Positions 1 to 64,000 of a stretch of DNA of 64,000 bases are shown in pieces; within the stretch, counting starts at the first letter, position 1; each line of letters opens with the position of its first letter. The translations under genes and the position numbers were made by a program. Below the pieces are notes generated by a model. That model was not told the DNA's origin. It made no database searches and saw nothing but the letters and a program-made list of their open reading frames with translations. Source of the stretch: Aureibaculum sp. 2308TA14-22 (GTDB lineage Bacteria > Bacteroidota > Bacteroidia > Flavobacteriales > Flavobacteriaceae); NCBI RefSeq assembly GCF_040538665.1, contig NZ_JBEWXT010000001.1, forward strand, positions 2,506,501 through 2,570,500. Reading direction: 5' to 3'.

Positions 1-281
1 GCGGATTTGATGAGGAGAGTATTTTGGCATCAATTTACAGCACTTTTAATATTGAATACAGATATAACACCAACAATAATTCCTATCTATATACAGTTTC
101 AGATTTGGGATATATTGAAAATAAAAACCTATCTTCGCAAATCTATTCTTTAGGCTTAGGCTATGCCTTTACTTCAAAACTAGGGTTTATTAATTTAAGC
201 TATGCTCTAGGAAAGTCTTCTGAAATTCCATTTAATTTTAACAACTCAAGGTTTCATTTAAAAATTGTTAACTTCTTTTAG
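1..281 (+). CDS. C-terminal end of an outer-membrane beta-barrel protein (partial)
   Basis: The reading frame is open from the left edge, so this is the tail of a longer gene; the in-frame TTG at position 24 is internal, not a start. The roughly 92 visible residues alternate polar and hydrophobic positions, contain GLGYAF and FINLSYALG strands, and end in Phe-Phe. That is the pattern of the last strands of an outer-membrane beta-barrel recognised by the BAM machinery. The SDLGYIEN-type segment resembles BamA/TamA or POTRA-type flavobacterial barrels, but the piece is too short to assign a subfamily. The barrel call is fairly safe; the family is inference. Confidence 0.55.
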   Translation, partial: GFDEESILASIYSTFNIEYRYNTNNNSYLYTVSDLGYIENKNLSSQIYSLGLGYAFTSKLGFINLSYALGKSSEIPFNFNNSRFHLKIVNFF

Positions 282-354
282 TTCAAAAAAGATAACAAAC
301 CTTACATTTTTTAACAATTTATTATGATTTTTTTAAAAAAATAGTCATAAAAAA

Positions 355-385
355 TTGTTTTGTTAACATTTTTTTATGACTTTTG
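355..385 (+). promoter_or_regulatory. Putative Bacteroidota promoter of the first susC
   Basis: A TTG (355-357) and, 20 nt later, GACTTTTG (378-385, one mismatch to TAnnTTTG) match the -33/-7 arrangement of Bacteroidota housekeeping promoters. The same arrangement with the same 20-nt spacing precedes the second susC at 5206-5236, and the surrounding bases are conserved between the two. Confidence 0.5.
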
Positions 386-412
386 GCAAAATTTAATTCA
401 AATAATTAAAAT

Positions 413-3400
413 ATGAAAACAAAGTTTAATGGAATTTTAACGCTATTACTGGCGTTGGTAGTGCAATTTACTTTTGCACAAGAAAAAACTGTCACAGGTA
501 CGGTTTCTGATGAAACAGGACCATTACCGGGTGTTAGTGTAGTAATTAAAGGTACAACTACAGGTACTGAAACTGATTTTGATGGTAATTACACCATTCA
601 AACTAAAGAAGGTGATGTGCTTTCCTTTAGTTTTATTGGAATGGCTCCAAAAGAAGTTACAGTAGGTGCATCTAACACTATTAATGTAGTTTTAGAAGCA
701 GACAATGTACTTGATGAAGTAGTTGTTACAGGTCTAGGTATTAGAAGAGAGAAAAAAGCCTTAGGGTATTCTCAACAATCTGTAGATGCCGAACAACTAC
801 AAAAAGGTAAAGACATTGACGTTAACAACGCATTAGCTGGTAAAGTGGCAGGTGTGCAAATTGTTGGTCAAGCTAGTACTGGTTTTAGAGACTCTCAAAT
901 TAAATTAAGAGGTGAATCTAATGTTCTTTACGTTGTTGATGGTGTTCAAGTGTATCAAGTTGGTGATATCAATACCAACGATATTGCAGATATGTCTGTA
1001 CTAAAAGGTGGATCAGCAACAGCAATTTATGGTCCCGATGGGCGTAACGGTGTAATTATCATTACAACTAAAAAAGGGAAAAGTGGTAAGGCAACATTTA
1101 CAGTAGACCATTCAACTATTGTAGGTAATGTTACTAATTTACCAGAATACCAAAATGAATATGGAGGTGGTTATAGCCAAACATTTAATACATTTAGCTA
1201 TGACCCAGCAGTTGATCCAGCTGATTGGGCAAGTTTTGATGGAGACCCCTATCCTGATTTTTTCGCAGATGAATCTTGGGGTCCAAGATTAGATGGAACT
1301 CCAGTACGTCATTGGGACTCTTGGATACCAGGAACTCCTGAATTTGGAGAATTAAGAGCTTGGGAACCAACACCAAATGATGTTGAGACATTTTATAGAA
1401 CAAGTATAACTAACAATACTTCATTAAGTTTTGCTAAAGGAGGAGATGGTTATAATATTAGGTCTGCAATTTCTCTTATTGATAAAGGAGGTATTATTAC
1501 TAATTCTGATCAAAAGACAGTAAACCTTTCTTTAAATGCTAGTTATGACATTTCTGAAAAATTTACAGTTAATGTAAATGTTAACTACCAAGATAGAAAA
1601 ACTAGAAATGACCCTGATCAAGGTTATGCCAACTTAGCTTCAAACATGAACCAATGGTGGCAAAGACAATTAGATTTTGATAGATTAAAAGACTATGAAC
1701 GTGCAGGACAAATTGTTTCTTGGAACATTAGAGGCACAAGAGATGCTAGACCATTATATTGGGATATGCCAGGTTTTGAATCTGAAGAAAATTTAAAACA
1801 TGAATATAAAAATTCAGCATATGGTAAAATTGGAGGTACTTATACCTTCAATGATAAATTTAATGTTGTTGCAGAGGTGAGATCTACTTTTCATAATTTT
1901 GCTAGAGATGATCGTGAAACAACTAAAAGTTTGTTAGACCCTGCTTCTTACGCAGAATATCAAAGAAGATTTAATAAAGAACATTATTTTTCAATGTTAA
2001 ATTATACTGATAGCTTTTTAGATGGCGACTTAGATGTGGACGCAAGTTTGGGTGGAGAAATTGTAGTTTACGATTTTAAAGGTCTTAGTGCTTCAACCAA
2101 TGGTAATTTAACCATACCTGAGTTTTATAACTTAGCTGGCTCTAAAGATCCTGTATCTGCAAGTACTAGTATATCACAAGGTGAAACTAGGGGTGCCTTT
2201 ATAAAAGCGTCCTTTGGGTTTAAAGATATGTTGTATTTAGATGGATCTTACAGATTAGACTGGTCATCAACAGCAAACCCGGATGACAACAGGGTAGATA
2301 CTTATGGAGTTTCTGCCAGTTTCTTGGTCAATAAGTTAATCCCACAAAATGACATTATGGGCTTCTTTAAGTTGAGGGCAGGTTATGCTCAGGCACCTTA
2401 TTTCCCAGGTCCATACCAAATCTCTAGTGTTTACAATGTTGGTGGACTATACCAAGGAAATGGTACCTTATCAGTTGCTGGACTTCAGAACAACCCTAAC
2501 CTTGTAGGCGGCGTTAGAAACGAATTAGAATTTGGAGCTGAATTTAAATTTATTAAAAATAGAATTGGACTAGATATTACTTACTTTAATAGAATCGATG
2601 AAGATTTACCAGTTTTTGTATCATTAGATGGTGCAACTGGTTATACAGGTATAACGGTTAACTCTGGTAAGAATACTTCAAATGGTATTGAAATAGGATT
2701 GAATGGATCTATTGTTAAAACAGATGACTTTACTTGGGATCTTGGTGTAAACTTTGCTACCTTAGAAAAATTTGTAGATGCGATTTACCCTGGTGTTGAT
2801 TCTTATGATATTAGTACGTATACTTCTAGTATGAAATTGCAAGCTAGAGTTGGTGAAGAGTATGGTTTATTTTACGGTAGAGGTTTTGCTACACATACTG
2901 ATGGTAGTATTATCTTCACATCTACTGATAATTTTGCTAGAGAGTCTAATAAAAGATTAGGTAGTTTATTACCAGACTACACTTATGGTATAACTTCTAC
3001 AATCAGATATAAGAACGTAGATTTATTTGTTGGATTTGATGGACAAAAAGGAGGATTATATTATTCAAGAACTGAAAGATATATGGACCACTCTGGTTTA
3101 TCAGCAAAAACTGCTGGATTAAATGATAAAGGTAATCCTTTAAGAGATCCTGTAGCTAACGGTGGTGGTGTGCACATAGTAGGTGTATTACAGACTGGAA
3201 CAGATTCGAACGGTGTACCTATTTCTGACGGTACGGTAGTTGACAAATATGTTGACGCACAAGATCACTTTAACTTAGGTAACTTAGGTAACATTTACGA
3301 AAATAACGTACATGATGCTACTTACTTAAAGTTTAGAACGGCAAGGTTAAACTATAACTTTAACCCTGATTTAGTTTCAAAAATGGGATTAGAAGCAGTT

Positions 3401-3559
3401 CAATTATCAGTATTTGGTAATAACCTTTGGTTAATCGACTCTGATTTGAATTGGGTTGATCCATCGGAACTTGAAAAAAGAAGTGGTGTAAACTGGGCAG
3501 AAGCAGGACAGTTGCCACAGACCAGATCTTTTGGACTTAATGTAAAATTAACATTTTAA
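413..3559 (+). CDS. SusC/RagA-family TonB-dependent outer-membrane transporter (1)
   Basis: Imports an oligomeric ligand through the outer membrane using TonB energy, working with the SusD-like lipoprotein encoded 11 nt downstream. The 1048-residue protein has an N-terminal signal peptide ending at TFAQ, a carboxypeptidase-regulatory-like domain at about residues 25-100 (GPLPGVSVVIKGT, DFDGNYTI), a TonB-box-like segment (DEVVVTGLG), a plug (LYVVDGV, GVIIITTKKG) and a C-terminal 22-strand barrel ending in Phe. Length is normal for the family. The start is the ATG followed by the lysine-rich signal peptide. No enzyme gene accompanies the pair, so the ligand is unknown. The 5' end is nearly identical in nucleotides to the second susC. 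Confidence 0.95.
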   Translation: MKTKFNGILTLLLALVVQFTFAQEKTVTGTVSDETGPLPGVSVVIKGTTTGTETDFDGNYTIQTKEGDVLSFSFIGMAPKEVTVGASNTINVVLEADNVLDEVVVTGLGIRREKKALGYSQQSVDAEQLQKGKDIDVNNALAGKVAGVQIVGQASTGFRDSQIKLRGESNVLYVVDGVQVYQVGDINTNDIADMSVLKGGSATAIYGPDGRNGVIIITTKKGKSGKATFTVDHSTIVGNVTNLPEYQNEYGGGYSQTFNTFSYDPAVDPADWASFDGDPYPDFFADESWGPRLDGTPVRHWDSWIPGTPEFGELRAWEPTPNDVETFYRTSITNNTSLSFAKGGDGYNIRSAISLIDKGGIITNSDQKTVNLSLNASYDISEKFTVNVNVNYQDRKTRNDPDQGYANLASNMNQWWQRQLDFDRLKDYERAGQIVSWNIRGTRDARPLYWDMPGFESEENLKHEYKNSAYGKIGGTYTFNDKFNVVAEVRSTFHNFARDDRETTKSLLDPASYAEYQRRFNKEHYFSMLNYTDSFLDGDLDVDASLGGEIVVYDFKGLSASTNGNLTIPEFYNLAGSKDPVSASTSISQGETRGAFIKASFGFKDMLYLDGSYRLDWSSTANPDDNRVDTYGVSASFLVNKLIPQNDIMGFFKLRAGYAQAPYFPGPYQISSVYNVGGLYQGNGTLSVAGLQNNPNLVGGVRNELEFGAEFKFIKNRIGLDITYFNRIDEDLPVFVSLDGATGYTGITVNSGKNTSNGIEIGLNGSIVKTDDFTWDLGVNFATLEKFVDAIYPGVDSYDISTYTSSMKLQARVGEEYGLFYGRGFATHTDGSIIFTSTDNFARESNKRLGSLLPDYTYGITSTIRYKNVDLFVGFDGQKGGLYYSRTERYMDHSGLSAKTAGLNDKGNPLRDPVANGGGVHIVGVLQTGTDSNGVPISDGTVVDKYVDAQDHFNLGNLGNIYENNVHDATYLKFRTARLNYNFNPDLVSKMGLEAVQLSVFGNNLWLIDSDLNWVDPSELEKRSGVNWAEAGQLPQTRSFGLNVKLTF

Positions 3560-3570
3560 AAAAAACTGAA

Positions 3571-5022
3571 ATGAATAAAAAAATTAAAAACATAGTATTG
3601 ATTCTTTGTATTTCTTTTATTTACAGTTCATGTGAAACTGTAGATTTTGGAGATGTAAATAACAATCCTAATGGACCCACAGCTGCTGTAACTTCACAGT
3701 TATTGACGCAAGCACAGAGAACTATACCTACTGTTAGTACTAACATGCAAGGTATTCTGTTTACTCAGCAATTGACTGAAGGACAATATCCTGGAGATTC
3801 TAGGTATGCAACATTAACTAGAAGTTATAATGGATTCTTTACAGGTTCTATCCAAAATTTGAATAGAATTATAGAGCTTAATACAGACGAAGCCACTAAA
3901 GATCAAGCGGGAGCATTTGGTGATAACAACAACCAAATAGCGGTTGCTCATATTTTAAGAGCTTACATCTTGCAATATATGACGGACAAATGGGGTGGTT
4001 TACCTTACTCAGAAGGTTTTCAAGGTATTGATAATCCACAACCAGCATTTGATACTCAAGAAGAACTATATACTATTATGTTTGCAGACCTTGAAGCTGC
4101 AATGAGTATAATTGATGCTGGTAAATCGGGACCGGCAGGTGATTTACTTTTTGATGGAGACATGAACAGATGGTGGCTATTTGCCAACTCATTAAAAATG
4201 AATATGGCAATGCGTATTTCTCATGTTAATCCAACTTTAGCTAAATCTAAATTTGAAGAAGTAATAGCTTCTGGTGTTTATATCAGTTCTAATGCTCAGA
4301 ATATAGAATTTAATTATGGAACTATTGATGCTGACGATAGCCCATGGCATGATAGATGGAAAACAAGAGAGGATTATATTCTTTCAGTTACTATGATGGA
4401 GACGTTGAGATCAAATCTTGACCCAAGATTATTTAAGTATGCTGAGCCTTCAACTAATGGAACTGCCTCTAACCCAATGTTTCCTGGTAATGCAGATGCA
4501 AAATATGTAGGTGCACCAAATGGAGAAGTAAATGGTAATGTACCAGATTACTCATTCCCTACTGCAACCGTAATTTATGATGTAGATTTCCCTACACCAT
4601 TATATACAGCTGCTCAAATGAAATTTAATATGGCAGAAGCTGCACTTAACGGCTGGAACGTTGGCGGTGCTACCGCTAGTGATTTATATGAAGAAGGAAT
4701 TGTAGCTTCTATGGAATATTGGAATGTAGATGCTGCAGACATAGCTAGTTATGTTGCTGCTCACGCTTATACTGATATGGATGATTTAGCCTATGAAAAA
4801 TGGGTTGCATTATACTTAAATGGTTGGGAAGCATGGGCTGAGTGGAGAAGATTAGATTCTCCAGCGTTAACGCCTTCAGCAAATGCTGCTGATCCAAGAA
4901 TTCCTGTAAGAGATTCTTATGATACTTCTGTAGAAGATAACAACCCTGCAAATTATGCAGCAATTATTGCAGCTCAAGGAGCAGATGACAATCACACTAA
5001 ATTATGGTGGGATGTAAATTAA
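3571..5022 (+). CDS. SusD-like nutrient-binding outer-membrane lipoprotein (1)
   Basis: Surface ligand-binding lid for the SusC protein encoded just upstream (11-nt gap, same operon). The 483-residue product begins with a lipoprotein signal peptide whose lipobox Cys follows IYSS. Motifs such as NNNPNGP near the N-terminus, GDMNRWW and SLKMNMAMRIS point to the SusD-like lipoprotein subfamily (PF12771 type) rather than the classical RagB/SusD family of the other two SusD proteins here. The C-terminal part has the usual helical repeats (QMKFNMAEAALNGW, EKWVALYLNGWEAWAEWRRL). The ligand cannot be inferred from sequence. Confidence 0.92.
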   Translation: MNKKIKNIVLILCISFIYSSCETVDFGDVNNNPNGPTAAVTSQLLTQAQRTIPTVSTNMQGILFTQQLTEGQYPGDSRYATLTRSYNGFFTGSIQNLNRIIELNTDEATKDQAGAFGDNNNQIAVAHILRAYILQYMTDKWGGLPYSEGFQGIDNPQPAFDTQEELYTIMFADLEAAMSIIDAGKSGPAGDLLFDGDMNRWWLFANSLKMNMAMRISHVNPTLAKSKFEEVIASGVYISSNAQNIEFNYGTIDADDSPWHDRWKTREDYILSVTMMETLRSNLDPRLFKYAEPSTNGTASNPMFPGNADAKYVGAPNGEVNGNVPDYSFPTATVIYDVDFPTPLYTAAQMKFNMAEAALNGWNVGGATASDLYEEGIVASMEYWNVDAADIASYVAAHAYTDMDDLAYEKWVALYLNGWEAWAEWRRLDSPALTPSANAADPRIPVRDSYDTSVEDNNPANYAAIIAAQGADDNHTKLWWDVN

Positions 5023-5076
5023 ATCTAGTTTAATTTATTCTGTTAATTGTAAAATAATTAACTAACAAACTTTTTT

Positions 5077-5102
5077 AAAAGCTGCCAGAAATGGCAGCTT
5101 TT
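5077..5102 (+). terminator. Rho-independent terminator after the first susD
   Basis: A perfect 11-bp stem (arms AAAAGCTGCCA and TGGCAGCTTTT) closes a GAAA tetraloop 55 nt after the susD stop codon, with T-rich sequence following. It separates the first susC/susD unit from the second. Confidence 0.85.
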
Positions 5103-5205
5103 ATATTTTCTTAAAAAACCTACGCAACCACCTACCATTACTAACATCTTACAATATAGATGTAATTGCTAAAATTTCAATTTTAACCTAATTTATGTTA
5201 AATAG

Positions 5206-5236
5206 TTGTTTTATTAACATAATTTTACCATTTTTG
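5206..5236 (+). promoter_or_regulatory. Putative Bacteroidota promoter of the second susC
   Basis: TTG at 5206-5208 and CATTTTTG at 5229-5236 are spaced by 20 nt, the same layout as before the first susC. Between and after the boxes, TTGTTTT, TTAACAT and TTAATTCAAATAAT are shared with that copy. Confidence 0.5.
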
Positions 5237-5263
5237 CGGCAATTAATTCAAATAATAGATAAC

Positions 5264-8200
5264 ATGAAAACAAAGTTTAGTGGAATTTTAACGCTATTAC
5301 TAGCGTTTGTGGTGCAATTTACGTTTGCACAAGAAAGAACTATTTCCGGTACTGTAACCGACGAAACTGGCCCTTTACCAGGAGTAAACATTTTAATAAA
5401 AGGAACAGCTACAGGTACTGATACGGATTTTGATGGTAATTATGCCATTCAAGCAAAAACGGGTGATATACTTGTTTTTAGTTTTGTTGGTATGGCAAAC
5501 AAAGAAGTTACAGTAGGTACTTCAAATACCATAAATGTAGTATTAGAATCTGACAATCTACTTGAAGAAGTTGTAGTTACCGCTTATGGTACTCAAACAA
5601 AAGAATCCTTAACCGGATCTATTGTTGAAATTGATTCTGAAGAATTTACGAAAGTAGCCTCAGGTAATGCTGTTACAGGTCTTACTGGTAAAATTGCCGG
5701 TGTACAAATATTTTCTAATTCAGGTCAACCTGGTACTGCACCAGTTGTGCGATTTAGAGGTATTGGATCATTAAATGGTTCATCTGCCCCATTATATGTG
5801 GTTGATGGTGTTCCTTTTACGGAATCAATTACAACGATTAACCCTAATGATATTGAGTCAATGTCATTTGTTAAAGACGCTTCGGCTGCTGCCCTATACG
5901 GTAACAGGGGTGCAAATGGTGTAGTAATTATTACTACTAAAAAAGGTAAGTCTGGTAGAATGAATGTTTCTTTAGACATTAAAACCAGTATGACTGATCT
6001 TGCAATAAAAGATTATGACGTTATGACTGGAGCTGGTGAGTATTTTGAGGCATATCACAAAATGTTAAAAACCAATGAAATCGTTTTAAATGGTCTTTCA
6101 GAGTCAGATGCAGGAATAAAAGCTTCAAATGATTTACTAGATGGAACATTAGGATTGATTTACAATCCTTACGGAGGAGACAGAACTAATTTAGTTAGTC
6201 CAAATGGGCAATTTAGAGGAGGTACTCCTTTATGGGAAGATGACTGGAGAGATTATCTTTTTGAAAGTTTTAGCGGTGTAAATACTGCCTATTTAAGTTT
6301 ATCTGGTGGTAACGAAAATTCAAAATATTTTGTGTCATTAGGTCATGAAGACAATGAAGGTTACAATATTAATACTGGGTTTAAAAGATCTACGTTAAAA
6401 GCAAATGTAGAAACCTCTTTTACAGATAATATATCTGCTGGTGTACAAATGAATTATGCCAACCGTGAGCAAAAAGGAACTTTAACTAACAATATTACAG
6501 GTAACTTTGCTTGGGTAAGAGATATTGCTCCTATTTATCCTGTTTTTGCTAGAGATCATGCAACTGGAGAAATTGTAAGAGATGGTCAAGGTAATCCTGA
6601 ATGGGATTGGGCAGATGTTACTTCTCCTAATGCCGTAGCAGGAAGACCTTTTAACGGATTCTCAAACCCACACGCACTACAAACTTTAAATGTTAACACT
6701 GATACTCGTGACAATTTTACTTCAAGAGTATTTGCTAAGGTTAATTTTTTAAAGGATTTTACGTTTACTTATAATTTAGGTTATGACTTAGCTACATTTA
6801 ATTTAGTTGATTATACTAATAAAAAAGTAGGTAGTGCAAGTTCAACTGACATTGCTGGTAGGTTAAGAGAAAGATATGGTAGAGGGACTACGATAACAAA
6901 CCAACAATTATTAAATTGGAAGAAAAATTTAGGTGATGTTCATAATGTGGAAATTTTATTAGGACATGAAGCAACTAATTATGATTTTAAGGATATAGAT
7001 GTAAACTTAAGAAGACAATTCTTAGCTAACGATTTATCTCCAGATTTATTTGCCTTACCTGATGGTGCAGATGCCATTTTAGGTGATTATACTGAATATG
7101 ACTTAGAAGGATTTTTTGCTAGGTTAATGTATGATTATGATGGTAGGTATTATATTAATGGTAGTGTAAGAAGAGATGGATCATCAGTATTTCACCCAGA
7201 CAACAGATGGGGTACCTTTTATGGTGTAGGTTTGGCATGGAGAGTTTCACAAGAATCTTTCTTACAAGATGTATCTTGGTTAAATGAATTAAAGTTTAAA
7301 TCAAGTTATGGTCAACAAGGTAATGACGTTGTTCGCTATCCAAATTCTGTTAACAGAAATTACTCTCCTTTCTTAGATCAATGGGGTGTAACTAAAAATG
7401 GTGATGACTTTGATATTGAAAAGACCGTCTTTGGTAATAAAGATTTAACTTGGGAAACTTCTACAAACTTTAATGTAGGTTTTGAAGCCCAATTCTTTAA
7501 TAACCGTTTACGTATTGAATCTGAGTACTTTATAAGAGAAATATCAGATTTAATTCACAACAGAGAGTTACCACCTTCTACTGGTTTCCCTTCTGTTCCT
7601 GAAAACGTAATGGATATGGAAAATAGAGGTGTTGAAGCCTTAATCTCTTATCAAATTATAAGCAAAGAAGATTTATCTTGGTCTTTTGACTTGAATGCAA
7701 CACATTACAAAAACGAAATTACTGCGTTTGTACCTGGTAAAGAAAACATTGATAATGGTAGGTACAGATGGACCTTAGGTGGTACGGCTTTTGACTATTA
7801 TATGAGAGAATTTGTAGGTGTAGATCCTACCAATGGTAATGCTCAATGGAAAACCGATGTTGTAGCGGATCCTGATGGAGTACCTTACAACGGTGTTACT
7901 GATGACTATTCAGTAGCAACTCAATATTTACAAGAAACTGCTTTACCTGATGTTTATGGTGGTTTTTCAACAAATGTAGTGTACAAAAATTTTGATTTTG
8001 GTGTAGATTTTTCTTATCAAATTGGTGGTAAGGCTTATGATGCCATTTACAATGATGGTTTTGATGGTAGTATTGGAGGGAATTTTCATAGAGATTTTAG
8101 CAAAACTTGGACATTCGATAATCAAACTGCTACATTACCAAGAGTTGATGAAAACACAAATAACTGGAATCAATTCTCAACTTTATTCTTAGAAGATTCT

Positions 8201-8431
8201 GATTATTTAAGTTTAAATAATATTTCTATTGGATATACTTTACCTGAAGATGTTACTAAAAAAATACATTTATCTAAAGTAAGAATTTATGGAAATGCAA
8301 ATAATTTAGCCCTTTGGACTAAATCTGGAAGACAAGGGTTTGACCCTAGACAACGTGTAGCGGGTGATAACAACGCTGTTAGATATGCAACACTTGAGAC
8401 TTATACTTTAGGTATAAACATTAATTTTTAA
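5264..8431 (+). CDS. SusC/RagA-family TonB-dependent outer-membrane transporter (2)
   Basis: Second TonB-dependent SusC importer, 1055 residues. The frame is open 23 codons further upstream, but the ATG at 5264 is chosen because it starts the same MKTKF signal peptide as the first susC and lies the right distance from the promoter. Signal peptide to TFAQ, regulatory-like domain (GPLPGVNILIKGT, DFDGNYAI), EEVVVTAYG box, plug with PLYVVDGVP and GANGVVIITTKKGKSG, and a barrel ending IGYTLP...INF. It is 3 nt from the following susD gene. The plug and barrel are only distantly similar to the first susC, so the two pairs probably take different ligands. Confidence 0.95.
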   Translation: MKTKFSGILTLLLAFVVQFTFAQERTISGTVTDETGPLPGVNILIKGTATGTDTDFDGNYAIQAKTGDILVFSFVGMANKEVTVGTSNTINVVLESDNLLEEVVVTAYGTQTKESLTGSIVEIDSEEFTKVASGNAVTGLTGKIAGVQIFSNSGQPGTAPVVRFRGIGSLNGSSAPLYVVDGVPFTESITTINPNDIESMSFVKDASAAALYGNRGANGVVIITTKKGKSGRMNVSLDIKTSMTDLAIKDYDVMTGAGEYFEAYHKMLKTNEIVLNGLSESDAGIKASNDLLDGTLGLIYNPYGGDRTNLVSPNGQFRGGTPLWEDDWRDYLFESFSGVNTAYLSLSGGNENSKYFVSLGHEDNEGYNINTGFKRSTLKANVETSFTDNISAGVQMNYANREQKGTLTNNITGNFAWVRDIAPIYPVFARDHATGEIVRDGQGNPEWDWADVTSPNAVAGRPFNGFSNPHALQTLNVNTDTRDNFTSRVFAKVNFLKDFTFTYNLGYDLATFNLVDYTNKKVGSASSTDIAGRLRERYGRGTTITNQQLLNWKKNLGDVHNVEILLGHEATNYDFKDIDVNLRRQFLANDLSPDLFALPDGADAILGDYTEYDLEGFFARLMYDYDGRYYINGSVRRDGSSVFHPDNRWGTFYGVGLAWRVSQESFLQDVSWLNELKFKSSYGQQGNDVVRYPNSVNRNYSPFLDQWGVTKNGDDFDIEKTVFGNKDLTWETSTNFNVGFEAQFFNNRLRIESEYFIREISDLIHNRELPPSTGFPSVPENVMDMENRGVEALISYQIISKEDLSWSFDLNATHYKNEITAFVPGKENIDNGRYRWTLGGTAFDYYMREFVGVDPTNGNAQWKTDVVADPDGVPYNGVTDDYSVATQYLQETALPDVYGGFSTNVVYKNFDFGVDFSYQIGGKAYDAIYNDGFDGSIGGNFHRDFSKTWTFDNQTATLPRVDENTNNWNQFSTLFLEDSDYLSLNNISIGYTLPEDVTKKIHLSKVRIYGNANNLALWTKSGRQGFDPRQRVAGDNNAVRYATLETYTLGININF

Positions 8432-8434
8432 AAA

Positions 8435-9967
8435 ATGAAAAACATGAAAAAAATTCTTTTATTACTAGTTGTTACAGCGTTTATGGTAAGCTGTAATGAA
8501 GATTACTTAGATACAAGCCTTCAAAGTACTGTTACTGATGAAGATATAGCTAAATTAGCTGAAGAATCTCCTGAAGCATTATTAAACGTTGCTTCTTCTT
8601 TTGATGTAGGTACGGTGAATAGTTTAAGATCTTATAACTTGGCCGGTGATGGTGGACACTTCGATTTTGGACAGAAATCTGTTGATTTAATGATGGATTT
8701 AATGTCTAGTGATATGATTAATGATGGAAACGGATGGTGGTTTGACGATTATTATAAATATACTGGTCGCACACAAGACAGACGTGAAACTGAAATTGTT
8801 TGGAATTCTTATTATACCATTATAAAAGGAGCAAACCAAACTATTAGTTTAATTGGTAGCTTAGATGAAGCACAGCTTACTGAAGCTTTAACGCATGTAT
8901 TGGCAAGATCAAAAATTATCAGAGGTATGTCGTATTTGCAATTGATACAAATTTATCAAAAAGGAAAGCCAGCATTGTCTGATCCTGGTGTGCCTATTGT
9001 AGATCCAACTGCCGATTTAATTAACGGCCCTGGGTTTGGTAGATTAACTGTGGGTGATGTTTACAATCAAATTGAGAGTGATTTAATGGAAGGTTATACA
9101 AATTTGGAAGGATATTCAAGACCTGACAAAACTTCAATTAATCAAAACATTGCTGCTGGTTTTTTAGCTAGATATTATTTGCTAAGAGAAGATTATACAA
9201 AAGCGATGACATATGCCATAGAAGCTCAGTCTGAGGGTACGGTAAATGCTAATGGATTGTTAGATGGTTTTCAATTTATAACCAATTCTGAATGGATTTG
9301 GGGAGCTGATATTAATGCAGATACTACATCTTATTACGCATCGTTCTTCGCTCAATTGCAATCGTATTCTCCTGTATTTGATTCAAATGCTGGTTATACA
9401 CCTGGTTACACAGGGCAGTTAGGTCATCATAAAACTATAGATAAAAATTTATATGATGCCATTTCTCCTTCAGATATAAGGTACAATTGGTTTGGTCCAG
9501 ATAATGGATATATCTTACAAGGAAATGCTACTCAAATTTACAATTACAAGTTTTTTGATGATACTTTCTTTGAAGCTGATTATGTGTATATGCGTGTTGC
9601 TGAATTTCATTTAATCGAAGCAGAAGCTAAAGCGGCTATGGGTGATGATGCAGGTGCTGCTCAAGCCTTGTATAATTTAATTTCAACAAGAGACCCTAAT
9701 TATACGCTTTCTACGAATACTGGATCTGACTTAATGGATGAAATCAGAACGCACAGAAGAATTGAATTGTGGGGTGAAGGATTTGGTTTATTAGATATGA
9801 AACGTTGGGGAGTAGGTTTACTACGTGATTATGCGGGATCTACACATCCAAATACTCCTGGTTCTTATTTTAATTTACCAGCTGGTTCATCAATGTTTAC
9901 TTTTCAAATTCCTGAAGATGAGATAAACGCAAATGATGCTATTACTGCAGCAGATCAAAATCAATAA
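8435..9967 (+). CDS. RagB/SusD-family nutrient-binding lipoprotein (2)
   Basis: Surface ligand-binding partner of the second SusC, encoded 3 nt downstream of it. 510 residues with a lipoprotein signal peptide (Cys after AFMVS) followed by NEDYLDTSLQ, the usual SusD N-terminus. The C-terminal half has the family signatures RVAEFHLIEAEAKAAMG, LISTRDPNY and RRIELWGEGFGLLDMKRW. A second ATG three codons in (8444) would also give a normal signal peptide. Typical RagB/SusD length. The ligand is unknown. Confidence 0.93.
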   Translation: MKNMKKILLLLVVTAFMVSCNEDYLDTSLQSTVTDEDIAKLAEESPEALLNVASSFDVGTVNSLRSYNLAGDGGHFDFGQKSVDLMMDLMSSDMINDGNGWWFDDYYKYTGRTQDRRETEIVWNSYYTIIKGANQTISLIGSLDEAQLTEALTHVLARSKIIRGMSYLQLIQIYQKGKPALSDPGVPIVDPTADLINGPGFGRLTVGDVYNQIESDLMEGYTNLEGYSRPDKTSINQNIAAGFLARYYLLREDYTKAMTYAIEAQSEGTVNANGLLDGFQFITNSEWIWGADINADTTSYYASFFAQLQSYSPVFDSNAGYTPGYTGQLGHHKTIDKNLYDAISPSDIRYNWFGPDNGYILQGNATQIYNYKFFDDTFFEADYVYMRVAEFHLIEAEAKAAMGDDAGAAQALYNLISTRDPNYTLSTNTGSDLMDEIRTHRRIELWGEGFGLLDMKRWGVGLLRDYAGSTHPNTPGSYFNLPAGSSMFTFQIPEDEINANDAITAADQNQ

Positions 9968-9985
9968 TAATTAGATTTTATTATT

Positions 9986-10015
9986 AAAAACCACCTCAAA
10001 TGAGGTGGTTTTTTT
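9986..10015 (+). terminator. Rho-independent terminator after the second susD
   Basis: Arms AAAAACCACCTC and GAGGTGGTTTTT surround a short loop (AAAT), followed by a run of T. It ends 14 nt before the -7 box of rlmB, so the terminator and the rlmB promoter region are nested. Confidence 0.88.
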
Positions 10016-10029
10016 ATATCCAAATTATA

Positions 10030-10037
10030 TACCTTTG
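10030..10037 (+). promoter_or_regulatory. -7 promoter box of rlmB
   Basis: TACCTTTG is a perfect TAnnTTTG match placed only 4 nt before the ATG at 10042. Transcription starting a few bases after the box would begin at or next to the start codon, suggesting a leaderless or near-leaderless mRNA. Confidence 0.6.
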
Positions 10038-10041
10038 TTAT

Positions 10042-10779
10042 ATGAAAGAATCTTCAAACATCTTTGGTATTCGAGCAGTAATTGAAGCTATAAATGCTGG
10101 GCAGACAATGCAAAAAGTATACATTCAAAAAGGGTTAAGTGGCAATCTCTTTTCTGAACTAAATACCTTAATAAAACAACATAATATTTCCACTAGCTAT
10201 GTTCCTGTTGAAAAACTCAATCATCTTTCTAAAAATCAAAATCATCAAGGCATAGTTGGCAAAATTTCTGGTGTTGAATTTTATAGCCTTGAAGATATAA
10301 TGGCTTCAAATTCTAAAAAAAATCCATTATATCTTTTGCTGGATCAAATTACAGATGTACGAAACTTTGGTGCTATTTTACGAACGGCAGAGTGTACTGG
10401 TGTGGACGCCATCATAATACCTAATCAAGGTAATGCTCCTTTAAATGCAGATGCCATTAAAACATCTGCTGGTGCGGCTTTTAAAATACCTATTTGTAAA
10501 GTAAATCATTTATTAGATGCTATTTATCACTTACAGGGTGAAGGAATAGAAATAGTCTGTATTACAGAAAAAACTGATAATACACTTTATCAAGTTGACT
10601 TTAATAAACCTATAGCGTTGATTATGGGATCTGAACACAAAGGCATCTCTCCTGCTGTGCTCAAAATAACTGATGCTAAAGCAAAATTGCCTCTATTAGG
10701 TGATATAGCTTCATTAAATGTTTCTGTAGCTTGCGGTGTGGCTTTATATGAAGTAGTTAGACAACGGATTAATTCTTAA
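10042..10779 (+). CDS. rlmB: 23S rRNA (guanosine-2'-O-)-methyltransferase RlmB-like, SpoU family
   Basis: SPOUT-class methyltransferase predicted to methylate the 2'-O of G2251 in 23S rRNA using S-adenosylmethionine. 245 residues from the ATG at 10042; the frame extends upstream into the preceding terminator, which makes the longer version implausible. The N-terminal substrate-binding domain (NIFGIRAVIEAI) precedes the SpoU catalytic domain with its three motifs: NFGAILRTAE, MGSEHKGIS and SLNVSVACGVALYE, which form the knotted SAM site. Other SpoU methyltransferases (such as TrmH or RlmH-like paralogues) are possible, but the domain layout fits RlmB. It runs convergently toward the rhomboid gene. 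Confidence 0.88.
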   Translation: MKESSNIFGIRAVIEAINAGQTMQKVYIQKGLSGNLFSELNTLIKQHNISTSYVPVEKLNHLSKNQNHQGIVGKISGVEFYSLEDIMASNSKKNPLYLLLDQITDVRNFGAILRTAECTGVDAIIIPNQGNAPLNADAIKTSAGAAFKIPICKVNHLLDAIYHLQGEGIEIVCITEKTDNTLYQVDFNKPIALIMGSEHKGISPAVLKITDAKAKLPLLGDIASLNVSVACGVALYEVVRQRINS

Positions 10780-10795
10780 ATAATTAGGTAAAATA

Positions 10796-11437
10796 TTACT
10801 CTTCTTCATCAAATAACTCTTCTTCAATAAAGTTATCATCTTCCCACTCGTATTTAATCGGTTGTGGCCCATGCTTTCTATAAATTATTGCCAATACTAT
10901 TCCAACTAAAAAACCAGACAAATGGCCTTCCCATGAAATACCATCTTTTATAGGGAGAATATACCAAATCATACTACCGTAAAGAAAAATAACAATTAAT
11001 GATACCGCAATTAAACGGTAATATTTTCGGATTAATCCGCTAAATAAGACAAAACTGAACAATAAATAAACGATGCCACTGGCACCAATATGGTAAGCAG
11101 GCCTGGCAATAATCCAAGTCAACAAGCCACTTAATAGTGCTCCATAAATCAGTACGTTAAAAGCTATTTTTCTGTAAAAGTAAAATAACGATGTCATTAA
11201 TATAAAAAGTGGAATTGAATTGTTAAACAAATGTTTAACACCGCTATGGATAAAGGGTGAGAACAGAATGCCACGCAATCCTTTTAGTGTTTGTGGATAC
11301 AGCCCATATTTGGTCAAGTATAAATTGTAACTCCCTTCAACCCAAAAGACAATCCATAAAAACAAAACAAAATACAATGGAATGGCAATTACCATTGTTG
11401 AAAATTTAAATTGCTTATGTTCTTCCTGTAAATCCAT
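10796..11437 (-). CDS. Rhomboid-family intramembrane serine protease
   Basis: Membrane protease predicted to cleave transmembrane substrates. 213 residues with about six membrane segments. The catalytic Ser120 lies in HIGASGIVY and the catalytic His172 in EGHLSGF, with the family HLFNN segment near residue 69 in the second transmembrane helix, so the active site is complete. The tail is strongly acidic (EEELFDEEE). A -7 box (TATATTTG) sits 14 nt upstream. The substrate is unknown. Confidence 0.9.
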   Translation of the reverse strand: MDLQEEHKQFKFSTMVIAIPLYFVLFLWIVFWVEGSYNLYLTKYGLYPQTLKGLRGILFSPFIHSGVKHLFNNSIPLFILMTSLFYFYRKIAFNVLIYGALLSGLLTWIIARPAYHIGASGIVYLLFSFVLFSGLIRKYYRLIAVSLIVIFLYGSMIWYILPIKDGISWEGHLSGFLVGIVLAIIYRKHGPQPIKYEWEDDNFIEEELFDEEE

Positions 11438-11450
11438 AATTGCGTTATCA

Positions 11451-11458
11451 CAAATATA
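11451..11458 (-). promoter_or_regulatory. -7 promoter box of the rhomboid gene
   Basis: On the minus strand this reads TATATTTG, a perfect TAnnTTTG match 13 nt before the rhomboid start codon. It is divergent from the rarA promoter at 11556. Confidence 0.5.
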
Positions 11459-11555
11459 TATCCATTTTTGCTTTTAAGTACATATTGTCATAAACTTGAC
11501 TAGTATAAAATTAAATATTTGTGAGAATAAAAAAACAAACCAATTATGTTTTCTC

Positions 11556-11563
11556 TATTTTTG
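11556..11563 (+). promoter_or_regulatory. -7 promoter box of rarA
   Basis: TATTTTTG matches TAnnTTTG exactly and stands 4 nt before the ATG at 11568, the same spacing as at rlmB. It fixes the choice of start codon, since a longer frame from 11496 would be translated from upstream of the promoter. Confidence 0.6.
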
Positions 11564-11567
11564 TATT

Positions 11568-12842
11568 ATGAATGCCCCTTTAGCAGAACGTATACGTCCA
11601 AAAAAGCTTGCTGATTATATCAGTCAACAACATTTAGTGGGTGAAAAAGGAGCTTTAACTGCTCATATTAAAAGAGGTGTCATTCCGTCACTCATATTGT
11701 GGGGACCTCCCGGAATTGGAAAAACAACTCTGGCCAATATAATTGCAGAAGAGTCCAAACGCCCGTTTTACACGTTAAGTGCAATAAATTCTGGAGTTAA
11801 AGATGTAAGAGAAGTCATTGACAAAGCTAAACAAAGTGGCGGGTTATTTACTACTAAAAATCCTATCTTATTTATTGATGAAATTCACAGGTTTAGCAAA
11901 TCGCAACAAGATTCGTTACTTGGAGCGGTTGAAAAAGGCTGGGTTACCTTAATAGGTGCCACTACGGAAAACCCCAGTTTTGAGGTAATCCCCGCACTAC
12001 TCTCTCGCTGTCAGGTCTATATTTTGAATTCTTTTGATAAAGAAGATTTAATAGCTCTTTTAAACCGTGCAATTTCAGAAGATGAAATTATTTCAAAAAA
12101 GAAGATAAAATTAAAAGAAACTGACGCTTTATTACAACTTTCGGGTGGTGATGCTCGTAAGCTTTTAAATATTTTTGAGTTGATTGTTAGTGCAGAGGGT
12201 GATTCTGTTGTAATCAACAATGATAAAGTATTAGAAAAGGTTCAAAAGAATACGGTCCGTTATGACAAAACGGGCGAACAGCACTACGATATCATATCGG
12301 CGTTTATAAAATCCATACGAGGAAGTGATCCGAATGCAGCAGTCTATTGGTTAGCAAGGATGATAGAGGGTGGCGAAGATGTTAAATTTATTGCCAGAAG
12401 ATTGGTCATATTAGCATCAGAGGATATTGGAAATGCCAACCCAAATGCTTTAATATTGGCAACATCAACTTTTCAAGCGGTTTCGGTAATTGGTAATCCT
12501 GAATCACGGATTATATTAAGTCAGTGTGCAGTATATTTAGCAAACTCGCCCAAAAGTAATGCTTCATATATGGCTATAGGTAATGCTCAACAATTGGTAA
12601 AACAAACTGGTGATTTATCAGTGCCTTTACATTTAAGAAATGCCCCAACAAAATTGATGAAAGATTTAGATTATGGTAAAAATTACCAATATGCACATAA
12701 CTATGAAGATAATTTTATTGACCAAGAATTTTTACCTGATGAAATTAGAAACACAAAGCTCTATGAACCTGGAAATAATAGTAGAGAAAATAACTTTAGA
12801 GAATTTCTAAAAAAACGTTGGAAAGATAAATATAAATATTAA
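11568..12842 (+). CDS. rarA: Replication-associated recombination protein A (RarA/MgsA, AAA+ ATPase)
   Basis: AAA+ ATPase that acts at stalled replication forks, homologous to eukaryotic WRNIP1. 424 residues from the ATG at 11568. Walker A GPPGIGKT at residues 46-53, Walker B with LFIDEIHRF at about 101-109, a sensor-1 segment (GATTENPSF), an arginine-finger region (ALLSRCQVY), and the C-terminal tetramerisation region (SFQA-type [41 protein letters not shown]). All core motifs are intact and the length is normal for RarA. Confidence 0.95.
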
Positions 12843-12873
12843 ACTCATCCCAACCCTTCCCCAGGAGAGGAGC
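12843..12873. repeat. Degenerate GC-rich interspersed palindrome
   Basis: The short gap between rarA and the convergent hypothetical gene holds CATCCCAACCCTTCCCC followed by AGGAGAGG. This is G+C-rich in an otherwise AT-rich spacer and resembles the better-preserved copies at 32741, 58277 and 61376. The arms are imperfect, so it looks like a decayed copy. Confidence 0.4.
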
Positions 12874-12890
12874 TAGTTTCATATTAACAT

Positions 12891-13763
12891 TTAGAACTTA
12901 ATTTCTAAAGGCTTTTTGAGCAAGGCACTTTGATCGTAATATTCTACAAACCAAGTCCCGTTTTCTTTGTAAACGATTCCGCTTTTGTCTTTTAGTAAAA
13001 ACACCTCCTTTTTACTTGTATTTAATAATATATACACCACTTTTGGGCTACTATCTACCAATTGGTAACCCAAAGGATTAGCTTGAGCATACAATACATT
13101 TACTGGGTTAGTTGACTTATTTGGATCAGGTTGTTCTACTACCTCTTCAATTTCTTCCACTACTTCTATAACTTCTTCTACCGGCTCTGCTTCTTCTAAT
13201 ACTTCTATTACCTCTTCTTCTTCTTTAACTTCTTCTGCGGCATTTTTTACAGCATCAGCTGCAGCCTCCATTTTGGCTCGTTGTGCATCTTCATCAGAAC
13301 TATCTGTTTTAGTTACCTCTTGAGAAGGTGATTTTGAATACTTATAATTTTGAGCTGTAACTGACTCAAACGCCTCACGTAAAGCTTCTTGATATCCCTT
13401 TTTATAATCCTTTAGTTTACTTCTTCCTTCTTGGCTTATCAATACTTTTTGATTTTTACAATTAATCAATTCAATAACTAATTTAGTTGTAAACATATTA
13501 GATTCATTATTAACCCTTGCAGTTAATGCTAAACATACGTTGTTAGATAAATCAGCTGGCCTTTCAACATTATCATAAATTGTTGTAAATCCTTCTTTTT
13601 CGAATAAGAATTTAGCTAAATCATTTAATTGGTATTGATTTTCAGACTTCAAAAAATCAAATTTGGAGGGTATTACAACATACTTGTATTCGTTCAACGA
13701 TTGCCCAATAAGTGTATTTGAAATAAAAAATATAGTGATATAGAATAATGCTTTAATTTTCAT
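12891..13763 (-). CDS. Conserved secreted hypothetical protein with Glu/Val-rich linker
   Basis: I do not recognise a characterised family. The 290-residue protein has an N-terminal signal peptide (ALFYITIFFISNTLIGQ), a globular part at about residues 22-150 beginning NEYKYVVIPSKFDFLK, a low-complexity acidic linker at about 170-215 built of Glu, Val and Ala (EEVKEEEEVIEVLEEAEP), and a small C-terminal domain (YILLNTSKKEVFLLKDKSG) that reads like a beta-rich unit. It is the last gene of a minus-strand group with a DUF5723 barrel and a lipoprotein, so a periplasmic or outer-membrane role is likely. Confidence 0.7.
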   Translation of the reverse strand: MKIKALFYITIFFISNTLIGQSLNEYKYVVIPSKFDFLKSENQYQLNDLAKFLFEKEGFTTIYDNVERPADLSNNVCLALTARVNNESNMFTTKLVIELINCKNQKVLISQEGRSKLKDYKKGYQEALREAFESVTAQNYKYSKSPSQEVTKTDSSDEDAQRAKMEAAADAVKNAAEEVKEEEEVIEVLEEAEPVEEVIEVVEEIEEVVEQPDPNKSTNPVNVLYAQANPLGYQLVDSSPKVVYILLNTSKKEVFLLKDKSGIVYKENGTWFVEYYDQSALLKKPLEIKF

Positions 13764-13798
13764 AGTACATAATTTAAATGCTAAATATAAGGATTATT

Positions 13799-15217
13799 TT
13801 AGTCAAAAATTAAATTTGCCCCTAAGCCAACAGACACCTTTTTTGAATTGTACAAATTAGAATACCCCAAAAGATTATCCGCCGAAGCATAAAAGTTAAA
13901 TTTACCAATCCGTGTAGAAAACCCTATACCAAAATTAGAAAATGAATAATTGTCAACCGAATAAGTAACCTTAGCTTGTAAAAAATTATTGATTCTTCTA
14001 CTGTAAAACAATGTCGCAGCCAATTGTGGCAATTTAGGCCTAAATATGCTATAAAATTGGACACCAATTTCATTTTGATAGTCATATAAAGAAAATCCGT
14101 TATTAGCGTGGCAGTCTATTTCAGTTGAAATTCTTCTAATTTGTTTTCCAAATCCATAATTCAAACTAGCATTTAACTTTGCAGACATCCAAGAAATATA
14201 AGTTTTGTCATTTTCCCTTCTTTCAATTTGTTGATCAAAATCAACTACTAAATTCTCCCAATATGGTATAGGGTCGTTTTCAGGGAAAAGTAAGCCTATC
14301 CCTTCTAATGTATAATCACCCTTATTTGTATATGTAGTAACGTTTTTTGAATAGGAAACGAACCCTAAATCCAATAAACTTGCCGATACTTTTGTTTTCT
14401 CGCTCAGGCGATAAGTAAAACCGACATCCATTCCCAAACCCAAATTACCTCCAGAAAAAAAATTGGTCAACAGGCTCTTTCCCGAAAGACTAAATTGGTC
14501 ATCCTTTAGCAGTCCTGATGATTGAAATTTATAATCTAAGTTTTGTAATTCATTTCTGTAAATATTATCAGCACCTAATGTGGTCGTAAAGTTTCCACTG
14601 TTTTTAAGTGATTGTGCATTGAAAATACCTGAATACAACTTTGCCCTAACACCAATATTTAATTGATTGCTTATTTTTCTTGAAATACCCGCGTGAAAAA
14701 CACCAAAAGCTTGTCCCTTATAATTGAGTTGACTAATATCCGTATTAGTATTTAATAAAATGTTACCATTTACGTCAGTGTTACCTTGATAAAACAAAAC
14801 AGCCAAATCTTTAGGGTAATAGCCTATAAAGTCTAATTCTTGATAAAACCCGAAACTTAAATAATCTATTCCATTTTGTAATTTATAACCAATATTAATA
14901 ACGTCAATCTGCTCGTTAATGGTTATAAAATCGGTTGATTTCATTCTAAAAAGTTGATTCCGTAATTTATCATTAATATCAATGCCGTCATTTGCAAATA
15001 AGTCAGTTATCGTTAAATTAGTTGACCCTACATTAAAGTACAAACCTGATAACAACGGAATGCCAATATGTTTTTTATAATTTACCTCTGTGCCAGGGTT
15101 TAACAATAAAGATTGTGGAATATCACTATTTCCGTAAAGGAATTTTTTGTTTTGGGCATAACTTTCAGATACAATAAAACACAAAAAACAAACTATATAT
15201 TTTTGAAACCGAATCAA
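13799..15217 (-). CDS. DUF5723-type outer-membrane protein
   Basis: 472-residue protein with a signal peptide (cleavage near SESYAQ) and a long series of amphipathic strands typical of a PorV/FadL-like outer-membrane barrel. NSDIPQSLLLNPGTEV near the N-terminus and GLYFNVGSTNLTITDLF match what I know of the DUF5723 family. The only possible start is a TTG, because a TAA lies three codons upstream in frame. Its first bases overlap the TGA of the lipoprotein gene (TTGA), which suggests translational coupling. Molecular function is unknown. Confidence 0.8.
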   Translation of the reverse strand: MIRFQKYIVCFLCFIVSESYAQNKKFLYGNSDIPQSLLLNPGTEVNYKKHIGIPLLSGLYFNVGSTNLTITDLFANDGIDINDKLRNQLFRMKSTDFITINEQIDVINIGYKLQNGIDYLSFGFYQELDFIGYYPKDLAVLFYQGNTDVNGNILLNTNTDISQLNYKGQAFGVFHAGISRKISNQLNIGVRAKLYSGIFNAQSLKNSGNFTTTLGADNIYRNELQNLDYKFQSSGLLKDDQFSLSGKSLLTNFFSGGNLGLGMDVGFTYRLSEKTKVSASLLDLGFVSYSKNVTTYTNKGDYTLEGIGLLFPENDPIPYWENLVVDFDQQIERRENDKTYISWMSAKLNASLNYGFGKQIRRISTEIDCHANNGFSLYDYQNEIGVQFYSIFRPKLPQLAATLFYSRRINNFLQAKVTYSVDNYSFSNFGIGFSTRIGKFNFYASADNLLGYSNLYNSKKVSVGLGANLIFD

Positions 15218-15762
15218 TTTATCTTAAATATAAAGTTGGCGAATGACTTTATTGCGAGTTTCATTTCAGTATTTTGCATTAACATACTTGAATCTGAACT
15301 GGGTTGTAAATTAATAGTTATTCTTAGTTTTTCGGAAAATTTCAATGACAATAGATCCAAGTCTTCAAAACTTTGAAGATGTATTTGGTTACTATTATTT
15401 GGAACGCTTACGATAAAGCTGTTCATTTCGACATCATCTGTATTTAAAAAAGAAAATTCAATATCAAAACCTCTATCAAACGAATTCTCAATTTGAAAGT
15501 TGATAGTTGTCTTTACCAAATTATCTTCAAAATATTTAGAATCAAAAATATCTATGGTACTTATGTCTGTTAATATCGGAATCTCAGCACTAGCGTCTGA
15601 ATTCAAAAACTTGTTTTGGTCTACATTCAGATAAATAAAAGAAGTAGTAAAATTTTGATTGAGTTCAATATTTTTCGCCTGATCAAAATCAACATCACTG
15701 GCACATGACATTAAGCCAACAAAAACAAAAATATTTAATAAATAGGTTATATACCTTTTCAC
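15214..15762 (-). CDS. Hypothetical lipoprotein upstream of DUF5723 protein
   Basis: 182 residues starting with a lipoprotein signal peptide (FVFVGLMSCASDVDFDQ, lipid-modified Cys near residue 20). The rest is beta-rich without recognisable motifs. Its stop codon overlaps the start of the DUF5723 gene by 4 nt, so the two are co-expressed and may form one envelope complex. No family assignment from sequence. Confidence 0.75.
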   Translation of the reverse strand: MKRYITYLLNIFVFVGLMSCASDVDFDQAKNIELNQNFTTSFIYLNVDQNKFLNSDASAEIPILTDISTIDIFDSKYFEDNLVKTTINFQIENSFDRGFDIEFSFLNTDDVEMNSFIVSVPNNSNQIHLQSFEDLDLLSLKFSEKLRITINLQPSSDSSMLMQNTEMKLAIKSFANFIFKIN

Positions 15763-15794
15763 ATTATCAGTATTATAAGATAAAGATAGTAGTT

Positions 15795-16481
15795 TTAGAG
15801 ATACTTCTTAATTTCTAAAAGGTTGGTAATGTTTATAATACCCTTATTATTAGTATTATGATGCTCTTTAAAATGAATAGTTTTCATACCAACCTGTTGA
15901 GCACCTAAAATATCAGCTTCATAATTATCGCCAATCATTATACTATTTTTGGCTTCGGTTTCAGCTACTTCTAAAGCATGGTAAAATATTTTTGGATTTG
16001 GTTTTTTAACGCCAACACTTTCCGAAGTAATAACTTTGTCGAAAAAATGTAAAATTCCTGACGTACTCATTTTTTTAGTTTGTACTTCTTCAAAACCATT
16101 TGTAATAATATGCAACTTATATTTTGGTAGTAAGTAATTTAAAATTTCGGGTGTCCCATCAAAGAGGGAATTGTAGTTTGGTAAATTATCGATATATATC
16201 TTACTTAAATAATCTATATCGCTATCAGAAATTTTATATGATAACAAATCGAAAGTATCTTTTAAACGCTTATATCTTAGTATTTTTTTACTTACACGCT
16301 CTTCTCTATACAATTTCCAATACCTTAAATTAATGGGTTTGTAATGCATTAAAAACTCATTAATATTTACATTTACATTACGCTCTTCAAAAATAAATTC
16401 AAATGCTTTGGCTGAATTGGTTTCGAAATCCCAAAGGGTATGATCCAAATCGAAAAAAATATGTTTTATATGAGAATTCAT
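15795..16481 (-). CDS. yjjG: YjjG-family noncanonical pyrimidine nucleotidase (HAD hydrolase)
   Basis: HAD-superfamily phosphatase predicted to dephosphorylate (noncanonical) pyrimidine nucleoside monophosphates, a house-cleaning role. 228 residues with all four HAD motifs: FFDLDHTLWDF (nucleophile Asp11, acid Asp13), ITNGFE, the Lys in GVKKPNPKIF and the Mg-binding IGDNYEADI. The helical cap lies between motif I and II. A perfect -7 box is 16 nt upstream, so it starts its own transcript. Other HAD phosphatase activities remain possible. Confidence 0.85.
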   Translation of the reverse strand: MNSHIKHIFFDLDHTLWDFETNSAKAFEFIFEERNVNVNINEFLMHYKPINLRYWKLYREERVSKKILRYKRLKDTFDLLSYKISDSDIDYLSKIYIDNLPNYNSLFDGTPEILNYLLPKYKLHIITNGFEEVQTKKMSTSGILHFFDKVITSESVGVKKPNPKIFYHALEVAETEAKNSIMIGDNYEADILGAQQVGMKTIHFKEHHNTNNKGIINITNLLEIKKYL

Positions 16482-16497
16482 ATCTGGTTTTAAAAAT

Positions 16498-16505
16498 CAA
16501 AGATA
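16498..16505 (-). promoter_or_regulatory. -7 promoter box of the YjjG-type nucleotidase
   Basis: Reads TATCTTTG on the minus strand, an exact TAnnTTTG match 16 nt before the start codon. It lies in the short gap after the flippase gene, so the nucleotidase can be transcribed separately from the glycan operon. Confidence 0.5.
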
Positions 16506-16510
16506 AAAAT

Positions 16511-17953
16511 TTATACCATGGGCAAATCGACTGACAGTAATTGCTTCTTAAAAAGAAGATAATATGACAAAATGAATAAAAAGCCCATTGCCAACTTTGT
16601 AAAAAATTGTAATTGGAATAAATTATCTGTCAAAAAATAAATTAACAGCTGTAAAGTGAGCACGATAACTATTTTGTAATAAAGGTTTTTCTTTGTTTTA
16701 AAAGTAGATAAAATTTCCCTATCGTAATAGTGCAACATTGCAATCAGTAAAATATAGGAAAATAAAGTTGCAATGGCAGCCCATTTGTAACCGTATAATC
16801 CAACAAAAATAGTTGTTGTAATTATATTTATAACAGCTGCTGCAATAGCAATAAAACTTAATTTTTTATACTTACTTGAAAATTTTAAGCGTAATTCATA
16901 AAAATTTGAAAGCCCCTGAAAATAGGCAGCAAAGAAAATAAAAGGCAATATGGTATAACCTACCCTAAACTCCTTACCTAAAAAAAGTGTCGCTATATCT
17001 TTAGAAAAAATGCTCAGATAAATAATTACGGGCAATCCGTATATGATAAAGAATTTAATATATTTTCTGATTAATTGTACCGAACTATCAAAGTTTGTTT
17101 CTAATTGTTTTAACAGCAATGGGTTAATTGTATTAAAAAAAACCGTTACCAAAGCTACCACAGAAATTTGACCTAATTTATAAATCTGATCATAAATACC
17201 AACATCTCCTAAATTACCAAACCAAGCAATGATGTATCTATCACTTGTGGTTATGACCAGTAAACAGATATTTAAAATTAACCCCACAGCACCATAGCTT
17301 ATCAATTCTTTTAATTTTCCTTTAGATATAAGCTGGTAATTTACGGCGACTTTTGCAGGGTTATAGGCAAATAAGAACAGTAAGACCAAAACATCAAGAA
17401 CCACTAAACTAGATACCAATGCACTAATGTTATAATTTAGCCAAAAAACCATGATTAGTGCTATTGAAATACTCAAAAAAGCTCTTACCGTTTGAAAAAT
17501 AGTATAAAATTTTGCCTTACCCTTTAACCTTATCAAAACCATGTAAAACAGAAATAATTGGTTTAAAAGTATTTGAAAAAACGAATAAAAAATTAGTTGT
17601 TTAACCAAGTAATTATTTGAAAATCCATACCATATCAATGCTATGAAAACCAAAACCAACATTGAAACGAAATACAACAACCCTAAATTAGAATATAAGT
17701 GTTTGAGCTTATTTTCCGATTCATATCTGGAATAGAACCTCCAAATGCATGAACCTATCCAGGAAAACAAAACCATGCCCAAATAGGTAAACGTTATGCT
17801 AATAATACCTAAAAAACCATAATCTTCTTTACCAAAATGACGCGTAAATATTGGTGTTTTTGCAAAACCAATTAACAAAGGCACAAATGAGCCTAAAAAA
17901 TACCAGCTAAAATCTTTAAAAAAAGCCCTGTTATTTGTTTTTCTCCCTGTCAT
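16511..17953 (-). CDS. Polysaccharide/oligosaccharide flippase (Wzx-like, MATE/MOP superfamily)
   Basis: 480-residue integral membrane protein with about 12-14 hydrophobic segments, predicted to flip lipid-linked oligosaccharides across the inner membrane. The N-terminus (FFKDFSWYFLGSFVPLLIGFAKTPIFTRHFGKEDYG, given here only as the region 8-43) has the typical polysaccharide-export pattern with an early Phe-Thr-Arg-x-Phe segment. The start overlaps the end of the glycosyltransferase gene by 23 nt, so both belong to one operon. The transported glycan is unknown. Confidence 0.85.
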   Translation of the reverse strand: MTGRKTNNRAFFKDFSWYFLGSFVPLLIGFAKTPIFTRHFGKEDYGFLGIISITFTYLGMVLFSWIGSCIWRFYSRYESENKLKHLYSNLGLLYFVSMLVLVFIALIWYGFSNNYLVKQLIFYSFFQILLNQLFLFYMVLIRLKGKAKFYTIFQTVRAFLSISIALIMVFWLNYNISALVSSLVVLDVLVLLFLFAYNPAKVAVNYQLISKGKLKELISYGAVGLILNICLLVITTSDRYIIAWFGNLGDVGIYDQIYKLGQISVVALVTVFFNTINPLLLKQLETNFDSSVQLIRKYIKFFIIYGLPVIIYLSIFSKDIATLFLGKEFRVGYTILPFIFFAAYFQGLSNFYELRLKFSSKYKKLSFIAIAAAVINIITTTIFVGLYGYKWAAIATLFSYILLIAMLHYYDREILSTFKTKKNLYYKIVIVLTLQLLIYFLTDNLFQLQFFTKLAMGFLFILSYYLLFKKQLLSVDLPMV

Positions 17954-19148
17954 CTAAAGCTTTATTATAAAAACCAATTAAACGGTTTAACTCTAACTCC
18001 CATTTATATTTTTGTAAAGTAACTTTCCTTCCATTTTCGCTAAACTCATTATATTTTTGCTTGTTTGTTAGCAGATTTACCATTGCTTCGGCAATTTCAT
18101 TTGGATTATCAGGGTTAACCGTTACACCGCAATTATCACCTTCAATGTAATTATTTATATGTCCAAAATTACTTCCAATGATGGGCAGTCCAAAGGCCAT
18201 ATATTCAAAAATTTTTATTGGCATTTTAATAGTTAATGCTTTTTTAGGCAACCAAGCTATCAATCCCACTTTACTTGAATTGTAAAAATTGCTAACCGCT
18301 TTGTAGTTTACAAAAGGAAACAATTGTACATTGTTTTTCAAATTATTGCTATCGATAAAATTTTGAAGTTTTTGCTTTAAATTTTCAGGAGAATATCTGC
18401 CGACAAAGACCAAGGTTATATTGGGAATGGTTTTTTTTGCAATTTTAATAGCTTCAATTATTTTCATAGCACCTCTAGATTCTGTTATACCACCGCAATA
18501 AATAAAATCGTATTTCCTTTCAGATAAATCAGTTTGATTGTAGTTTTTGTAAATATCCGTAAAATTATAAATTACCTCAGCCTTATGATTTCCTAATTTT
18601 TTTCTAAAATTATCTCTGACAATTTCTTCGTTCGAAATAACCAAATCATAGTTTTTGGCTTTTCTTTTTTCCCAATGATCAATATAACTGGCAAACAGAC
18701 CTACTAGTTTTTTTATAATTCCTTTTGCTTCGGTAAATGAAACGAAATCTTGGGCGTAAGGTTCCCGTGCGTCGTAAAAAACAACCGGTTTTTGTGGCAG
18801 GTTTTTTAATTTTTTGCCAATTCTGTTTATCCAAAGATCGTGAAAATGGTAAACGTCGGCATTTAGTTTACCCGCTAATGTCAATAGTTTCTTATAATTG
18901 TTAAACGGGTTTACCCTTTTTATTAAAAAATTAAGGTATCGGTTTTTTGAGAAGGTCTTTACTTTTAGCATTTCATAATTGATGCCTTGTTTGGTAATAC
19001 CCTTTTCGTTCCTGTCTCTGATTAATAAATAATGTACATCGTATCCTTTCTTTTTGAGTGGAACGGCCATTTTCCAATAGATCCTGTCATCGTATAAATC
19101 GTGCTTGTCCGCAAGAAAACAAATTTTAATAGCTGTTTTACCGATCAT
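17931..19148 (-). CDS. GT4-type glycosyltransferase
   Basis: 405-residue cytoplasmic glycosyltransferase of the GT-B fold, retaining type, probably adding a sugar to a lipid-linked surface glycan. The C-terminal nucleotide-sugar domain carries the E-x7-E region (IFEYMAFGLPIIGSNFGH) and FVGRYSPENL; the N-terminal domain has CFLADKHDLYDDRIYWK and YHFHDLW. It overlaps the preceding FemAB-like gene by 4 nt (ATGA) and the following flippase by 23 nt, indicating tight coupling. Donor and acceptor cannot be told from sequence. Confidence 0.88.
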   Translation of the reverse strand: MIGKTAIKICFLADKHDLYDDRIYWKMAVPLKKKGYDVHYLLIRDRNEKGITKQGINYEMLKVKTFSKNRYLNFLIKRVNPFNNYKKLLTLAGKLNADVYHFHDLWINRIGKKLKNLPQKPVVFYDAREPYAQDFVSFTEAKGIIKKLVGLFASYIDHWEKRKAKNYDLVISNEEIVRDNFRKKLGNHKAEVIYNFTDIYKNYNQTDLSERKYDFIYCGGITESRGAMKIIEAIKIAKKTIPNITLVFVGRYSPENLKQKLQNFIDSNNLKNNVQLFPFVNYKAVSNFYNSSKVGLIAWLPKKALTIKMPIKIFEYMAFGLPIIGSNFGHINNYIEGDNCGVTVNPDNPNEIAEAMVNLLTNKQKYNEFSENGRKVTLQKYKWELELNRLIGFYNKALDDREKNK

Positions 19149-20026
19149 AAACGATACTTTTTATAATGGTAATACATTTCTTTTTTTGCTCCAAAACTTT
19201 TATAAAAAGAGACAATTTCAGGTATCATTGAACCTTCAAAGTCTAATATTATAGGTTGGTTTACATATTTTTCTATAACAAAATCCATCAAAAAAGACAT
19301 TGCTTGTTTTTTTCTCCCTTCATCATTAAGTGCCGAAAATAAGTAGGTAATTCTGGAGTTGTCTTTTAAAAAAATAGCTCCACCAATTAATTTACCGCTT
19401 TTGTTTAAAACTTCATAAACAACTGTTTTGTCCAGTTCACGTGCCTTTGCCACCAACTTTTGCAGGGTTGCGTATTCATGTTCCGTTTTTTTTAAATCCG
19501 CTCCTTTGTTGTTTTTAAATAGCTCGATTAGTGCATTTACCGTAGCAGTGGTCTGTATAACCAATTCAAACTTTTGAGCTTGTTTTATACTGCTTTTCCT
19601 ACCTTTGGAATACTCTTTTTGTAATGATCGATGATTTTCGGTATTTAGCGGCAGTATAAAGTTTTCCCTTAAGTTCACATGTTTACTGGAAAAATTGTTC
19701 CCTGAATTTAACATGATGTCGATCAACTTAAATTTTCGGGGTATTTTTTGAATAAAGCTCTCAATCAAATCAGGTTTAATTTTTTCCGTTGAAAATACAC
19801 CCAACTGTTGTACCCAAGGAGTTAGGTAAATATAATCAACACCTAGTTTTCTACGTCTCGGCAGGGGCATAACCGCGGTGTAATCGTCAAGAGCTAAAAC
19901 ACCCCAATCATCGCAAACGGCATTTAAAAACCAACTGTACCCATAAATGCGGCTATTGATAGAATTAGAAACACAGTTATCGTATTTCGATATATCTATC
20001 CGGTTTTTAGTTAAATACCTAATCAT
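19145..20026 (-). CDS. GNAT/FemAB-like acyl- or aminoacyl-transferase
   Basis: 293-residue protein that looks like a FemAB-type double-GNAT enzyme: GYSWFLNAVCDDWG and AVMPLPRRRKLGVDYIYLTP in the N-terminal half and GGAIFLKDNSRITYLFSALN with ILDFEGSMIPEIVSFYKSFGA in the C-terminal half. The last is the usual end of FemAB-like proteins in polysaccharide clusters. It may acylate or aminoacylate a sugar of the glycan. It is in an operon with the glycosyltransferase (4-nt overlap) and the deacetylase (12-nt gap). Confidence 0.75.
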   Translation of the reverse strand: MIRYLTKNRIDISKYDNCVSNSINSRIYGYSWFLNAVCDDWGVLALDDYTAVMPLPRRRKLGVDYIYLTPWVQQLGVFSTEKIKPDLIESFIQKIPRKFKLIDIMLNSGNNFSSKHVNLRENFILPLNTENHRSLQKEYSKGRKSSIKQAQKFELVIQTTATVNALIELFKNNKGADLKKTEHEYATLQKLVAKARELDKTVVYEVLNKSGKLIGGAIFLKDNSRITYLFSALNDEGRKKQAMSFLMDFVIEKYVNQPIILDFEGSMIPEIVSFYKSFGAKKEMYYHYKKYRL

Positions 20027-20037
20027 GTAACTATGCT

Positions 20038-21369
20038 TTAAGTTATTGGGCTTAACTTTTTAAACATATCGATATAAATTTTTCTCCAACGCCTCCACCG
20101 GTATCTATTGCTTAAGGTGTCGTTATGAAAAAGGGTTATAAAAGTACCATCAACTTTCTTAACCTGCTTTGCTAAATCTATAATTATTTCGAATGATTTT
20201 TTGTTCGGTAGTTTTAAGTAATCTTTTAAAGTACCATCCATAACCGCAAATGGATATACTTTTAACGGGGTCTGTATTTCAAATTCTAAATCATAAAAAT
20301 AAAAGGGTGTACACGTACTAGCCCTAAACCCGTAATGGGCAGCATAGCCCATGGTATAGTCTTCCTTTACCTCTAGATTTATTAAATTCTGATAGGTTTC
20401 GGGCAAATAAAACCGCAAATAATGTTGCCTTGATTTTTCAATCGGTCTATTTACTATTGCCTCTAATCGCGACTTTTCTTTTTTCAATTTATTTTCATCT
20501 TTAGATGTAAAATAAGAAGGGTGCAAACCAACATTGGCATAATCCGCTACCGATTTTATCAATGATCGGTAGCTCGAATTTCTTGAAGACGTATTTTTAT
20601 CAAAGGTGGTATAGTCTCCAACCGAAAAGAAAAAAACCGTTTTAATACCATATTGTTTTTGCAAACTTATCAATTCATCAAAAGTGTCGAACGGATCTTT
20701 TTTGAACCCTAAAATCACCATGGCCCTATACCACAAATCCAATATCCTAAATTTCGATAAATCCCTTAAATAACCTGCAAACGACCTTATGAGCCCTTTA
20801 TGCTTAAAGCAATAGGCCAAGTCAACATCAATGGTTGAAATAAATTCAAAATTTCTTCTCTCTAGCTTGGTTGTTGGGTATTTGTCCTTTATTATTTCTT
20901 TAAACTTATACGCCCAAATATCTATCAGAGGCTTGTGCAAAAATTGATGTTTGAACGCTAAACTTTCTTCTGCTGGATAACGCTCGTGTTCATCTCGGAG
21001 ATGTGGTAAATATTCTTCGTATCTACTTAATAAATAAAAGGTTGCCGCAAAAATATCAAATTGTACTGTAGCCTCTTGTCTGGTTTGAAAAAAACACTCA
21101 ACTCCGTCCCAATTTCCTAATTTAATTTCTACATCATTAATACCTTGCTCAAATAACAAATCAGTACTTCTGATAAATATTTCATTTCCCAGCGGCTGTT
21201 TTCCATAGGTAAGTTTTGGTCCCTCATGGGCAATAAAATCTTCAACTTTAGTTGTAAAATCTACTTTAATCTGTAAAATTCTCGTAAAAAAGTGCTTAAA
21301 GGTATATGTTAATCTCGGTGTTATTTTTTTAGAAAAAACTAGTAGCATTTTTTGGTTTTCAGTATTCAA
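20038..21369 (-). CDS. Polysaccharide deacetylase-like protein (DUF7033-type N-terminus)
   Basis: 443 residues. The N-terminal third (VDFTTKVEDFIAHEGPKLTY, FDIFAATFYLLSRYEEY) corresponds to a domain that often precedes NodB-like deacetylase domains in Bacteroidota. The C-terminal part has ISTIDVDLAYCFKHKG, which supplies the Asp-x-Asp metal region, a conserved VGLHPSYF segment, and LFHNDTLSN near the end. It may remove acetyl groups from the surface glycan made by this operon. Metal-site residues differ from canonical NodB, so activity is inferred only. Confidence 0.75.
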   Translation of the reverse strand: MNTENQKMLLVFSKKITPRLTYTFKHFFTRILQIKVDFTTKVEDFIAHEGPKLTYGKQPLGNEIFIRSTDLLFEQGINDVEIKLGNWDGVECFFQTRQEATVQFDIFAATFYLLSRYEEYLPHLRDEHERYPAEESLAFKHQFLHKPLIDIWAYKFKEIIKDKYPTTKLERRNFEFISTIDVDLAYCFKHKGLIRSFAGYLRDLSKFRILDLWYRAMVILGFKKDPFDTFDELISLQKQYGIKTVFFFSVGDYTTFDKNTSSRNSSYRSLIKSVADYANVGLHPSYFTSKDENKLKKEKSRLEAIVNRPIEKSRQHYLRFYLPETYQNLINLEVKEDYTMGYAAHYGFRASTCTPFYFYDLEFEIQTPLKVYPFAVMDGTLKDYLKLPNKKSFEIIIDLAKQVKKVDGTFITLFHNDTLSNRYRWRRWRKIYIDMFKKLSPIT

Positions 21370-21401
21370 TTTAGCAATCTACTTGAGGTTTTATAACAAA
21401 A

Positions 21402-22100
21402 TCACATCAAATTACTATCTGCAAAGCTAAAGTAATCTTTTTCGGTTATTATTAAATGATCTAGCACTTTTATATCTAAAGTTTTACCTGCTTCTTGTAT
21501 TTTCTTTGTTAAGTCAATGTCAGCTTTGCTAGGTTTTAAATTACCAGATGGATGGTTATGGCTCAGAATTACGGCAACAGCAGATATTTCCAACGCTTTT
21601 TTAAATAACATTCTTACATCTACCAAAGTTCCCGTTATACCACCGCTGCTCAATTTGTTTTTATAGATTATTTTATTGGAATTGTTCAAATAGAGCAACC
21701 AAAATTCTTCGTGTTGTATATCTCCAATGATAGGTTGCATAATTTCAAAAACCGCTTTACTACTAGAAATTTTTGGTTTTACCAAGGCTTCTTCCAGCCT
21801 TCGTCTTCGTCCAAGCTCCAGTGCCGTAATGATCGTTATGGCTTTAGCCTCTCCAATTCCCTTAAATTGCATTAGGTCGTTTACGGACAATTTTCCTAGT
21901 TCGTTCAAATTATTGTTTGCGTAGGTCAATATGCGTTTGGAAAGATCAACCGCACTCTCTTGCCTGTTTCCTGAACCTATTAATATAGCGACCAATTCAG
22001 CATCAGATAATGAATCCCTACCCTTAATCAATAGTTTTTCCCTTGGCCTGTCGTCTTCTTTCCAACTTTTAATCGACGATGGTTTTTGTTCGCTGTTCAT
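21402..22100 (-). CDS. radC: RadC family protein (JAB/MPN metalloprotease-like)
   Basis: 232 residues, normal RadC length. An N-terminal helix-hairpin-helix part (DAELVAILIGSG, FKGIGEAKAITI) is followed by the JAB domain with the zinc-site motif HNHPSG and a downstream Asp (HNHPSGNLKPSKAD). Long annotated as a DNA repair protein, but the biochemical role of RadC is not settled. A near-consensus -7 box (TATCTTTA) lies upstream on the minus strand, and the gene is the first of the run leading into the glycan operon (32-nt gap to the deacetylase). Confidence 0.93.
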   Translation of the reverse strand: MNSEQKPSSIKSWKEDDRPREKLLIKGRDSLSDAELVAILIGSGNRQESAVDLSKRILTYANNNLNELGKLSVNDLMQFKGIGEAKAITIITALELGRRRRLEEALVKPKISSSKAVFEIMQPIIGDIQHEEFWLLYLNNSNKIIYKNKLSSGGITGTLVDVRMLFKKALEISAVAVILSHNHPSGNLKPSKADIDLTKKIQEAGKTLDIKVLDHLIITEKDYFSFADSNLM

Positions 22101-22138
22101 TAAATAAAATTTCTTTAAAGATATAAAAGAAAAAACAA

Positions 22139-22146
22139 TACTTTTG
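22139..22146 (+). promoter_or_regulatory. -7 promoter box of trkA
   Basis: TACTTTTG matches TAnnTTTG exactly and precedes the trkA ATG (22171) by 24 nt. It overlaps the in-frame TTG at 22144, which rules that TTG out as the start. Confidence 0.55.
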
Positions 22147-22170
22147 TTACTTCTTTTAATATATTGGACA

Positions 22171-23520
22171 ATGAGAATTATTATTGCAGGGGCTGGGGAA
22201 GTTGGATTTCATTTGGCTAAGTTACTTTCTTTCGAGGCTCATGATATTACACTTATCGATGAAAAAAGGGATCGATTAAATTATGCCGATCTACGTTTGG
22301 ACATAAAGGTTCTTAAAGGGAATGCCACATCAATTAGAATTCTAAAACAAGCCGATGTAAAACATACGGACCTAGTTATTGCGGTAACTTCAAATGAAAC
22401 CGTAAACATAACCATAAGTGTACTTGCCAAAAGGTTAGGTGCCAAACAAACTATTGCCAGGGTAAGCAATTCTGAATTTATAGATAACAAAAATGAAATC
22501 AATTTTTCTGAATTTGGTATTGATGAACTGATTTCCACCGAAGAATTGGCTACTTCAGAAATAAAAATGTTATTGAATCAGGCAGCTTTTAACCACATGC
22601 ACGAGTTTGAAGATGGTCAATTAAGTTTGTTGGGCATTATATTATCTAAAACTGCACCCTTTGTGGGCATGTCGGTTAAAGAAGCGGCGGCAACCTTTCC
22701 CGAGGTTCATTTTATGCCAATTACCATACAAAAAAATAATTCGAATTCAAGTATTATTCCTAGGGGCGATACCGTATTTAAAAGTGGGGACCTTGCATTT
22801 TTCATAACGGTTAAAAAGGGTGTAAACGATCTGTACAAACTGACCGGAAAAACCAAAGAACCTGTAAAAAACGTTATGATTTTAGGCGGTAGTTCGGTTG
22901 GGAGAAGAACAGCAAAACAGCTATGCCACCAACACTTAAACGTAAAAATAATTGAAAAAAATAAAGACAGAGCATTAGAATTAGCCGACAGGTTACCAAA
23001 TGCGTTAGTTGTGCACGGCGATGGTAGGGACGTTGAACTACTTCAAGAGGAAAGCATAAAAAACATGGATGTTTTCATTGGAGCAACTGATAGTTCAGAG
23101 GCAAATATTATGTCATGTCTCATCGCCAAATCAAAAGGAGTAAAGAAAACTATTGCATTGGCCGAAATTGTAGATTATTCTAAATTGTCGCACTCCATTG
23201 GCATACATAGTATTATCAACAAAAAATTATTGGCAGCAAACAGTATTTTCAAACATGTAAGAAAAGGGGATGTACTCGAAATTGCCACACTGAACAATCT
23301 TGATGTGGAAATTATGGAATTTAGGGTACGCAAAGGCTCTAAAATTACCACTAAGATCATACGTGATTTAAATTTTCCGAGAGAAGCCACTATTGGCGGT
23401 GTAATTAGAGACGGGGTTGGAATGATCGCTTTAGGTGATTTTCAAATTCAAGCCAATGACAAGGTGGTTGTTAGCTGTCTGTCCGATATTCTTAGCAAGG
23501 TCGAAAAGTTTTTCGCTTAA
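22171..23520 (+). CDS. trkA: Trk potassium-uptake regulatory subunit TrkA
   Basis: Cytoplasmic NAD(H)-binding subunit that gates the TrkH potassium channel. 449 residues from the ATG at 22171. Two RCK units are visible: the first begins IIIAGAGEVGFHLAKLL, the second MILGGSSVGRRTAKQL near residue 230, each followed by a C-terminal RCK_C region (GRDVELLQEE in the second unit is the nucleotide-site segment). The trkH gene follows on the same strand after 114 nt. Length and duplication are standard for TrkA. Confidence 0.95.
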   Translation: MRIIIAGAGEVGFHLAKLLSFEAHDITLIDEKRDRLNYADLRLDIKVLKGNATSIRILKQADVKHTDLVIAVTSNETVNITISVLAKRLGAKQTIARVSNSEFIDNKNEINFSEFGIDELISTEELATSEIKMLLNQAAFNHMHEFEDGQLSLLGIILSKTAPFVGMSVKEAAATFPEVHFMPITIQKNNSNSSIIPRGDTVFKSGDLAFFITVKKGVNDLYKLTGKTKEPVKNVMILGGSSVGRRTAKQLCHQHLNVKIIEKNKDRALELADRLPNALVVHGDGRDVELLQEESIKNMDVFIGATDSSEANIMSCLIAKSKGVKKTIALAEIVDYSKLSHSIGIHSIINKKLLAANSIFKHVRKGDVLEIATLNNLDVEIMEFRVRKGSKITTKIIRDLNFPREATIGGVIRDGVGMIALGDFQIQANDKVVVSCLSDILSKVEKFFA

Positions 23521-23634
23521 GAAAAGCTCCATCCGTAATTGAAAAAAACAATAACGACCCCTAAGGGAAGGTAAAATAAGGAAAATGAAAAGTGCCCTCT
23601 TTGTGAAATTATTTGGAAAAATTTAAGAATAGTA

Positions 23635-25152
23635 ATGAAAAATTTAAACATAAAAATCATTTTTCAAATGATGGGGTTTCTCCTCATTTTTAATGGGCTT
23701 TTTATGTTGGTTTCAGCTGTTATAAGTTATTTCTATAAGGATGGAGCTACCCAAGGGATATTCTTTGCAGGTATAATCACAATATTGGCCGGTGTAATTT
23801 CTAGGTTTACCACCAAAAATTTCAAGAAAAAAATCAACAAGCAAGAGGGCTATATTATTGTTACTTTAGGTTGGGTTTTAATGTCACTTTCTGGCTCTTT
23901 GCCATATCTTTTTTCGGAATCCATTCCCTCATTTACCAATGCTTTTTTTGAAACAATTTCTGGCTATACTACAACAGGTGCTTCCATTTTAGATGATATA
24001 GAAAGTATGCCCGAAGGAATACTTTTTTGGAGAAGTACGACTCATTGGATTGGAGGTATGGGTATTATCGTATTGACCATTGCCGTTTTACCTTTATTGG
24101 GTATAGGTGGAATGCAACTTTTTGCAGCTGAAGCCCCTGGGCCTTCAGCTGACAAACTACATCCTAGAATTACTGACACCGCAAAACGGTTATGGTATAT
24201 CTACTTAGGACTTACGGTTGCTGAAGCAGTACTATTAAAATTTGCAGGCATGAGTGTTTTTGATGCAGCTAATCATGCTATGAGTACGTTATCAACTGGA
24301 GGGTTTTCTACCAAAAATGCCAGTATTGCTCACTGGAACGATCAACCGATTATACAATACATAATAACTATTTTTATGATTATTGCAGGTACAAATTTTG
24401 TATTGAGTTATTTTGCATTTACGGGAAAAATAAAAAATATAATAAGAGACGAAGAATTTAAAACCTATATGTTTAACGTTATAGGAATAGGGCTTATAGT
24501 TGGTTTGATAGTTTATTTTAGAGCAGACGTATCCAAAGTTGCTACTGAAACCCAATTGATTGCTCACCCTATGGTTAATGGCGAGCTGGAAAGTGCTTTT
24601 AGACATGCTTTCTTTCAAGTAGCTGCTATTATTACCACTACAGGTTTCGTTACGGCAGATTTTACGGTTTGGACTCCCTTTTTAACTACGTTGTTTTTTA
24701 TATTAATGTTTTTTGGAGCTTCTGCTGGTTCAACATCTGGTGGTGTTAAATTCGTTCGGCACATCATAATGATTAAAAATGGCATAATAGAGTTTAAGCG
24801 TTCTATGCACCCAAGTGCTATTATACCAGTTCGTTACAATGGTAAAACTGTATCGCAAGATATTGTTTTCAATATCATGGCCTTTTTTATTTTATACCTT
24901 ATTTTATTTGCACTTGGTGCGATAGTGTTCGGTATTATGGGGCTAGATTTTGTTACTGCACTTGGTGGTTCTGCATCTTCCTTAGGTAATGTAGGCCCTG
25001 CATTTGGTCAATTGAGTCCTGTCAGCAATTTTAACGTTTTACCTACAGCTGGTAAATGGTGGTCTGCATTTTTAATGCTATTAGGAAGACTTGAATTATT
25101 TACAGTATTGATTTTATTTACTCCGTACTTTTGGAAAACAGGTAAGTTTTAA
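23635..25152 (+). CDS. trkH: Trk potassium-uptake membrane subunit TrkH/TrkG
   Basis: Ion-conducting membrane subunit for K+ uptake, 505 residues with about 10-12 transmembrane segments. The four selectivity-loop repeats are visible: SGYTTTGAS, STLSTGGFST, ITTTGFVTAD and SASSLGNVGPAFG, the usual degenerate TrkH set with glycine at the key places. It pairs with TrkA encoded just upstream. Convergent with the third susD; a bidirectional terminator separates them. Confidence 0.95.
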   Translation: MKNLNIKIIFQMMGFLLIFNGLFMLVSAVISYFYKDGATQGIFFAGIITILAGVISRFTTKNFKKKINKQEGYIIVTLGWVLMSLSGSLPYLFSESIPSFTNAFFETISGYTTTGASILDDIESMPEGILFWRSTTHWIGGMGIIVLTIAVLPLLGIGGMQLFAAEAPGPSADKLHPRITDTAKRLWYIYLGLTVAEAVLLKFAGMSVFDAANHAMSTLSTGGFSTKNASIAHWNDQPIIQYIITIFMIIAGTNFVLSYFAFTGKIKNIIRDEEFKTYMFNVIGIGLIVGLIVYFRADVSKVATETQLIAHPMVNGELESAFRHAFFQVAAIITTTGFVTADFTVWTPFLTTLFFILMFFGASAGSTSGGVKFVRHIIMIKNGIIEFKRSMHPSAIIPVRYNGKTVSQDIVFNIMAFFILYLILFALGAIVFGIMGLDFVTALGGSASSLGNVGPAFGQLSPVSNFNVLPTAGKWWSAFLMLLGRLELFTVLILFTPYFWKTGKF

Positions 25153-25156
25153 ACAA

Positions 25157-25188
25157 AAAATCCACCTTAAATTAATAAGATGGATTTT
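25157..25188. terminator. Bidirectional terminator between trkH and the third susD
   Basis: Arms AAAATCCACCTTA and TAAGATGGATTTT pair over 13 bp with one mismatch around AATTAA. The A/T tails serve both strands, which fits the convergent genes on either side (5 nt after trkH, 19 nt before the end of susD). Confidence 0.8.
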
Positions 25189-25206
25189 ATAAAATTGGGA
25201 AGGTTT

Positions 25207-26697
25207 TTATTGTGGGTTTTGCACCATATTAGGATTAGCATCTAGCTCTTCACGCGGTATCAACCACTCCCAACGTATATCGCCCGCCGGAATTTCCAAG
25301 TTATTATCTGCTAACGCCGCATTATGGTTTGCACCTGTTCTATCCAAGGGTAAATTCAGTCTTTTTAAATCTAAAAATCTAAAACCTTCACCCCAAAGTT
25401 CAATTCTTCTCTGAATCATAATCTCATCGATTAATGCTTGTCCTGTATTTGTTGACAAGGTATAGGCATCATCTCTGGTTGTAACCAAATCAAATAAAGC
25501 TTGAGCAGCTGCTCCATCATTTCCATTTCTTGCCTGAGCTTCAGCCTCTATTAAATACATTTCAGCAGCTCTCATATGTGGCACATCCATACTACTATCA
25601 CCATTACTTGAAGCCAAAAACTTTTGATTGGTATACGGTCTTCTTTGATGAGCATCTAACAATGATTTACCAGATGGTAAATTCAAATGTTCTCCTGTAG
25701 GATCCCACAGACCTTTTCTTACATCGGTATCTGAAATCATATCGTATAACGTTGAGTTTATAGACCTAGGATTGCCACGAATAGCGGATGAGCTAAAGTT
25801 TCTAGAAATATAAGCACCATAAGTACCAAACCCATCATTCTGGTCTGATTGAACTTGACTGGCCCACATAAACTCGGGGTTACTTTCAGATGAACTTTGA
25901 AACCCTAAAGCATAGGTTGCTTGATCCATCAAACTAAAATCAGCTCTCGCTTCTTGAGCCATTTGAATAGCAGTAGTCCAATTGCCCATCGTTAAAGCTA
26001 CTCTAGCTTTTACACCTTTTGCTACCGCTTGATTGATATGAGACTTATTAGCTCTTGATAACCCTTCTAAGGCAGTAATAGCAGCATCTAAATCATTGTT
26101 GATTTCTGTATACACCTCTTCAACCGTATTTCTAGCCAACTGTTCTTCAAGCTCACTTTTCTTATAAGGAACACCTAATTGAGAGTTTCCACCGCCCGGA
26201 ACATATCTTCCTCCATAAGTTTGTACCAATTGATAGTGAGACCAAGCTCTATAAACCAATGCCTGACCCAAAATTTCATTTTTCTCTTCATCAGGACCTT
26301 CGGCATTTGCAATACCATTAATTAACACATTTGCATTCGCAATAATTATATAATAGGATCTCCAAGGGAATTCAGCATAAAAGTCTGTATCACTCCTACC
26401 TGCCGTCCATTTATACACTCTATTGTGCCATTGTTCTCTGTGAACTACTTGATCTTCACCTAGTAAATCCATATGAATATATATACCACCAATTCCACAG
26501 TTACCCTGAATTGAATTCCAACGGGTATATAATGATCTATGGATTCCGTTGACTACCGATTTTGCCGTGGCTGTGGTAGCTACAGCTTCGCTAGCGGCAA
26601 CTTGATCGGTAGGAACCGTTTCTAAAAAATCTTCCTTACAAGAATTAAGAACAAAAATTCCTAATGCCAGTATCATAATAAACTTTACTTTTTTCAT
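25207..26697 (-). CDS. RagB/SusD-family nutrient-binding lipoprotein (3)
   Basis: 496-residue surface lipoprotein, the ligand-binding lid of the SusC encoded 4 nt upstream. Signal peptide with lipobox Cys after FVLNS, then KEDFLETVPTDQ. Classical RagB/SusD signatures occur: RAEMYLIEAEAQARNG near residue 370 and RRIELWGEGFRFLDLKRL near 440, followed by the common IPREELDANPNM ending. Most similar in layout to the second SusD here, not the first. The ligand is unknown. Confidence 0.94.
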   Translation of the reverse strand: MKKVKFIMILALGIFVLNSCKEDFLETVPTDQVAASEAVATTATAKSVVNGIHRSLYTRWNSIQGNCGIGGIYIHMDLLGEDQVVHREQWHNRVYKWTAGRSDTDFYAEFPWRSYYIIIANANVLINGIANAEGPDEEKNEILGQALVYRAWSHYQLVQTYGGRYVPGGGNSQLGVPYKKSELEEQLARNTVEEVYTEINNDLDAAITALEGLSRANKSHINQAVAKGVKARVALTMGNWTTAIQMAQEARADFSLMDQATYALGFQSSSESNPEFMWASQVQSDQNDGFGTYGAYISRNFSSSAIRGNPRSINSTLYDMISDTDVRKGLWDPTGEHLNLPSGKSLLDAHQRRPYTNQKFLASSNGDSSMDVPHMRAAEMYLIEAEAQARNGNDGAAAQALFDLVTTRDDAYTLSTNTGQALIDEIMIQRRIELWGEGFRFLDLKRLNLPLDRTGANHNAALADNNLEIPAGDIRWEWLIPREELDANPNMVQNPQ

Positions 26698-26701
26698 TCT
26701 T

Positions 26702-29700
26702 TTATAATTTTAAATTTAAACCAAATGAGACTATCCTTGAGGGAGTAAATACATTTGAGGTATTACCATTAAACTGTTGCTGAACATTAAGCCCTTTACG
26801 AGCATTAATAGAAAAAATATTTTCTGCAGTGGCATATAATCTTAAATAAGATAAGCCAATCTTTTCCGCTACATCAGCATTAAAGGTATAAGCAAGATTT
26901 GCTTGTCTTAAATTCAAGTTTGATGCGTCCGTTAACCATCTATCCGAAGTGGCATCCCACTGTGATGCAGAAGAAGCATCCATTCTTGGTACATTGGTAA
27001 TATCTCCCGGTTGTTGCCAACGGTCTAAAATATCAATATGTTTTGCCTCGCCATAAGTTCCTGCACTCATAATTCCTGCATAATTTAAATCTAAGGTTTC
27101 ACCACCTATCTGATATGTAAACAATGTTGACAAAGAGAAATTCTTATACTTAAATTCATTGGTTATAGCTCCTGTTAAATCAGGAATGGCAGAACCAGCA
27201 TAATGAAATTTAGCATTACTGGAAGCGGTTGTTACCGCTACACCATCTACTGTTCTAACATTAGATGCTGTTGGATCATCGGCCACGTAAAGGCCTGCCC
27301 CGTCACTAGGATCAACACCATACCAATCTCTCAACCAATAATCAAATAAGCCTTTACCAACTTGCAGTTTTTTAGTACCGTTGATAATTTCTCCTTGTGG
27401 CAATTCTGTAAATTCATTTTGAATTGTAGCTGCGTTTATATTGATATTCCAAGAAAAATTTTCGCTCTTAATAATATCGGCTGACAAACTAACTTCAATA
27501 CCTCTATTGAATAACGTACCAATATTTTGTAGTTTGCTATCCGCTCCGTCAGAAAAAGCAACCGGAACATTAAATATCAAGTTTTGTGACTCTTTATTGT
27601 AATATTCTACAGAACCCCTAATCCTATTGAACAAACCAAACTCTAACGCAACATCAAAATTTGCACTTGTTTCCCATTCTAAATCTGGTGCTCCTAAGCT
27701 AGATCTTATAATACCAGGTTCAGACTGATTATTATTATCTAAGGCAAAAGTTGCTTGTGCTGGGTAATAATCAGCTACTAAAACTCCTCCAACCGTTTTT
27801 AATATCCGACTGTTCCCTAATTCACCATAAGAAGCTCTTAATTTCAATTGATTTATCCATGATACATCACTTATAAAATTTTCTCTATCTATACTCCAAG
27901 AACCACCTAAAGACCAAAATGTACCCCACCTTTTTTCATCTGTAAAACGTGATGAACCGTCAGTACGGATAGAACTGCTTAAAAAATATTTATTATCATA
28001 ATTATAGTTAAGTCTTCCAAAATAACTATCATCGGTAGCTTCATCTCGTTGAGATACAAGATCAGTTGTTTCTACAAAATTGATTAGCTCTAAATTTCCT
28101 GCAGCAATTTGCGTTCTACGGGTTCCATTCAAATCATCTATCTCTAATCGTTGACTTTCATGACCACCTAACACTTCAAAGTTATGTACCTCATTAAAAG
28201 TCTTTGTGTAATTTAATAATTGATTAAAACCAACTGTTCTGGTTCTAACAAATTGTCTAAACCCTAAACCAGTAGGTGCACCATCTCCAATTATTGTATT
28301 CCAGAAAAAGGTATTATAAAAATTATCTTCTTCATAACTTAGATTTGTTCTCAAGGTTAAGCCCTCAGCTAAAGTTATGTCAGCATAGGTTTTTAAATTG
28401 ATATTTGTTATTTCATCAAAGTCAACATCTAATTGTCTTTCTAAAACAACATGTCTACCAGTACTTGCACCACTTGGTCTATTGTCGTTTAAATCAAATT
28501 TTCTGTTTCCGTTTTCATCGAGTACGAATGCCCCTGTAACTGGATCATGTTCGTAAATAGGATAAATAGGTCCCATTTGTCTCGTAAATCTAAAAGCATT
28601 TCTAAAGCTGGTGTTACCACCCAAATTACTTTGGTTACTATCCGACTTACCACCCGCAAAGTTACCTCCTACTTTTAACCATTTTTTTGCTTGATAATTT
28701 ACATTGACCCTAGCCGTAAATCTTTCAAAATCAGATTTTGTTATATAACCTTCTTCATCTAAATAACCAAAAGATGCAAAATAATCAGCATTTTCAGTTC
28801 TTCCTTGATAACTAATGTCGGCTGTTCTTCTAATACCTGTTCTGGTTATAGCACCTTCCCAATCAAAATCATTATATAATAATGATGCATTTGGGTTTAA
28901 TTGCCCGTTAGTTCCAACTATCTGATCATTTGGAACATTGTAAGGGTTATAACCTAATATCCCAAAAATACCATCACTAGCCGCTTGATTTGCTGCATCT
29001 AAATCAGCCTGGCTACTTACACCTGGTATTGCGGAAGTATTTCTTAAGGCTTCCCACATCACCGGATAATAATCATCGGCATCAATTCTGTCATATTCTG
29101 GAATAGATCTATCCACAATACTTGTTGATATATTTACCGAAAGTTCTCCTCTACCAGTTTTACCTTTCTTAGTGGTAACCAATACCACACCATTTGTTGC
29201 TTTGTTTCCATACAACGCTGTTGAAGAAGCATCTTTTAAAATGGTAATGTTATCAATATCATTAGGATTAATGCTTGATAAATTACCGTTGATAGGAATA
29301 CCATCAACTACATACAATGGTGCGTTGGTTGCTGTAAAAGAACCAAAACCCCTAATTCTAATGCTTTGGCCCGCACCTGGTTGACCACTTGCCGTGGCAA
29401 TAACTCCCGGAGAAGCACCTTCAATAGCAGTAGACAAGTTTGTAATTGACCTTTTTTCAATGTCTTCCGTTTTTATTTGAGTAACAGCACCCGTTAGTGC
29501 CTCTTTACTTGAAGTACCATACGCAACTACAACAACTTCTTCTAACAAATTATCAGATTTCATTATTACATTGATAGTGCTAGATGAACCAACGGCAACC
29601 TCTTGGGTAGCCATACCCACAAAGCTAAAAACAAGAATGTCTCCTGTATTTGCTTCAATGGAGTAGTTACCATCAAAATCGGTATCGGTACCAGATGTGG

Positions 29701-29842
29701 TACCCTTAATAATAATACTTACTCCTGGTAATGGGCCAGAATCATCCGTTACCTTACCAGTGATTGTTCTTTCTTGAGCATAAAGCAGGGAACCGCTAAA
29801 CATTACAAGAAAGAAACATAAATTGTAAAACTTACATTTCAT
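26702..29842 (-). CDS. SusC/RagA-family TonB-dependent outer-membrane transporter (3)
   Basis: 1046-residue TonB-dependent importer. Signal peptide ends at LLYAQ; regulatory-like domain with GPLPGVSIIIKGTTSG and DFDGNYSI; TonB-box-like EEVVVVAYG; plug with PLYVVDGIPI and TNGVVLVTTKKGKTG; barrel to the C-terminus. The signal peptide differs from those of the other two susC genes. Upstream, on the opposite strand, lies a fragment of another susC start. A membrane-bound AraC-type regulator gene is 244 nt upstream on the same strand and may control it. Confidence 0.95.
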   Translation of the reverse strand: MKCKFYNLCFFLVMFSGSLLYAQERTITGKVTDDSGPLPGVSIIIKGTTSGTDTDFDGNYSIEANTGDILVFSFVGMATQEVAVGSSSTINVIMKSDNLLEEVVVVAYGTSSKEALTGAVTQIKTEDIEKRSITNLSTAIEGASPGVIATASGQPGAGQSIRIRGFGSFTATNAPLYVVDGIPINGNLSSINPNDIDNITILKDASSTALYGNKATNGVVLVTTKKGKTGRGELSVNISTSIVDRSIPEYDRIDADDYYPVMWEALRNTSAIPGVSSQADLDAANQAASDGIFGILGYNPYNVPNDQIVGTNGQLNPNASLLYNDFDWEGAITRTGIRRTADISYQGRTENADYFASFGYLDEEGYITKSDFERFTARVNVNYQAKKWLKVGGNFAGGKSDSNQSNLGGNTSFRNAFRFTRQMGPIYPIYEHDPVTGAFVLDENGNRKFDLNDNRPSGASTGRHVVLERQLDVDFDEITNINLKTYADITLAEGLTLRTNLSYEEDNFYNTFFWNTIIGDGAPTGLGFRQFVRTRTVGFNQLLNYTKTFNEVHNFEVLGGHESQRLEIDDLNGTRRTQIAAGNLELINFVETTDLVSQRDEATDDSYFGRLNYNYDNKYFLSSSIRTDGSSRFTDEKRWGTFWSLGGSWSIDRENFISDVSWINQLKLRASYGELGNSRILKTVGGVLVADYYPAQATFALDNNNQSEPGIIRSSLGAPDLEWETSANFDVALEFGLFNRIRGSVEYYNKESQNLIFNVPVAFSDGADSKLQNIGTLFNRGIEVSLSADIIKSENFSWNININAATIQNEFTELPQGEIINGTKKLQVGKGLFDYWLRDWYGVDPSDGAGLYVADDPTASNVRTVDGVAVTTASSNAKFHYAGSAIPDLTGAITNEFKYKNFSLSTLFTYQIGGETLDLNYAGIMSAGTYGEAKHIDILDRWQQPGDITNVPRMDASSASQWDATSDRWLTDASNLNLRQANLAYTFNADVAEKIGLSYLRLYATAENIFSINARKGLNVQQQFNGNTSNVFTPSRIVSFGLNLKL

Positions 29843-29905
29843 AAATTGAATATTTGAGTTAATAAAAATTTAAAGAATGCCAAACAAAAAAGAATCAGGA
29901 AAAAC

Positions 29906-30009
29906 AATTAATTCAAATAATCTTCTTACACATGAAAACAAAGTTTAGTGGATTCTTTATTTTTTTAAGAAGTAAGTTATCCATCGACTTTATGTTCAGC
30001 ATTCAGTGA
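29906..30009 (+). pseudogene. Orphan 5' remnant of a susC gene (leader plus start codons)
   Basis: AATTAATTCAAATAAT (29906-29921) and, after 10 nt, ATGAAAACAAAGTTTAGTGG (29932 on) are identical to the leader and first seven codons of the second susC at 5241-5284. After that, similarity stops and the frame closes at 30009 after 25 residues. No promoter boxes like those of the full genes precede it. It faces away from the third susC, whose promoter region it overlaps. Best read as the stump of a deleted susC or a dispersed copy of the 5' element. Confidence 0.65.
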
Positions 30010-30086
30010 CAAATGAAGTTAAAATGTTAAATTTTGAAGGAAAGGCTTATAATATTTTTCTTAGCCGAAGTAGTATTACCTGAAAT

Positions 30087-31622
30087 TTACTTTGAAAACT
30101 GAATTTGCTTTTTTTCGTTAACATTGTTAATGAATTGTGAAGGTGTAATTCCGGTTTCTTCTTTAAAAGCTTTGTTGAATGTAACTTTATTATTATAACC
30201 AACATCATAAGCTACATCGATAATATTTAAACTATTATTACTATCGCTCTTAAATATCTCTAAGGCTTCTTGAATTCTAAACTTATTAATCAGGTTAAAA
30301 AAGTTCATATTGAAGTGTTCGTTAATAACTTGAGAAGCACTATGCCTGTTCGTTCCCAACTGTTCTGACAGAATTTCTAGATTAATATTATTTATTTTAT
30401 AGATTTTTTCTTCGTGTAATAATTTTAATAACTGTTCTTTTAACTCTTGCGACAAACTTTCTGTAAGTCCGGATTTTTTATATTTATTAAAAAACAATTC
30501 ACCTTTATAGTTAAGATGTTTCTTATTAAAAATATCTGGTTGAACATAAGCTTTATAGCCTACAAATAATATAAAAACAGACATTGAAATTAATTGCGGA
30601 TAAATCAAATAATTTACATAGGTAAATAAAGCCAAAATTGCTACATAGAATATATGCGAAAGCACATACGCTAAATTTAAAGTCGCAATATACCCTTTCC
30701 AATTGCTTATAGTTTCTCCATATAATTTGCTCTTCTTATCTTTAACATACATTCTGTAAATTAAAACTCCATAAATTAAAAGCGATAAGACTTTTATAAT
30801 TAACAAAAATTTAAGCATTGTTGGATCAAAAGCTTTTTCTCTATTTAATAATAGATGTAATTTTTCATCGGACGAGAGCAGATAATACCTAGTAAAGTAA
30901 GCAAAAAAGAAAATAAACGGCAACAAATGAAGTGCGTCTTTAAGTTTAAATTTATAGCCTTTAGTTACTCGCTTAAAATAAAAGTATAGTAATGGACCAT
31001 ATAAAAAATTAAAAGTGATTGTGGCATGAGCCGAATGCGGAACCAAGAACATCACATTTGTAATAAAAATACATACATGTAGTATAAAAAGTGAGCCAAG
31101 TAGTATGAACAGACTTATCAGTAAATTGGCAATACGATCAGAATTTTTCTTAAAATTTAGTATTAAAGCTAAAAATATGCCTATTAACCCTACGTAAAAA
31201 TATAAAACAAACCAGAAATTAAACATAGGTTTAAATTTCTTATCTAGAGTTTTAAATGCTTGCTCACCTCTTATTTTATCAAAGGAATTGTCATTAAGCA
31301 CATTTATGTTATGAGACTTTTTTATATACTTTTCAAGATAATTGCTTGCTTTTTCCGCATTGTTTAAATGACTGTAGCTAATTGCTAATATTTTTAAGTC
31401 TTCTTTGGATAAATCTGAATCCGTATTTTTGATTCTACTATAGGTGTCAATTATTTTTTGAGCATTTTGTTCATTAGCGGATGCTTGATTATAACCAAAA
31501 TATAAACTATCTATCAATTTTTTCTCTTTTAAAAAGCCAGAATTCTGATCTACAGAATTAGAAGAAAAACTACTGATATAAACGAACAAAAACAATATTT
31601 TAACCACCTTTACTATGGTCAT
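30087..31622 (-). CDS. Membrane-anchored AraC-family transcriptional regulator
   Basis: 511 residues. An N-terminal hydrophobic segment is followed by a periplasmic-looking helical region (about 25-130, possibly TPR-like), then about seven transmembrane segments (about 135-360), then a C-terminal AraC DNA-binding domain (about 400-500). The last has two helix-turn-helix units: LEILSEQLGTNRHSASQVIN and the conserved IIDVAYDVGYNNKVTFNKAFKEETGITPSQF. It probably senses a signal at the membrane and regulates genes; the adjacent downstream susC/susD pair is the obvious candidate target, by position only. Confidence 0.85.
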   Translation of the reverse strand: MTIVKVVKILFLFVYISSFSSNSVDQNSGFLKEKKLIDSLYFGYNQASANEQNAQKIIDTYSRIKNTDSDLSKEDLKILAISYSHLNNAEKASNYLEKYIKKSHNINVLNDNSFDKIRGEQAFKTLDKKFKPMFNFWFVLYFYVGLIGIFLALILNFKKNSDRIANLLISLFILLGSLFILHVCIFITNVMFLVPHSAHATITFNFLYGPLLYFYFKRVTKGYKFKLKDALHLLPFIFFFAYFTRYYLLSSDEKLHLLLNREKAFDPTMLKFLLIIKVLSLLIYGVLIYRMYVKDKKSKLYGETISNWKGYIATLNLAYVLSHIFYVAILALFTYVNYLIYPQLISMSVFILFVGYKAYVQPDIFNKKHLNYKGELFFNKYKKSGLTESLSQELKEQLLKLLHEEKIYKINNINLEILSEQLGTNRHSASQVINEHFNMNFFNLINKFRIQEALEIFKSDSNNSLNIIDVAYDVGYNNKVTFNKAFKEETGITPSQFINNVNEKKQIQFSK

Positions 31623-31876
31623 AAGACAAGATCGATTATTTGAATTATTATTAGTTAGCTTAAAATTAGGCGTAAAAATTGCATTATCTGTTAATAGTTC
31701 GTTAAAAAAAGTCTTAAAACGTAAGTGCCGATAATATTTTACTACTTACATGAATTAGACTTACCTATTAATGTTAATTTCTTGTTTATAAGTTACAAAT
31801 TCTTAAATAGTTGAACTGTAATTAATTAGTAATTTTAACGTTAAAGGAATAGTCAATCTCCCAATATTAAAAAATC

Positions 31877-32200
31877 ATGATATTATTTTCCCGATTTTTA
31901 ATTCCAAAAAACTATACGGGTTTAGCCATATATCCGTTTATTTTTTTAAAAAATAAATCATTATCCAATAACTGGGTACTAATTAATCATGAACGCATCC
32001 ATTTAAAACAACAATTGGAGCTACTTTGGGTATTCTTTTTTATCTGGTACACTACTGAGTTCTTACTTCGATTAATTTGGTTAAGGAACTGGAACGAAGC
32101 TTACAAGAATATAAGTTTTGAAAAAGAAGCTTATGAAAACGAAGGGAATCCCAATTACCTCAACCAAAGAAAATTTTGGTCTTTTTTAAATTATTTATAG
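31877..32200 (+). CDS. Small conserved protein with an HExxH-type motif
   Basis: 107 residues, no assigned function. LINHERIHLKQQLELLW at about residues 36-52 contains His-Glu-x-x-His, the zinc-site motif of many metallopeptidases (as in BlaR1/M56 proteins), followed by a hydrophobic helix (LLWVFFFIWYTTEFLLRLIW) and a tail with FEKEAYENEGNPNYL. The Glu in that tail could be a third metal ligand, as in gluzincin-type folds. I recall similar small proteins in many Flavobacteriaceae. Starts with ATG after a long divergent spacer; its own short transcription unit before icmF. Confidence 0.75.
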   Translation: MILFSRFLIPKNYTGLAIYPFIFLKNKSLSNNWVLINHERIHLKQQLELLWVFFFIWYTTEFLLRLIWLRNWNEAYKNISFEKEAYENEGNPNYLNQRKFWSFLNYL

Positions 32201-32308
32201 AAACGTAATTTTCTTATCACTTACAATTATAAAATTCTCAATACTTTAATCATTCGGCTTTATAATTAAATTAATCGTAAATTGCATGGTCAAAACGAAT
32301 GGTTTAAA

Positions 32309-35300
32309 ATGGAATTGATAAAAGCCTATACACCCAAAAATAAAATAAGAATTGTAACAGCTGCCTCATTATTTGACGGACATGATGCCGCTATAAATAT
32401 AATGCGTAGGATTATTCAGGCTACTGGTGTAGAGGTAATCCATTTAGGTCATGATAGAAGCGTAGAAGAGGTAGTAAATACAGCTATACAAGAGGATGCT
32501 AATGCCATAGCAATGACTTCCTACCAAGGTGGACATAACGAGTACTTTAAATACATGTTCGATTTGCTCCAAGAAAAAAATGCTTCTCAAATTAAAATTT
32601 TCGGTGGAGGTGGTGGAGTTATTTTACCCGAAGAAATCAAGGAATTGATGGAATATGGAATTGCCCGAATCTATTCACCTGACGATGGTAGAAAAATGGG
32701 TCTTCAGGGCATGATTAACGATATGGTGGAGCAATGTGATGGAGGCCCCTCCCTAGCCCTCCCCAAAGGGGAGGGAATATTAGAACTCGTTAAAAGTAAA
32801 GATGTAAATACGATTGCCAGATTGATTACTTTGGCTGAAAATGATTATGATTCTTTCACAACTATTTTTTCCCCTTCGGGGAAATTAAAAGGGACCTGTC
32901 CTGTTCTCGGTATTACGGGTACTGGCGGTGCTGGGAAATCATCGTTGGTTGATGAATTGGTAAGGCGTTTTTTGTCCGATTTTGAGAATAAAACACTTGG
33001 AATAATTTCTGTTGATCCTTCTAAAAGAAAAACAGGCGGAGCATTATTGGGAGATAGAATTAGAATGAATTCCATTAAAAACGACCGCGTTTATATGCGT
33101 TCATTGGCAACACGGCAATCAAATTTATCACTATCCAAAAATGTTTCTGATGCAATTGACATATTAAAAATAGCTGAATTTGACCTCATTATTTTAGAGA
33201 CTTCTGGTATTGGGCAATCGGGTACGGAAATTATTGAGCATTCTGATGTTGCTTTGTATGTAATGACTCCTGAATACGGTGCGGCAACCCAATTGGAAAA
33301 AATCGACATGATCGATTATGCGGATATAGTTGCCCTTAATAAATTTGATAAACGTGGAGCATTAGATGCTTTACGCGATGTAAAAAAACAATATCAGCGA
33401 AATCATAACCTTTGGGAAAGTAATCCCGAGTCTATGCCCGTTTTTGGCACAATTGCTTCTCAATTTAACGATCCGGGAACAAATTCTTTGTACAGAGCCA
33501 TTATTGATAAGTTGAATGAAAAAACAGATATAAACCTAAAAAGCACATTTAAAATAACCGATGAAATGTCGGAAAAACAGTTCATTATTCCACCGAAACG
33601 GACACGTTATCTTTCTGAAATTACCGATACTAATCGCAATTATAATCAGTCGAGTATTGAACAAAAGGAAATTGCTCAAAAATTGTATGGTATTTATAAG
33701 ACGGTTTGTTCTGTGTGCGATGTTAGTGCTTTGGATAACAATCAAGATTTTATTACGGAAAATGGTTTGGACGAAAACGTTCTATTAAAAATACCTCTCG
33801 ACTCCGCTCGAGGTGACAACCATGTGGATTTATTACAACTTCTTTTAAAAGAATTTGTTCGAATTAAAAAAGAGCTAACGCCAAAAAATTGGGAAATAAT
33901 CTTAGCTTGGGAAGCAAAAAAACAATCTTACAAAAATCCTGTTTATACTTTTAAAGTTCGTGATAAGGAAATAAAAATAGATACGTATTCTGAATCGTTG
34001 TCACATTTACAAATTCCAAAAATTGCCTTGCCAAAATATGAAGCTTGGGGAGATGTTTTGCTTTGGAATTTACAAGAAAATGTTCCAGGCGAATTTCCTT
34101 TTACTTCAGGTATTTATCCGTTTAAACGGACTGGCGAAGACCCTACACGGATGTTTGCTGGCGAAGGCGGCCCAGAACGTACTAACCGACGATTTCATTA
34201 TGTGAGTTTAGATATGGAAGCTAAGCGTTTGTCTACTGCTTTTGATTCGGTTACCTTATATGGAAACGATCCTGATCTACGTCCTGATATATACGGAAAA
34301 ATTGGTAATGCCGGTGTTTCCATTTGCTGTTTAGACGATGCCAAAAAACTGTATTCTGGCTTTGAATTGACCAACCCAATGACTTCGGTTTCCATGACTA
34401 TTAACGGTCCAGCACCGATACTATTAGGGTTTTTTATGAACGCTGCTATTGATCAGGAATGTGAAAAATATATCAGAGCAGAAGGTTTAAAAAAGGAAGT
34501 TGAGAAAAAGATTAATGCCATTTACGAAAAGAAAGGTATTCAAAGACCTCAATATCAAGGAGAACTCCCTGAAGGTAACAGCGGATTAGGTTTATTGTTA
34601 TTAGGTGTTACTGGAGATCAGGTTTTACAAGATGATATATACCAAAAAATTAAGTTAGATACTATTGCTAAAGTGCGAGGTACTGTCCAAGCAGATATTT
34701 TAAAAGAAGACCAAGCACAAAATACCTGTATTTTTTCAACGGAATTTGCATTGCGATTGATGGGTGATGTGCAGCAGTATTTTATTGAAAATAAAGTTCG
34801 GAATTTTTATTCTGTCTCTATTTCTGGTTATCATATTGCTGAAGCTGGTGCAAATCCTATCTCGCAATTGGCATTTACCTTGTCAAATGGTTTTACCTAT
34901 GTAGAGTATTATTTATCTCGTGGAATGGACATTGACAAATTCGGACCAAATCTATCTTTCTTTTTCTCCAACGGCATTGACCCAGAATATGCTGTAATTG
35001 GTCGGGTTGCTCGTAAAATTTGGGCGAAAGCCATGAAATTAAAATATGGAGCTAACCCAAGAGCTCAAATGTTAAAATACCATATCCAAACTTCTGGGAG
35101 ATCGTTGCATGCTCAAGAAATTGATTTTAATGATATAAGGACCACATTACAGGCATTGTATGCCATTTATGACAATTGCAATAGCCTTCATACCAATGCT
35201 TATGACGAGGCTATTACAACTCCAACAGAAGAATCGGTACGTAGAGCAATGGCTATTCAATTGATTATTAACAAGGAATTAGGCTTAACAAAAAATGAAA

Positions 35301-35776
35301 ACCCTATTCAAGGTGCATTTATTATTGAGGAATTGACTGATTTAGTTGAAGAAGCCGTTTACGCTGAATTTGATAGAATTACTGATAGAGGTGGTGTTTT
35401 AGGAGCTATGGAAACCATGTATCAACGTTCTAAAATTCAAGAAGAAAGTTTGTATTACGAAACCTTGAAGCACAATGGTGATTTCCCAATTATTGGAGTA
35501 AATACATTTTTAAGCAGTAAAGGCTCTCCAACTATTTTACCTCAGGAAGTTATTAGAGCTACTGAAAAAGAAAAAAAATATCAAATTGAAGTAGTTAAAA
35601 ACCTGAATAAGGGTAATGCTGACAAATCTGAAGTACAGCTTAAGCTACTACAAGAAAAAGCGATTAAAAACGAGAATATTTTTGAACAATTGATGGAAGC
35701 TACCAAAATTTGCTCTTTAGGTCAAATTACCCATGCTCTCTTTGAAGTTGGTGGAGAGTACCGCAGAAATATGTAG
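32309..35776 (+). CDS. icmF: Fused isobutyryl-CoA mutase IcmF (B12 domain, G-protein chaperone, mutase)
   Basis: Coenzyme-B12 mutase interconverting isobutyryl-CoA and n-butyryl-CoA (or related acyl-CoAs), with its GTPase chaperone fused. 1155 residues from the ATG at 32309; the start at 32282 is a TTG and adds nine residues not expected in the family. Order: B12-binding domain at about 1-135 ([20 protein letters not shown]), P-loop GTPase at about 195-420 ([16 protein letters not shown]), linker, then the TIM-barrel mutase domain at about 560-1155 ([19 protein letters not shown]). Two short segments, residues 145-156 and 496-505, are encoded by palindromic repeats that look inserted. Some substrate ambiguity with methylmalonyl-CoA-like mutases remains. 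Confidence 0.92.
32741..32775 (+). repeat. GC-rich interspersed palindrome inside icmF
   Basis: Arms CCCTCCCC (32757-32764) and GGGGAGGG (32768-32775) flank AAA, preceded by GGAGGCCCCTCCCTAG. The block is far richer in G+C than the gene around it and encodes icmF residues 145-156 in frame. Similar blocks lie between genes at 58277-58298 and, decayed, at 12843 and 61376. Confidence 0.75.
33794..33823 (+). repeat. Second, different palindrome inside icmF
   Basis: CTCGA (33797-33801) and TCGAG (33808-33812) bracket CTCCGC, followed by GTGACAAC. It encodes icmF residues 496-505 ([10 protein letters not shown]) in frame, in the GTPase-mutase linker. I recall near-identical CTCGACTxCGCTCGAG elements followed by GTGACA as dispersed repeats in flavobacterial genomes; that recollection is not checked here. 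Confidence 0.7.
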
Positions 35777-35794
35777 AAAAAAGAGTTTAGATAA

Positions 35795-36808
35795 ATGAAT
35801 GCTTTATTAAATTTTATTAGAGAAAAAGATCTTTCTGGTTTTGAACATCATCTATCAAAATCTGACGAACTAGTTAAAAATATCAATTCAATTAATAAAG
35901 AGTATTATTCTGATTGGTTCCCTGGGATTGGATTTACACTGTTACAAATTGTTTCCTTTGTTAATCCGCTATTCGCTAATTTTTTATTAGAAAAGGGGGC
36001 GAAGCACGATATATTTTCTGCGGCGGCACTAGGAAAGTTTGAACTAGCGAAAAAAATTGCAAAGAGGAACCCTTCATTATTAAATATACCAATAGGTGGT
36101 TTTTATCCTATTCAATTTGCAATGTCATCGCCAACTATTTTTGAGTTTTTTTTAGAAATAGGAGAGTCTCCAGAAAGAGTATTAACAAGATTAGGTTGGT
36201 TTGATTGGGAAGATAACGCTATAAATAATAATCTTTCAGAATGGAAAATAATTCATATGGCGGCCTTAGGACGAAGATATCATGACAATTTAGAAATTGC
36301 TCGAATTCTATTAAAACATGGAGCCAACTTAAGTGCTTCATCTTTGCCCTTTGGGGAGTCTGCACTCCATATAGCAGCAATTTATAACAATCCAGAATTT
36401 ATCGATTTTATGATCTCAAATGGGGTTGACGTAGATATAAAGACTTTGGGAGTTAAACAAACTAAAAATCATAAAAATTTGTTTAACACATCTTATTTTG
36501 AGCCATTTATTTCATCATCGGAAAAAACACCACTTATGCTTGCGTCTGGTGAAGGGCAAATTAAAGCAGCTAAAGTTTTATTGAAGCTTGGAGCGGATCC
36601 AAATAAAAAAGATTCTCTAGGTTTTACATCTCTTCATTATGCTGCTGGAAATTTTTGGGAAGAACGTTTAGATATAGTTAAATTACTCATAAATCATGAT
36701 GCTAATCCTTATGTAATTGACGTTGAGGGAAGAACCCCTTCTGACATTGCCCAATTAAAGAATTATAAGAATGTATCTAAATTTTTAGATAAACACTCTA
36801 TTACTTGA
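35795..36808 (+). CDS. Ankyrin-repeat protein
   Basis: 337 residues built mainly of ankyrin repeats. Clear repeat units appear at about 145-180 (IIHMAALGRR... ILLKHGANL), 182-210 (ALHIAAIYNNPEFIDFMISNGVD), 243-275 (PLMLASGEGQIKAAKVLLKLGADP) and 277-310 (TSLHYAAGN... LLINHDANP); earlier parts are more degenerate. No signal peptide, so probably a cytoplasmic protein-protein interaction scaffold. It follows icmF by 18 nt on the same strand and could be co-transcribed, but no functional link is established. Confidence 0.85.
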   Translation: MNALLNFIREKDLSGFEHHLSKSDELVKNINSINKEYYSDWFPGIGFTLLQIVSFVNPLFANFLLEKGAKHDIFSAAALGKFELAKKIAKRNPSLLNIPIGGFYPIQFAMSSPTIFEFFLEIGESPERVLTRLGWFDWEDNAINNNLSEWKIIHMAALGRRYHDNLEIARILLKHGANLSASSLPFGESALHIAAIYNNPEFIDFMISNGVDVDIKTLGVKQTKNHKNLFNTSYFEPFISSSEKTPLMLASGEGQIKAAKVLLKLGADPNKKDSLGFTSLHYAAGNFWEERLDIVKLLINHDANPYVIDVEGRTPSDIAQLKNYKNVSKFLDKHSIT

Positions 36809-36822
36809 TAGTTAGTTGAGGC

Positions 36823-36843
36823 AAGACCATTGCGGTTTTTTTT
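36823..36843 (+). terminator. Weak terminator after the ankyrin gene
   Basis: AAGACC and GGTTTT can pair around ATTGC, followed by a run of T. The stem is only six pairs with one wobble. The rest of the 249-nt spacer to the MscS gene shows no gene; a TATTTTTTG box (one base too long) lies before the MscS start. Confidence 0.35.
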
Positions 36844-37057
36844 AATGATACTCTTCTCACAGTTTTGGAATAATATAGGATAAATATATGAGTATAAGGT
36901 AATTGAAACCAGCCGTTGATAAAGATGAAACAATTCTATGTCCTACCTCAGCACGCTCTTAGCCAGTATTAAAATTTCATAACCTTATTCTGACGTTGTT
37001 ATCAAAATTGTTATTTTTTGTAAATTACACCCTTTAAAATACCTTATAGATTTATCA

Positions 37058-37876
37058 ATGGAAAAATTCAATGAATACCTAAATATAGCCCAAGAGAAAA
37101 TAGTCTTTTTTGCACCTAAAATTTTATTGGCACTTGCCATATTGTGGATAGGGTTTAAAATCATAAAAAAATTAGTTAAACTATTTGAATTAGCTCTTGA
37201 AAAAAGCGGAATGTCAGCCAATATTCGGCCATTTTTAATGTCAATAGTAAGTGTAGCTTTAAAAATATTATTACTAATAGTTGTGGCTGGTATTGTCGGA
37301 TTAGAACTCACAATTTTTGCCACTATTATTGCGGCATCGGTATTTGCTATTGGAATGTCATTACAAGGTAGTTTGGGGAATTTTGCATCTGGGCTTATTG
37401 TATTATCCTTAAAACCTTACAAGGTTGGTGATTGGATTCAAATTGACGACAAATTTGGCAAAGTTGAAGAAATTGGTGTTTTTAATACCATAATTATTTC
37501 ACCAGGTAATAAAACGTTGATTATCCCTAATTCAAAAATAACCGATGATGTGGTTACCAATTATTCAGAAAAAGGAATGATTCGATTGGAAATTGACGTA
37601 ACCATGCCTTATGAAGAGAGTTTCCCTAAAATTAAAAAGATTATCAGTGATGCTTTATCAACTATCCCGCTTATTTTAAAAGACCCTCAACCCGAAATAG
37701 GTATTGAAAACTTTGATAGCCATACCGTACAAATAGCTGTTAGGCCTTATACTAAACCCGATGATTATTGGGAAGTTATTTTTTCTGCACATGAGCATAT
37801 AAAAAAGGCATTTAGTGAACATAAAATCAAAGTTGCTTACTCTGAAGGTGTTGAGTTTGGTTCTATTGGTGAGTAG
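37058..37876 (+). CDS. Small-conductance mechanosensitive channel (MscS family)
   Basis: 272 residues, the size of E. coli MscS. Three transmembrane segments lie in the first 120 residues; the pore helix and beta-domain junction read GMSLQGSLGNFASGLIVL then LKPYKVGDWI, the MscS signature with alternating Gly and Ala/Ser. The beta domain contains NTIIISPGNKTLIIPNSKI. It opens under membrane tension to release solutes during hypo-osmotic shock. Its 3' end overlaps the convergent MFS gene by 14 nt. Confidence 0.93.
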   Translation: MEKFNEYLNIAQEKIVFFAPKILLALAILWIGFKIIKKLVKLFELALEKSGMSANIRPFLMSIVSVALKILLLIVVAGIVGLELTIFATIIAASVFAIGMSLQGSLGNFASGLIVLSLKPYKVGDWIQIDDKFGKVEEIGVFNTIIISPGNKTLIIPNSKITDDVVTNYSEKGMIRLEIDVTMPYEESFPKIKKIISDALSTIPLILKDPQPEIGIENFDSHTVQIAVRPYTKPDDYWEVIFSAHEHIKKAFSEHKIKVAYSEGVEFGSIGE

Positions 37877-39110
37877 CTTTTTTAGCTGATCTTTCTTTTT
37901 CTAGAGCTACTTTTAACCAATATAATAACAGTAAGCAAACTAACGTTAATACTGTCATTATATACCAGGTATTTTCATAACCAACGTTATCCACAAATTG
38001 CAGTCCCATATTATGTCCAAAAATATGAGCAATAGAAAAAGAAACTGTGTACAAACCCATATACTCCCCTTGCTTACCTCCTTTGGCTCGTTGCATTACA
38101 AAGGTATTTGAAAAAGGAAACAATATCATCTCTCCTAAGGTCATTAAAACCATACCTATAACAACAATACCAACCCAAGCACTTAAATTTAATACTAGAA
38201 GACTGGCTCCCATCAAAATAACACCAAAAATCATTAATGCTACAATATTCAAATTGCCCTCTTCTAGTTTTTTAATTACTGGCATCTCTAGCACAAAAAT
38301 TAAAAAGCCATTTAAACCCATCAACAATCCTATATGATATTCTGATAATTGCTGCACATCTTTATAGTAAAGTGGAATGGTAGAAAAATACTGTAAGAAT
38401 ACAAATCCGAACAATACCATAGCCGCGAAAAAAATAAAAAATAATTTATCGCTATACACCGATTTAGGATTTTCTACAATCAGATTATCCAAAATTCTTG
38501 AAGCTCTAGGTTGCAATACAATTACTAATAAAATTGCCGCTAAGATACATGTAATACCGTCAATCCAAAAAAGAAAACCATAACCAATTTTTGTTATAAT
38601 TAATCCGCCAATTGCTGGGCCTCCTGAAAACCCTAAGTTAATGGCCAATCGAATTAGCGTAACTGAACGTGCTTTGTTTTCAGGTTTGCTATATGCATTT
38701 AACGCAACAAACATAGCCGGTCTAAAGGTATCTGCAACCAACATTACCAAAAACACACCTAAACAAATGGTGTAAAAAGTGGTTAAATATTGCAATCCAA
38801 TAAACAGAAATCCAGTACCTATTAAACTAAATAGCATTACTTTGTAATAACCTATGCTATCTGTAAGTTTACCGCCTATCCAAGAACCAATTACAGAACC
38901 CAGCCCAAAAGCAGTCATCACCCAACCTACTTTACTCAATGTAAAGCCCATATGTTTGGTTAAGTACAAAGACAAAAACGGTATAACCATTGTACCTGCT
39001 CTGTTTATAAAAGTTATGAGTGCCAGCCACCAAACCTCTGTTGACAAACCATTAAAAGTGCCAATGTATGGTTGTACAATTTTTCTGTTAATGTAGGTTA
39101 GTAGATTCAT
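37863..39110 (-). CDS. MFS transporter (12 TM, drug/metabolite efflux type)
   Basis: 415-residue major facilitator protein with about 12 membrane helices. The motif-A region after TM2 reads GSWIGGKLTDSIGYYKV, a good fit to GxLaDrxGrr. TM1 region STEVWWLALITFINRAGTMVIPFLS is given only as residues 22-46. The NTFVMQRAKGGKQGEYMGLY segment resembles DHA1-type exporters such as YttB or MdtH. The substrate is unknown. A strong terminator hairpin lies only 17 nt upstream of the start codon, within a leader of about 150 nt, pointing to attenuation control. Confidence 0.88.
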   Translation of the reverse strand: MNLLTYINRKIVQPYIGTFNGLSTEVWWLALITFINRAGTMVIPFLSLYLTKHMGFTLSKVGWVMTAFGLGSVIGSWIGGKLTDSIGYYKVMLFSLIGTGFLFIGLQYLTTFYTICLGVFLVMLVADTFRPAMFVALNAYSKPENKARSVTLIRLAINLGFSGGPAIGGLIITKIGYGFLFWIDGITCILAAILLVIVLQPRASRILDNLIVENPKSVYSDKLFFIFFAAMVLFGFVFLQYFSTIPLYYKDVQQLSEYHIGLLMGLNGFLIFVLEMPVIKKLEEGNLNIVALMIFGVILMGASLLVLNLSAWVGIVVIGMVLMTLGEMILFPFSNTFVMQRAKGGKQGEYMGLYTVSFSIAHIFGHNMGLQFVDNVGYENTWYIMTVLTLVCLLLLYWLKVALEKERSAKKATHQ

Positions 39111-39126
39111 TTCTTTTTTCTAAATC

Positions 39127-39155
39127 AAAAAACCCGGCAAATTGCCGGGTTTTTT
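39127..39155 (-). terminator. Terminator hairpin in the leader of the MFS gene
   Basis: On the minus strand AAAAAACCCGGC and GCCGGGTTTTTT form a 12-bp stem followed by a T tract, 17 nt before the MFS start codon. The neighbouring genes are divergent, so it does not close any known upstream gene. A segment GTCGGGT at 39197-39191 could pair with ACCCGGC of the 5' arm and prevent the hairpin. Confidence 0.7.
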
Positions 39156-39197
39156 ATAGTATGATTTTTATACCAATCAATTTATAACACACCCGAC

Positions 39198-39215
39198 TTG
39201 TTCGTAATCGAACAA
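39198..39215. promoter_or_regulatory. Inverted repeat in the MFS/DUF1684 divergent region
   Basis: TTGTTCG (39198-39204) and CGAACAA (39209-39215) are perfect complements separated by TAAT. It can be a hairpin of the MFS leader RNA or a dyad operator for a regulator between the divergent genes. Confidence 0.45.
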
Positions 39216-39268
39216 ATTAACTGGACATATTTAATTGTGGTATACATTATTCTTTGTTTGTGATTCGT

Positions 39269-39276
39269 CAAAACTA
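39269..39276 (-). promoter_or_regulatory. Possible -7 promoter box of the MFS leader
   Basis: Reads TAGTTTTG on the minus strand, an exact TAnnTTTG match. Transcription from here would produce a leader of about 150 nt that contains the inverted repeat and terminator hairpin. No TTG at the -33 distance is evident. Confidence 0.4.
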
Positions 39277-39323
39277 CAAAATATTTTTAATAATTATTAC
39301 CTTTACATCGAATTACAACTTTT

Positions 39324-39938
39324 ATGCAAAGATTCATTTTATTATTTCTACTGTCAATTTCATTAGTCGCTTGTTCTCAAAAAAAGGTAATTTTTGATGA
39401 TTATGTTGCTTCTATAAAAGATTATCAGCACAAAATGAACAGGGAATTTTCAGACCCAGAAGAGTCTCCTTTGACGGAAGAAGATAGAAAGAAATTTAAG
39501 AACTTAGATTTTTTCCCAATTGATTCTACTTATAAAGTGACGGCAAATTTTGTAAGAACCCCCAATGAAAAAGCTTTTGAAATGCCCACTACTACTTCTA
39601 GCACCAACATAGAAGTTAAATATGCCGAGGCTCACTTTACCTTAATGGGTAAAAAATTAAAATTGAGCATTTACCAAAGTCAATCGCTTAAATTTGAAGA
39701 ACAATATAAAAATTATCTTTTTTTACCGTTTACGGATATAACAAATGGTGAAGAAACCTACGGTGGAGGACGTTATATTGATCTTGAAATCCCTGAGGGA
39801 AAAACCATCATAATAGATTTTAACAAGGCTTACAATCCCTATTGCACCTATAACCCAAGTTACTCCTGCCCTATTCCGCCCGAAGAAAACGATTTGGCTA
39901 TTGCCATAAAAGCGGGTGTGAAAAATTATAAAAAATAG
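39324..39938 (+). CDS. DUF1684 lipoprotein
   Basis: 204 residues with a lipoprotein signal peptide (Cys17 in SLVACSQKK). The remainder fits the DUF1684 family: FPIDSTYKVTANFVRTP, the LSIYQSQSL segment, LFLPFTDITNGEETYGGGRYIDLE and the ending AYNPYCTYNPSYSCPIPPEENDLAIAIKAG. The YGGGRY and cysteine/proline-rich NPYC...CPIPPxEN blocks are the conserved core. Function is not known. It is 3 nt before the dehydratase gene and co-transcribed with it. Confidence 0.88.
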   Translation: MQRFILLFLLSISLVACSQKKVIFDDYVASIKDYQHKMNREFSDPEESPLTEEDRKKFKNLDFFPIDSTYKVTANFVRTPNEKAFEMPTTTSSTNIEVKYAEAHFTLMGKKLKLSIYQSQSLKFEEQYKNYLFLPFTDITNGEETYGGGRYIDLEIPEGKTIIIDFNKAYNPYCTYNPSYSCPIPPEENDLAIAIKAGVKNYKK

Positions 39939-39941
39939 CTT

Positions 39942-40880
39942 ATGGACATTAAAGAAGATATTTTAGAAAGCTATATTAGGATTTTCCCCTATATACACAA
40001 CACCCCTGTTATTACTTCTAAAACTATGGATAGAATGGCTGGTGCTGAATTATTCTTCAAATGCGAAAATTTTCAGAAAATGGGTGCTTTTAAAATGCGA
40101 GGAGCAACCAATGCTATTTTGCAATTATCGCCCGAGCAAAAGCAAAAAGGTGTTGTTACCCACTCCTCCGGCAATTTTGCTCAAGCCTTGGCTTTGGCAG
40201 CTAAAAACTTGGGAGTAAAATCGTATATCGTTATGCCTAATAATGCTCCAGAAGTAAAAAAAAGTGCCGTTAGGGGTTATGGCGGAGAAATAACGGAATG
40301 TGAGCCAACTTTAGAAGCTAGAGAAACTACAGCTGCAAAAATTCAGCAAGAAAAAGGGGCAACTTTTGTTCACCCATTTAATGATTTTAATGTTGTTTTA
40401 GGTAATGCTTCGGCAGGAAAAGAATTATTAGAAACACATCCTGATTTAGATTTTATCATTTCACCTGTTGGCGGTGGCGGCTTGGTTTCAGGTACGGCAT
40501 TAAGTGCTTTGGCTTTTGGAAACAACTGTAAAGTAATTGGTGCTGAACCTTTTGCGGTTGATGATGCTTACCGATCTATGGAAAGTGGTAAAATAGAACA
40601 TAATGCGACAACTGACACCATTGGTGACGGACTTAAAACTTCCTTGGGAGATATTACGTTTAACCTCATCAATAACCATGTTGAAAAGATAATTAGGGTT
40701 ACCGAAGAAGAAATTGTAGAAGCTATGCGGTTGATTTGGGAACGTATGAAAATTATTGTAGAACCTTCAAGTGCGGTAGCCTTGGCCGCGGTTTTAAATT
40801 CAAAGTCAGAATTTGCAACTAAAAAAGTTGGGATTATACTTTCTGGCGGTAATGTTGATTTGCAGCAATTGCCTTTTTAA
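39942..40880 (+). CDS. PLP-dependent threonine/serine dehydratase (TdcB/serine racemase type)
   Basis: 312-residue fold-type II PLP enzyme that deaminates L-threonine or L-serine to 2-oxoacids, or racemises serine. The Schiff-base lysine is Lys51 in GAFKMRGA; the asparagine loop is SSGNFAQA; the phosphate-binding glycines are VGGGGLVSG; the C-terminal ILSGGNVD positions the cofactor nitrogen. No ACT regulatory domain is present, so it is the catabolic rather than the IlvA type. Substrate preference between dehydratase and racemase is not decidable here. Confidence 0.88.
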   Translation: MDIKEDILESYIRIFPYIHNTPVITSKTMDRMAGAELFFKCENFQKMGAFKMRGATNAILQLSPEQKQKGVVTHSSGNFAQALALAAKNLGVKSYIVMPNNAPEVKKSAVRGYGGEITECEPTLEARETTAAKIQQEKGATFVHPFNDFNVVLGNASAGKELLETHPDLDFIISPVGGGGLVSGTALSALAFGNNCKVIGAEPFAVDDAYRSMESGKIEHNATTDTIGDGLKTSLGDITFNLINNHVEKIIRVTEEEIVEAMRLIWERMKIIVEPSSAVALAAVLNSKSEFATKKVGIILSGGNVDLQQLPF

Positions 40881-40896
40881 GATATCGATTAAAACT

Positions 40897-41439
40897 TCAA
40901 TTCATCTTCATCATCGCCTCCAAATAATTATTAGTAGTTAAATATTCTTTTTTGATAGCTCGTAAATGTTTTAAAATTTCTGTTCTTAAAGGGTAATTTG
41001 ACTTCAGGCAATCTTTCATATTGGTATCATACACAAAAAGTGCTAAATACCAATTGCCCTTTCTTTTTACCGGAGTGTCGTCAAAAACAGGATCAAATCC
41101 ATTATTCTCTAAAGCGGAATTGGCAAAAAAAGGTAGTAAATTAATCGATTTATTTGGTATTTCAACCTCATAAAAAGATAGAAAAAATTCCTGACCATTC
41201 ACATGTATAGGCACATTGTACTCAACAGTCTGATGGTTTAACGAATATTTTGTGTTTATAAAATTATAGAATTCATTAGCATTTTTAGGGTCTTCAAATA
41301 TGAAGGCATTATCTCTCGGCAAATGTTTTTTAAATTTTTTTCCCTTAGATAGTTTATAATCTTTTATAGTTGGAGCAATCCGTAGGGGAATACAAGAAGA
41401 AATTAATACTAAAATAAGTAAAAAGTACAAATATTTCAT
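40897..41439 (-). CDS. Hypothetical lipoprotein
   Basis: 180 residues with a lipoprotein signal peptide (Cys16 in VLISSCIPL). Readable segments include PTIKDYKL, FIFEDPKNANEFYNFIN and the pair GNWYLALFVYDTNMKDCL. I believe similar proteins occur widely in Flavobacteriaceae, but I know no function. It is convergent with the dehydratase gene and stands apart from the lipoprotein gene 64 nt upstream. Confidence 0.75.
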   Translation of the reverse strand: MKYLYFLLILVLISSCIPLRIAPTIKDYKLSKGKKFKKHLPRDNAFIFEDPKNANEFYNFINTKYSLNHQTVEYNVPIHVNGQEFFLSFYEVEIPNKSINLLPFFANSALENNGFDPVFDDTPVKRKGNWYLALFVYDTNMKDCLKSNYPLRTEILKHLRAIKKEYLTTNNYLEAMMKMN

Positions 41440-41503
41440 GGGTCTAATGCTTTGAGTAATCGCATCAAACTTTATACCATCTTGTTCAAAATTTTAAAGA
41501 AAA

Positions 41504-42037
41504 TTATATGCCTAAAATCTTAGCATCTACGAAAAATTCTGAATGGATATTAATATGGTGATCCGCAGCAATTACCTCATCAGTTACTGCTTCAACCTTT
41601 AAGGAAAATTTATCTTTTTTAATATAATCTTTGATATCAACATCTATGGTTTCTAACTTCAATGTTTTACCTGTAGTTGCAGCCACATCTTCATTAAAAG
41701 CAATTTCTATTTCTTGAAGACCATCGGCCACTATAAAAATTTTAATCGATTCTAAAAAACTAAAATCTTCATTATCAGGTGATGTCAAAGTTAACTCCAA
41801 TACTCTAAGACGTATATCTTCTATTAAATCTTTATGTGTATTGTTAGATTCAAACTCTGACTCAGAGTTACTTTGCATTTCTGGCGTATTCAATACAAAT
41901 GGTAAGTTTATTCCTGTTGAAGAAGGAATGGTCATTGAGGAGTCATAATCCATATTGAATTTGGTAAGGTTATCTATTTCATCGCATGAAATTAAGGCGG
42001 TCAATACCAAAATTAAAACCAGAAAGTACTTTTGCAT
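41504..42037 (-). CDS. Hypothetical lipoprotein
   Basis: 177 residues with a lipoprotein signal peptide (Cys18 in LTALISCDEI). The mature part alternates strands and contains SSTGINLPFVLNTPE near the N-terminus, DIRLRVLELTLTSPDNEDFSF in the middle and ADHHINIHSEFFVDAKIL at the end. It has the look of a beta-sandwich surface protein. No characterised family recognised. Confidence 0.72.
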   Translation of the reverse strand: MQKYFLVLILVLTALISCDEIDNLTKFNMDYDSSMTIPSSTGINLPFVLNTPEMQSNSESEFESNNTHKDLIEDIRLRVLELTLTSPDNEDFSFLESIKIFIVADGLQEIEIAFNEDVAATTGKTLKLETIDVDIKDYIKKDKFSLKVEAVTDEVIAADHHINIHSEFFVDAKILGI

Positions 42038-42139
42038 ATCTATAAAATTACTGTTCTCTTACTTAGAACGTAATTATAGTTAGATTATTACGAGGGATTC
42101 TTTGTTTCGGCTCTTAATGACTGATGGTATTTGTAGTTA

Positions 42140-42508
42140 TTAACCCTTTACCAAATACATCCCTAAAAAAACGGCAGCAAAACCAAGTACAAAACTAGCC
42201 ACAGTATACATAAAAAAACTAGCAAAATCACCAGCTTTTAAAAACACATGGTTTTCATAAGCAAAAGTAGAAAATGTAGTAAAACCCCCACAGAAACCAG
42301 TAGCCAATAACAATGTTTGATTTTGAGATAAGGTATCGTTTTTTAATGCCAAGCCTAAAATAAGACCTATTAGTAGGCTACCAAGCACATTGGCTAAAAA
42401 TGTACCATAAGGAATTCCTGTGGTCTCACTATTGAAGTATTTAGCCAATAAAAAACGAGCAATACTGCCAAAACCTCCGCCAATAAAAACAAATAATAAT
42501 TGCTTCAT
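42140..42508 (-). CDS. crcB: Fluoride channel protein CrcB (Fluc)
   Basis: 122-residue, four-helix membrane protein that dimerises to export fluoride. GGGFGSIARFLLAKYF at the N-terminus, GTFLANVLGSLLIG (the conserved asparagine), and GFCGGFTTFSTFAYEN (the phenylalanine box and Na+ site region) are all typical. It starts 4 nt after the BT_3928-type gene, so it belongs to that operon. No fluoride riboswitch is visible upstream of the operon. Confidence 0.93.
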   Translation of the reverse strand: MKQLLFVFIGGGFGSIARFLLAKYFNSETTGIPYGTFLANVLGSLLIGLILGLALKNDTLSQNQTLLLATGFCGGFTTFSTFAYENHVFLKAGDFASFFMYTVASFVLGFAAVFLGMYLVKG

Positions 42509-42512
42509 CCCA

Positions 42513-43610
42513 TTACAATTTTATCTTATGGGCATCATTGGCATTCCACTTCCCAGTTATAGTGCCTTTGTCTAAAATCATAATTCCCGGATTGGCACGT
42601 ATCATTGTTTTTAAGGTTATATCATCGCAAAACAATACATCAAAGTCTAAGTTGTATTCCTTTTTTAGTTTTAAATAGTCCTCTTCCTTATTGGATGACA
42701 TGGCATAAACATCATACCCCTCTTGTAATGCTTTGGTTGAAAACTCTTTAATTTTTGGCAATAAAGAAGTATCTGTTTTATTAAAATTGTGCATAATAAT
42801 TAAGACTAACTTTTCCTTTTGCATTAAGAATTCGGTAAAATCTACACCATCACGCTCCATAGTAAAATCATGGATAGGTACTTCATAGCCTCTCTCTATT
42901 AAAACCGTTTTTCTATCTACAAAAGTGGCACCCTCAATTTCCCAGGGTTTTTCAGCTGTTGTATATTCTTTATCCTCACCATTAACATTATATATCCATG
43001 TGTCTTCGTAAACATCTTGTTTGGCACCTTCGGGAATTATCATCCCTTCTGGAATATTTTTTCCTACAGCATAAGGTCTAAAATCAATCAACGGTAAATG
43101 TTGCAATACATAATAGGCAATGAACATAAATACCATAAGTGATCCCAAAGAAATCCATTTTACAGCATTTTTGCCTAGAATAGGTTTAATGTGTTTGATG
43201 TTGAACATCAATAATATAATGAGCCCAATCAGTATTACATTTTTATAAAAGGTTTCCCAGGGTGTAAGCTTTACCGCATCACCAAAACAACCACAATCGG
43301 TTACCTTGTTGTAATAGGCGGAATACCATGTTAAAAACAGAAAAACAAGTGTAAGCACCAATAAACTCCAGATGGTAATTTTAGGCTTGAATCCTATTAA
43401 CAACATAACGCCCAGCATTATTTCCGCAAGAATCAATATGACCGAAAATGGCAACGCATAAGGGCTTAAAAACTCTAAATTGAGTACATCTGCAGCAAAA
43501 TAATCTTGGAATTTATAGGCCGAACCCAAAGGGTCAATCAATTTGACAAACCCAGAGAAGATGAAAGTGATTGCTACTAGTACTCTCGCTATGTGGGTTA
43601 AGATTTTCAT
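42513..43610 (-). CDS. BT_3928-family protein: DoxX-like membrane domain plus thioredoxin-like domain
   Basis: 365 residues. The N-terminal half (about 1-175) has four or five membrane helices with the DoxX-like FIFSGFVKLIDPLGSAYKFQDYF and a CGCFGDAVKLTPWETFYKN loop; the C-terminal part (about 240-365) resembles a peroxiredoxin/thioredoxin fold (KLVLIIMHNFNKTDTSLL, VYAMSSN, FDVLFCDDITLKTMIRANPGIMIL). The Cys pair of the loop may be redox-active. Conserved in Bacteroidota; exact role unknown. It overlaps the DUF1599 gene by 4 nt and more loosely precedes crcB. Confidence 0.85.
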   Translation of the reverse strand: MKILTHIARVLVAITFIFSGFVKLIDPLGSAYKFQDYFAADVLNLEFLSPYALPFSVILILAEIMLGVMLLIGFKPKITIWSLLVLTLVFLFLTWYSAYYNKVTDCGCFGDAVKLTPWETFYKNVILIGLIILLMFNIKHIKPILGKNAVKWISLGSLMVFMFIAYYVLQHLPLIDFRPYAVGKNIPEGMIIPEGAKQDVYEDTWIYNVNGEDKEYTTAEKPWEIEGATFVDRKTVLIERGYEVPIHDFTMERDGVDFTEFLMQKEKLVLIIMHNFNKTDTSLLPKIKEFSTKALQEGYDVYAMSSNKEEDYLKLKKEYNLDFDVLFCDDITLKTMIRANPGIMILDKGTITGKWNANDAHKIKL

Positions 43611-44161
43611 TTCTTGTCCATTGTTTGTTCGTCCATTAAAATCAACGCGAAAACCGCATAATTTATCATATCTTGATAATTAGCATCCAACCCTTCAGAA
43701 ACCAATAATTTACCTTTATTGTTTTCGATTGACTTTACACGTAAAAGTTTTTGAAGAATTAAATCCGTCAAAGAACTAACACGCATATCTCGCCACGCCT
43801 CACCATAATCATGATTTTTATTTTCCATTAACGATTTGGTAATTGCTATATGTTTATCATATAATTCCTCCGTTTCCTTTGCAGATAAATCGGGTTGCTC
43901 AGCCACACCTTTTTCCAACTGAATTAAAGCCATTATACAATAATTGATAATGCCAATAAATTCCGATTTTTCATCTTCATCTACCTTTTTTACCTCATTT
44001 TCTTGAATGGTTCTAATACGTTGTGCTTTGATAAAAATTTGATCCGTTAAAGAAGGTAAGCGTAAAATACGCCAAGATCTGCCATAATCAGTCATTTTAT
44101 TCATAAAAAGTTCGCGGCAATTGGCAATTACAGCATCGTATTGTTCTGAAGTTTTAGGCAT
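43607..44161 (-). CDS. DUF1599 protein with two internal repeats
   Basis: 184 residues from the ATG at 44161 (the longer frame begins with a TTG two codons earlier). Two copies of one domain are visible: NKMTDYGRSWRILRLPSLTD with IINYCIMALIQLE in the first half, and NKNHDYGEAWRDMRVSSLTD with MINYAVFALILMD in the second. The conserved Asp-Tyr-Gly, Trp and Asn-Tyr positions match, and the fold resembles MazG/nucleotide-binding helical bundles. Function unknown. Overlaps the next gene by 4 nt, giving an operon with the BT_3928-type gene and crcB. Confidence 0.88.
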   Translation of the reverse strand: MPKTSEQYDAVIANCRELFMNKMTDYGRSWRILRLPSLTDQIFIKAQRIRTIQENEVKKVDEDEKSEFIGIINYCIMALIQLEKGVAEQPDLSAKETEELYDKHIAITKSLMENKNHDYGEAWRDMRVSSLTDLILQKLLRVKSIENNKGKLLVSEGLDANYQDMINYAVFALILMDEQTMDKK

Positions 44162-44288
44162 AATCAATTATTCTGGCTTCAATATTCTATTTCTAATTAG
44201 TATTGGACGAATTTATGAAAAAACTTACTAATTAGTCTTTTTCAATTGTTTATTTTTACATGGTTTACTAACTTAATTAATAATTATT

Positions 44289-44885
44289 ATGCAGCGTATA
44301 GCCGTTTTTTGTGGATCGAGTATAGGTCATAATCCTATTTATGCCAACGAGGCCAAGAAGCTTGGCATTTATATGGCGAAAAAAAATATCGGGTTGGTTT
44401 ATGGTGGTGGAAAAATTGGTATGATGGGCGTAATTGCTGATGCCGTGATGGAAAACAAAGGCGAAGTAATTGGCATTATTCCCTATTTATTGAGGCATGA
44501 AGAAGTAGCACATACCACTATAACTGAAATGATTGTTACTAAAAAAATGTCGAAAAGGAAAGTAAAAATGAGTCGTTTAGTTGATGGTTATATTGCTATG
44601 GCAGGAGGGTTTGGCACTTTAGATGAGATTTTTGAAGTACTGACGCTAGGCCAATTAGGCATTGAAAATAAACCCATCGGAGTTTTAAATACTAATGGTT
44701 ATTTTGACAATACCTTACAACAATTAAACGTAATGGTAAATGAGGGCTTTTTAAAAAAGCAAAATAAAGACATGGTTATGGTAAGTGATAGCATTGAAGA
44801 ACTAATTAACCTAATGGATAATTACAACCCGCCAAAAATGACTAAGGTGATTAATAAAGTTGTAAGAGCTAATATTCTAAAATAA
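44289..44885 (+). CDS. LOG-family protein (TIGR00730, cytokinin-type phosphoribohydrolase)
   Basis: 198-residue Rossmann-fold protein of the Lonely Guy family, which hydrolyses nucleoside 5'-monophosphates to the free base plus ribose 5-phosphate. VFCGSSIG, VYGGGKIGMMGVIADAV and KMSKRKVKMSRLVDGYIAMAGG (as region 85-106) are present. The usual PGGxGTxxE reads AGGFGTLDE, with Pro replaced by Ala but Gly, Thr and Glu kept. Its stop codon abuts the folP start, so the two genes are co-expressed. Confidence 0.88.
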   Translation: MQRIAVFCGSSIGHNPIYANEAKKLGIYMAKKNIGLVYGGGKIGMMGVIADAVMENKGEVIGIIPYLLRHEEVAHTTITEMIVTKKMSKRKVKMSRLVDGYIAMAGGFGTLDEIFEVLTLGQLGIENKPIGVLNTNGYFDNTLQQLNVMVNEGFLKKQNKDMVMVSDSIEELINLMDNYNPPKMTKVINKVVRANILK

Positions 44886-45710
44886 ATGAACATTAACTGT
44901 AAAGGAAATCTCATTGATTTATCTACTCCAAAAGTAATGGGAATTTTAAACCTGACTCCAGATTCTTTTTATGACGGAGGTACGTTAAAAAACGATAGGG
45001 ATATTCTTAGCAAGGTTGAAAAAATGCTAAACGAAGGTGCTACATTTATTGATGTTGGTGGCTATTCTTCAAAACCTAATGCTGATGAAATTACAGAATA
45101 TGAAGAATTAAAAAGAGTAATTCCCGTTATTGAATTACTAGTCAGAAATTTTCCTGATATTTTAATTTCCATTGATACGTTTAGAAGTGCCGTTGCTAAA
45201 AAAGCAATACAGGCAGATGCCTGTATGGTCAATGATATTTCTGCTGGCAACCTTGATGCAACTATGTTTGCAACCGTTGCAAAATTACAAGTACCCTATA
45301 TAATTATGCACATGCAAGGCACTCCTAAAACCATGCAAGTCAATCCCACTTATGATGATATTACTAAAGATATTATGTTTTTTTTCTCTCAAAAATTAAA
45401 CACGTTACGAAAACTTGGGCTTAATGATATTATTATTGATGTTGGTTTTGGTTTTGGAAAAACCTTAGAACATAATTATGAATTATTAAACAACTTAGAT
45501 TTATTTAAAAATTTAGCAGTACCAATATTAACTGGTATTTCAAGAAAATCCATGTTGTATAAATTATTAGATACAATTCCTAAAGAAGCCTTAAATGCTA
45601 CAACAGCTGCAAATACCATTGCCTTGCTAAACGGCACATCCATTTTACGTGTACACGATGTCAAAGAGGCTATGGAAACCATTAAAATTGTTGAAGCTTT
45701 AAAAAAGTAG
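44886..45710 (+). CDS. folP: Dihydropteroate synthase
   Basis: Folate-pathway enzyme joining p-aminobenzoate to the pterin pyrophosphate. 274 residues: MGILNLTPDSFYDGG at the N-terminus, SIDTFRSAVAKKAI, MVNDISAGN, IIMHMQGTPKTMQ, IIDVGFGFGKTLEHNYELL and the closing LTGISRKSMLYKL are the standard DHPS blocks. The loop normally reading S-(S/T)-R-P-G is SSKPN (residues 61-65), an Arg-to-Lys and Gly-to-Asn change near the pABA/pyrophosphate site. Starts directly after the LOG-family gene. Confidence 0.95.
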   Translation: MNINCKGNLIDLSTPKVMGILNLTPDSFYDGGTLKNDRDILSKVEKMLNEGATFIDVGGYSSKPNADEITEYEELKRVIPVIELLVRNFPDILISIDTFRSAVAKKAIQADACMVNDISAGNLDATMFATVAKLQVPYIIMHMQGTPKTMQVNPTYDDITKDIMFFFSQKLNTLRKLGLNDIIIDVGFGFGKTLEHNYELLNNLDLFKNLAVPILTGISRKSMLYKLLDTIPKEALNATTAANTIALLNGTSILRVHDVKEAMETIKIVEALKK

Positions 45711-45831
45711 CATTTCCTATTTCGGCATTATTTTTGTTACTATTTCGTTAACCTTTCCTTTTCTGAATAGCATAGAACAGTTGTGCTATTTTGCAATCTA
45801 ACTTATTTTTTTAACCTCTAAAACTACAATT

Positions 45832-46437
45832 ATGAGTGAACGAAACAACACCGAAATTAATGCCGGTTCTATGGCGGACATTGCTTTTTTATTATTAATC
45901 TTCTTTTTGGTTACCAATACTATGGATACCGAAACGGGCATTTACAAACGGCTTCCTGAAAAACAAATAAACCCTCCGCGAATAGACATAAAAGAAAAAA
46001 ATGTATTGGATATTAGCATAAACACCAATGATGAAATTCTAATTGAAGGCAACCAAATAATAGGTATAGAAAACCTTAAACAAATAGTAATCGATTTTAT
46101 TGACAATGGAGCGGGAACAAACAAAAAAGGTGAAAAATGTACGTGGTGCAACGGCAAAAAAGACCCAACCTCATCTGATCATCCCGAAAAAGCATTAATT
46201 AACTTACAGACAAAAAGAAATACTTCATATTCAACTTACGTCACTGTCCAAAATGAAATCTTAAGTGCTTATTCGGAGTTGCGAAATAAGGTGTCACAAT
46301 CTCTTTATAGCACTACTTTTAGCCAATTAGAAAATGATCTTAAAAATGACAAAAGTAATACCGCTTTGGCTTCAAAAGTTAAATCTATAAAATCGAAATA
46401 CCCACAACTGCTAATCGAGGAAACACCAGAAAAATAG
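45832..46437 (+). CDS. exbD: ExbD-family biopolymer transport protein, without an adjacent ExbB
   Basis: 201 residues. The N-terminal NAGSMADIAFLLLIFFLVT is the ExbD transmembrane helix with the functional Asp22 (MADIAF); the periplasmic part has the flavobacterial ExbD features (HPEKALINLQTKRNTSYSTYVTVQNEI, region about 118-144) and a CTWC motif near residue 102. ExbD normally works with ExbB in the TonB energy complex, but no exbB lies next to it; the neighbours are folP and cdaA. Partner must be encoded elsewhere. Confidence 0.88.
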   Translation: MSERNNTEINAGSMADIAFLLLIFFLVTNTMDTETGIYKRLPEKQINPPRIDIKEKNVLDISINTNDEILIEGNQIIGIENLKQIVIDFIDNGAGTNKKGEKCTWCNGKKDPTSSDHPEKALINLQTKRNTSYSTYVTVQNEILSAYSELRNKVSQSLYSTTFSQLENDLKNDKSNTALASKVKSIKSKYPQLLIEETPEK

Positions 46438-46493
46438 ATTGAATGGTTAAATGTTTTTAATCTTTTTACTACATTTACCAAAACCTTATTTTT

Positions 46494-47288
46494 TTGGATG
46501 CATTCAACTTTTTAGACTTTAGTTTTTTAGATATTTTAGATGTTGTTTTGGTGGCAATTCTACTCTATTATGTTTACAAACTAATTAGAGGCACTGTGGC
46601 CATCAATATATTTTTAGGTATTGCCATTGTGTATTTGATATGGAAACTGACCGTTGCTCTTCAGATGGAACTGTTAAGCGATATATTGGGTAAATTCCTA
46701 GGGGGCGGATTTATTGCGTTGATTATTGTTTTTCAACAGGAAATCAGAAAATTCTTATTAATGGTAGGCTCTACCAATTTTACTAGAAAAAAAGGGTTTC
46801 TAAAACGGTTTAAGCTACTCTCAAATATGCGTGGTACTGATGATTTTATTACAACTGATGTTGACAGCATTGTTAATGCTTGTGATGAAATGGGAAAAAC
46901 CAAAACCGGTGCATTAATTATAATTCAACGTAATAATAACTTGGATTTGGTAAAACAAACTGGCGATAAAATGTATGCCGAAGTTAACAAACCACTTTTG
47001 TCTAGTATTTTTTATAAAAATAGCCCGTTACATGATGGTGCGTTAATTATTGAGGATAACTTTATTACTGCAACACGGGTAATTTTACCTATAGAAAAAG
47101 ATATTTCCATCCCAGCCCGTTTTGGTTTACGACACAGAGCCGCATTGGGTATTACCATGCGTTCTGATGCATTAGCTTTAGCGGTTTCAGAAGAAACTGG
47201 GCAAATCTCTTATATAAAAGATGGAGAATTTATCTTGTTTAATGATATTAGTGGTCTAAAAGAATTGATAAAAGAGGATCTTGAATAA
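46494..47288 (+). CDS. cdaA: Diadenylate cyclase CdaA (c-di-AMP synthase)
   Basis: Makes cyclic di-AMP from two ATP. 264 residues with three N-terminal membrane helices and the DisA_N/DAC domain carrying DGA (181-183, in LHDGALII) and RHR (213-215, in GLRHRAAL), both required for activity. No in-frame ATG exists before the conserved N-terminus; TTG at 46494 is the best start, since TAA lies upstream at 46458. It shares its strand with exbD and folP; in Bacteroidota folP and cdaA are often neighbours. Confidence 0.93.
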   Translation: MDAFNFLDFSFLDILDVVLVAILLYYVYKLIRGTVAINIFLGIAIVYLIWKLTVALQMELLSDILGKFLGGGFIALIIVFQQEIRKFLLMVGSTNFTRKKGFLKRFKLLSNMRGTDDFITTDVDSIVNACDEMGKTKTGALIIIQRNNNLDLVKQTGDKMYAEVNKPLLSSIFYKNSPLHDGALIIEDNFITATRVILPIEKDISIPARFGLRHRAALGITMRSDALALAVSEETGQISYIKDGEFILFNDISGLKELIKEDLE

Positions 47289-47315
47289 GAGCAAAACAGA
47301 GATCGAAAAATACAA

Positions 47316-49082
47316 CTAACTCGCCTGGGCCGTTTCAAATTGAATTTCATACAATTTACTGTAATATCCTTTTTGCTTTAGCAGTTCTTTGTGCGTACCT
47401 TGTTCTACAATTTTGCCTTTTTCCATTACAATAATTTTGTCGGCTTTTTTAATTGTCGCCAATCGGTGTGCTATTATTATCGAAGTTCTATTTAGGGTTA
47501 TGGTATTTGTTGCTTTTTGTATCAGTCTTTCGGACTGTGCATCAATTGAAGAGGTAGCCTCGTCCAAAACCAAAATTGCTGGCTTACTTACATAAGCTCT
47601 TAAAAATGCTATGAGTTGTCGTTGACCCACAGATAACATTCCGCCTCTTTCCTTTACATTATAGTGATAGTTATTAGGTAAGGTCATAATAAAATCGTGA
47701 ATACCTATAACTTTTGCCGCTTCTGTAACTTCTTCCAAGTTAATATCCATATTATTTAAGGTAATGTTGTTTAGAATAGAATCCGAAAACAGAAAAACAT
47801 CTTGCAACACAACACTAATTTGATTTCGCAGCGATTCTAACTTGAATGTATTCAAATCAATTCCATCTATAGTAATAGTACCTGAATTAATTCTGTAAAA
47901 TCTGCTCAATAAATTAATGATAGTAGATTTTCCTGCTCCTGTTGCACCTACAACAGCGATGGTTTCTCCTTGGTTAACATCAAAAGAAATTCCTCGCAAC
48001 ACTGGCTCATCTTCTAAATATCTAAAATGAACATTATCAAATTTAATGTTTCCTTTTAGGTTCTCTACTTCTAATTTTCCGGTATCAATCTCTGTTGCAT
48101 TTTCATCCAAAACATCAAATACCCTTTCGGCAGCTACATTCCCCATTTGTAAGGTATTGAACTTATCGGCAATTTGGCGTAAAGGCCTAAAAAGTTTATT
48201 GGTCATATAAATAAAACTGGTAATAACTCCAAATGAAGTTGCCCCTTCAACAGCAGCAGCAAATCCACCGTACCAAACAATGGTAGCTACCGTAATTGAG
48301 GATAAAATCTCAACAACTGGAAAAAATATCGAGTAATACCAAATGGTTCTTATGTGGGCTTTTTTGTGTTTATCGTTTATGTTTAAAAACTTTTTATATT
48401 CAATTTTTTCACGAGTAAAAAGTTGTACAATCTTCATTCCAGAAATCCGTTCTTGTACAAAACTATTTAAGTTAGATACCTGATCTCGCACATCCTGAAA
48501 AGTACCCTTTATTTTTATTTGGAACAGTTTAGTGGCGTAAACCATAATTGGTAGAACCGCGACTACAATTAATCCCAATTGCCAGTTCATCACCATCATA
48601 ATGGTAATTATAACCAACATTTGCAATAAATCACTTATAATAGGAAACAAGCCTTGCCCAAAAATACTAGCTACAACCTCAATGTCTGAAACTACTCTTG
48701 TAACTAGCTTACCTACAGGGGTATTATTAAAGTATTGCATTTTAAACTTCAACACTTTGTCAAAGAGTTTTGTTCTAATATCTTTTATAATATGTTGTCC
48801 TAACCAGTTTGTGGAGTAGATAAACGAAAAATAGAAAATAACCTCAAAAATCAATACACCCAACATTATCAAACAGAAAACCAATAACTGTTTTACATCT
48901 TTGTTTAGAATATATTCATCAACTATAATTTTTAATAAAACCGGTCTAACGGCAGCCAATCCGGCCATTATTAAAACGGAAAACGTAGCAAAAGTAAATT
49001 GCCATTTATAATCTTTGGCGTATGTCATTAATCGCCAAAAGATTTTAAAATCAAAAGCATTACCTGTTACTTTTTTGCTCAT
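47316..49082 (-). CDS. ABC transporter, fused permease and ATPase (MsbA/multidrug type)
   Basis: 588-residue half-transporter: six membrane helices in residues 1-310, nucleotide-binding domain from about 340. Walker A GATGAGKST near residue 380, signature LSVGQRQ, Walker B ILVLDEATS, and the H-loop IIAHRLAT are intact. It would function as a homodimeric exporter of lipids or drugs. It is preceded by truA with a 4-nt overlap, and converges with cdaA over 27 nt. The substrate is not predictable from sequence. Confidence 0.92.
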   Translation of the reverse strand: MSKKVTGNAFDFKIFWRLMTYAKDYKWQFTFATFSVLIMAGLAAVRPVLLKIIVDEYILNKDVKQLLVFCLIMLGVLIFEVIFYFSFIYSTNWLGQHIIKDIRTKLFDKVLKFKMQYFNNTPVGKLVTRVVSDIEVVASIFGQGLFPIISDLLQMLVIITIMMVMNWQLGLIVVAVLPIMVYATKLFQIKIKGTFQDVRDQVSNLNSFVQERISGMKIVQLFTREKIEYKKFLNINDKHKKAHIRTIWYYSIFFPVVEILSSITVATIVWYGGFAAAVEGATSFGVITSFIYMTNKLFRPLRQIADKFNTLQMGNVAAERVFDVLDENATEIDTGKLEVENLKGNIKFDNVHFRYLEDEPVLRGISFDVNQGETIAVVGATGAGKSTIINLLSRFYRINSGTITIDGIDLNTFKLESLRNQISVVLQDVFLFSDSILNNITLNNMDINLEEVTEAAKVIGIHDFIMTLPNNYHYNVKERGGMLSVGQRQLIAFLRAYVSKPAILVLDEATSSIDAQSERLIQKATNTITLNRTSIIIAHRLATIKKADKIIVMEKGKIVEQGTHKELLKQKGYYSKLYEIQFETAQAS

Positions 49083-49831
49083 TTTTTATTTATTATAGAT
49101 TTTGGATAGTTAACCGTTGATAAAAACAAGCCTTGAGACGGAGCTGAAAATCCAGCTTCACATCTATCTTCGCTTTTAAGTATTTCAACAAAATCTTCTA
49201 TTGATTTTTTATTAGTACCTACTTCAACTAAAGTGCCTACAATTGCTCTTACCATATTCCTTAAAAAACGATCTGCTTTAATATAAAAAGTCAGTTCATT
49301 ATCTTTCTTGACCCATTCAGCCTTGGTAATTTTACAATTATAGGTCCTAACGTCTGTTTTAGATTTGGAAAAACATTTAAAATTAGTGTATTCTAATAAT
49401 ATAGCAGCGGCTTGGTTCATTTTATTTATATCCAATTTTTTTTGATACAGTTGCCAAGTGAAATCTGTTAAAAATGGATTTCTACCCAACCAAATTCTAT
49501 ATTCATAGCTTCTACTTACAGCATCAAATCTGGCATGAGTATTATCATCAACTAAAAAAACATTTTTCACCACTATATCCTCAGGTAAAAAAGCATTTGC
49601 TTTTTTTGTTATCTGATTTTCATCAAAAGCATTAGCAACATCAAAATGTGCAAATAGCTGCAACGCATGTACGCCAGCATCAGTTCTACCTGCTCCGATG
49701 GTATCAACTTTAACTCTTAATATGGTTGAAAGGGCTTTAGTTACCGTTTCTTGAACCGTGATAGCATTTGGCTGTGCTTGCCAACCATGATAGTTTTTAC
49801 CATTATATGAAAGTTCGATAAAATATCTCAA
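49079..49831 (-). CDS. truA: tRNA pseudouridine(38-40) synthase TruA
   Basis: Isomerises uridines 38-40 in the tRNA anticodon arm. 250 residues, family length. The catalytic Asp51 is in GRTDAGVHA; other landmarks are YNGKNYHGWQAQ, RFDAVSRSYEYRI and RFLRNMVRAIVGTLVEVG. A -7 box (TATCTTTG) lies 25-32 nt upstream on the minus strand. Overlaps the ABC transporter gene by 4 nt, so both are transcribed together. Confidence 0.95.
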   Translation of the reverse strand: MRYFIELSYNGKNYHGWQAQPNAITVQETVTKALSTILRVKVDTIGAGRTDAGVHALQLFAHFDVANAFDENQITKKANAFLPEDIVVKNVFLVDDNTHARFDAVSRSYEYRIWLGRNPFLTDFTWQLYQKKLDINKMNQAAAILLEYTNFKCFSKSKTDVRTYNCKITKAEWVKKDNELTFYIKADRFLRNMVRAIVGTLVEVGTNKKSIEDFVEILKSEDRCEAGFSAPSQGLFLSTVNYPKSIINKK

Positions 49832-49838
49832 GAAATCT

Positions 49839-49846
49839 TATTTTTG
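49839..49846 (+). promoter_or_regulatory. -7 promoter box of the YfcE-type gene
   Basis: TATTTTTG is an exact TAnnTTTG match 53 nt before the ATG. It faces the minus-strand box of truA (49856-49863) across 9 nt, so the two promoters share the same few bases. Confidence 0.5.
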
Positions 49847-49855
49847 CTAAAAAAG

Positions 49856-49863
49856 CAAAGATA
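49856..49863 (-). promoter_or_regulatory. -7 promoter box of truA
   Basis: Reads TATCTTTG on the minus strand, 24 nt before the truA start codon. The region between the two boxes contains the short dyad TTTGCT / AGCAAA. Confidence 0.5.
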
Positions 49864-49899
49864 GGTATTCCAAACTTACCTCATTCAGAATCATCTAAA

Positions 49900-50394
49900 A
49901 TGAAAAAAATACTTTTACTTTCTGATACGCATAGTTATATAGATAATCAAATTTTAAAGTTTGTAAAACAAGCAGATGAAATTTGGCATGCAGGAGATAT
50001 TGGTGATGTAAAAGTGAGTGATACCCTAAAAAACATAAAACCGCTTAGAGCCGTTTATGGCAATATAGATAATGCAGAAATCAGGAAAGAGTTCCCTTTG
50101 AATAATCGGTTTACCATTGAAAATGTTGATGTTTGGATTACACACATAGGTGGTTACCCTAATCGATACAACGCCAGAATTAAAGAAGAAATCAAAGATA
50201 ATCCGCCAAGGATTTTTATATCTGGACATTCTCATATTTTAAAGGTAATGAACGATAAAAAGCTGAACCTTTTACATTTTAACCCTGGAGCAGCTGGCAA
50301 GCAAGGGTTTCATAAAATCAGAACTATGTTACGTTTTGAAATAGACGGATCAAAAATTGAAAATCTGGAAGTTATAGAGTTGGGCAAAAGATGA
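49900..50394 (+). CDS. YfcE/MJ0936-type metallophosphoesterase
   Basis: 164-residue phosphodiesterase of the calcineurin-like fold. The metal-ligand series is complete: LSDTHSY, HAGDIGD, YGNIDN, THIGGYP and ISGHSHILK. Enzymes of this family hydrolyse cyclic or model phosphodiesters; the natural substrate of this one is unknown. Its stop codon is 6 nt from the end of the convergent histidine-kinase gene. Confidence 0.9.
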   Translation: MKKILLLSDTHSYIDNQILKFVKQADEIWHAGDIGDVKVSDTLKNIKPLRAVYGNIDNAEIRKEFPLNNRFTIENVDVWITHIGGYPNRYNARIKEEIKDNPPRIFISGHSHILKVMNDKKLNLLHFNPGAAGKQGFHKIRTMLRFEIDGSKIENLEVIELGKR

Positions 50395-50399
50395 TGAAA

Positions 50400-52187
50400 T
50401 TAATTTTGTTCGTTACCACTTACTTTAGGCTGAATAGGTACCAAGATAAAAATACTAGTGCCTTTGCCTCCTGAAGAAACTATGTTAAAAATACCGTTCA
50501 TCACTTTAACTCTGGCATTTATATGACTTAAACCTAATCCGTTTTTGTTTTTTATAGTCTTCACATCAAACCCTACACCATCATCACTTAACCTAATACT
50601 GAGCATATTGTCTTCTCTATGCACTAACATAATTGTAGCATTTGAAGCCTTGCTATGTTTTAAAATATTATTGATTAATTCTTCAATAATATTATAAATT
50701 TTAATCTCAAAATCTTGATCGTATCTTTTTACACTTTTATCATCACTTCGTAAAGTAATTTCAGAATTGGAATATTTTTGGCAAATATCGTGCACGGCAA
50801 AAGCTAAACCGAATTTTAACAATACAGAGGAAATCAACTCGTGCGATAAATCCCTAATTTTAACCGATGCCTCATTTACAATACCTTGTGCTTTAGCTAT
50901 TTCTTGAGGGGCATCAGCTTTTAACTGCGACTTTGTAGCTTGTAAATGCAAATTGGCCGATGATAATAAAGCACTAACACTATTGTGCAGAATTTCGGCA
51001 ATCGTTTTTCTTTCTTTTTCTTTTGCGTCTATTGTTGCATTTATTATTCTGGTCTGTGTTTCGTTTTCTAATTGTTCAATTTTACTTTTCTGCTTTAATC
51101 TGTAATTTCTATAAAAAATATAGCCCAAAATTATAAAAGCCAGCAGAGCTAATGCAGAACCATAAAATAGAAATTGTGCCCTTAAACGCAGAGATTTTTC
51201 TTCTTCTATTTTTTGAGCTTGTATAGCCGCATTATATTTAGCTTCAATTTCAGAAATGTTCTCTGCCACATTTGCCTCATTTATACTGCTAGTTAAATCA
51301 GTGGCCTCTTCAAGATAACTGTATGCTTTTTTGAAATCTCCCAACTGTTCATTGGTATAAGCTAAATTATAAAGTGCATACTCACGGACTCTTATTGCAC
51401 GTTTCGACTTCAGTTCATTTACCGCTTCATATGCCCTATAATAATTTTCTTTGGCTTTTTCAAACTCTTGTTTTTCGTAATAGATTCCGCCCAGATTCAT
51501 AACCGCTGTAGCCAAGCCCACGGTATCTTTGTGCTTTTCTTTAATTTCAAATGATTTTTTATAATAATTTTCGGCCAATTGCAAATCAGATGTGCTTGCC
51601 ATGATACCAAGGTTATTATAACTAAACGAAATAAAATTTTCAGTTTTAGATGTTACTGGATAGTCCAACATTTTAGTGAAATTATAAATGGCACTATCGT
51701 TTACTTCTTTTTTGTAGTAGTTTTTTCCTAAAGACAAATAAGCATCCAATATGTCTAGAGTATCTTTTAATTCTAAGGAGTTTACCAGAACCTCTTTATA
51801 GTAATTTATTGATTTATCATAATTTTTAGCTTCGTTAAATATCTGTCCCAAATACTTTCCGTATCTTATAAACAGTGGTTTTAGCGAAGGATTATTTACC
51901 AGTTCCGAATATCCTTTTAGGAGTAAATTTATAGCCTCTTCATGCTGATTAGTCTCATAAAGAAACTTAGCCTTTAATAAATTTAAGCTAAGCCTATTTT
52001 TGTCAAATTTAAGATAATTAGAATCGGTTTCTAATTTTTCAATATTGCTTAATACCAGCTCGTACTCTTTATTTTCTATACTGGTTTCAATTATTTTTTC
52101 AAGGGAATCTGTTTGGGAATACAACCAAAAACTACTTAACATACAAAAAACGAAAAGCACTATTTTGGATTGAAAGTGTAGCATCAT
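50400..52187 (-). CDS. TPR-containing sensor histidine kinase (HisKA_3, NarX-like)
   Basis: 595 residues: signal peptide (cut near WLYSQ), a run of TPR-like helical repeats (about 60-300), one membrane helix (about 339-359), coiled coil, HisKA_3 phosphoacceptor with His401 in AEILHNSVSALL, and a HATPase domain with NNILKHSKA, DDGVGFD and NGLGLSHINARV. The N-terminal ATG codons at 52187 and 52184 are equivalent choices. Phosphorylates the LuxR-type response regulator encoded immediately upstream. The signal sensed by the TPR domain is unknown. Confidence 0.92.
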   Translation of the reverse strand: MMLHFQSKIVLFVFCMLSSFWLYSQTDSLEKIIETSIENKEYELVLSNIEKLETDSNYLKFDKNRLSLNLLKAKFLYETNQHEEAINLLLKGYSELVNNPSLKPLFIRYGKYLGQIFNEAKNYDKSINYYKEVLVNSLELKDTLDILDAYLSLGKNYYKKEVNDSAIYNFTKMLDYPVTSKTENFISFSYNNLGIMASTSDLQLAENYYKKSFEIKEKHKDTVGLATAVMNLGGIYYEKQEFEKAKENYYRAYEAVNELKSKRAIRVREYALYNLAYTNEQLGDFKKAYSYLEEATDLTSSINEANVAENISEIEAKYNAAIQAQKIEEEKSLRLRAQFLFYGSALALLAFIILGYIFYRNYRLKQKSKIEQLENETQTRIINATIDAKEKERKTIAEILHNSVSALLSSANLHLQATKSQLKADAPQEIAKAQGIVNEASVKIRDLSHELISSVLLKFGLAFAVHDICQKYSNSEITLRSDDKSVKRYDQDFEIKIYNIIEELINNILKHSKASNATIMLVHREDNMLSIRLSDDGVGFDVKTIKNKNGLGLSHINARVKVMNGIFNIVSSGGKGTSIFILVPIQPKVSGNEQN

Positions 52188-52221
52188 TATTAAGCTTAGG
52201 CAGCTTTAAGTAGCCGTAAAG

Positions 52222-52908
52222 TTATACTATTTCGTTTTTCATAGCGAAAATGGCCAAGCCTACTGTATTTTTTACATTAACTTTTTTTATTAAGTTTTTA
52301 CGATGTGTTTCCACAGTACTTTCACTGATACCTAAAGTATCCCCAATCTCTCTGGTAGTATATTGTTGGGCAATAAGTTTTAAAATTTGATATTCTCTTC
52401 TTGTTAACGAATTAATTAATACACCTTCTGGATTATCTGTATTGTGCATAGGTTTGCCCATTAGTGTTTTCATCATTTTTTCTTTAACCTCATCACTAAA
52501 ATATTGTTCGCCTTTGTGCACCTCTCTAATGGCTCTGACAATATGTTCACCAGCAGATTTTTTTGGAACAAACCCCATAGCTCCCATTCCTAAAACTTCT
52601 TTTATTAGTTTTATATCATCATAACTCGATAGTATAATTATTTTAGGAACATCTTCCATACTTTGAAATTTCTTAAGCACTTCCAACCCATCCAAAATAG
52701 GCATATTAATATCTAGCACCAATATATCTGCAGAGTTTTCTTCAAACCATTCAGTGACCTGTTCGCCATTTAAAGAGTAGCCAACAACATCGATATCCCG
52801 TTCCAAACCAAGCACAGCCATAACGCCATCAATCAATATTTGATGATCGTCGGCTATATGAACGGTAATCTTGTCGTTTAAAAACTCTTTTAAATCTTCG
52901 TTAACCAT
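52222..52908 (-). CDS. LuxR/NarL-family response regulator
   Basis: 228 residues: receiver domain with acidic IADDHQ, phospho-acceptor Asp66 (LVLDINMP), SSYDD and a K near FVPKKSAG; C-terminal LuxR helix-turn-helix (LTRREYQILKLIAQQYTTRE, region 168-187, and SESTVETHRKNLIKKVNVKN, region 195-214). Cognate partner of the TPR histidine kinase encoded 34 nt downstream. No target genes are identified. Confidence 0.94.
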   Translation of the reverse strand: MVNEDLKEFLNDKITVHIADDHQILIDGVMAVLGLERDIDVVGYSLNGEQVTEWFEENSADILVLDINMPILDGLEVLKKFQSMEDVPKIIILSSYDDIKLIKEVLGMGAMGFVPKKSAGEHIVRAIREVHKGEQYFSDEVKEKMMKTLMGKPMHNTDNPEGVLINSLTRREYQILKLIAQQYTTREIGDTLGISESTVETHRKNLIKKVNVKNTVGLAIFAMKNEIV

Positions 52909-52994
52909 ACTTAAAATAGGAGGTTTACCATTATAGTATTAAACTGAATAACTCACTTTATATTGTGTGCTTTATATTATATAATGCTAAAAAA

Positions 52995-53020
52995 AAATCC
53001 GAAGCAGAAGCTTCGGATTT
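52995..53020 (-). terminator. Terminator of the small secreted-protein gene
   Basis: Arms AAATCCGAAGC and GCTTCGGATTT pair perfectly over 11 bp around AGAA. On the minus strand a T run follows, 21 nt after the stop codon at 53042. Confidence 0.85.
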
Positions 53021-53041
53021 AAATTACTAAAAATTAATAAA

Positions 53042-53428
53042 TTACTCCATTAAATATTTTGGTTTTTTCTTCCTAGTTTTTTTAGAAGGAGCCTCATCTT
53101 CATTTGAAGCTATATCAAAATTACTTTCAAAAAAACTATTAAAGTCAACACTTGATGTGTTAAAAGTAATGGTATGTGTAACCATCTTGTTGGAAAAACC
53201 ATTTTCAATCAAATTGATGTGTGTTTCATTTTGATTAATGGTAGAGCTAACAACAGTATTGGCACTAACCGCAAAGGTAACTTTATACTTACCGTCTATT
53301 GCTTCAATTACAGGGTAAGATTGCAATAACGTACCATCAATGTCTTTTAAAATAATTGTTTTTTTTGTGCTGTCGGTAAAAGACGCTAATACCAAAACAG
53401 CACTCAGTGCGAGTACTAATTTTCTCAT
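53042..53428 (-). CDS. Small secreted hypothetical protein
   Basis: 128 residues with a signal peptide (RKLVLALSAVLVLASFT). The mature part is beta-rich (IILKDIDGTLLQSYP, YKVTFAVSANTVVSSTIN) and ends in a basic tail (KKTRKKKPKYLME). I recognise no family; similar short proteins occur in relatives as far as I recall. Own terminator, no neighbour on the same strand within 100 nt. Confidence 0.7.
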   Translation of the reverse strand: MRKLVLALSAVLVLASFTDSTKKTIILKDIDGTLLQSYPVIEAIDGKYKVTFAVSANTVVSSTINQNETHINLIENGFSNKMVTHTITFNTSSVDFNSFFESNFDIASNEDEAPSKKTRKKKPKYLME

Positions 53429-53743
53429 GTTAGGGGATTTTAGAGTTATTATTTAAATTTTTAATGCCAAACAAATTGGCCCCAGCTAAACAAAATATTT
53501 ACACCTAATAGTGTTAATGGGTATTTTTAAAACTACCCAGAAACCACTAGTTTTTTCATTTAAAGTGTAAAATATGTCGTTTTACTAGTGTAATATAGCA
53601 AAAAAATGTTAATAAATAAGCTAATTATTGTTAATAATTTTTTAATTTTTATTTTAAAAAATTGATTTTCAATGAATTAAATTCATTTTAAAAAAAGTTA
53701 TTGAATAAAGCCCAAAAATCAAATAATTAGTATATTAGCATCA
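53429..53743. other. Intergenic region without a gene
   Basis: Very AT-rich spacer between the divergent start of the small secreted-protein gene and the candidate transcript. It holds an inverted repeat CACTAGT (53545-53551) / ACTAGTG (53584-53590) and a loose GGGTA/TACCC pair before it. No open frame of note and no clear TAnnTTTG box; TATATTAG (53731-53738, one mismatch) could be the promoter of the RNA at 53744. Confidence 0.4.
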
Positions 53744-53909
53744 GAGAAAAGAAAACTCCTATTATAAAATGGTGAGTGGTTTAACCTCTCTCCTTTCTCC
53801 CCTTTCTTTTCTCCCCTTATTACAAGGAGTATTTATTATATATAAGTGTTTAGCGACGACGAAATACTCCAATTAATACAGCCATACTTTAAGTGTGGCT
53901 GTTTTTTTA
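53744..53909 (+). ncRNA. Candidate structured non-coding RNA (or small-ORF mRNA)
   Basis: All annotated genes around are minus-strand, yet a plus-strand terminator ends at 53909. Upstream, GAGAAAAGAAA (53744-53754) pairs perfectly with TTTCTTTTCTC (53803-53813), and GGAGTATTT (53826-53834) with AAATACTCC (53862-53870). A 34-nt pure pyrimidine tract (53785-53818) and a weak promoter box at 53731 fit a short transcript of about 165 nt. A 35-codon frame (53769-53876, hydrophobic product) lies inside, so a small protein is the alternative. I could not match it to a known RNA family such as 6S or tmRNA. Confidence 0.5.
53879..53909 (+). terminator. Plus-strand terminator with no plus-strand gene upstream
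   Basis: ACAGCCATAC pairs with GTGTGGCTGT (one wobble) around TTTAA and is followed by seven T. Only the plus strand has the T tract. It is the clearest evidence for the unannotated transcript at 53744. Confidence 0.8.
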
Positions 53910-53916
53910 TACAAAA

Positions 53917-53944
53917 AAAAGCTTACCGTTTCCGATAAGCTTTT
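53917..53944 (-). terminator. Terminator of the DUF4293 gene
   Basis: Minus-strand arms AAAAGCTTATCG and CGGTAAGCTTTT pair around a GAAA tetraloop, with a T run following. It lies 27 nt beyond the DUF4293 stop codon. Confidence 0.85.
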
Positions 53945-53970
53945 CGCACAATATAACTAAGATGTTAGGT

Positions 53971-54405
53971 TTATCGCAATCTATCTACAGATTTTACAAG
54001 GTCTTCATCCTTTTTAATAGCTCTGTTCGCAATGGCTAGCAAAACAACAACTACAATCGGTAAAAATGCCCCAATACCCTTCTCAGAAACTTGACTTTCT
54101 CCAGATAAAGTTAGTAGATGATAAATCAATACGCCTAATAAAATAAAGTTTACTAGAATGTTTAAACGATTTATAACAAACTGATTTTTTCTTTTTTTAA
54201 ACATAAAAACACTTACAATACTCATTATACCAGACGCTATAAATAGAATGGGTATAATTTTTAAAGTGAATTCATTATTAGCTATCAAATCTAAAGCATA
54301 ATAAGAACTACCTGCTTTATTTATCCATAAATCAAACACATGTATTAACCCAATAGAGCAAACAGCAGCTAAAAGTAAATACAATGTTTGAATACGTTGA
54401 ATCAT
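53971..54405 (-). CDS. DUF4293 membrane protein
   Basis: 144 residues with four predicted transmembrane helices, beginning MIQRIQTLYLLLAAVCSIG, the DUF4293 signature. It is typically found beside rho in Bacteroidota, as here (divergent, 217 nt apart). Function unknown. A perfect -7 box (TATTTTTG on the minus strand, 54429-54436) precedes it. Confidence 0.9.
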   Translation of the reverse strand: MIQRIQTLYLLLAAVCSIGLIHVFDLWINKAGSSYYALDLIANNEFTLKIIPILFIASGIMSIVSVFMFKKRKNQFVINRLNILVNFILLGVLIYHLLTLSGESQVSEKGIGAFLPIVVVVLLAIANRAIKKDEDLVKSVDRLR

Positions 54406-54428
54406 GTTTTTTGTTTAAGATAACTTTG

Positions 54429-54436
54429 CAAAAATA
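54429..54436 (-). promoter_or_regulatory. -7 promoter box of DUF4293
   Basis: Reads TATTTTTG on the minus strand, exact TAnnTTTG, 23 nt upstream of the start codon in the divergent spacer to rho. Confidence 0.5.
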
Positions 54437-54505
54437 AGTTAAAGTTTTTAAGAAATAAACCTATATATAAAATTTAATTTGTATAATTGCATCACAAATA
54501 CCGCG

Positions 54506-54533
54506 TATTGTAAATTTTCTTCTTTTTACAATA
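54506..54533 (+). promoter_or_regulatory. Hairpin in the rho leader
   Basis: TATTGTAAA (54506-54514) and TTTACAATA (54525-54533) are perfect complements separated by ten pyrimidine-rich bases, about 90 nt before the rho ATG. It may be part of autoregulatory leader structure or an operator; no classical promoter box is obvious nearby. Confidence 0.35.
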
Positions 54534-54622
54534 TTCACTAATTAAATTATATCATACAATTTATTTAACAACTCTCAGTTATAGGATACTCTCCTTATAT
54601 TAATTAAATCACATTATTTTCA

Positions 54623-56239
54623 ATGTTTGAAATAGAATCATTAAAAGAAAAAAAATTGCCTGAATTACAGGAAATTGCTGAAAAGATTGGTGTCCCAAAA
54701 TACAAGCAACTAAAAAAATTAGATTTAGTTTATCAGATTTTAGACGTACAGGCAACTAAACCTGTAGCTTCCGAGGCCAAACAAGAACACAAACCTGCAA
54801 GAAAACCTCGTAAACGAATTGGTAAGCCTGTCCAAGTAGCTCCTCGTCAAAATGAAGAGAAAGAAACTGTAATTAAAGAAGCAACTTCTCAAAAAACAGA
54901 AAAACCCAACAAATCTGAACCTGAACCAAAACTTGCTCACAAGAAAGAGGAAAAGAAAGATAATGATGTAGAAAACAAAGCCAAGGAAAATAATTCAAAA
55001 AACCAAAGAAACCCTCGTAAAGAACATAATCAAAACGGGTCTCATCAAAGAAATTCAAACAAACAGCATAAACAGCCTGGTGGAAATAGAAGACAGGGTA
55101 AGTACAGAGATCCAGATTTTGAATTTGATGGAATAATCGAAAGTGAAGGTGTTCTAGAAATTATGCAAGATGGTTATGGTTTTTTAAGATCATCAGATTA
55201 TAATTACCTATCATCACCTGATGATATATATGTATCGCAATCCCAAATAAAATTATTTGGTTTAAAAACAGGGGATACGGTAAGAGGTATTGTACGTCCG
55301 CCAAAGGAAGGAGAAAAATACTTCCCATTAATTAGAGTTTCATTAATTAATGGTTTAAATCCAAGCATTGTTAGAGATCGAGTAGCGTTTGAACACTTAA
55401 CACCATTGTTTCCAAATGAGAAATTCAATCTTGCAGAAAAAGGAAGCTCAACATCAACAAGAATAATAGACTTATTTTCACCAATAGGAAAAGGACAAAG
55501 AGGTATGATTGTATCTCAACCTAAAACAGGTAAAACAATGTTATTGAAGGATATTGCAAATGCAATTGCCGCCAATCATCCCGAAGTTTATCAAATTGTT
55601 TTATTGATTGATGAAAGACCCGAAGAGGTAACAGATATGCAACGTAATGTTAAAGGAGAAGTAGTTGCTTCTACTTTTGACGAACCCGCTGAAAAACACG
55701 TAAGAGTTGCTAATATTGTATTAGATAAAGCCAAAAGATTGGTAGAATGTGGACATGATGTAGTTGTGCTATTAGATTCTATTACACGTTTAGCAAGAGC
55801 ATATAATACTGTAGCTCCTGCCTCTGGAAAAATATTATCCGGTGGTATTGATGCTAATGCACTCCACAAACCGAAACGCTTTTTTGGTGCCGCTAGAAAA
55901 ATTGAAAATGGTGGTTCTTTAACTATAATTGCTACTGCCTTAACGGACACAGGTTCAAAAATGGATGAAGTAATCTTTGAAGAATTTAAAGGCACTGGTA
56001 ATATGGAGTTACAATTAGATAGAAATATTGCCAACCGAAGAATTTATCCAGCGGTTGATCTGGTAAAATCTAGTACACGTAGAGATGATTTGTTGTTAGA
56101 TGAAAAAACTGTACAGCGTATGTGGGTTATGCGTAAATATTTAGCAGATATGAATCCAATTGAGGCTATGGAATTTATAAGTGAAAAGATTAAATTTTCT
56201 AAAGACAATCAGGAATTTTTAATTTCCATGAACGGATAA
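54623..56239 (+). CDS. rho: Transcription termination factor Rho with long disordered insert
   Basis: Hexameric RNA helicase that terminates transcription. 538 residues: Rho_N at about 1-42 ([18 protein letters not shown]), a low-complexity basic insert at about 45-162 rich in Lys, Asn, Gln and Glu, the cold-shock RNA-binding domain from about 165 ([22 protein letters not shown]), and the ATPase domain with Walker [11 protein letters not shown] near residue 300, Walker [17 protein letters not shown] and Q-loop/R-loop segments. E. coli Rho has 419 residues, so the extra length is the insert. Such inserts are known in Bacteroides Rho, where they promote condensate formation. Confidence 0.97.
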
Positions 56240-56267
56240 CAATAAAACAATTAATTCAAGTAATTGA

Positions 56268-56299
56268 GAGTCAAGCATTTTTTGTTTGGCTCTTTTTTT
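56268..56299 (+). terminator. Terminator after rho
   Basis: GAGTCAAGC and GTTTGGCTC pair over nine positions (two wobbles) around ATTTTTT, followed by seven T. It lies 28 nt after the rho stop codon. Confidence 0.7.
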
Positions 56300-56334
56300 C
56301 TTTCAAATAGTTTTTTAATAAATTAAAAAATATG

Positions 56335-56342
56335 TATCTTTG
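56335..56342 (+). promoter_or_regulatory. -7 promoter box of the initiator tRNA gene
   Basis: TATCTTTG matches TAnnTTTG exactly, 10 nt before the mature tRNA 5' end. Confidence 0.6.
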
Positions 56343-56352
56343 CCGTCCATAT

Positions 56353-56425
<73 letters not shown>

Positions 56426-56429
56426 CTAG

Positions 56430-56461
56430 AAAAAAGCTTTCAAGAAATTGAAAGCTTTTTT
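56430..56461. terminator. Bidirectional terminator after tRNA-fMet
   Basis: AAAAAAGCTTTCAA and TTGAAAGCTTTTTT pair perfectly over 14 bp around GAAA. It ends the tRNA transcript on the plus strand and the alpha-glucan operon on the minus strand, whose last stop codon is 8 nt away. Confidence 0.88.
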
Positions 56462-56468
56462 GTTTTTT

Positions 56469-58136
56469 TCAATTTTTATATGGTTCCAAAAGGACAAGTG
56501 TAAAATCAGAATCAATAATTACTTTCCCCTTATTTACGTTAAGTTTTTGACCAGAGTATGCCTCACGCAACTCCATACCATCTTCAAAAATAGAAGATAC
56601 ATCAATTTTTTTCTCCCCTTTTTCTAATTCTAATCCAACCACAACTTTTTCAACATAGTTTCCTTTTGAAAAAGTTCGTGAAAAAACATAGGGTTTATCA
56701 GAGATCTTAACATGTCTTCCAGCTCCAACAGCTGGGTGTCGATTTCTAAATTTACCCAGCTTTTGCCAATGGGTCAAGATTACTTTGGTATTGGGATTGT
56801 TTTGAATGGAATCCCAATTCATAAAAGAACGCAAAGTAGCATCGCCCTGCGTGCCTTCGATGGTTAAATCTCGTGCGGATTCGTCGCCATAATAGGTTTG
56901 TGAAGCACCAGGCGTTAATAATAATGTCGTTGCAGTTTGATAGGGTTTACTTCTGTTGGCGTCAAAAGGCTGCCCATCGTCATGCGAGGTTAAATAATTG
57001 AGTACACTATACCCTTTTAGGTTTGTAGTTAATAGCGAATCGTACTTTACAAAAATGCTATCGTAACTTTTTTTGGCGTCATATTTTAGTTCAAAATTTA
57101 TCAGTGCATTGAAGCTATTGTCAAAATAATTGACTTTTTTATCGCCAAAGTCAAATGCTTTTCCATGGCTGATACCGTAATTGTAAACTTCGCCGACCAA
57201 ATAAAAATTATTGTCGTCCAACACCTTTTCGGGATTGTTTTTCTTCCATTGAGCAAAAGCGAAATCACATTCATCTCTAAATTCTTGCCATACGCTTTCT
57301 TCGGTATGCTTGACCGTATCTACACGGTAACCGTCTATTCCATATTCGGTAATATAATCGGTTAGCCATTTAATGATATAAAATCGCGGTGCTCTTGGGT
57401 ATCCCGTGCGTTTAAAAAACGCATCCAGCTCGGCGACTTCCTGCTCATAACGCCCTTCATTTTTCCATTTTTCGACAAGTTGTGGCGGTAAATCAACTTC
57501 TTCATTGCTTTCGGTTCTGATATCTGGTAAATTTTCTACCAAAGTACACGCAATGGTACTTTTATAATCCTGATAGGTACAAGCAGGTTCCGTTCTCACC
57601 CATTCCGTTGGCCATACCGGATCTTTTTGGGTTACCGGTCCCGTATGGTTTATCACCGCATCCAACAAAATCCGTATTCCGTTTTTATGAGCGGTTTCCA
57701 CCAGTTCTTTTACATCTTCTTTAGTTCCAAAATTAGGATCTATAGCCGTCCAATCTTTGGTCCAATAGCCATGAAAACCATAGGTTAAACCTGTACCCTC
57801 GTCTGTACCTCCGTGAATTTGTTCTACAATGGGCGTCATCCAAATAGCGTTGATACCTAAATCTGTAAAATAACCCTCTTTTATTTTTTGGGTTATGCCT
57901 TTGATATCACCTCCTTTAAAACCTCTTAATTTGGCGGTTTCTTTGGTGCGATCAAAGTTGATGTCGTTGGAAGTGTCGCCATTATTAAAGCGGTCTGTGA
58001 GCAGAAAGTAAAGATTGGCGGCTTCCCAGACAAATGGGGTTTCTGGTTTGGTGTTTTCTGCAACTTTTTGTTCTTTTTTGTCCGCACAACTTAGAAGTAA
58101 AATAAATATTAGGATTGGGATTAGGTGTTTTTTCAT
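56469..58136 (-). CDS. GH13 alpha-amylase-family lipoprotein (last gene of the operon)
   Basis: 555-residue glycoside hydrolase, lipid-anchored (Cys17 in LLLSCADKK), acting on alpha-1,4-glucans at the envelope. GH13 conserved regions are all present: LLDAVINH, GYRVDTVKH with nucleophile Asp273, LVGEVYN with acid/base Glu316, and LTSHDDGQ with transition-state Asp386. The domain begins YFLLTDRFNNGD, and calcium-site-like residues surround it. Last in a minus-strand operon with a GH13, an esterase, a second GH13 and a GH97 enzyme. Confidence 0.92.
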   Translation of the reverse strand: MKKHLIPILIFILLLSCADKKEQKVAENTKPETPFVWEAANLYFLLTDRFNNGDTSNDINFDRTKETAKLRGFKGGDIKGITQKIKEGYFTDLGINAIWMTPIVEQIHGGTDEGTGLTYGFHGYWTKDWTAIDPNFGTKEDVKELVETAHKNGIRILLDAVINHTGPVTQKDPVWPTEWVRTEPACTYQDYKSTIACTLVENLPDIRTESNEEVDLPPQLVEKWKNEGRYEQEVAELDAFFKRTGYPRAPRFYIIKWLTDYITEYGIDGYRVDTVKHTEESVWQEFRDECDFAFAQWKKNNPEKVLDDNNFYLVGEVYNYGISHGKAFDFGDKKVNYFDNSFNALINFELKYDAKKSYDSIFVKYDSLLTTNLKGYSVLNYLTSHDDGQPFDANRSKPYQTATTLLLTPGASQTYYGDESARDLTIEGTQGDATLRSFMNWDSIQNNPNTKVILTHWQKLGKFRNRHPAVGAGRHVKISDKPYVFSRTFSKGNYVEKVVVGLELEKGEKKIDVSSIFEDGMELREAYSGQKLNVNKGKVIIDSDFTLVLLEPYKN

Positions 58137-58276
58137 TTGAGTGTGTTTTTAAATTTAATATTTAGGCATAAAAAATTGATTCATTATAACAAGAAAACTT
58201 ATGAGTACTATTTTGCAAGTATAAAAACCACCCCGCCCTTAAAATTCTGTCTAAAATTTTAACTTACATTTGGGCA

Positions 58277-58298
58277 CCCCTCCTTAAAAAAGGAGGGG
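58277..58298. repeat. Interspersed GC-rich palindrome between two GH13 genes
   Basis: CCCCTCCTT and AAGGAGGGG pair perfectly over nine bp around AAAA. It lies 11 nt after the stop codon of the preceding gene, without a T run on the minus strand, so it is not a plain terminator. It belongs to the same class as the element inside icmF. Confidence 0.55.
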
Positions 58299-58308
58299 AA
58301 TTTTACTT

Positions 58309-60186
58309 CTATTTTTCAACCTTTAGGATAACCGATTCCAACGGATCCAGCTCAACCCTTATAAAACCAACACCGTTTTTTACTTCTAAAACAGGTTTGT
58401 GTTTATGATAAAGTTGGTCTTCCATATTGTAAGTGCCATCTTTTAATTTCCATTTTTCAATAATATCTTTTGGGATTTGCAAATCAAATCCGTAATGATT
58501 GCTGTCGTTAAAATTGGAGACAATAATCAATTTTTCATTAGCACTCCAACGAACAAAAGAATACACTTTGTCATTGTACCATTCCGTATGCTGCCTATTG
58601 TGATGATGGACATCTTGATATTCGCCCATCAATGCGGAACTGCTGATGGTGAAATTCAACAATCGTTTATAAAAATCGCGTAATTCCTTTTCCTCTGGAG
58701 TGGACTGTCCACCATCGAATTTTTTATCGTTTACCCAACGTTGCAAATGTGGAACACCAACATAATCGAAAATGGAGGTACGCGACGGACTTCCAAATCC
58801 TGCATGTTCTGCACCTGGCTCGCCCAGTTCTTGAGCAAAATAAACCAACGTAGGCGAAGAGCTCAACGTTGCGGAAACCACTATGGCAGGTTTTCCTTTA
58901 TTGGCATTTCCGGCAAATTCGGGACTAGCTATTCTTTGCTCATCATGATTTTCTAAAAAATGAAGCATTTGGTGCTCAATATCCTGCTTCCATATTTGGA
59001 TTTCAGCAATATGGTCTGTAGAACCATGCCCTTGCATAATGTTCTTTATGGTATCGTAGAGTTGCACCTTATCGTATAGATAGTCCATTTTTCCTTTGCG
59101 GATATAATCTCGGTACAAATCCGGATTATAAACCTCAGCCATCAAAAAAGCATTTTCGTTTTTCATCTTAATAGCGGAATTCATATAACTCCAAAACTCA
59201 ACTGGAACCATTTCTGCCATATCGTAACGGAATCCATCAACGCCCATAGCAATCCAATAGAGAGTGATATCTTTAAATTTCACCCATGAATCGGGCACGG
59301 TTTTACCGTTCCAAAAATTGAAATGCTTTTTATAATTTTTGTTTTCAAAACCCTCAGGAAGTTCGTTAAAATCTTTTCTCCCATCTGGGCTTACACCATA
59401 ATTAATCTTAACAGTTTCGTACCAATCGTTCATATCTGGTTGGGATGCCCTAGCACCATTGCCCGTCCATTTTGCAGGATATTCTTCGAATTTTCCGTCA
59501 ATTTTCTGGTTTTTCTCACCGCCCAAAGGCAAATACCCATTTCTCCATTCAGGTACTTTGAAGGCCTCGCCGGGAACATAGTAAAAATTGTTGTTAACCG
59601 TATATTCAACGGTTTTATTATCTTTTGCACCAAAATTCTCAACTCCTTTTGGGTTTGTTAAACTTTGGTAATTTCTAGCCACATGATTTGGAACAATATC
59701 TATGACCACTTTTAATCCTGCTTTATGTGTACGTTCTATCAAAGCTTTGAATTCATCTAATCTTTTGGCAGGATTCTCCGCCAAATCAGGATTCACATTA
59801 TAATAATCTTTAACCGCATAAGGCGACCCAGCACGCCCTTTGACTACATCCGGATCATCATTGGAAATGTCAAATTCACTATAATCTCTAATGACATCGT
59901 GATGCGGAACACCCGTATACCAAATATGAGTTACACCTAAGTCTTTAATTTCTTTAAGAGCTTTATCTGCAAAATCATTAAATTTCCCAACACCATTTTC
60001 CTCAATAGTCCCCCAAGGTTTATTGGTTGTGTTCGTGTTACCGAACAATCGTGTAAACACTTGATAAACCACTTTTTTACCTTCCGTCCTTTCTGTTTTC
60101 ATAGTTTGTTTTTCTTCCGTTTTTTTCTCTTTACCGCACGCCATTAAAAGGGTAACTAAAATAAAGAGTGAGATGTGTTTTTTCAT
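58309..60186 (-). CDS. GH13 alpha-amylase-family lipoprotein
   Basis: 625 residues from the ATG at 60186 (alternative ATG at 60195; the TTG at 60198 is unlikely). Lipoprotein signal with Cys17 in TLLMACGKE. GH13 motifs: VIDIVPNHVARN, DGFRYDMAEMVP, LMAEVYNP, FLENHDEQRIA, giving intact catalytic Asp, Glu, Asp. The C-terminal domain continues to VEK. It would cut alpha-glucans outside or in the periplasm. Fifteen nt after the esterase stop codon, so it is part of the same operon. Confidence 0.92.
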   Translation of the reverse strand: MKKHISLFILVTLLMACGKEKKTEEKQTMKTERTEGKKVVYQVFTRLFGNTNTTNKPWGTIEENGVGKFNDFADKALKEIKDLGVTHIWYTGVPHHDVIRDYSEFDISNDDPDVVKGRAGSPYAVKDYYNVNPDLAENPAKRLDEFKALIERTHKAGLKVVIDIVPNHVARNYQSLTNPKGVENFGAKDNKTVEYTVNNNFYYVPGEAFKVPEWRNGYLPLGGEKNQKIDGKFEEYPAKWTGNGARASQPDMNDWYETVKINYGVSPDGRKDFNELPEGFENKNYKKHFNFWNGKTVPDSWVKFKDITLYWIAMGVDGFRYDMAEMVPVEFWSYMNSAIKMKNENAFLMAEVYNPDLYRDYIRKGKMDYLYDKVQLYDTIKNIMQGHGSTDHIAEIQIWKQDIEHQMLHFLENHDEQRIASPEFAGNANKGKPAIVVSATLSSSPTLVYFAQELGEPGAEHAGFGSPSRTSIFDYVGVPHLQRWVNDKKFDGGQSTPEEKELRDFYKRLLNFTISSSALMGEYQDVHHHNRQHTEWYNDKVYSFVRWSANEKLIIVSNFNDSNHYGFDLQIPKDIIEKWKLKDGTYNMEDQLYHKHKPVLEVKNGVGFIRVELDPLESVILKVEK

Positions 60187-60201
60187 TGCATCCATCAATT
60201 T

Positions 60202-61323
60202 TTATTTAAACAACCATCGAATTGCTTCACCAAATTCGTCCCTCCACATAGTTTCGTTATGCTTTCCACCATCTACAATTTTTTTTATAATATTTTTCTT
60301 TTTAAAACCACTTTTTTTCAGCGTTTTTGCAACTTTCTCCATTGCTTCAATAGCACTATCACCTTCTTCACTACCGATTAAAAAATAGGCTTTGATATTT
60401 GCTTTTTTACTATGCTTTTTAGTAAAATCAATCACTTTATCAGAAAACCAAAAAGAAGGCGAAAACACACCCACTTTACCGAATGTTTTTGGATATTTCA
60501 TAGCTCCGTAATAAGAAATCAACCCACCCATGGAACTGCCGATAATGGCGGTATGCTTAGCCTGTGGTTTCGTTCTAAAAGAACTGTCTATTTTTGGTTT
60601 TAAGGTTTCAATTATAAATTGGATATAGGCATCTCCTTTTCCGCCACCGTAAATTTTGTTTTTCCAAGGCGAATATTCGTCCATTCTATGTTTAGAACCG
60701 TTATCAATGCCCACCACGATTATTTTTAAATGTTGTTCTTCGGCCAACCGATTCATAGTTTCATCAACAGCCCATTCCCCAGCAAAAGCGGTGGCATTAT
60801 CAAATAGATTTTGCCCGTCTTGCATATAAATTACAGGGTATTTCTCTTTTGAAGATTCATAATCTGGTGGCAGATACACCCAGATTCTCCGTTTTCTTTT
60901 GAGTTGTGGAATGTGCATTGCTTTGTAGAACAGCTTTACATTTTCGGAAGCCGTAGAATTGGGGATTTTTCCCTTATTCCAATTATTTATTTCAATTTTT
61001 ACGGTATCATTTGGCATAGTAAACGTGTATTGGCGATTTTCAATTTGATTAAAATCCGTGTCGGTTTCAACGGAGTCCCAAGACCCTTTTGTGAATTTGA
61101 AATTAATCGTTTCTTCTTGTTGCGGCAAGGTAATAAAATAACGATTTTTTTGCTGTTGCAATTTGTAAACCTCTTGACCGCCCGACCAGTTTTCAAAGTC
61201 CCCAGAAATAAAAATAGCATCAGTGTTTTTAGGAAATTGCTCCACAACAAAAGTTACTTGAGCGAAACTAAATTGAGAAACCAATAAAATAATAAAAGTT
61301 GATATCGGTTTTATTTTTTTCAC
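60202..61323 (-). CDS. Esterase with N-terminal starch-binding-like domain (alpha/beta hydrolase)
   Basis: The GTG at 61323 gives 373 residues with a normal signal peptide (MKKIKPISTFII start, cut near SFAQ); the GTG at 61377 would add 18 residues and bury it. N-terminal domain at about 23-110 resembles a CBM20/CBM48 starch-binding domain (IFISGDFENWSGG, FTKGSWDSVETD). The C-terminal Fes/esterase D-type domain has YMQDGQNLFD, nucleophile GSSMGG and a late GGKHNE His. May remove acyl groups from substituted glucan or act on a related ester; the substrate is inference. Confidence 0.8.
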   Translation of the reverse strand: MKKIKPISTFIILLVSQFSFAQVTFVVEQFPKNTDAIFISGDFENWSGGQEVYKLQQQKNRYFITLPQQEETINFKFTKGSWDSVETDTDFNQIENRQYTFTMPNDTVKIEINNWNKGKIPNSTASENVKLFYKAMHIPQLKRKRRIWVYLPPDYESSKEKYPVIYMQDGQNLFDNATAFAGEWAVDETMNRLAEEQHLKIIVVGIDNGSKHRMDEYSPWKNKIYGGGKGDAYIQFIIETLKPKIDSSFRTKPQAKHTAIIGSSMGGLISYYGAMKYPKTFGKVGVFSPSFWFSDKVIDFTKKHSKKANIKAYFLIGSEEGDSAIEAMEKVAKTLKKSGFKKKNIIKKIVDGGKHNETMWRDEFGEAIRWLFK

Positions 61324-61375
61324 TTTACTATTTCGTTTTATCAATTTCTGTTTTAAAATATTGAATGATAAACAC

Positions 61376-61405
61376 ACCCCTAACCTCTATCAAGAGGGAA
61401 TCTGT
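61376..61405. repeat. Decayed interspersed palindrome before the GH13 gene end
   Basis: CCTCT and AGAGG pair around ATCA, preceded by CACCCCTAA and followed by GTCCCC. Same composition class as the elements at 12843, 32741 and 58277, located in the 88-nt gap between two genes of the operon. Confidence 0.4.
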
Positions 61406-61411
61406 CCCCGT

Positions 61412-63310
61412 TTACATTTTAGTGGTCAACAAAATCACACCTTTTTCTACAATTACAAAAGGACTGTTCCACGTTATTTGCTCTTCTGAAATCAAATTTT
61501 TCATCGGTTTTTGATCCAAGCCCATTTCTTTAAAACGGTTTAAGTCTAATTCCACTTGCTCGTCGTTTTTATTTAAAATCATCACAACAGTTTCATTACC
61601 TTCAACTCTAAAAAGCACATAAATTCCATTTTCAGGTGCAAAATGTATGGTTTTGCCCTTGTGAATGGCATTGCTTTCCTTACGATAGTTCAACACTTTT
61701 TTCAGGAAACTTTGCATTTCTTTTTGATCATCGCTCAACCCTACGCCGGTAAAACCATTTACAGTATCGCCTTGCCACCCACCAGGAAAATCAGTTCTAA
61801 TCAATCCGTGGTCACCCGGCTTTTCAACATCACTAAGTAACACTTCAGTTCCGTAATAAATTTGTGGAATTCTTGGCAAAAGCAATATTGTTGCCAATGC
61901 CATTTTGGTTTTGGTAAGATCTTCATCTAACTGAGTGTAAATTCTACTCATGTCATGATTATCAGGAAAAATCATAATATCCTTAGGTTTTGTATAATGA
62001 AAATCATTGGCCAAGCCTTCATAGATTTTTACCAAACCTTTGTCCCAAGATTCTTCTTCCTTTATGGCTTCAACTATATTATGCTGCATGGGGAAATCCA
62101 TTGTAGAAGTGAGATTTGACTCGTATCCATCTTTATTGTTCGAACCCGTTTGCCAATAACCAACTAACAAAGGATTTAAACTCCACTCCTCACCTACAAT
62201 ACTAAAATTAGGGTATTCTTTCATTATTGCTCCTGCCCAATCTGCCATAAAATCTTTGTCGGGATATGGATAGGTATCTTGTCGAATTCCTCCTAAACCA
62301 AGCGTTTCTATCCACCAAATACTGTTTTGAATGGTGTAAGTTGCCATAAAAGGATTACGTTGATTTAAATCTGGCATTGTAGCCACAAACCAACCTTCAT
62401 TATTTCCCTTTCTGTCATATTCGGACGCATAAATATCTTGGTTTGTAGTTCTTCTATGATTTGAATGATTGGTATTTTTCCAGTCCCAATTGGCTTTGTT
62501 TTCTTCATAATTTTTTTGATCGTTTATCCAGTCATCAAAAGGTAGGTCTTTCATCCACCAATGTTCAATTCCACAATGGTTGGCCACTTGATCCATTATT
62601 AATTTCATCCCCTTTCCTCTCATTTTATCAGCCAATTCAACATAAGTTTCAATTGTTCCAAAACGTGGGTCTACTTGGTAATAATCTGTAATAGCATAAC
62701 CATGATATGAAGATTCAGACATGTCATTGGTTAACAAAGGTGTTGACCAAATAGCGGTAAAACCCATGTCATTTATATAATCCAAATGATTTATGATACC
62801 CTTAATATCACCTCCATGTCTAAAATAATCTTGCTCTCTATTTAAAGTTTGATCCCTAAGTCCAGAAACCTTATCATTTATGGAATTTCCATTGGCAAAT
62901 CTATCAGGGGTAATTAAATAAATAACATCTGAACTGTCAAAGCCAGCAAATTCTTTAGCATCCTTTTTACGCGATTTTAACTCGTAAGCATAGGTTATTT
63001 TTTTACCTTTCTTTCGTTTAAAAACAATATCAAATTTGCCTGGCTTGGTCTCTTTATCTATTTTTAGATTTAAAAATAAATAGTTTGGGCTAGTTCCTTT
63101 TTCAATGCTTATTAAGTTAACACCATCATAAGAAACACTTGGCACTGCAGAACTTATATTTTTGCCTTTTACCAACAATTGCAAGTTGTTGTTTTCAAAG
63201 CCCACCCACCAATTTAGTGGTTCAACACGTTCTATTTGGGCATTTACGGTTATACTCATAAGCAGTAATATTTGACCTATAAAAATAAATTGTTTAACAA
63301 GATAACTCAT
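61412..63310 (-). CDS. GH13 neopullulanase/cyclomaltodextrinase-type enzyme (SusA-like)
   Basis: 632 residues with signal peptide ending near TVNAQ. An N-terminal Ig-like cyclomaltodextrinase domain (about 25-115; EPLNWWVGFENNNLQLLVKG as region 31-50) is followed by the GH13 barrel (VIYLITPDRFANG, MDQVANHCG, GGIRQDTYPYPD with Asp nucleophile, IVGEEW with Glu, FPDNHDM with Asp) and a C-terminal beta domain. It would cut maltodextrins or pullulan in the periplasm. 31 nt after the GH97 gene, in the same operon. Confidence 0.9.
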   Translation of the reverse strand: MSYLVKQFIFIGQILLLMSITVNAQIERVEPLNWWVGFENNNLQLLVKGKNISSAVPSVSYDGVNLISIEKGTSPNYLFLNLKIDKETKPGKFDIVFKRKKGKKITYAYELKSRKKDAKEFAGFDSSDVIYLITPDRFANGNSINDKVSGLRDQTLNREQDYFRHGGDIKGIINHLDYINDMGFTAIWSTPLLTNDMSESSYHGYAITDYYQVDPRFGTIETYVELADKMRGKGMKLIMDQVANHCGIEHWWMKDLPFDDWINDQKNYEENKANWDWKNTNHSNHRRTTNQDIYASEYDRKGNNEGWFVATMPDLNQRNPFMATYTIQNSIWWIETLGLGGIRQDTYPYPDKDFMADWAGAIMKEYPNFSIVGEEWSLNPLLVGYWQTGSNNKDGYESNLTSTMDFPMQHNIVEAIKEEESWDKGLVKIYEGLANDFHYTKPKDIMIFPDNHDMSRIYTQLDEDLTKTKMALATILLLPRIPQIYYGTEVLLSDVEKPGDHGLIRTDFPGGWQGDTVNGFTGVGLSDDQKEMQSFLKKVLNYRKESNAIHKGKTIHFAPENGIYVLFRVEGNETVVMILNKNDEQVELDLNRFKEMGLDQKPMKNLISEEQITWNSPFVIVEKGVILLTTKM

Positions 63311-63341
63311 AACTTTAATCTTTTAATTTATGAAATAAAAA

Positions 63342-64000
<659 letters not shown>

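Follow-up and report, generated by a model that had tools for sequence, protein, structure and literature searches.

The short G+C-rich palindrome that lies within the icmF coding sequence of Aureibaculum sp. 2308TA14-22 belongs, close to certainly, to a family of palindromic elements dispersed over this genome, two copies of which bracket an endonuclease domain of the DUF559 family in recG. We consider it rather probable that this palindrome represents the ends of a DUF559 element, present as a solo copy; such an element would be homing-endonuclease-like and would sit in genes in frame and unspliced. The findings suggest a scarcely known type of selfish DNA that invades genes. The original prediction, made from the letters of the window (the whole analysed stretch, 64,000 nucleotides), of a dispersed palindromic element with in-frame copies was borne out; the link to DUF559 endonucleases formed no part of it.

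The palindromic elements of icmF

The icmF gene (32309..35776, + strand) was identified by its open reading frame, Pfam and PDB as encoding fused isobutyryl-CoA mutase, with B12-binding, MeaB GTPase and mutase domains; its PDB relative is 4xc6, 'Isobutyryl-CoA mutase fused'. The perfect 8-bp palindrome predicted inside this gene is real, as the hairpin CCCTCCCC-AAA-GGGGAGGG, with the loop AAA, occupies 32757..32775 and no match to it, with up to two mismatches allowed, appeared in any of 100 shuffles. The 12 residues ascribed to it, 145-156, correspond to DNA 32741-32776 in the frame set by the ATG at 32309, and they do fall between the Pfam B12-binding (14-112) and MeaB GTPase (169-367) domains. 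The extent predicted for it, 32741-32775, contains the palindrome, but the element itself reaches from about 32738 to 32779 once its 5' arm, GCCCCTCCCTAG, is counted in. This arm and hairpin, which we call site 1 (32738..32779, + strand; 12 residues encoded in frame), scored 53 bits with the covariance model R1 (E 2.3e-13 in the window and 1.3e-11 in the genome). A second copy, absent from the original prediction, was found at site 2 (32863..32902, - strand); it is inverted and decayed, encodes 12 residues directly before the GTPase P-loop, and scored 19.8 bits with R1 (E 0.00078 in the window, 0.0436 in the genome). In the relatives L083, L085, L087, L095 and L098, site 2 is occupied by full reverse elements.

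A dispersed family with in-frame copies

Model R1 was built from 14 genome copies, with an 8-bp hairpin. The consensus, in the sense of icmF, reads AAGCCC(A/C)TCCCTA(G/A)CCCT(T/C)CCC-NNN-GGG(A/G)AGGGAA; a 5' arm (GCCC.TCCC), nearly repeating the left strand of the hairpin, is followed by the hairpin CCCTYCCC-NNN-GGGRAGGG, and the whole element measures about 35-42 bp. A search of the genome had been proposed as a check, with absence of the element elsewhere as the outcome that would speak against the prediction. When R1 was run over the 3.57-Mb genome, it returned 71 rows at E<=10 and 38 rows at E<=0.06; with two opposite-strand duplicates subtracted, the latter correspond to at least 36 distinct places (a lower bound, 150 of 455 candidates having been scored), of which 14 built the model and 22 are independent. 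A pattern search of both strands, allowing up to three mismatches, gave 18 rows with two places counted twice, and the reversed control pattern gave none in the same genome. Composite copies were also seen, in which an extra small hairpin, GATAGCTATC, stands between arm and hairpin (L004, L016) or the hairpin loop is enlarged by extra sequence (L171, L181); the insert in these four is either the second palindrome GATAGCTATC or a stretch of GCCTCNGCTAAAGCTATGGCGA.

Intragenic copies were then set against the others, as the original prediction had also proposed. Nine of the 36 places lie in frame within long open reading frames and 27 do not, a ratio that is no test of frame preference, out-of-frame copies within genes being counted as intergenic. 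The nine belong to seven genes: icmF and recG with two each, and five with one, which by Pfam are valS, leuS, a heavy-metal P-type ATPase, an ABC transporter and an OstA-like gene. In the last two the copy is placed at the C-terminal end of the gene; valS and leuS were told apart among class I synthetases by motif. The in-gene copies occur in both orientations. The heavy-metal P-type ATPase (L160, near 2708394 of contig C1) carries several element-coded stretches, KPLPTSPKGR, LPLWGSGGF and SPLLGKEKGGG, in the parts that separate the HMA, HMBD and ATPase domains from one another.

The prediction that related elements lie between genes of the window received weak support. One decayed intergenic candidate of the R1 family was found at 61365..61402 (+ strand; 18.5 bits, E 0.0019 in the window and 0.107 in the genome), between the open reading frames 60202-61377(-) and 61412-63310(-), with a 13-nt overlap with the first; another candidate, at 12836-12875, had E 0.12. 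The window also contains repeats of about 300 nt (348-647, 5199-5498 and 29463-29780), direct and inverted and 72-77% alike, which are probably paralogous genes.

The icmF linker in relatives

Comparison of 110 IcmF loci (30 and 80; 103 different rows in the tree) revealed a clear linker palindrome in 12, all of them in linkers of one 15-residue kind; the palindrome of a 13th scored locus, L132, looks like chance. Among the genera with icmF elements are those of Gelidibacter algens, Flavobacterium soyangense and Psychroflexus maritimus. Site 1 of the relatives carries forward elements and site 2 reverse ones, with sub-types that differ between genera. On the IcmF tree, calculated with the linker columns removed (110 rows, 13 scored as palindromic), at least 11 changes of palindrome state are needed, and we reject one ancient insertion followed by descent. 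The linker type changes 14 times, at least 10 of these changes being forced by the starred branches. Gelidibacter algens, which has the palindrome, is sister to G. salicanalis, which does not, with a support of 99. None of the 110 loci contains DUF559.

The original prediction also implied an in-frame insertion within the protein. For the family, the nine in-frame places agree with this, but a clean 12-residue insertion at icmF is unsupported, element-free linkers being about as long. Between GLQGMIN and TGTGG the linker has 65 residues here, 59-73 in relatives without the palindrome and 65-94 in those with it. Since palindrome-free linkers of 59-73 residues stand against the 65 found here, the element-coded residues appear to replace linker rather than lengthen it. 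Orthologues with the same residues and no palindrome had been named as evidence against the prediction, and in part they exist, as some relatives carry the decayed-looking VLTLPDENN, SLSLPKNK or DLNLPEGKD. Elements of this kind often settle in icmF, whether by insertion, by replacement or through recombination between icmF genes, and the copy here is most likely a passenger forming part of a flexible linker.

A DUF559 module between two elements in recG

The 851-residue RecG of this genome contains two R1 elements, a forward one at the 5' side (E 2.9e-10) and a reverse one at the 3' side (E 1.2e-7), and a complete DUF559 (Vsr-like) endonuclease domain between them, located by Pfam between the DEAD and Helicase_C domains. 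R1 matches each end of this module as well as the solo copies, so that terminal inverted repeats shared with an autonomous copy, as expected of MITEs, are present.

The recG site was read in 30 loci out of 40 genomes searched. It is empty in 20, where the sequence is MWMKNxLPPHILVMTATP, occupied in five (this genome, G007, G010, G022 and, up to the contig end, G015), and filled by a longer loop in five. Three further occupied loci were found outside the 30 (G178, G171 and G108). Within the genus of the window alone there are eight empty sites, four occupied ones and four longer loops. The longer loop of G008 retains AAAAGCCCATCCC, which is likely a remnant.

The domain in recG evolves under purifying selection. 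For the five pairs whose motif is intact, dN/dS of the insert was 0.10-0.15; it was 0.24 between this genome and G007 and 0.36 between G007 and G010, the modules of both of which have EIDV in place of the conserved E-x-D-G motif. For the host part it was 0.04-0.08 where not saturated. The insert had a lower pS than the host part in all seven pairs, which are not independent of one another.

DUF559 modules and their hairpins

In the Flavobacteriaceae we read 84 DUF559 loci (L189-L272), which take in nearly all of the stronger among the matches listed. Nineteen lie in frame inside leuS (11), recG (5) or metH (3); 57 are free-standing and eight are otherwise fused, six of them before hemD-like open reading frames, one before a PLP-enzyme gene and one after hisD. 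The hemD-like fusions (L196, L201, L203, L209, L210 and L220, with Pfam for L196 alone) come from six genera and form one clade (99). No intein family was found in the DUF559-fused open reading frames, for which Pfam gives host domains and DUF559 alone. The flanks of the leuS modules mostly read FPILSFPKGE and PPSGARG, coded by forward and reverse elements. In the tree of the DUF559 domain (107 columns), the recG modules fall on one side of a branch (98) and so do the metH modules (99); those of leuS are not one clade (3 changes). A profile of ten domains matched PDB 3hrl at 1.8e-32 and, at 1.1e-5, the 'Mobile intron protein' 3r3p. Two properties asked of a homing endonuclease are thus found in the module, namely homology (3r3p, E 1.1e-5) and the coexistence of occupied and empty alleles (5/30 and 20/30, respectively, in recG).

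All five DUF559 domains of this genome have, by eye, G+C hairpin repeats near them, and around the open reading frame of L193 these form a clear inverted pair. Among the 84 loci, a G+C hairpin within 350 bp was found upstream in 63, downstream in 51 and on both sides in 44. The corresponding numbers at a control distance of 900 bp were 1, 3 and 0 (both far flanks exist in 80). An inverted-repeat score of at least 16 between the two flanks was obtained for 27/84 near pairs, 0/80 far pairs and 2.9% of permuted pairs. Neutral gene ends served as further controls: for icmF (n=30) there were hairpins upstream in none, downstream in nine, which look like terminators, and on both sides in none, and for recG (n=26) the numbers were 0, 1 and 0. 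Perfect hairpins were found at none of the three metH modules on either side and downstream of 2/11 leuS modules. The hairpin sequence tracks the relatedness of the DUF559 domains (Mantel r 0.30 for 44 loci and 0.27 for 41; 0/2000 permutations), an effect that is small in mean distance (0.32 vs 0.37; 0.34 vs 0.43).

The two also go together across genomes. PF04480 was found in 72/149 Flavobacteriaceae genomes, with many weak matches, and R1, under stricter filters, in 38/149. A strong DUF559 match (E<1e-20) is present in 31/38 genomes with R1 vs 20/111 others (Fisher p 2.7e-12), seven of the 38 being without one; three or more R1 hits occur in 12/18 genomes with host-inserted DUF559 vs 10/131 (p 5e-8). 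That the palindrome family goes with DUF559 is well supported. Intergenic pairs of forward and reverse elements, with spans of 126-399 nt, were observed at L273, L274 and L276-L282, among five listed genomes; in some of these pairs the reverse copy stops exactly at an ATG.

Across the phylum, PF04480 occurs in 109/198 genomes. At 28 further DUF559 loci, 26 of them outside the family, hairpins were seen upstream in 24, downstream in 21 and on both sides in 19, with 2 upstream and 0 downstream in the far flanks. The hosts of in-frame domains among these loci are metH, leuS, HsdR, HsdM and other DNA methylases; L313, L314, L316, L318, L320 and L328, from other families of the phylum, are the cases in HsdR, HsdM and DNA methylases. 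Beyond Bacteroidota, 38 plasmid records matched, and eight chosen among 25 listed were read (two from the same species): hairpins stood on both sides in three, on one side in four and, by this measure, on neither in one, and the far flanks scored in 4/8 as well, three of these in G+C-rich genomes. This is only a hint of a link outside the phylum.

Proposed mechanism and alternatives

The explanation that we favour makes elements of this build the ends, or non-autonomous relatives, of DUF559-endonuclease modules, some of which sit in frame inside recG, leuS and metH and would be translated through as a part of the host protein, without intein or intron. The endonuclease would cut host-gene alleles that lack the module, and recombination would then copy the module into the cut allele, as with homing endonucleases. 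Stray copies of the module ends could settle at the borders of genes or within the linkers of proteins, where those in frame would be tolerated. Cutting, homing and the movement of short copies by DUF559 are activities that we infer from homology, the gene-specific clades and the empty sites. Several observations weigh against this reading. Most places in this genome are away from any DUF559 gene, seven of the R1 genomes have no strong DUF559 match, icmF contains no DUF559 and its element-bearing linkers are not consistently longer. The leuS modules are not one clade, perfect hairpins are scarce at the metH and leuS modules, and the Mantel effect is small. In the free-standing DUF559 genes L193 and L216 the hairpins point outward and the arms inward, opposite to the order in recG. 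Some Y1 loci also have hairpins on both sides, those of L059 being of the same build, and the recG clade would fit vertical descent with losses too.

Alternatively, the palindromes could form a conventional REP-type family whose mover is RAYT, another Y1 (HUH) transposase or a related enzyme, with DUF559 associated only secondarily. Size class and hairpin build are those of REPs, Y1 transposases occur in relatives (10/21 genomes), and in G007, of the same genus, a Y1 gene (L059) has CCCTTTCC-TTA-GGAAAGGG hairpins on both sides. This gene, at 1150-3000 of its locus and with the motif YIKNQHAHH, is surrounded by closely packed palindromes of several types. For Bacteroidetes, PMC6006769 reports TnpA subclass 2.6, whose flanking structures are atypical. 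However, the present genome has no match to PF01797, which excludes a resident Y1/RAYT transposase as the mover; among 20 Y1 loci hairpins were found upstream of 10 and downstream of eight, with just five having them on both sides, mostly of other sequence; and the recG copies bracket DUF559 rather than Y1. We regard this explanation as unlikely.

A further possibility is that DUF559 homes into existing repeats without moving them, the palindromes acting as its landing sites or hot spots. Most short copies are indeed far from DUF559 (34/36 places in this genome do not adjoin a DUF559 gene), and the two inverted elements around the recG and leuS modules were possibly there first. Nevertheless, no element stands at the empty recG site in 20/30 loci read, and free-standing DUF559 genes have hairpins of their own that track their phylogeny; it is doubtful that the palindromes are landing sites only.

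REPs have been claimed to stabilise or end mRNAs after stop codons, and a host function of this kind, with the in-frame copies as by-products, would suit the position of many elements. By reading, the arm lies within 26 nt of a same-strand stop codon in 19 of the 27 non-intragenic copies, three of which appear to supply the stop themselves, and within 10 nt of a start in three; the remaining five are near neither. Yet copies in coding sequences have both orientations, and the family is patchy (38/149 genomes), which leaves a host function with little probability. Chance formation of a palindrome by the codons of a Pro/Gly-rich linker, although such linkers tolerate Pro and Gly, is rejected as extremely improbable in view of the 100 shuffles, the 36 genome places and the different sub-types at the same icmF site in other genera.

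Returning to a solo copy of DUF559-element ends, the nuclease that is bracketed by the same repeat and sits in frame in recG provides an actual candidate for the enzyme and, with it, a model that can be tested. If it is true, an endonuclease can persist unspliced in essential proteins (leucyl-tRNA synthetase, RecG, methionine synthase), and the LPKGEG-type Pro/Gly-rich peptides in many annotated proteins would be explained. Tentatively, and with somewhat less than even confidence, DUF559 endonucleases and short G+C palindromes may be one class of mobile elements over Bacteroidota, perhaps beyond, consisting of an unspliced in-frame homing-type nuclease bracketed by palindromes, with scattered solo palindromes. 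Speculatively, DUF559 could supply the missing enzyme of transposase-less REP families such as the CGTC REPs and perhaps the Rickettsia palindromic elements.

Comparison with known systems

The entry of palindromic repeats into proteins, in frame, is familiar from work on Rickettsia, where the Rickettsia palindromic elements (RPE) were reportedly described by Ogata and Claverie. As in RPEs, palindromic repeats are found here in frame in unrelated protein genes (9/36 places, seven genes). Compared by description, RPEs are larger, about 150 bp according to the available part of a review vs about 35-42 bp here, and no enzyme is named for them in that part, whereas here DUF559 is bracketed (PMC10969869).

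Closer in size are the GTAG and CGTC REPs, which the accessible text of Di Nocera 2013 describes as palindromes of 20-40 bp that mostly follow genes; inverted pairs occur, some copies lie within genes, including those for replication and repair, and there are in-frame REPs in several species (PMC3733652). The same text has CGTC repeats in Bacteroidetes that 'lack a dedicated transposase'; together with the in-frame REPs of several species this corrects the original prediction, which knew of nothing alike outside Rickettsia (PMC3733652). Our elements resemble both types in being palindromes of this size, mostly after genes, some inside them, and in inverted pairs. In contrast to GTAG REPs they have no unpaired GTAG end tag, the consensus having the ends AAGCCC...GGGAA and CTAG/CTAA internally, and the CGTC end tag and CCA tail of CGTC REPs are absent from the R1 family alignment. 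Flanks of the free-standing DUF559 genes L189, L190, L202, L205, L208, L212, L217 and L235 share an arm of the GACGGAGGG type, like the CGTC tag. GACGG/CCGTC motifs occur in 39/84 near and 17/84 far DUF559 flanks; beside free-standing genes they are a lead toward CGTC REPs, not a match.

REPtrons (RAYT with REP) likewise consist of a nuclease gene flanked by inverted palindromes, with dispersed solo copies, but the enzyme here is DUF559 (PD-(D/E)XK, Vsr-like) and not a Y1 HUH transposase. The Vsr-like homing endonucleases of introns and inteins, such as I-Bth0305I (EDxHD; compare PDB 3r3p), share with the present modules a related domain, occupied and empty alleles at a conserved site, and gene-specific clades; unlike them, our modules involve no intron or intein, stay in the host protein and are bracketed by palindromes.

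The same domain is found in Caulobacter VsrA, a DUF559 protein needed for an SOS response in cells without a cytosine methyltransferase and proposed to act in mismatch repair; palindromes go unmentioned in the part of that paper available (PMC12907096). Our search of open-access papers found none joining DUF559 with palindromic repeats. In-frame palindromic repeats and transposase-less CGTC REPs were already known; what appears to be new here is the link between DUF559 and the palindromes.
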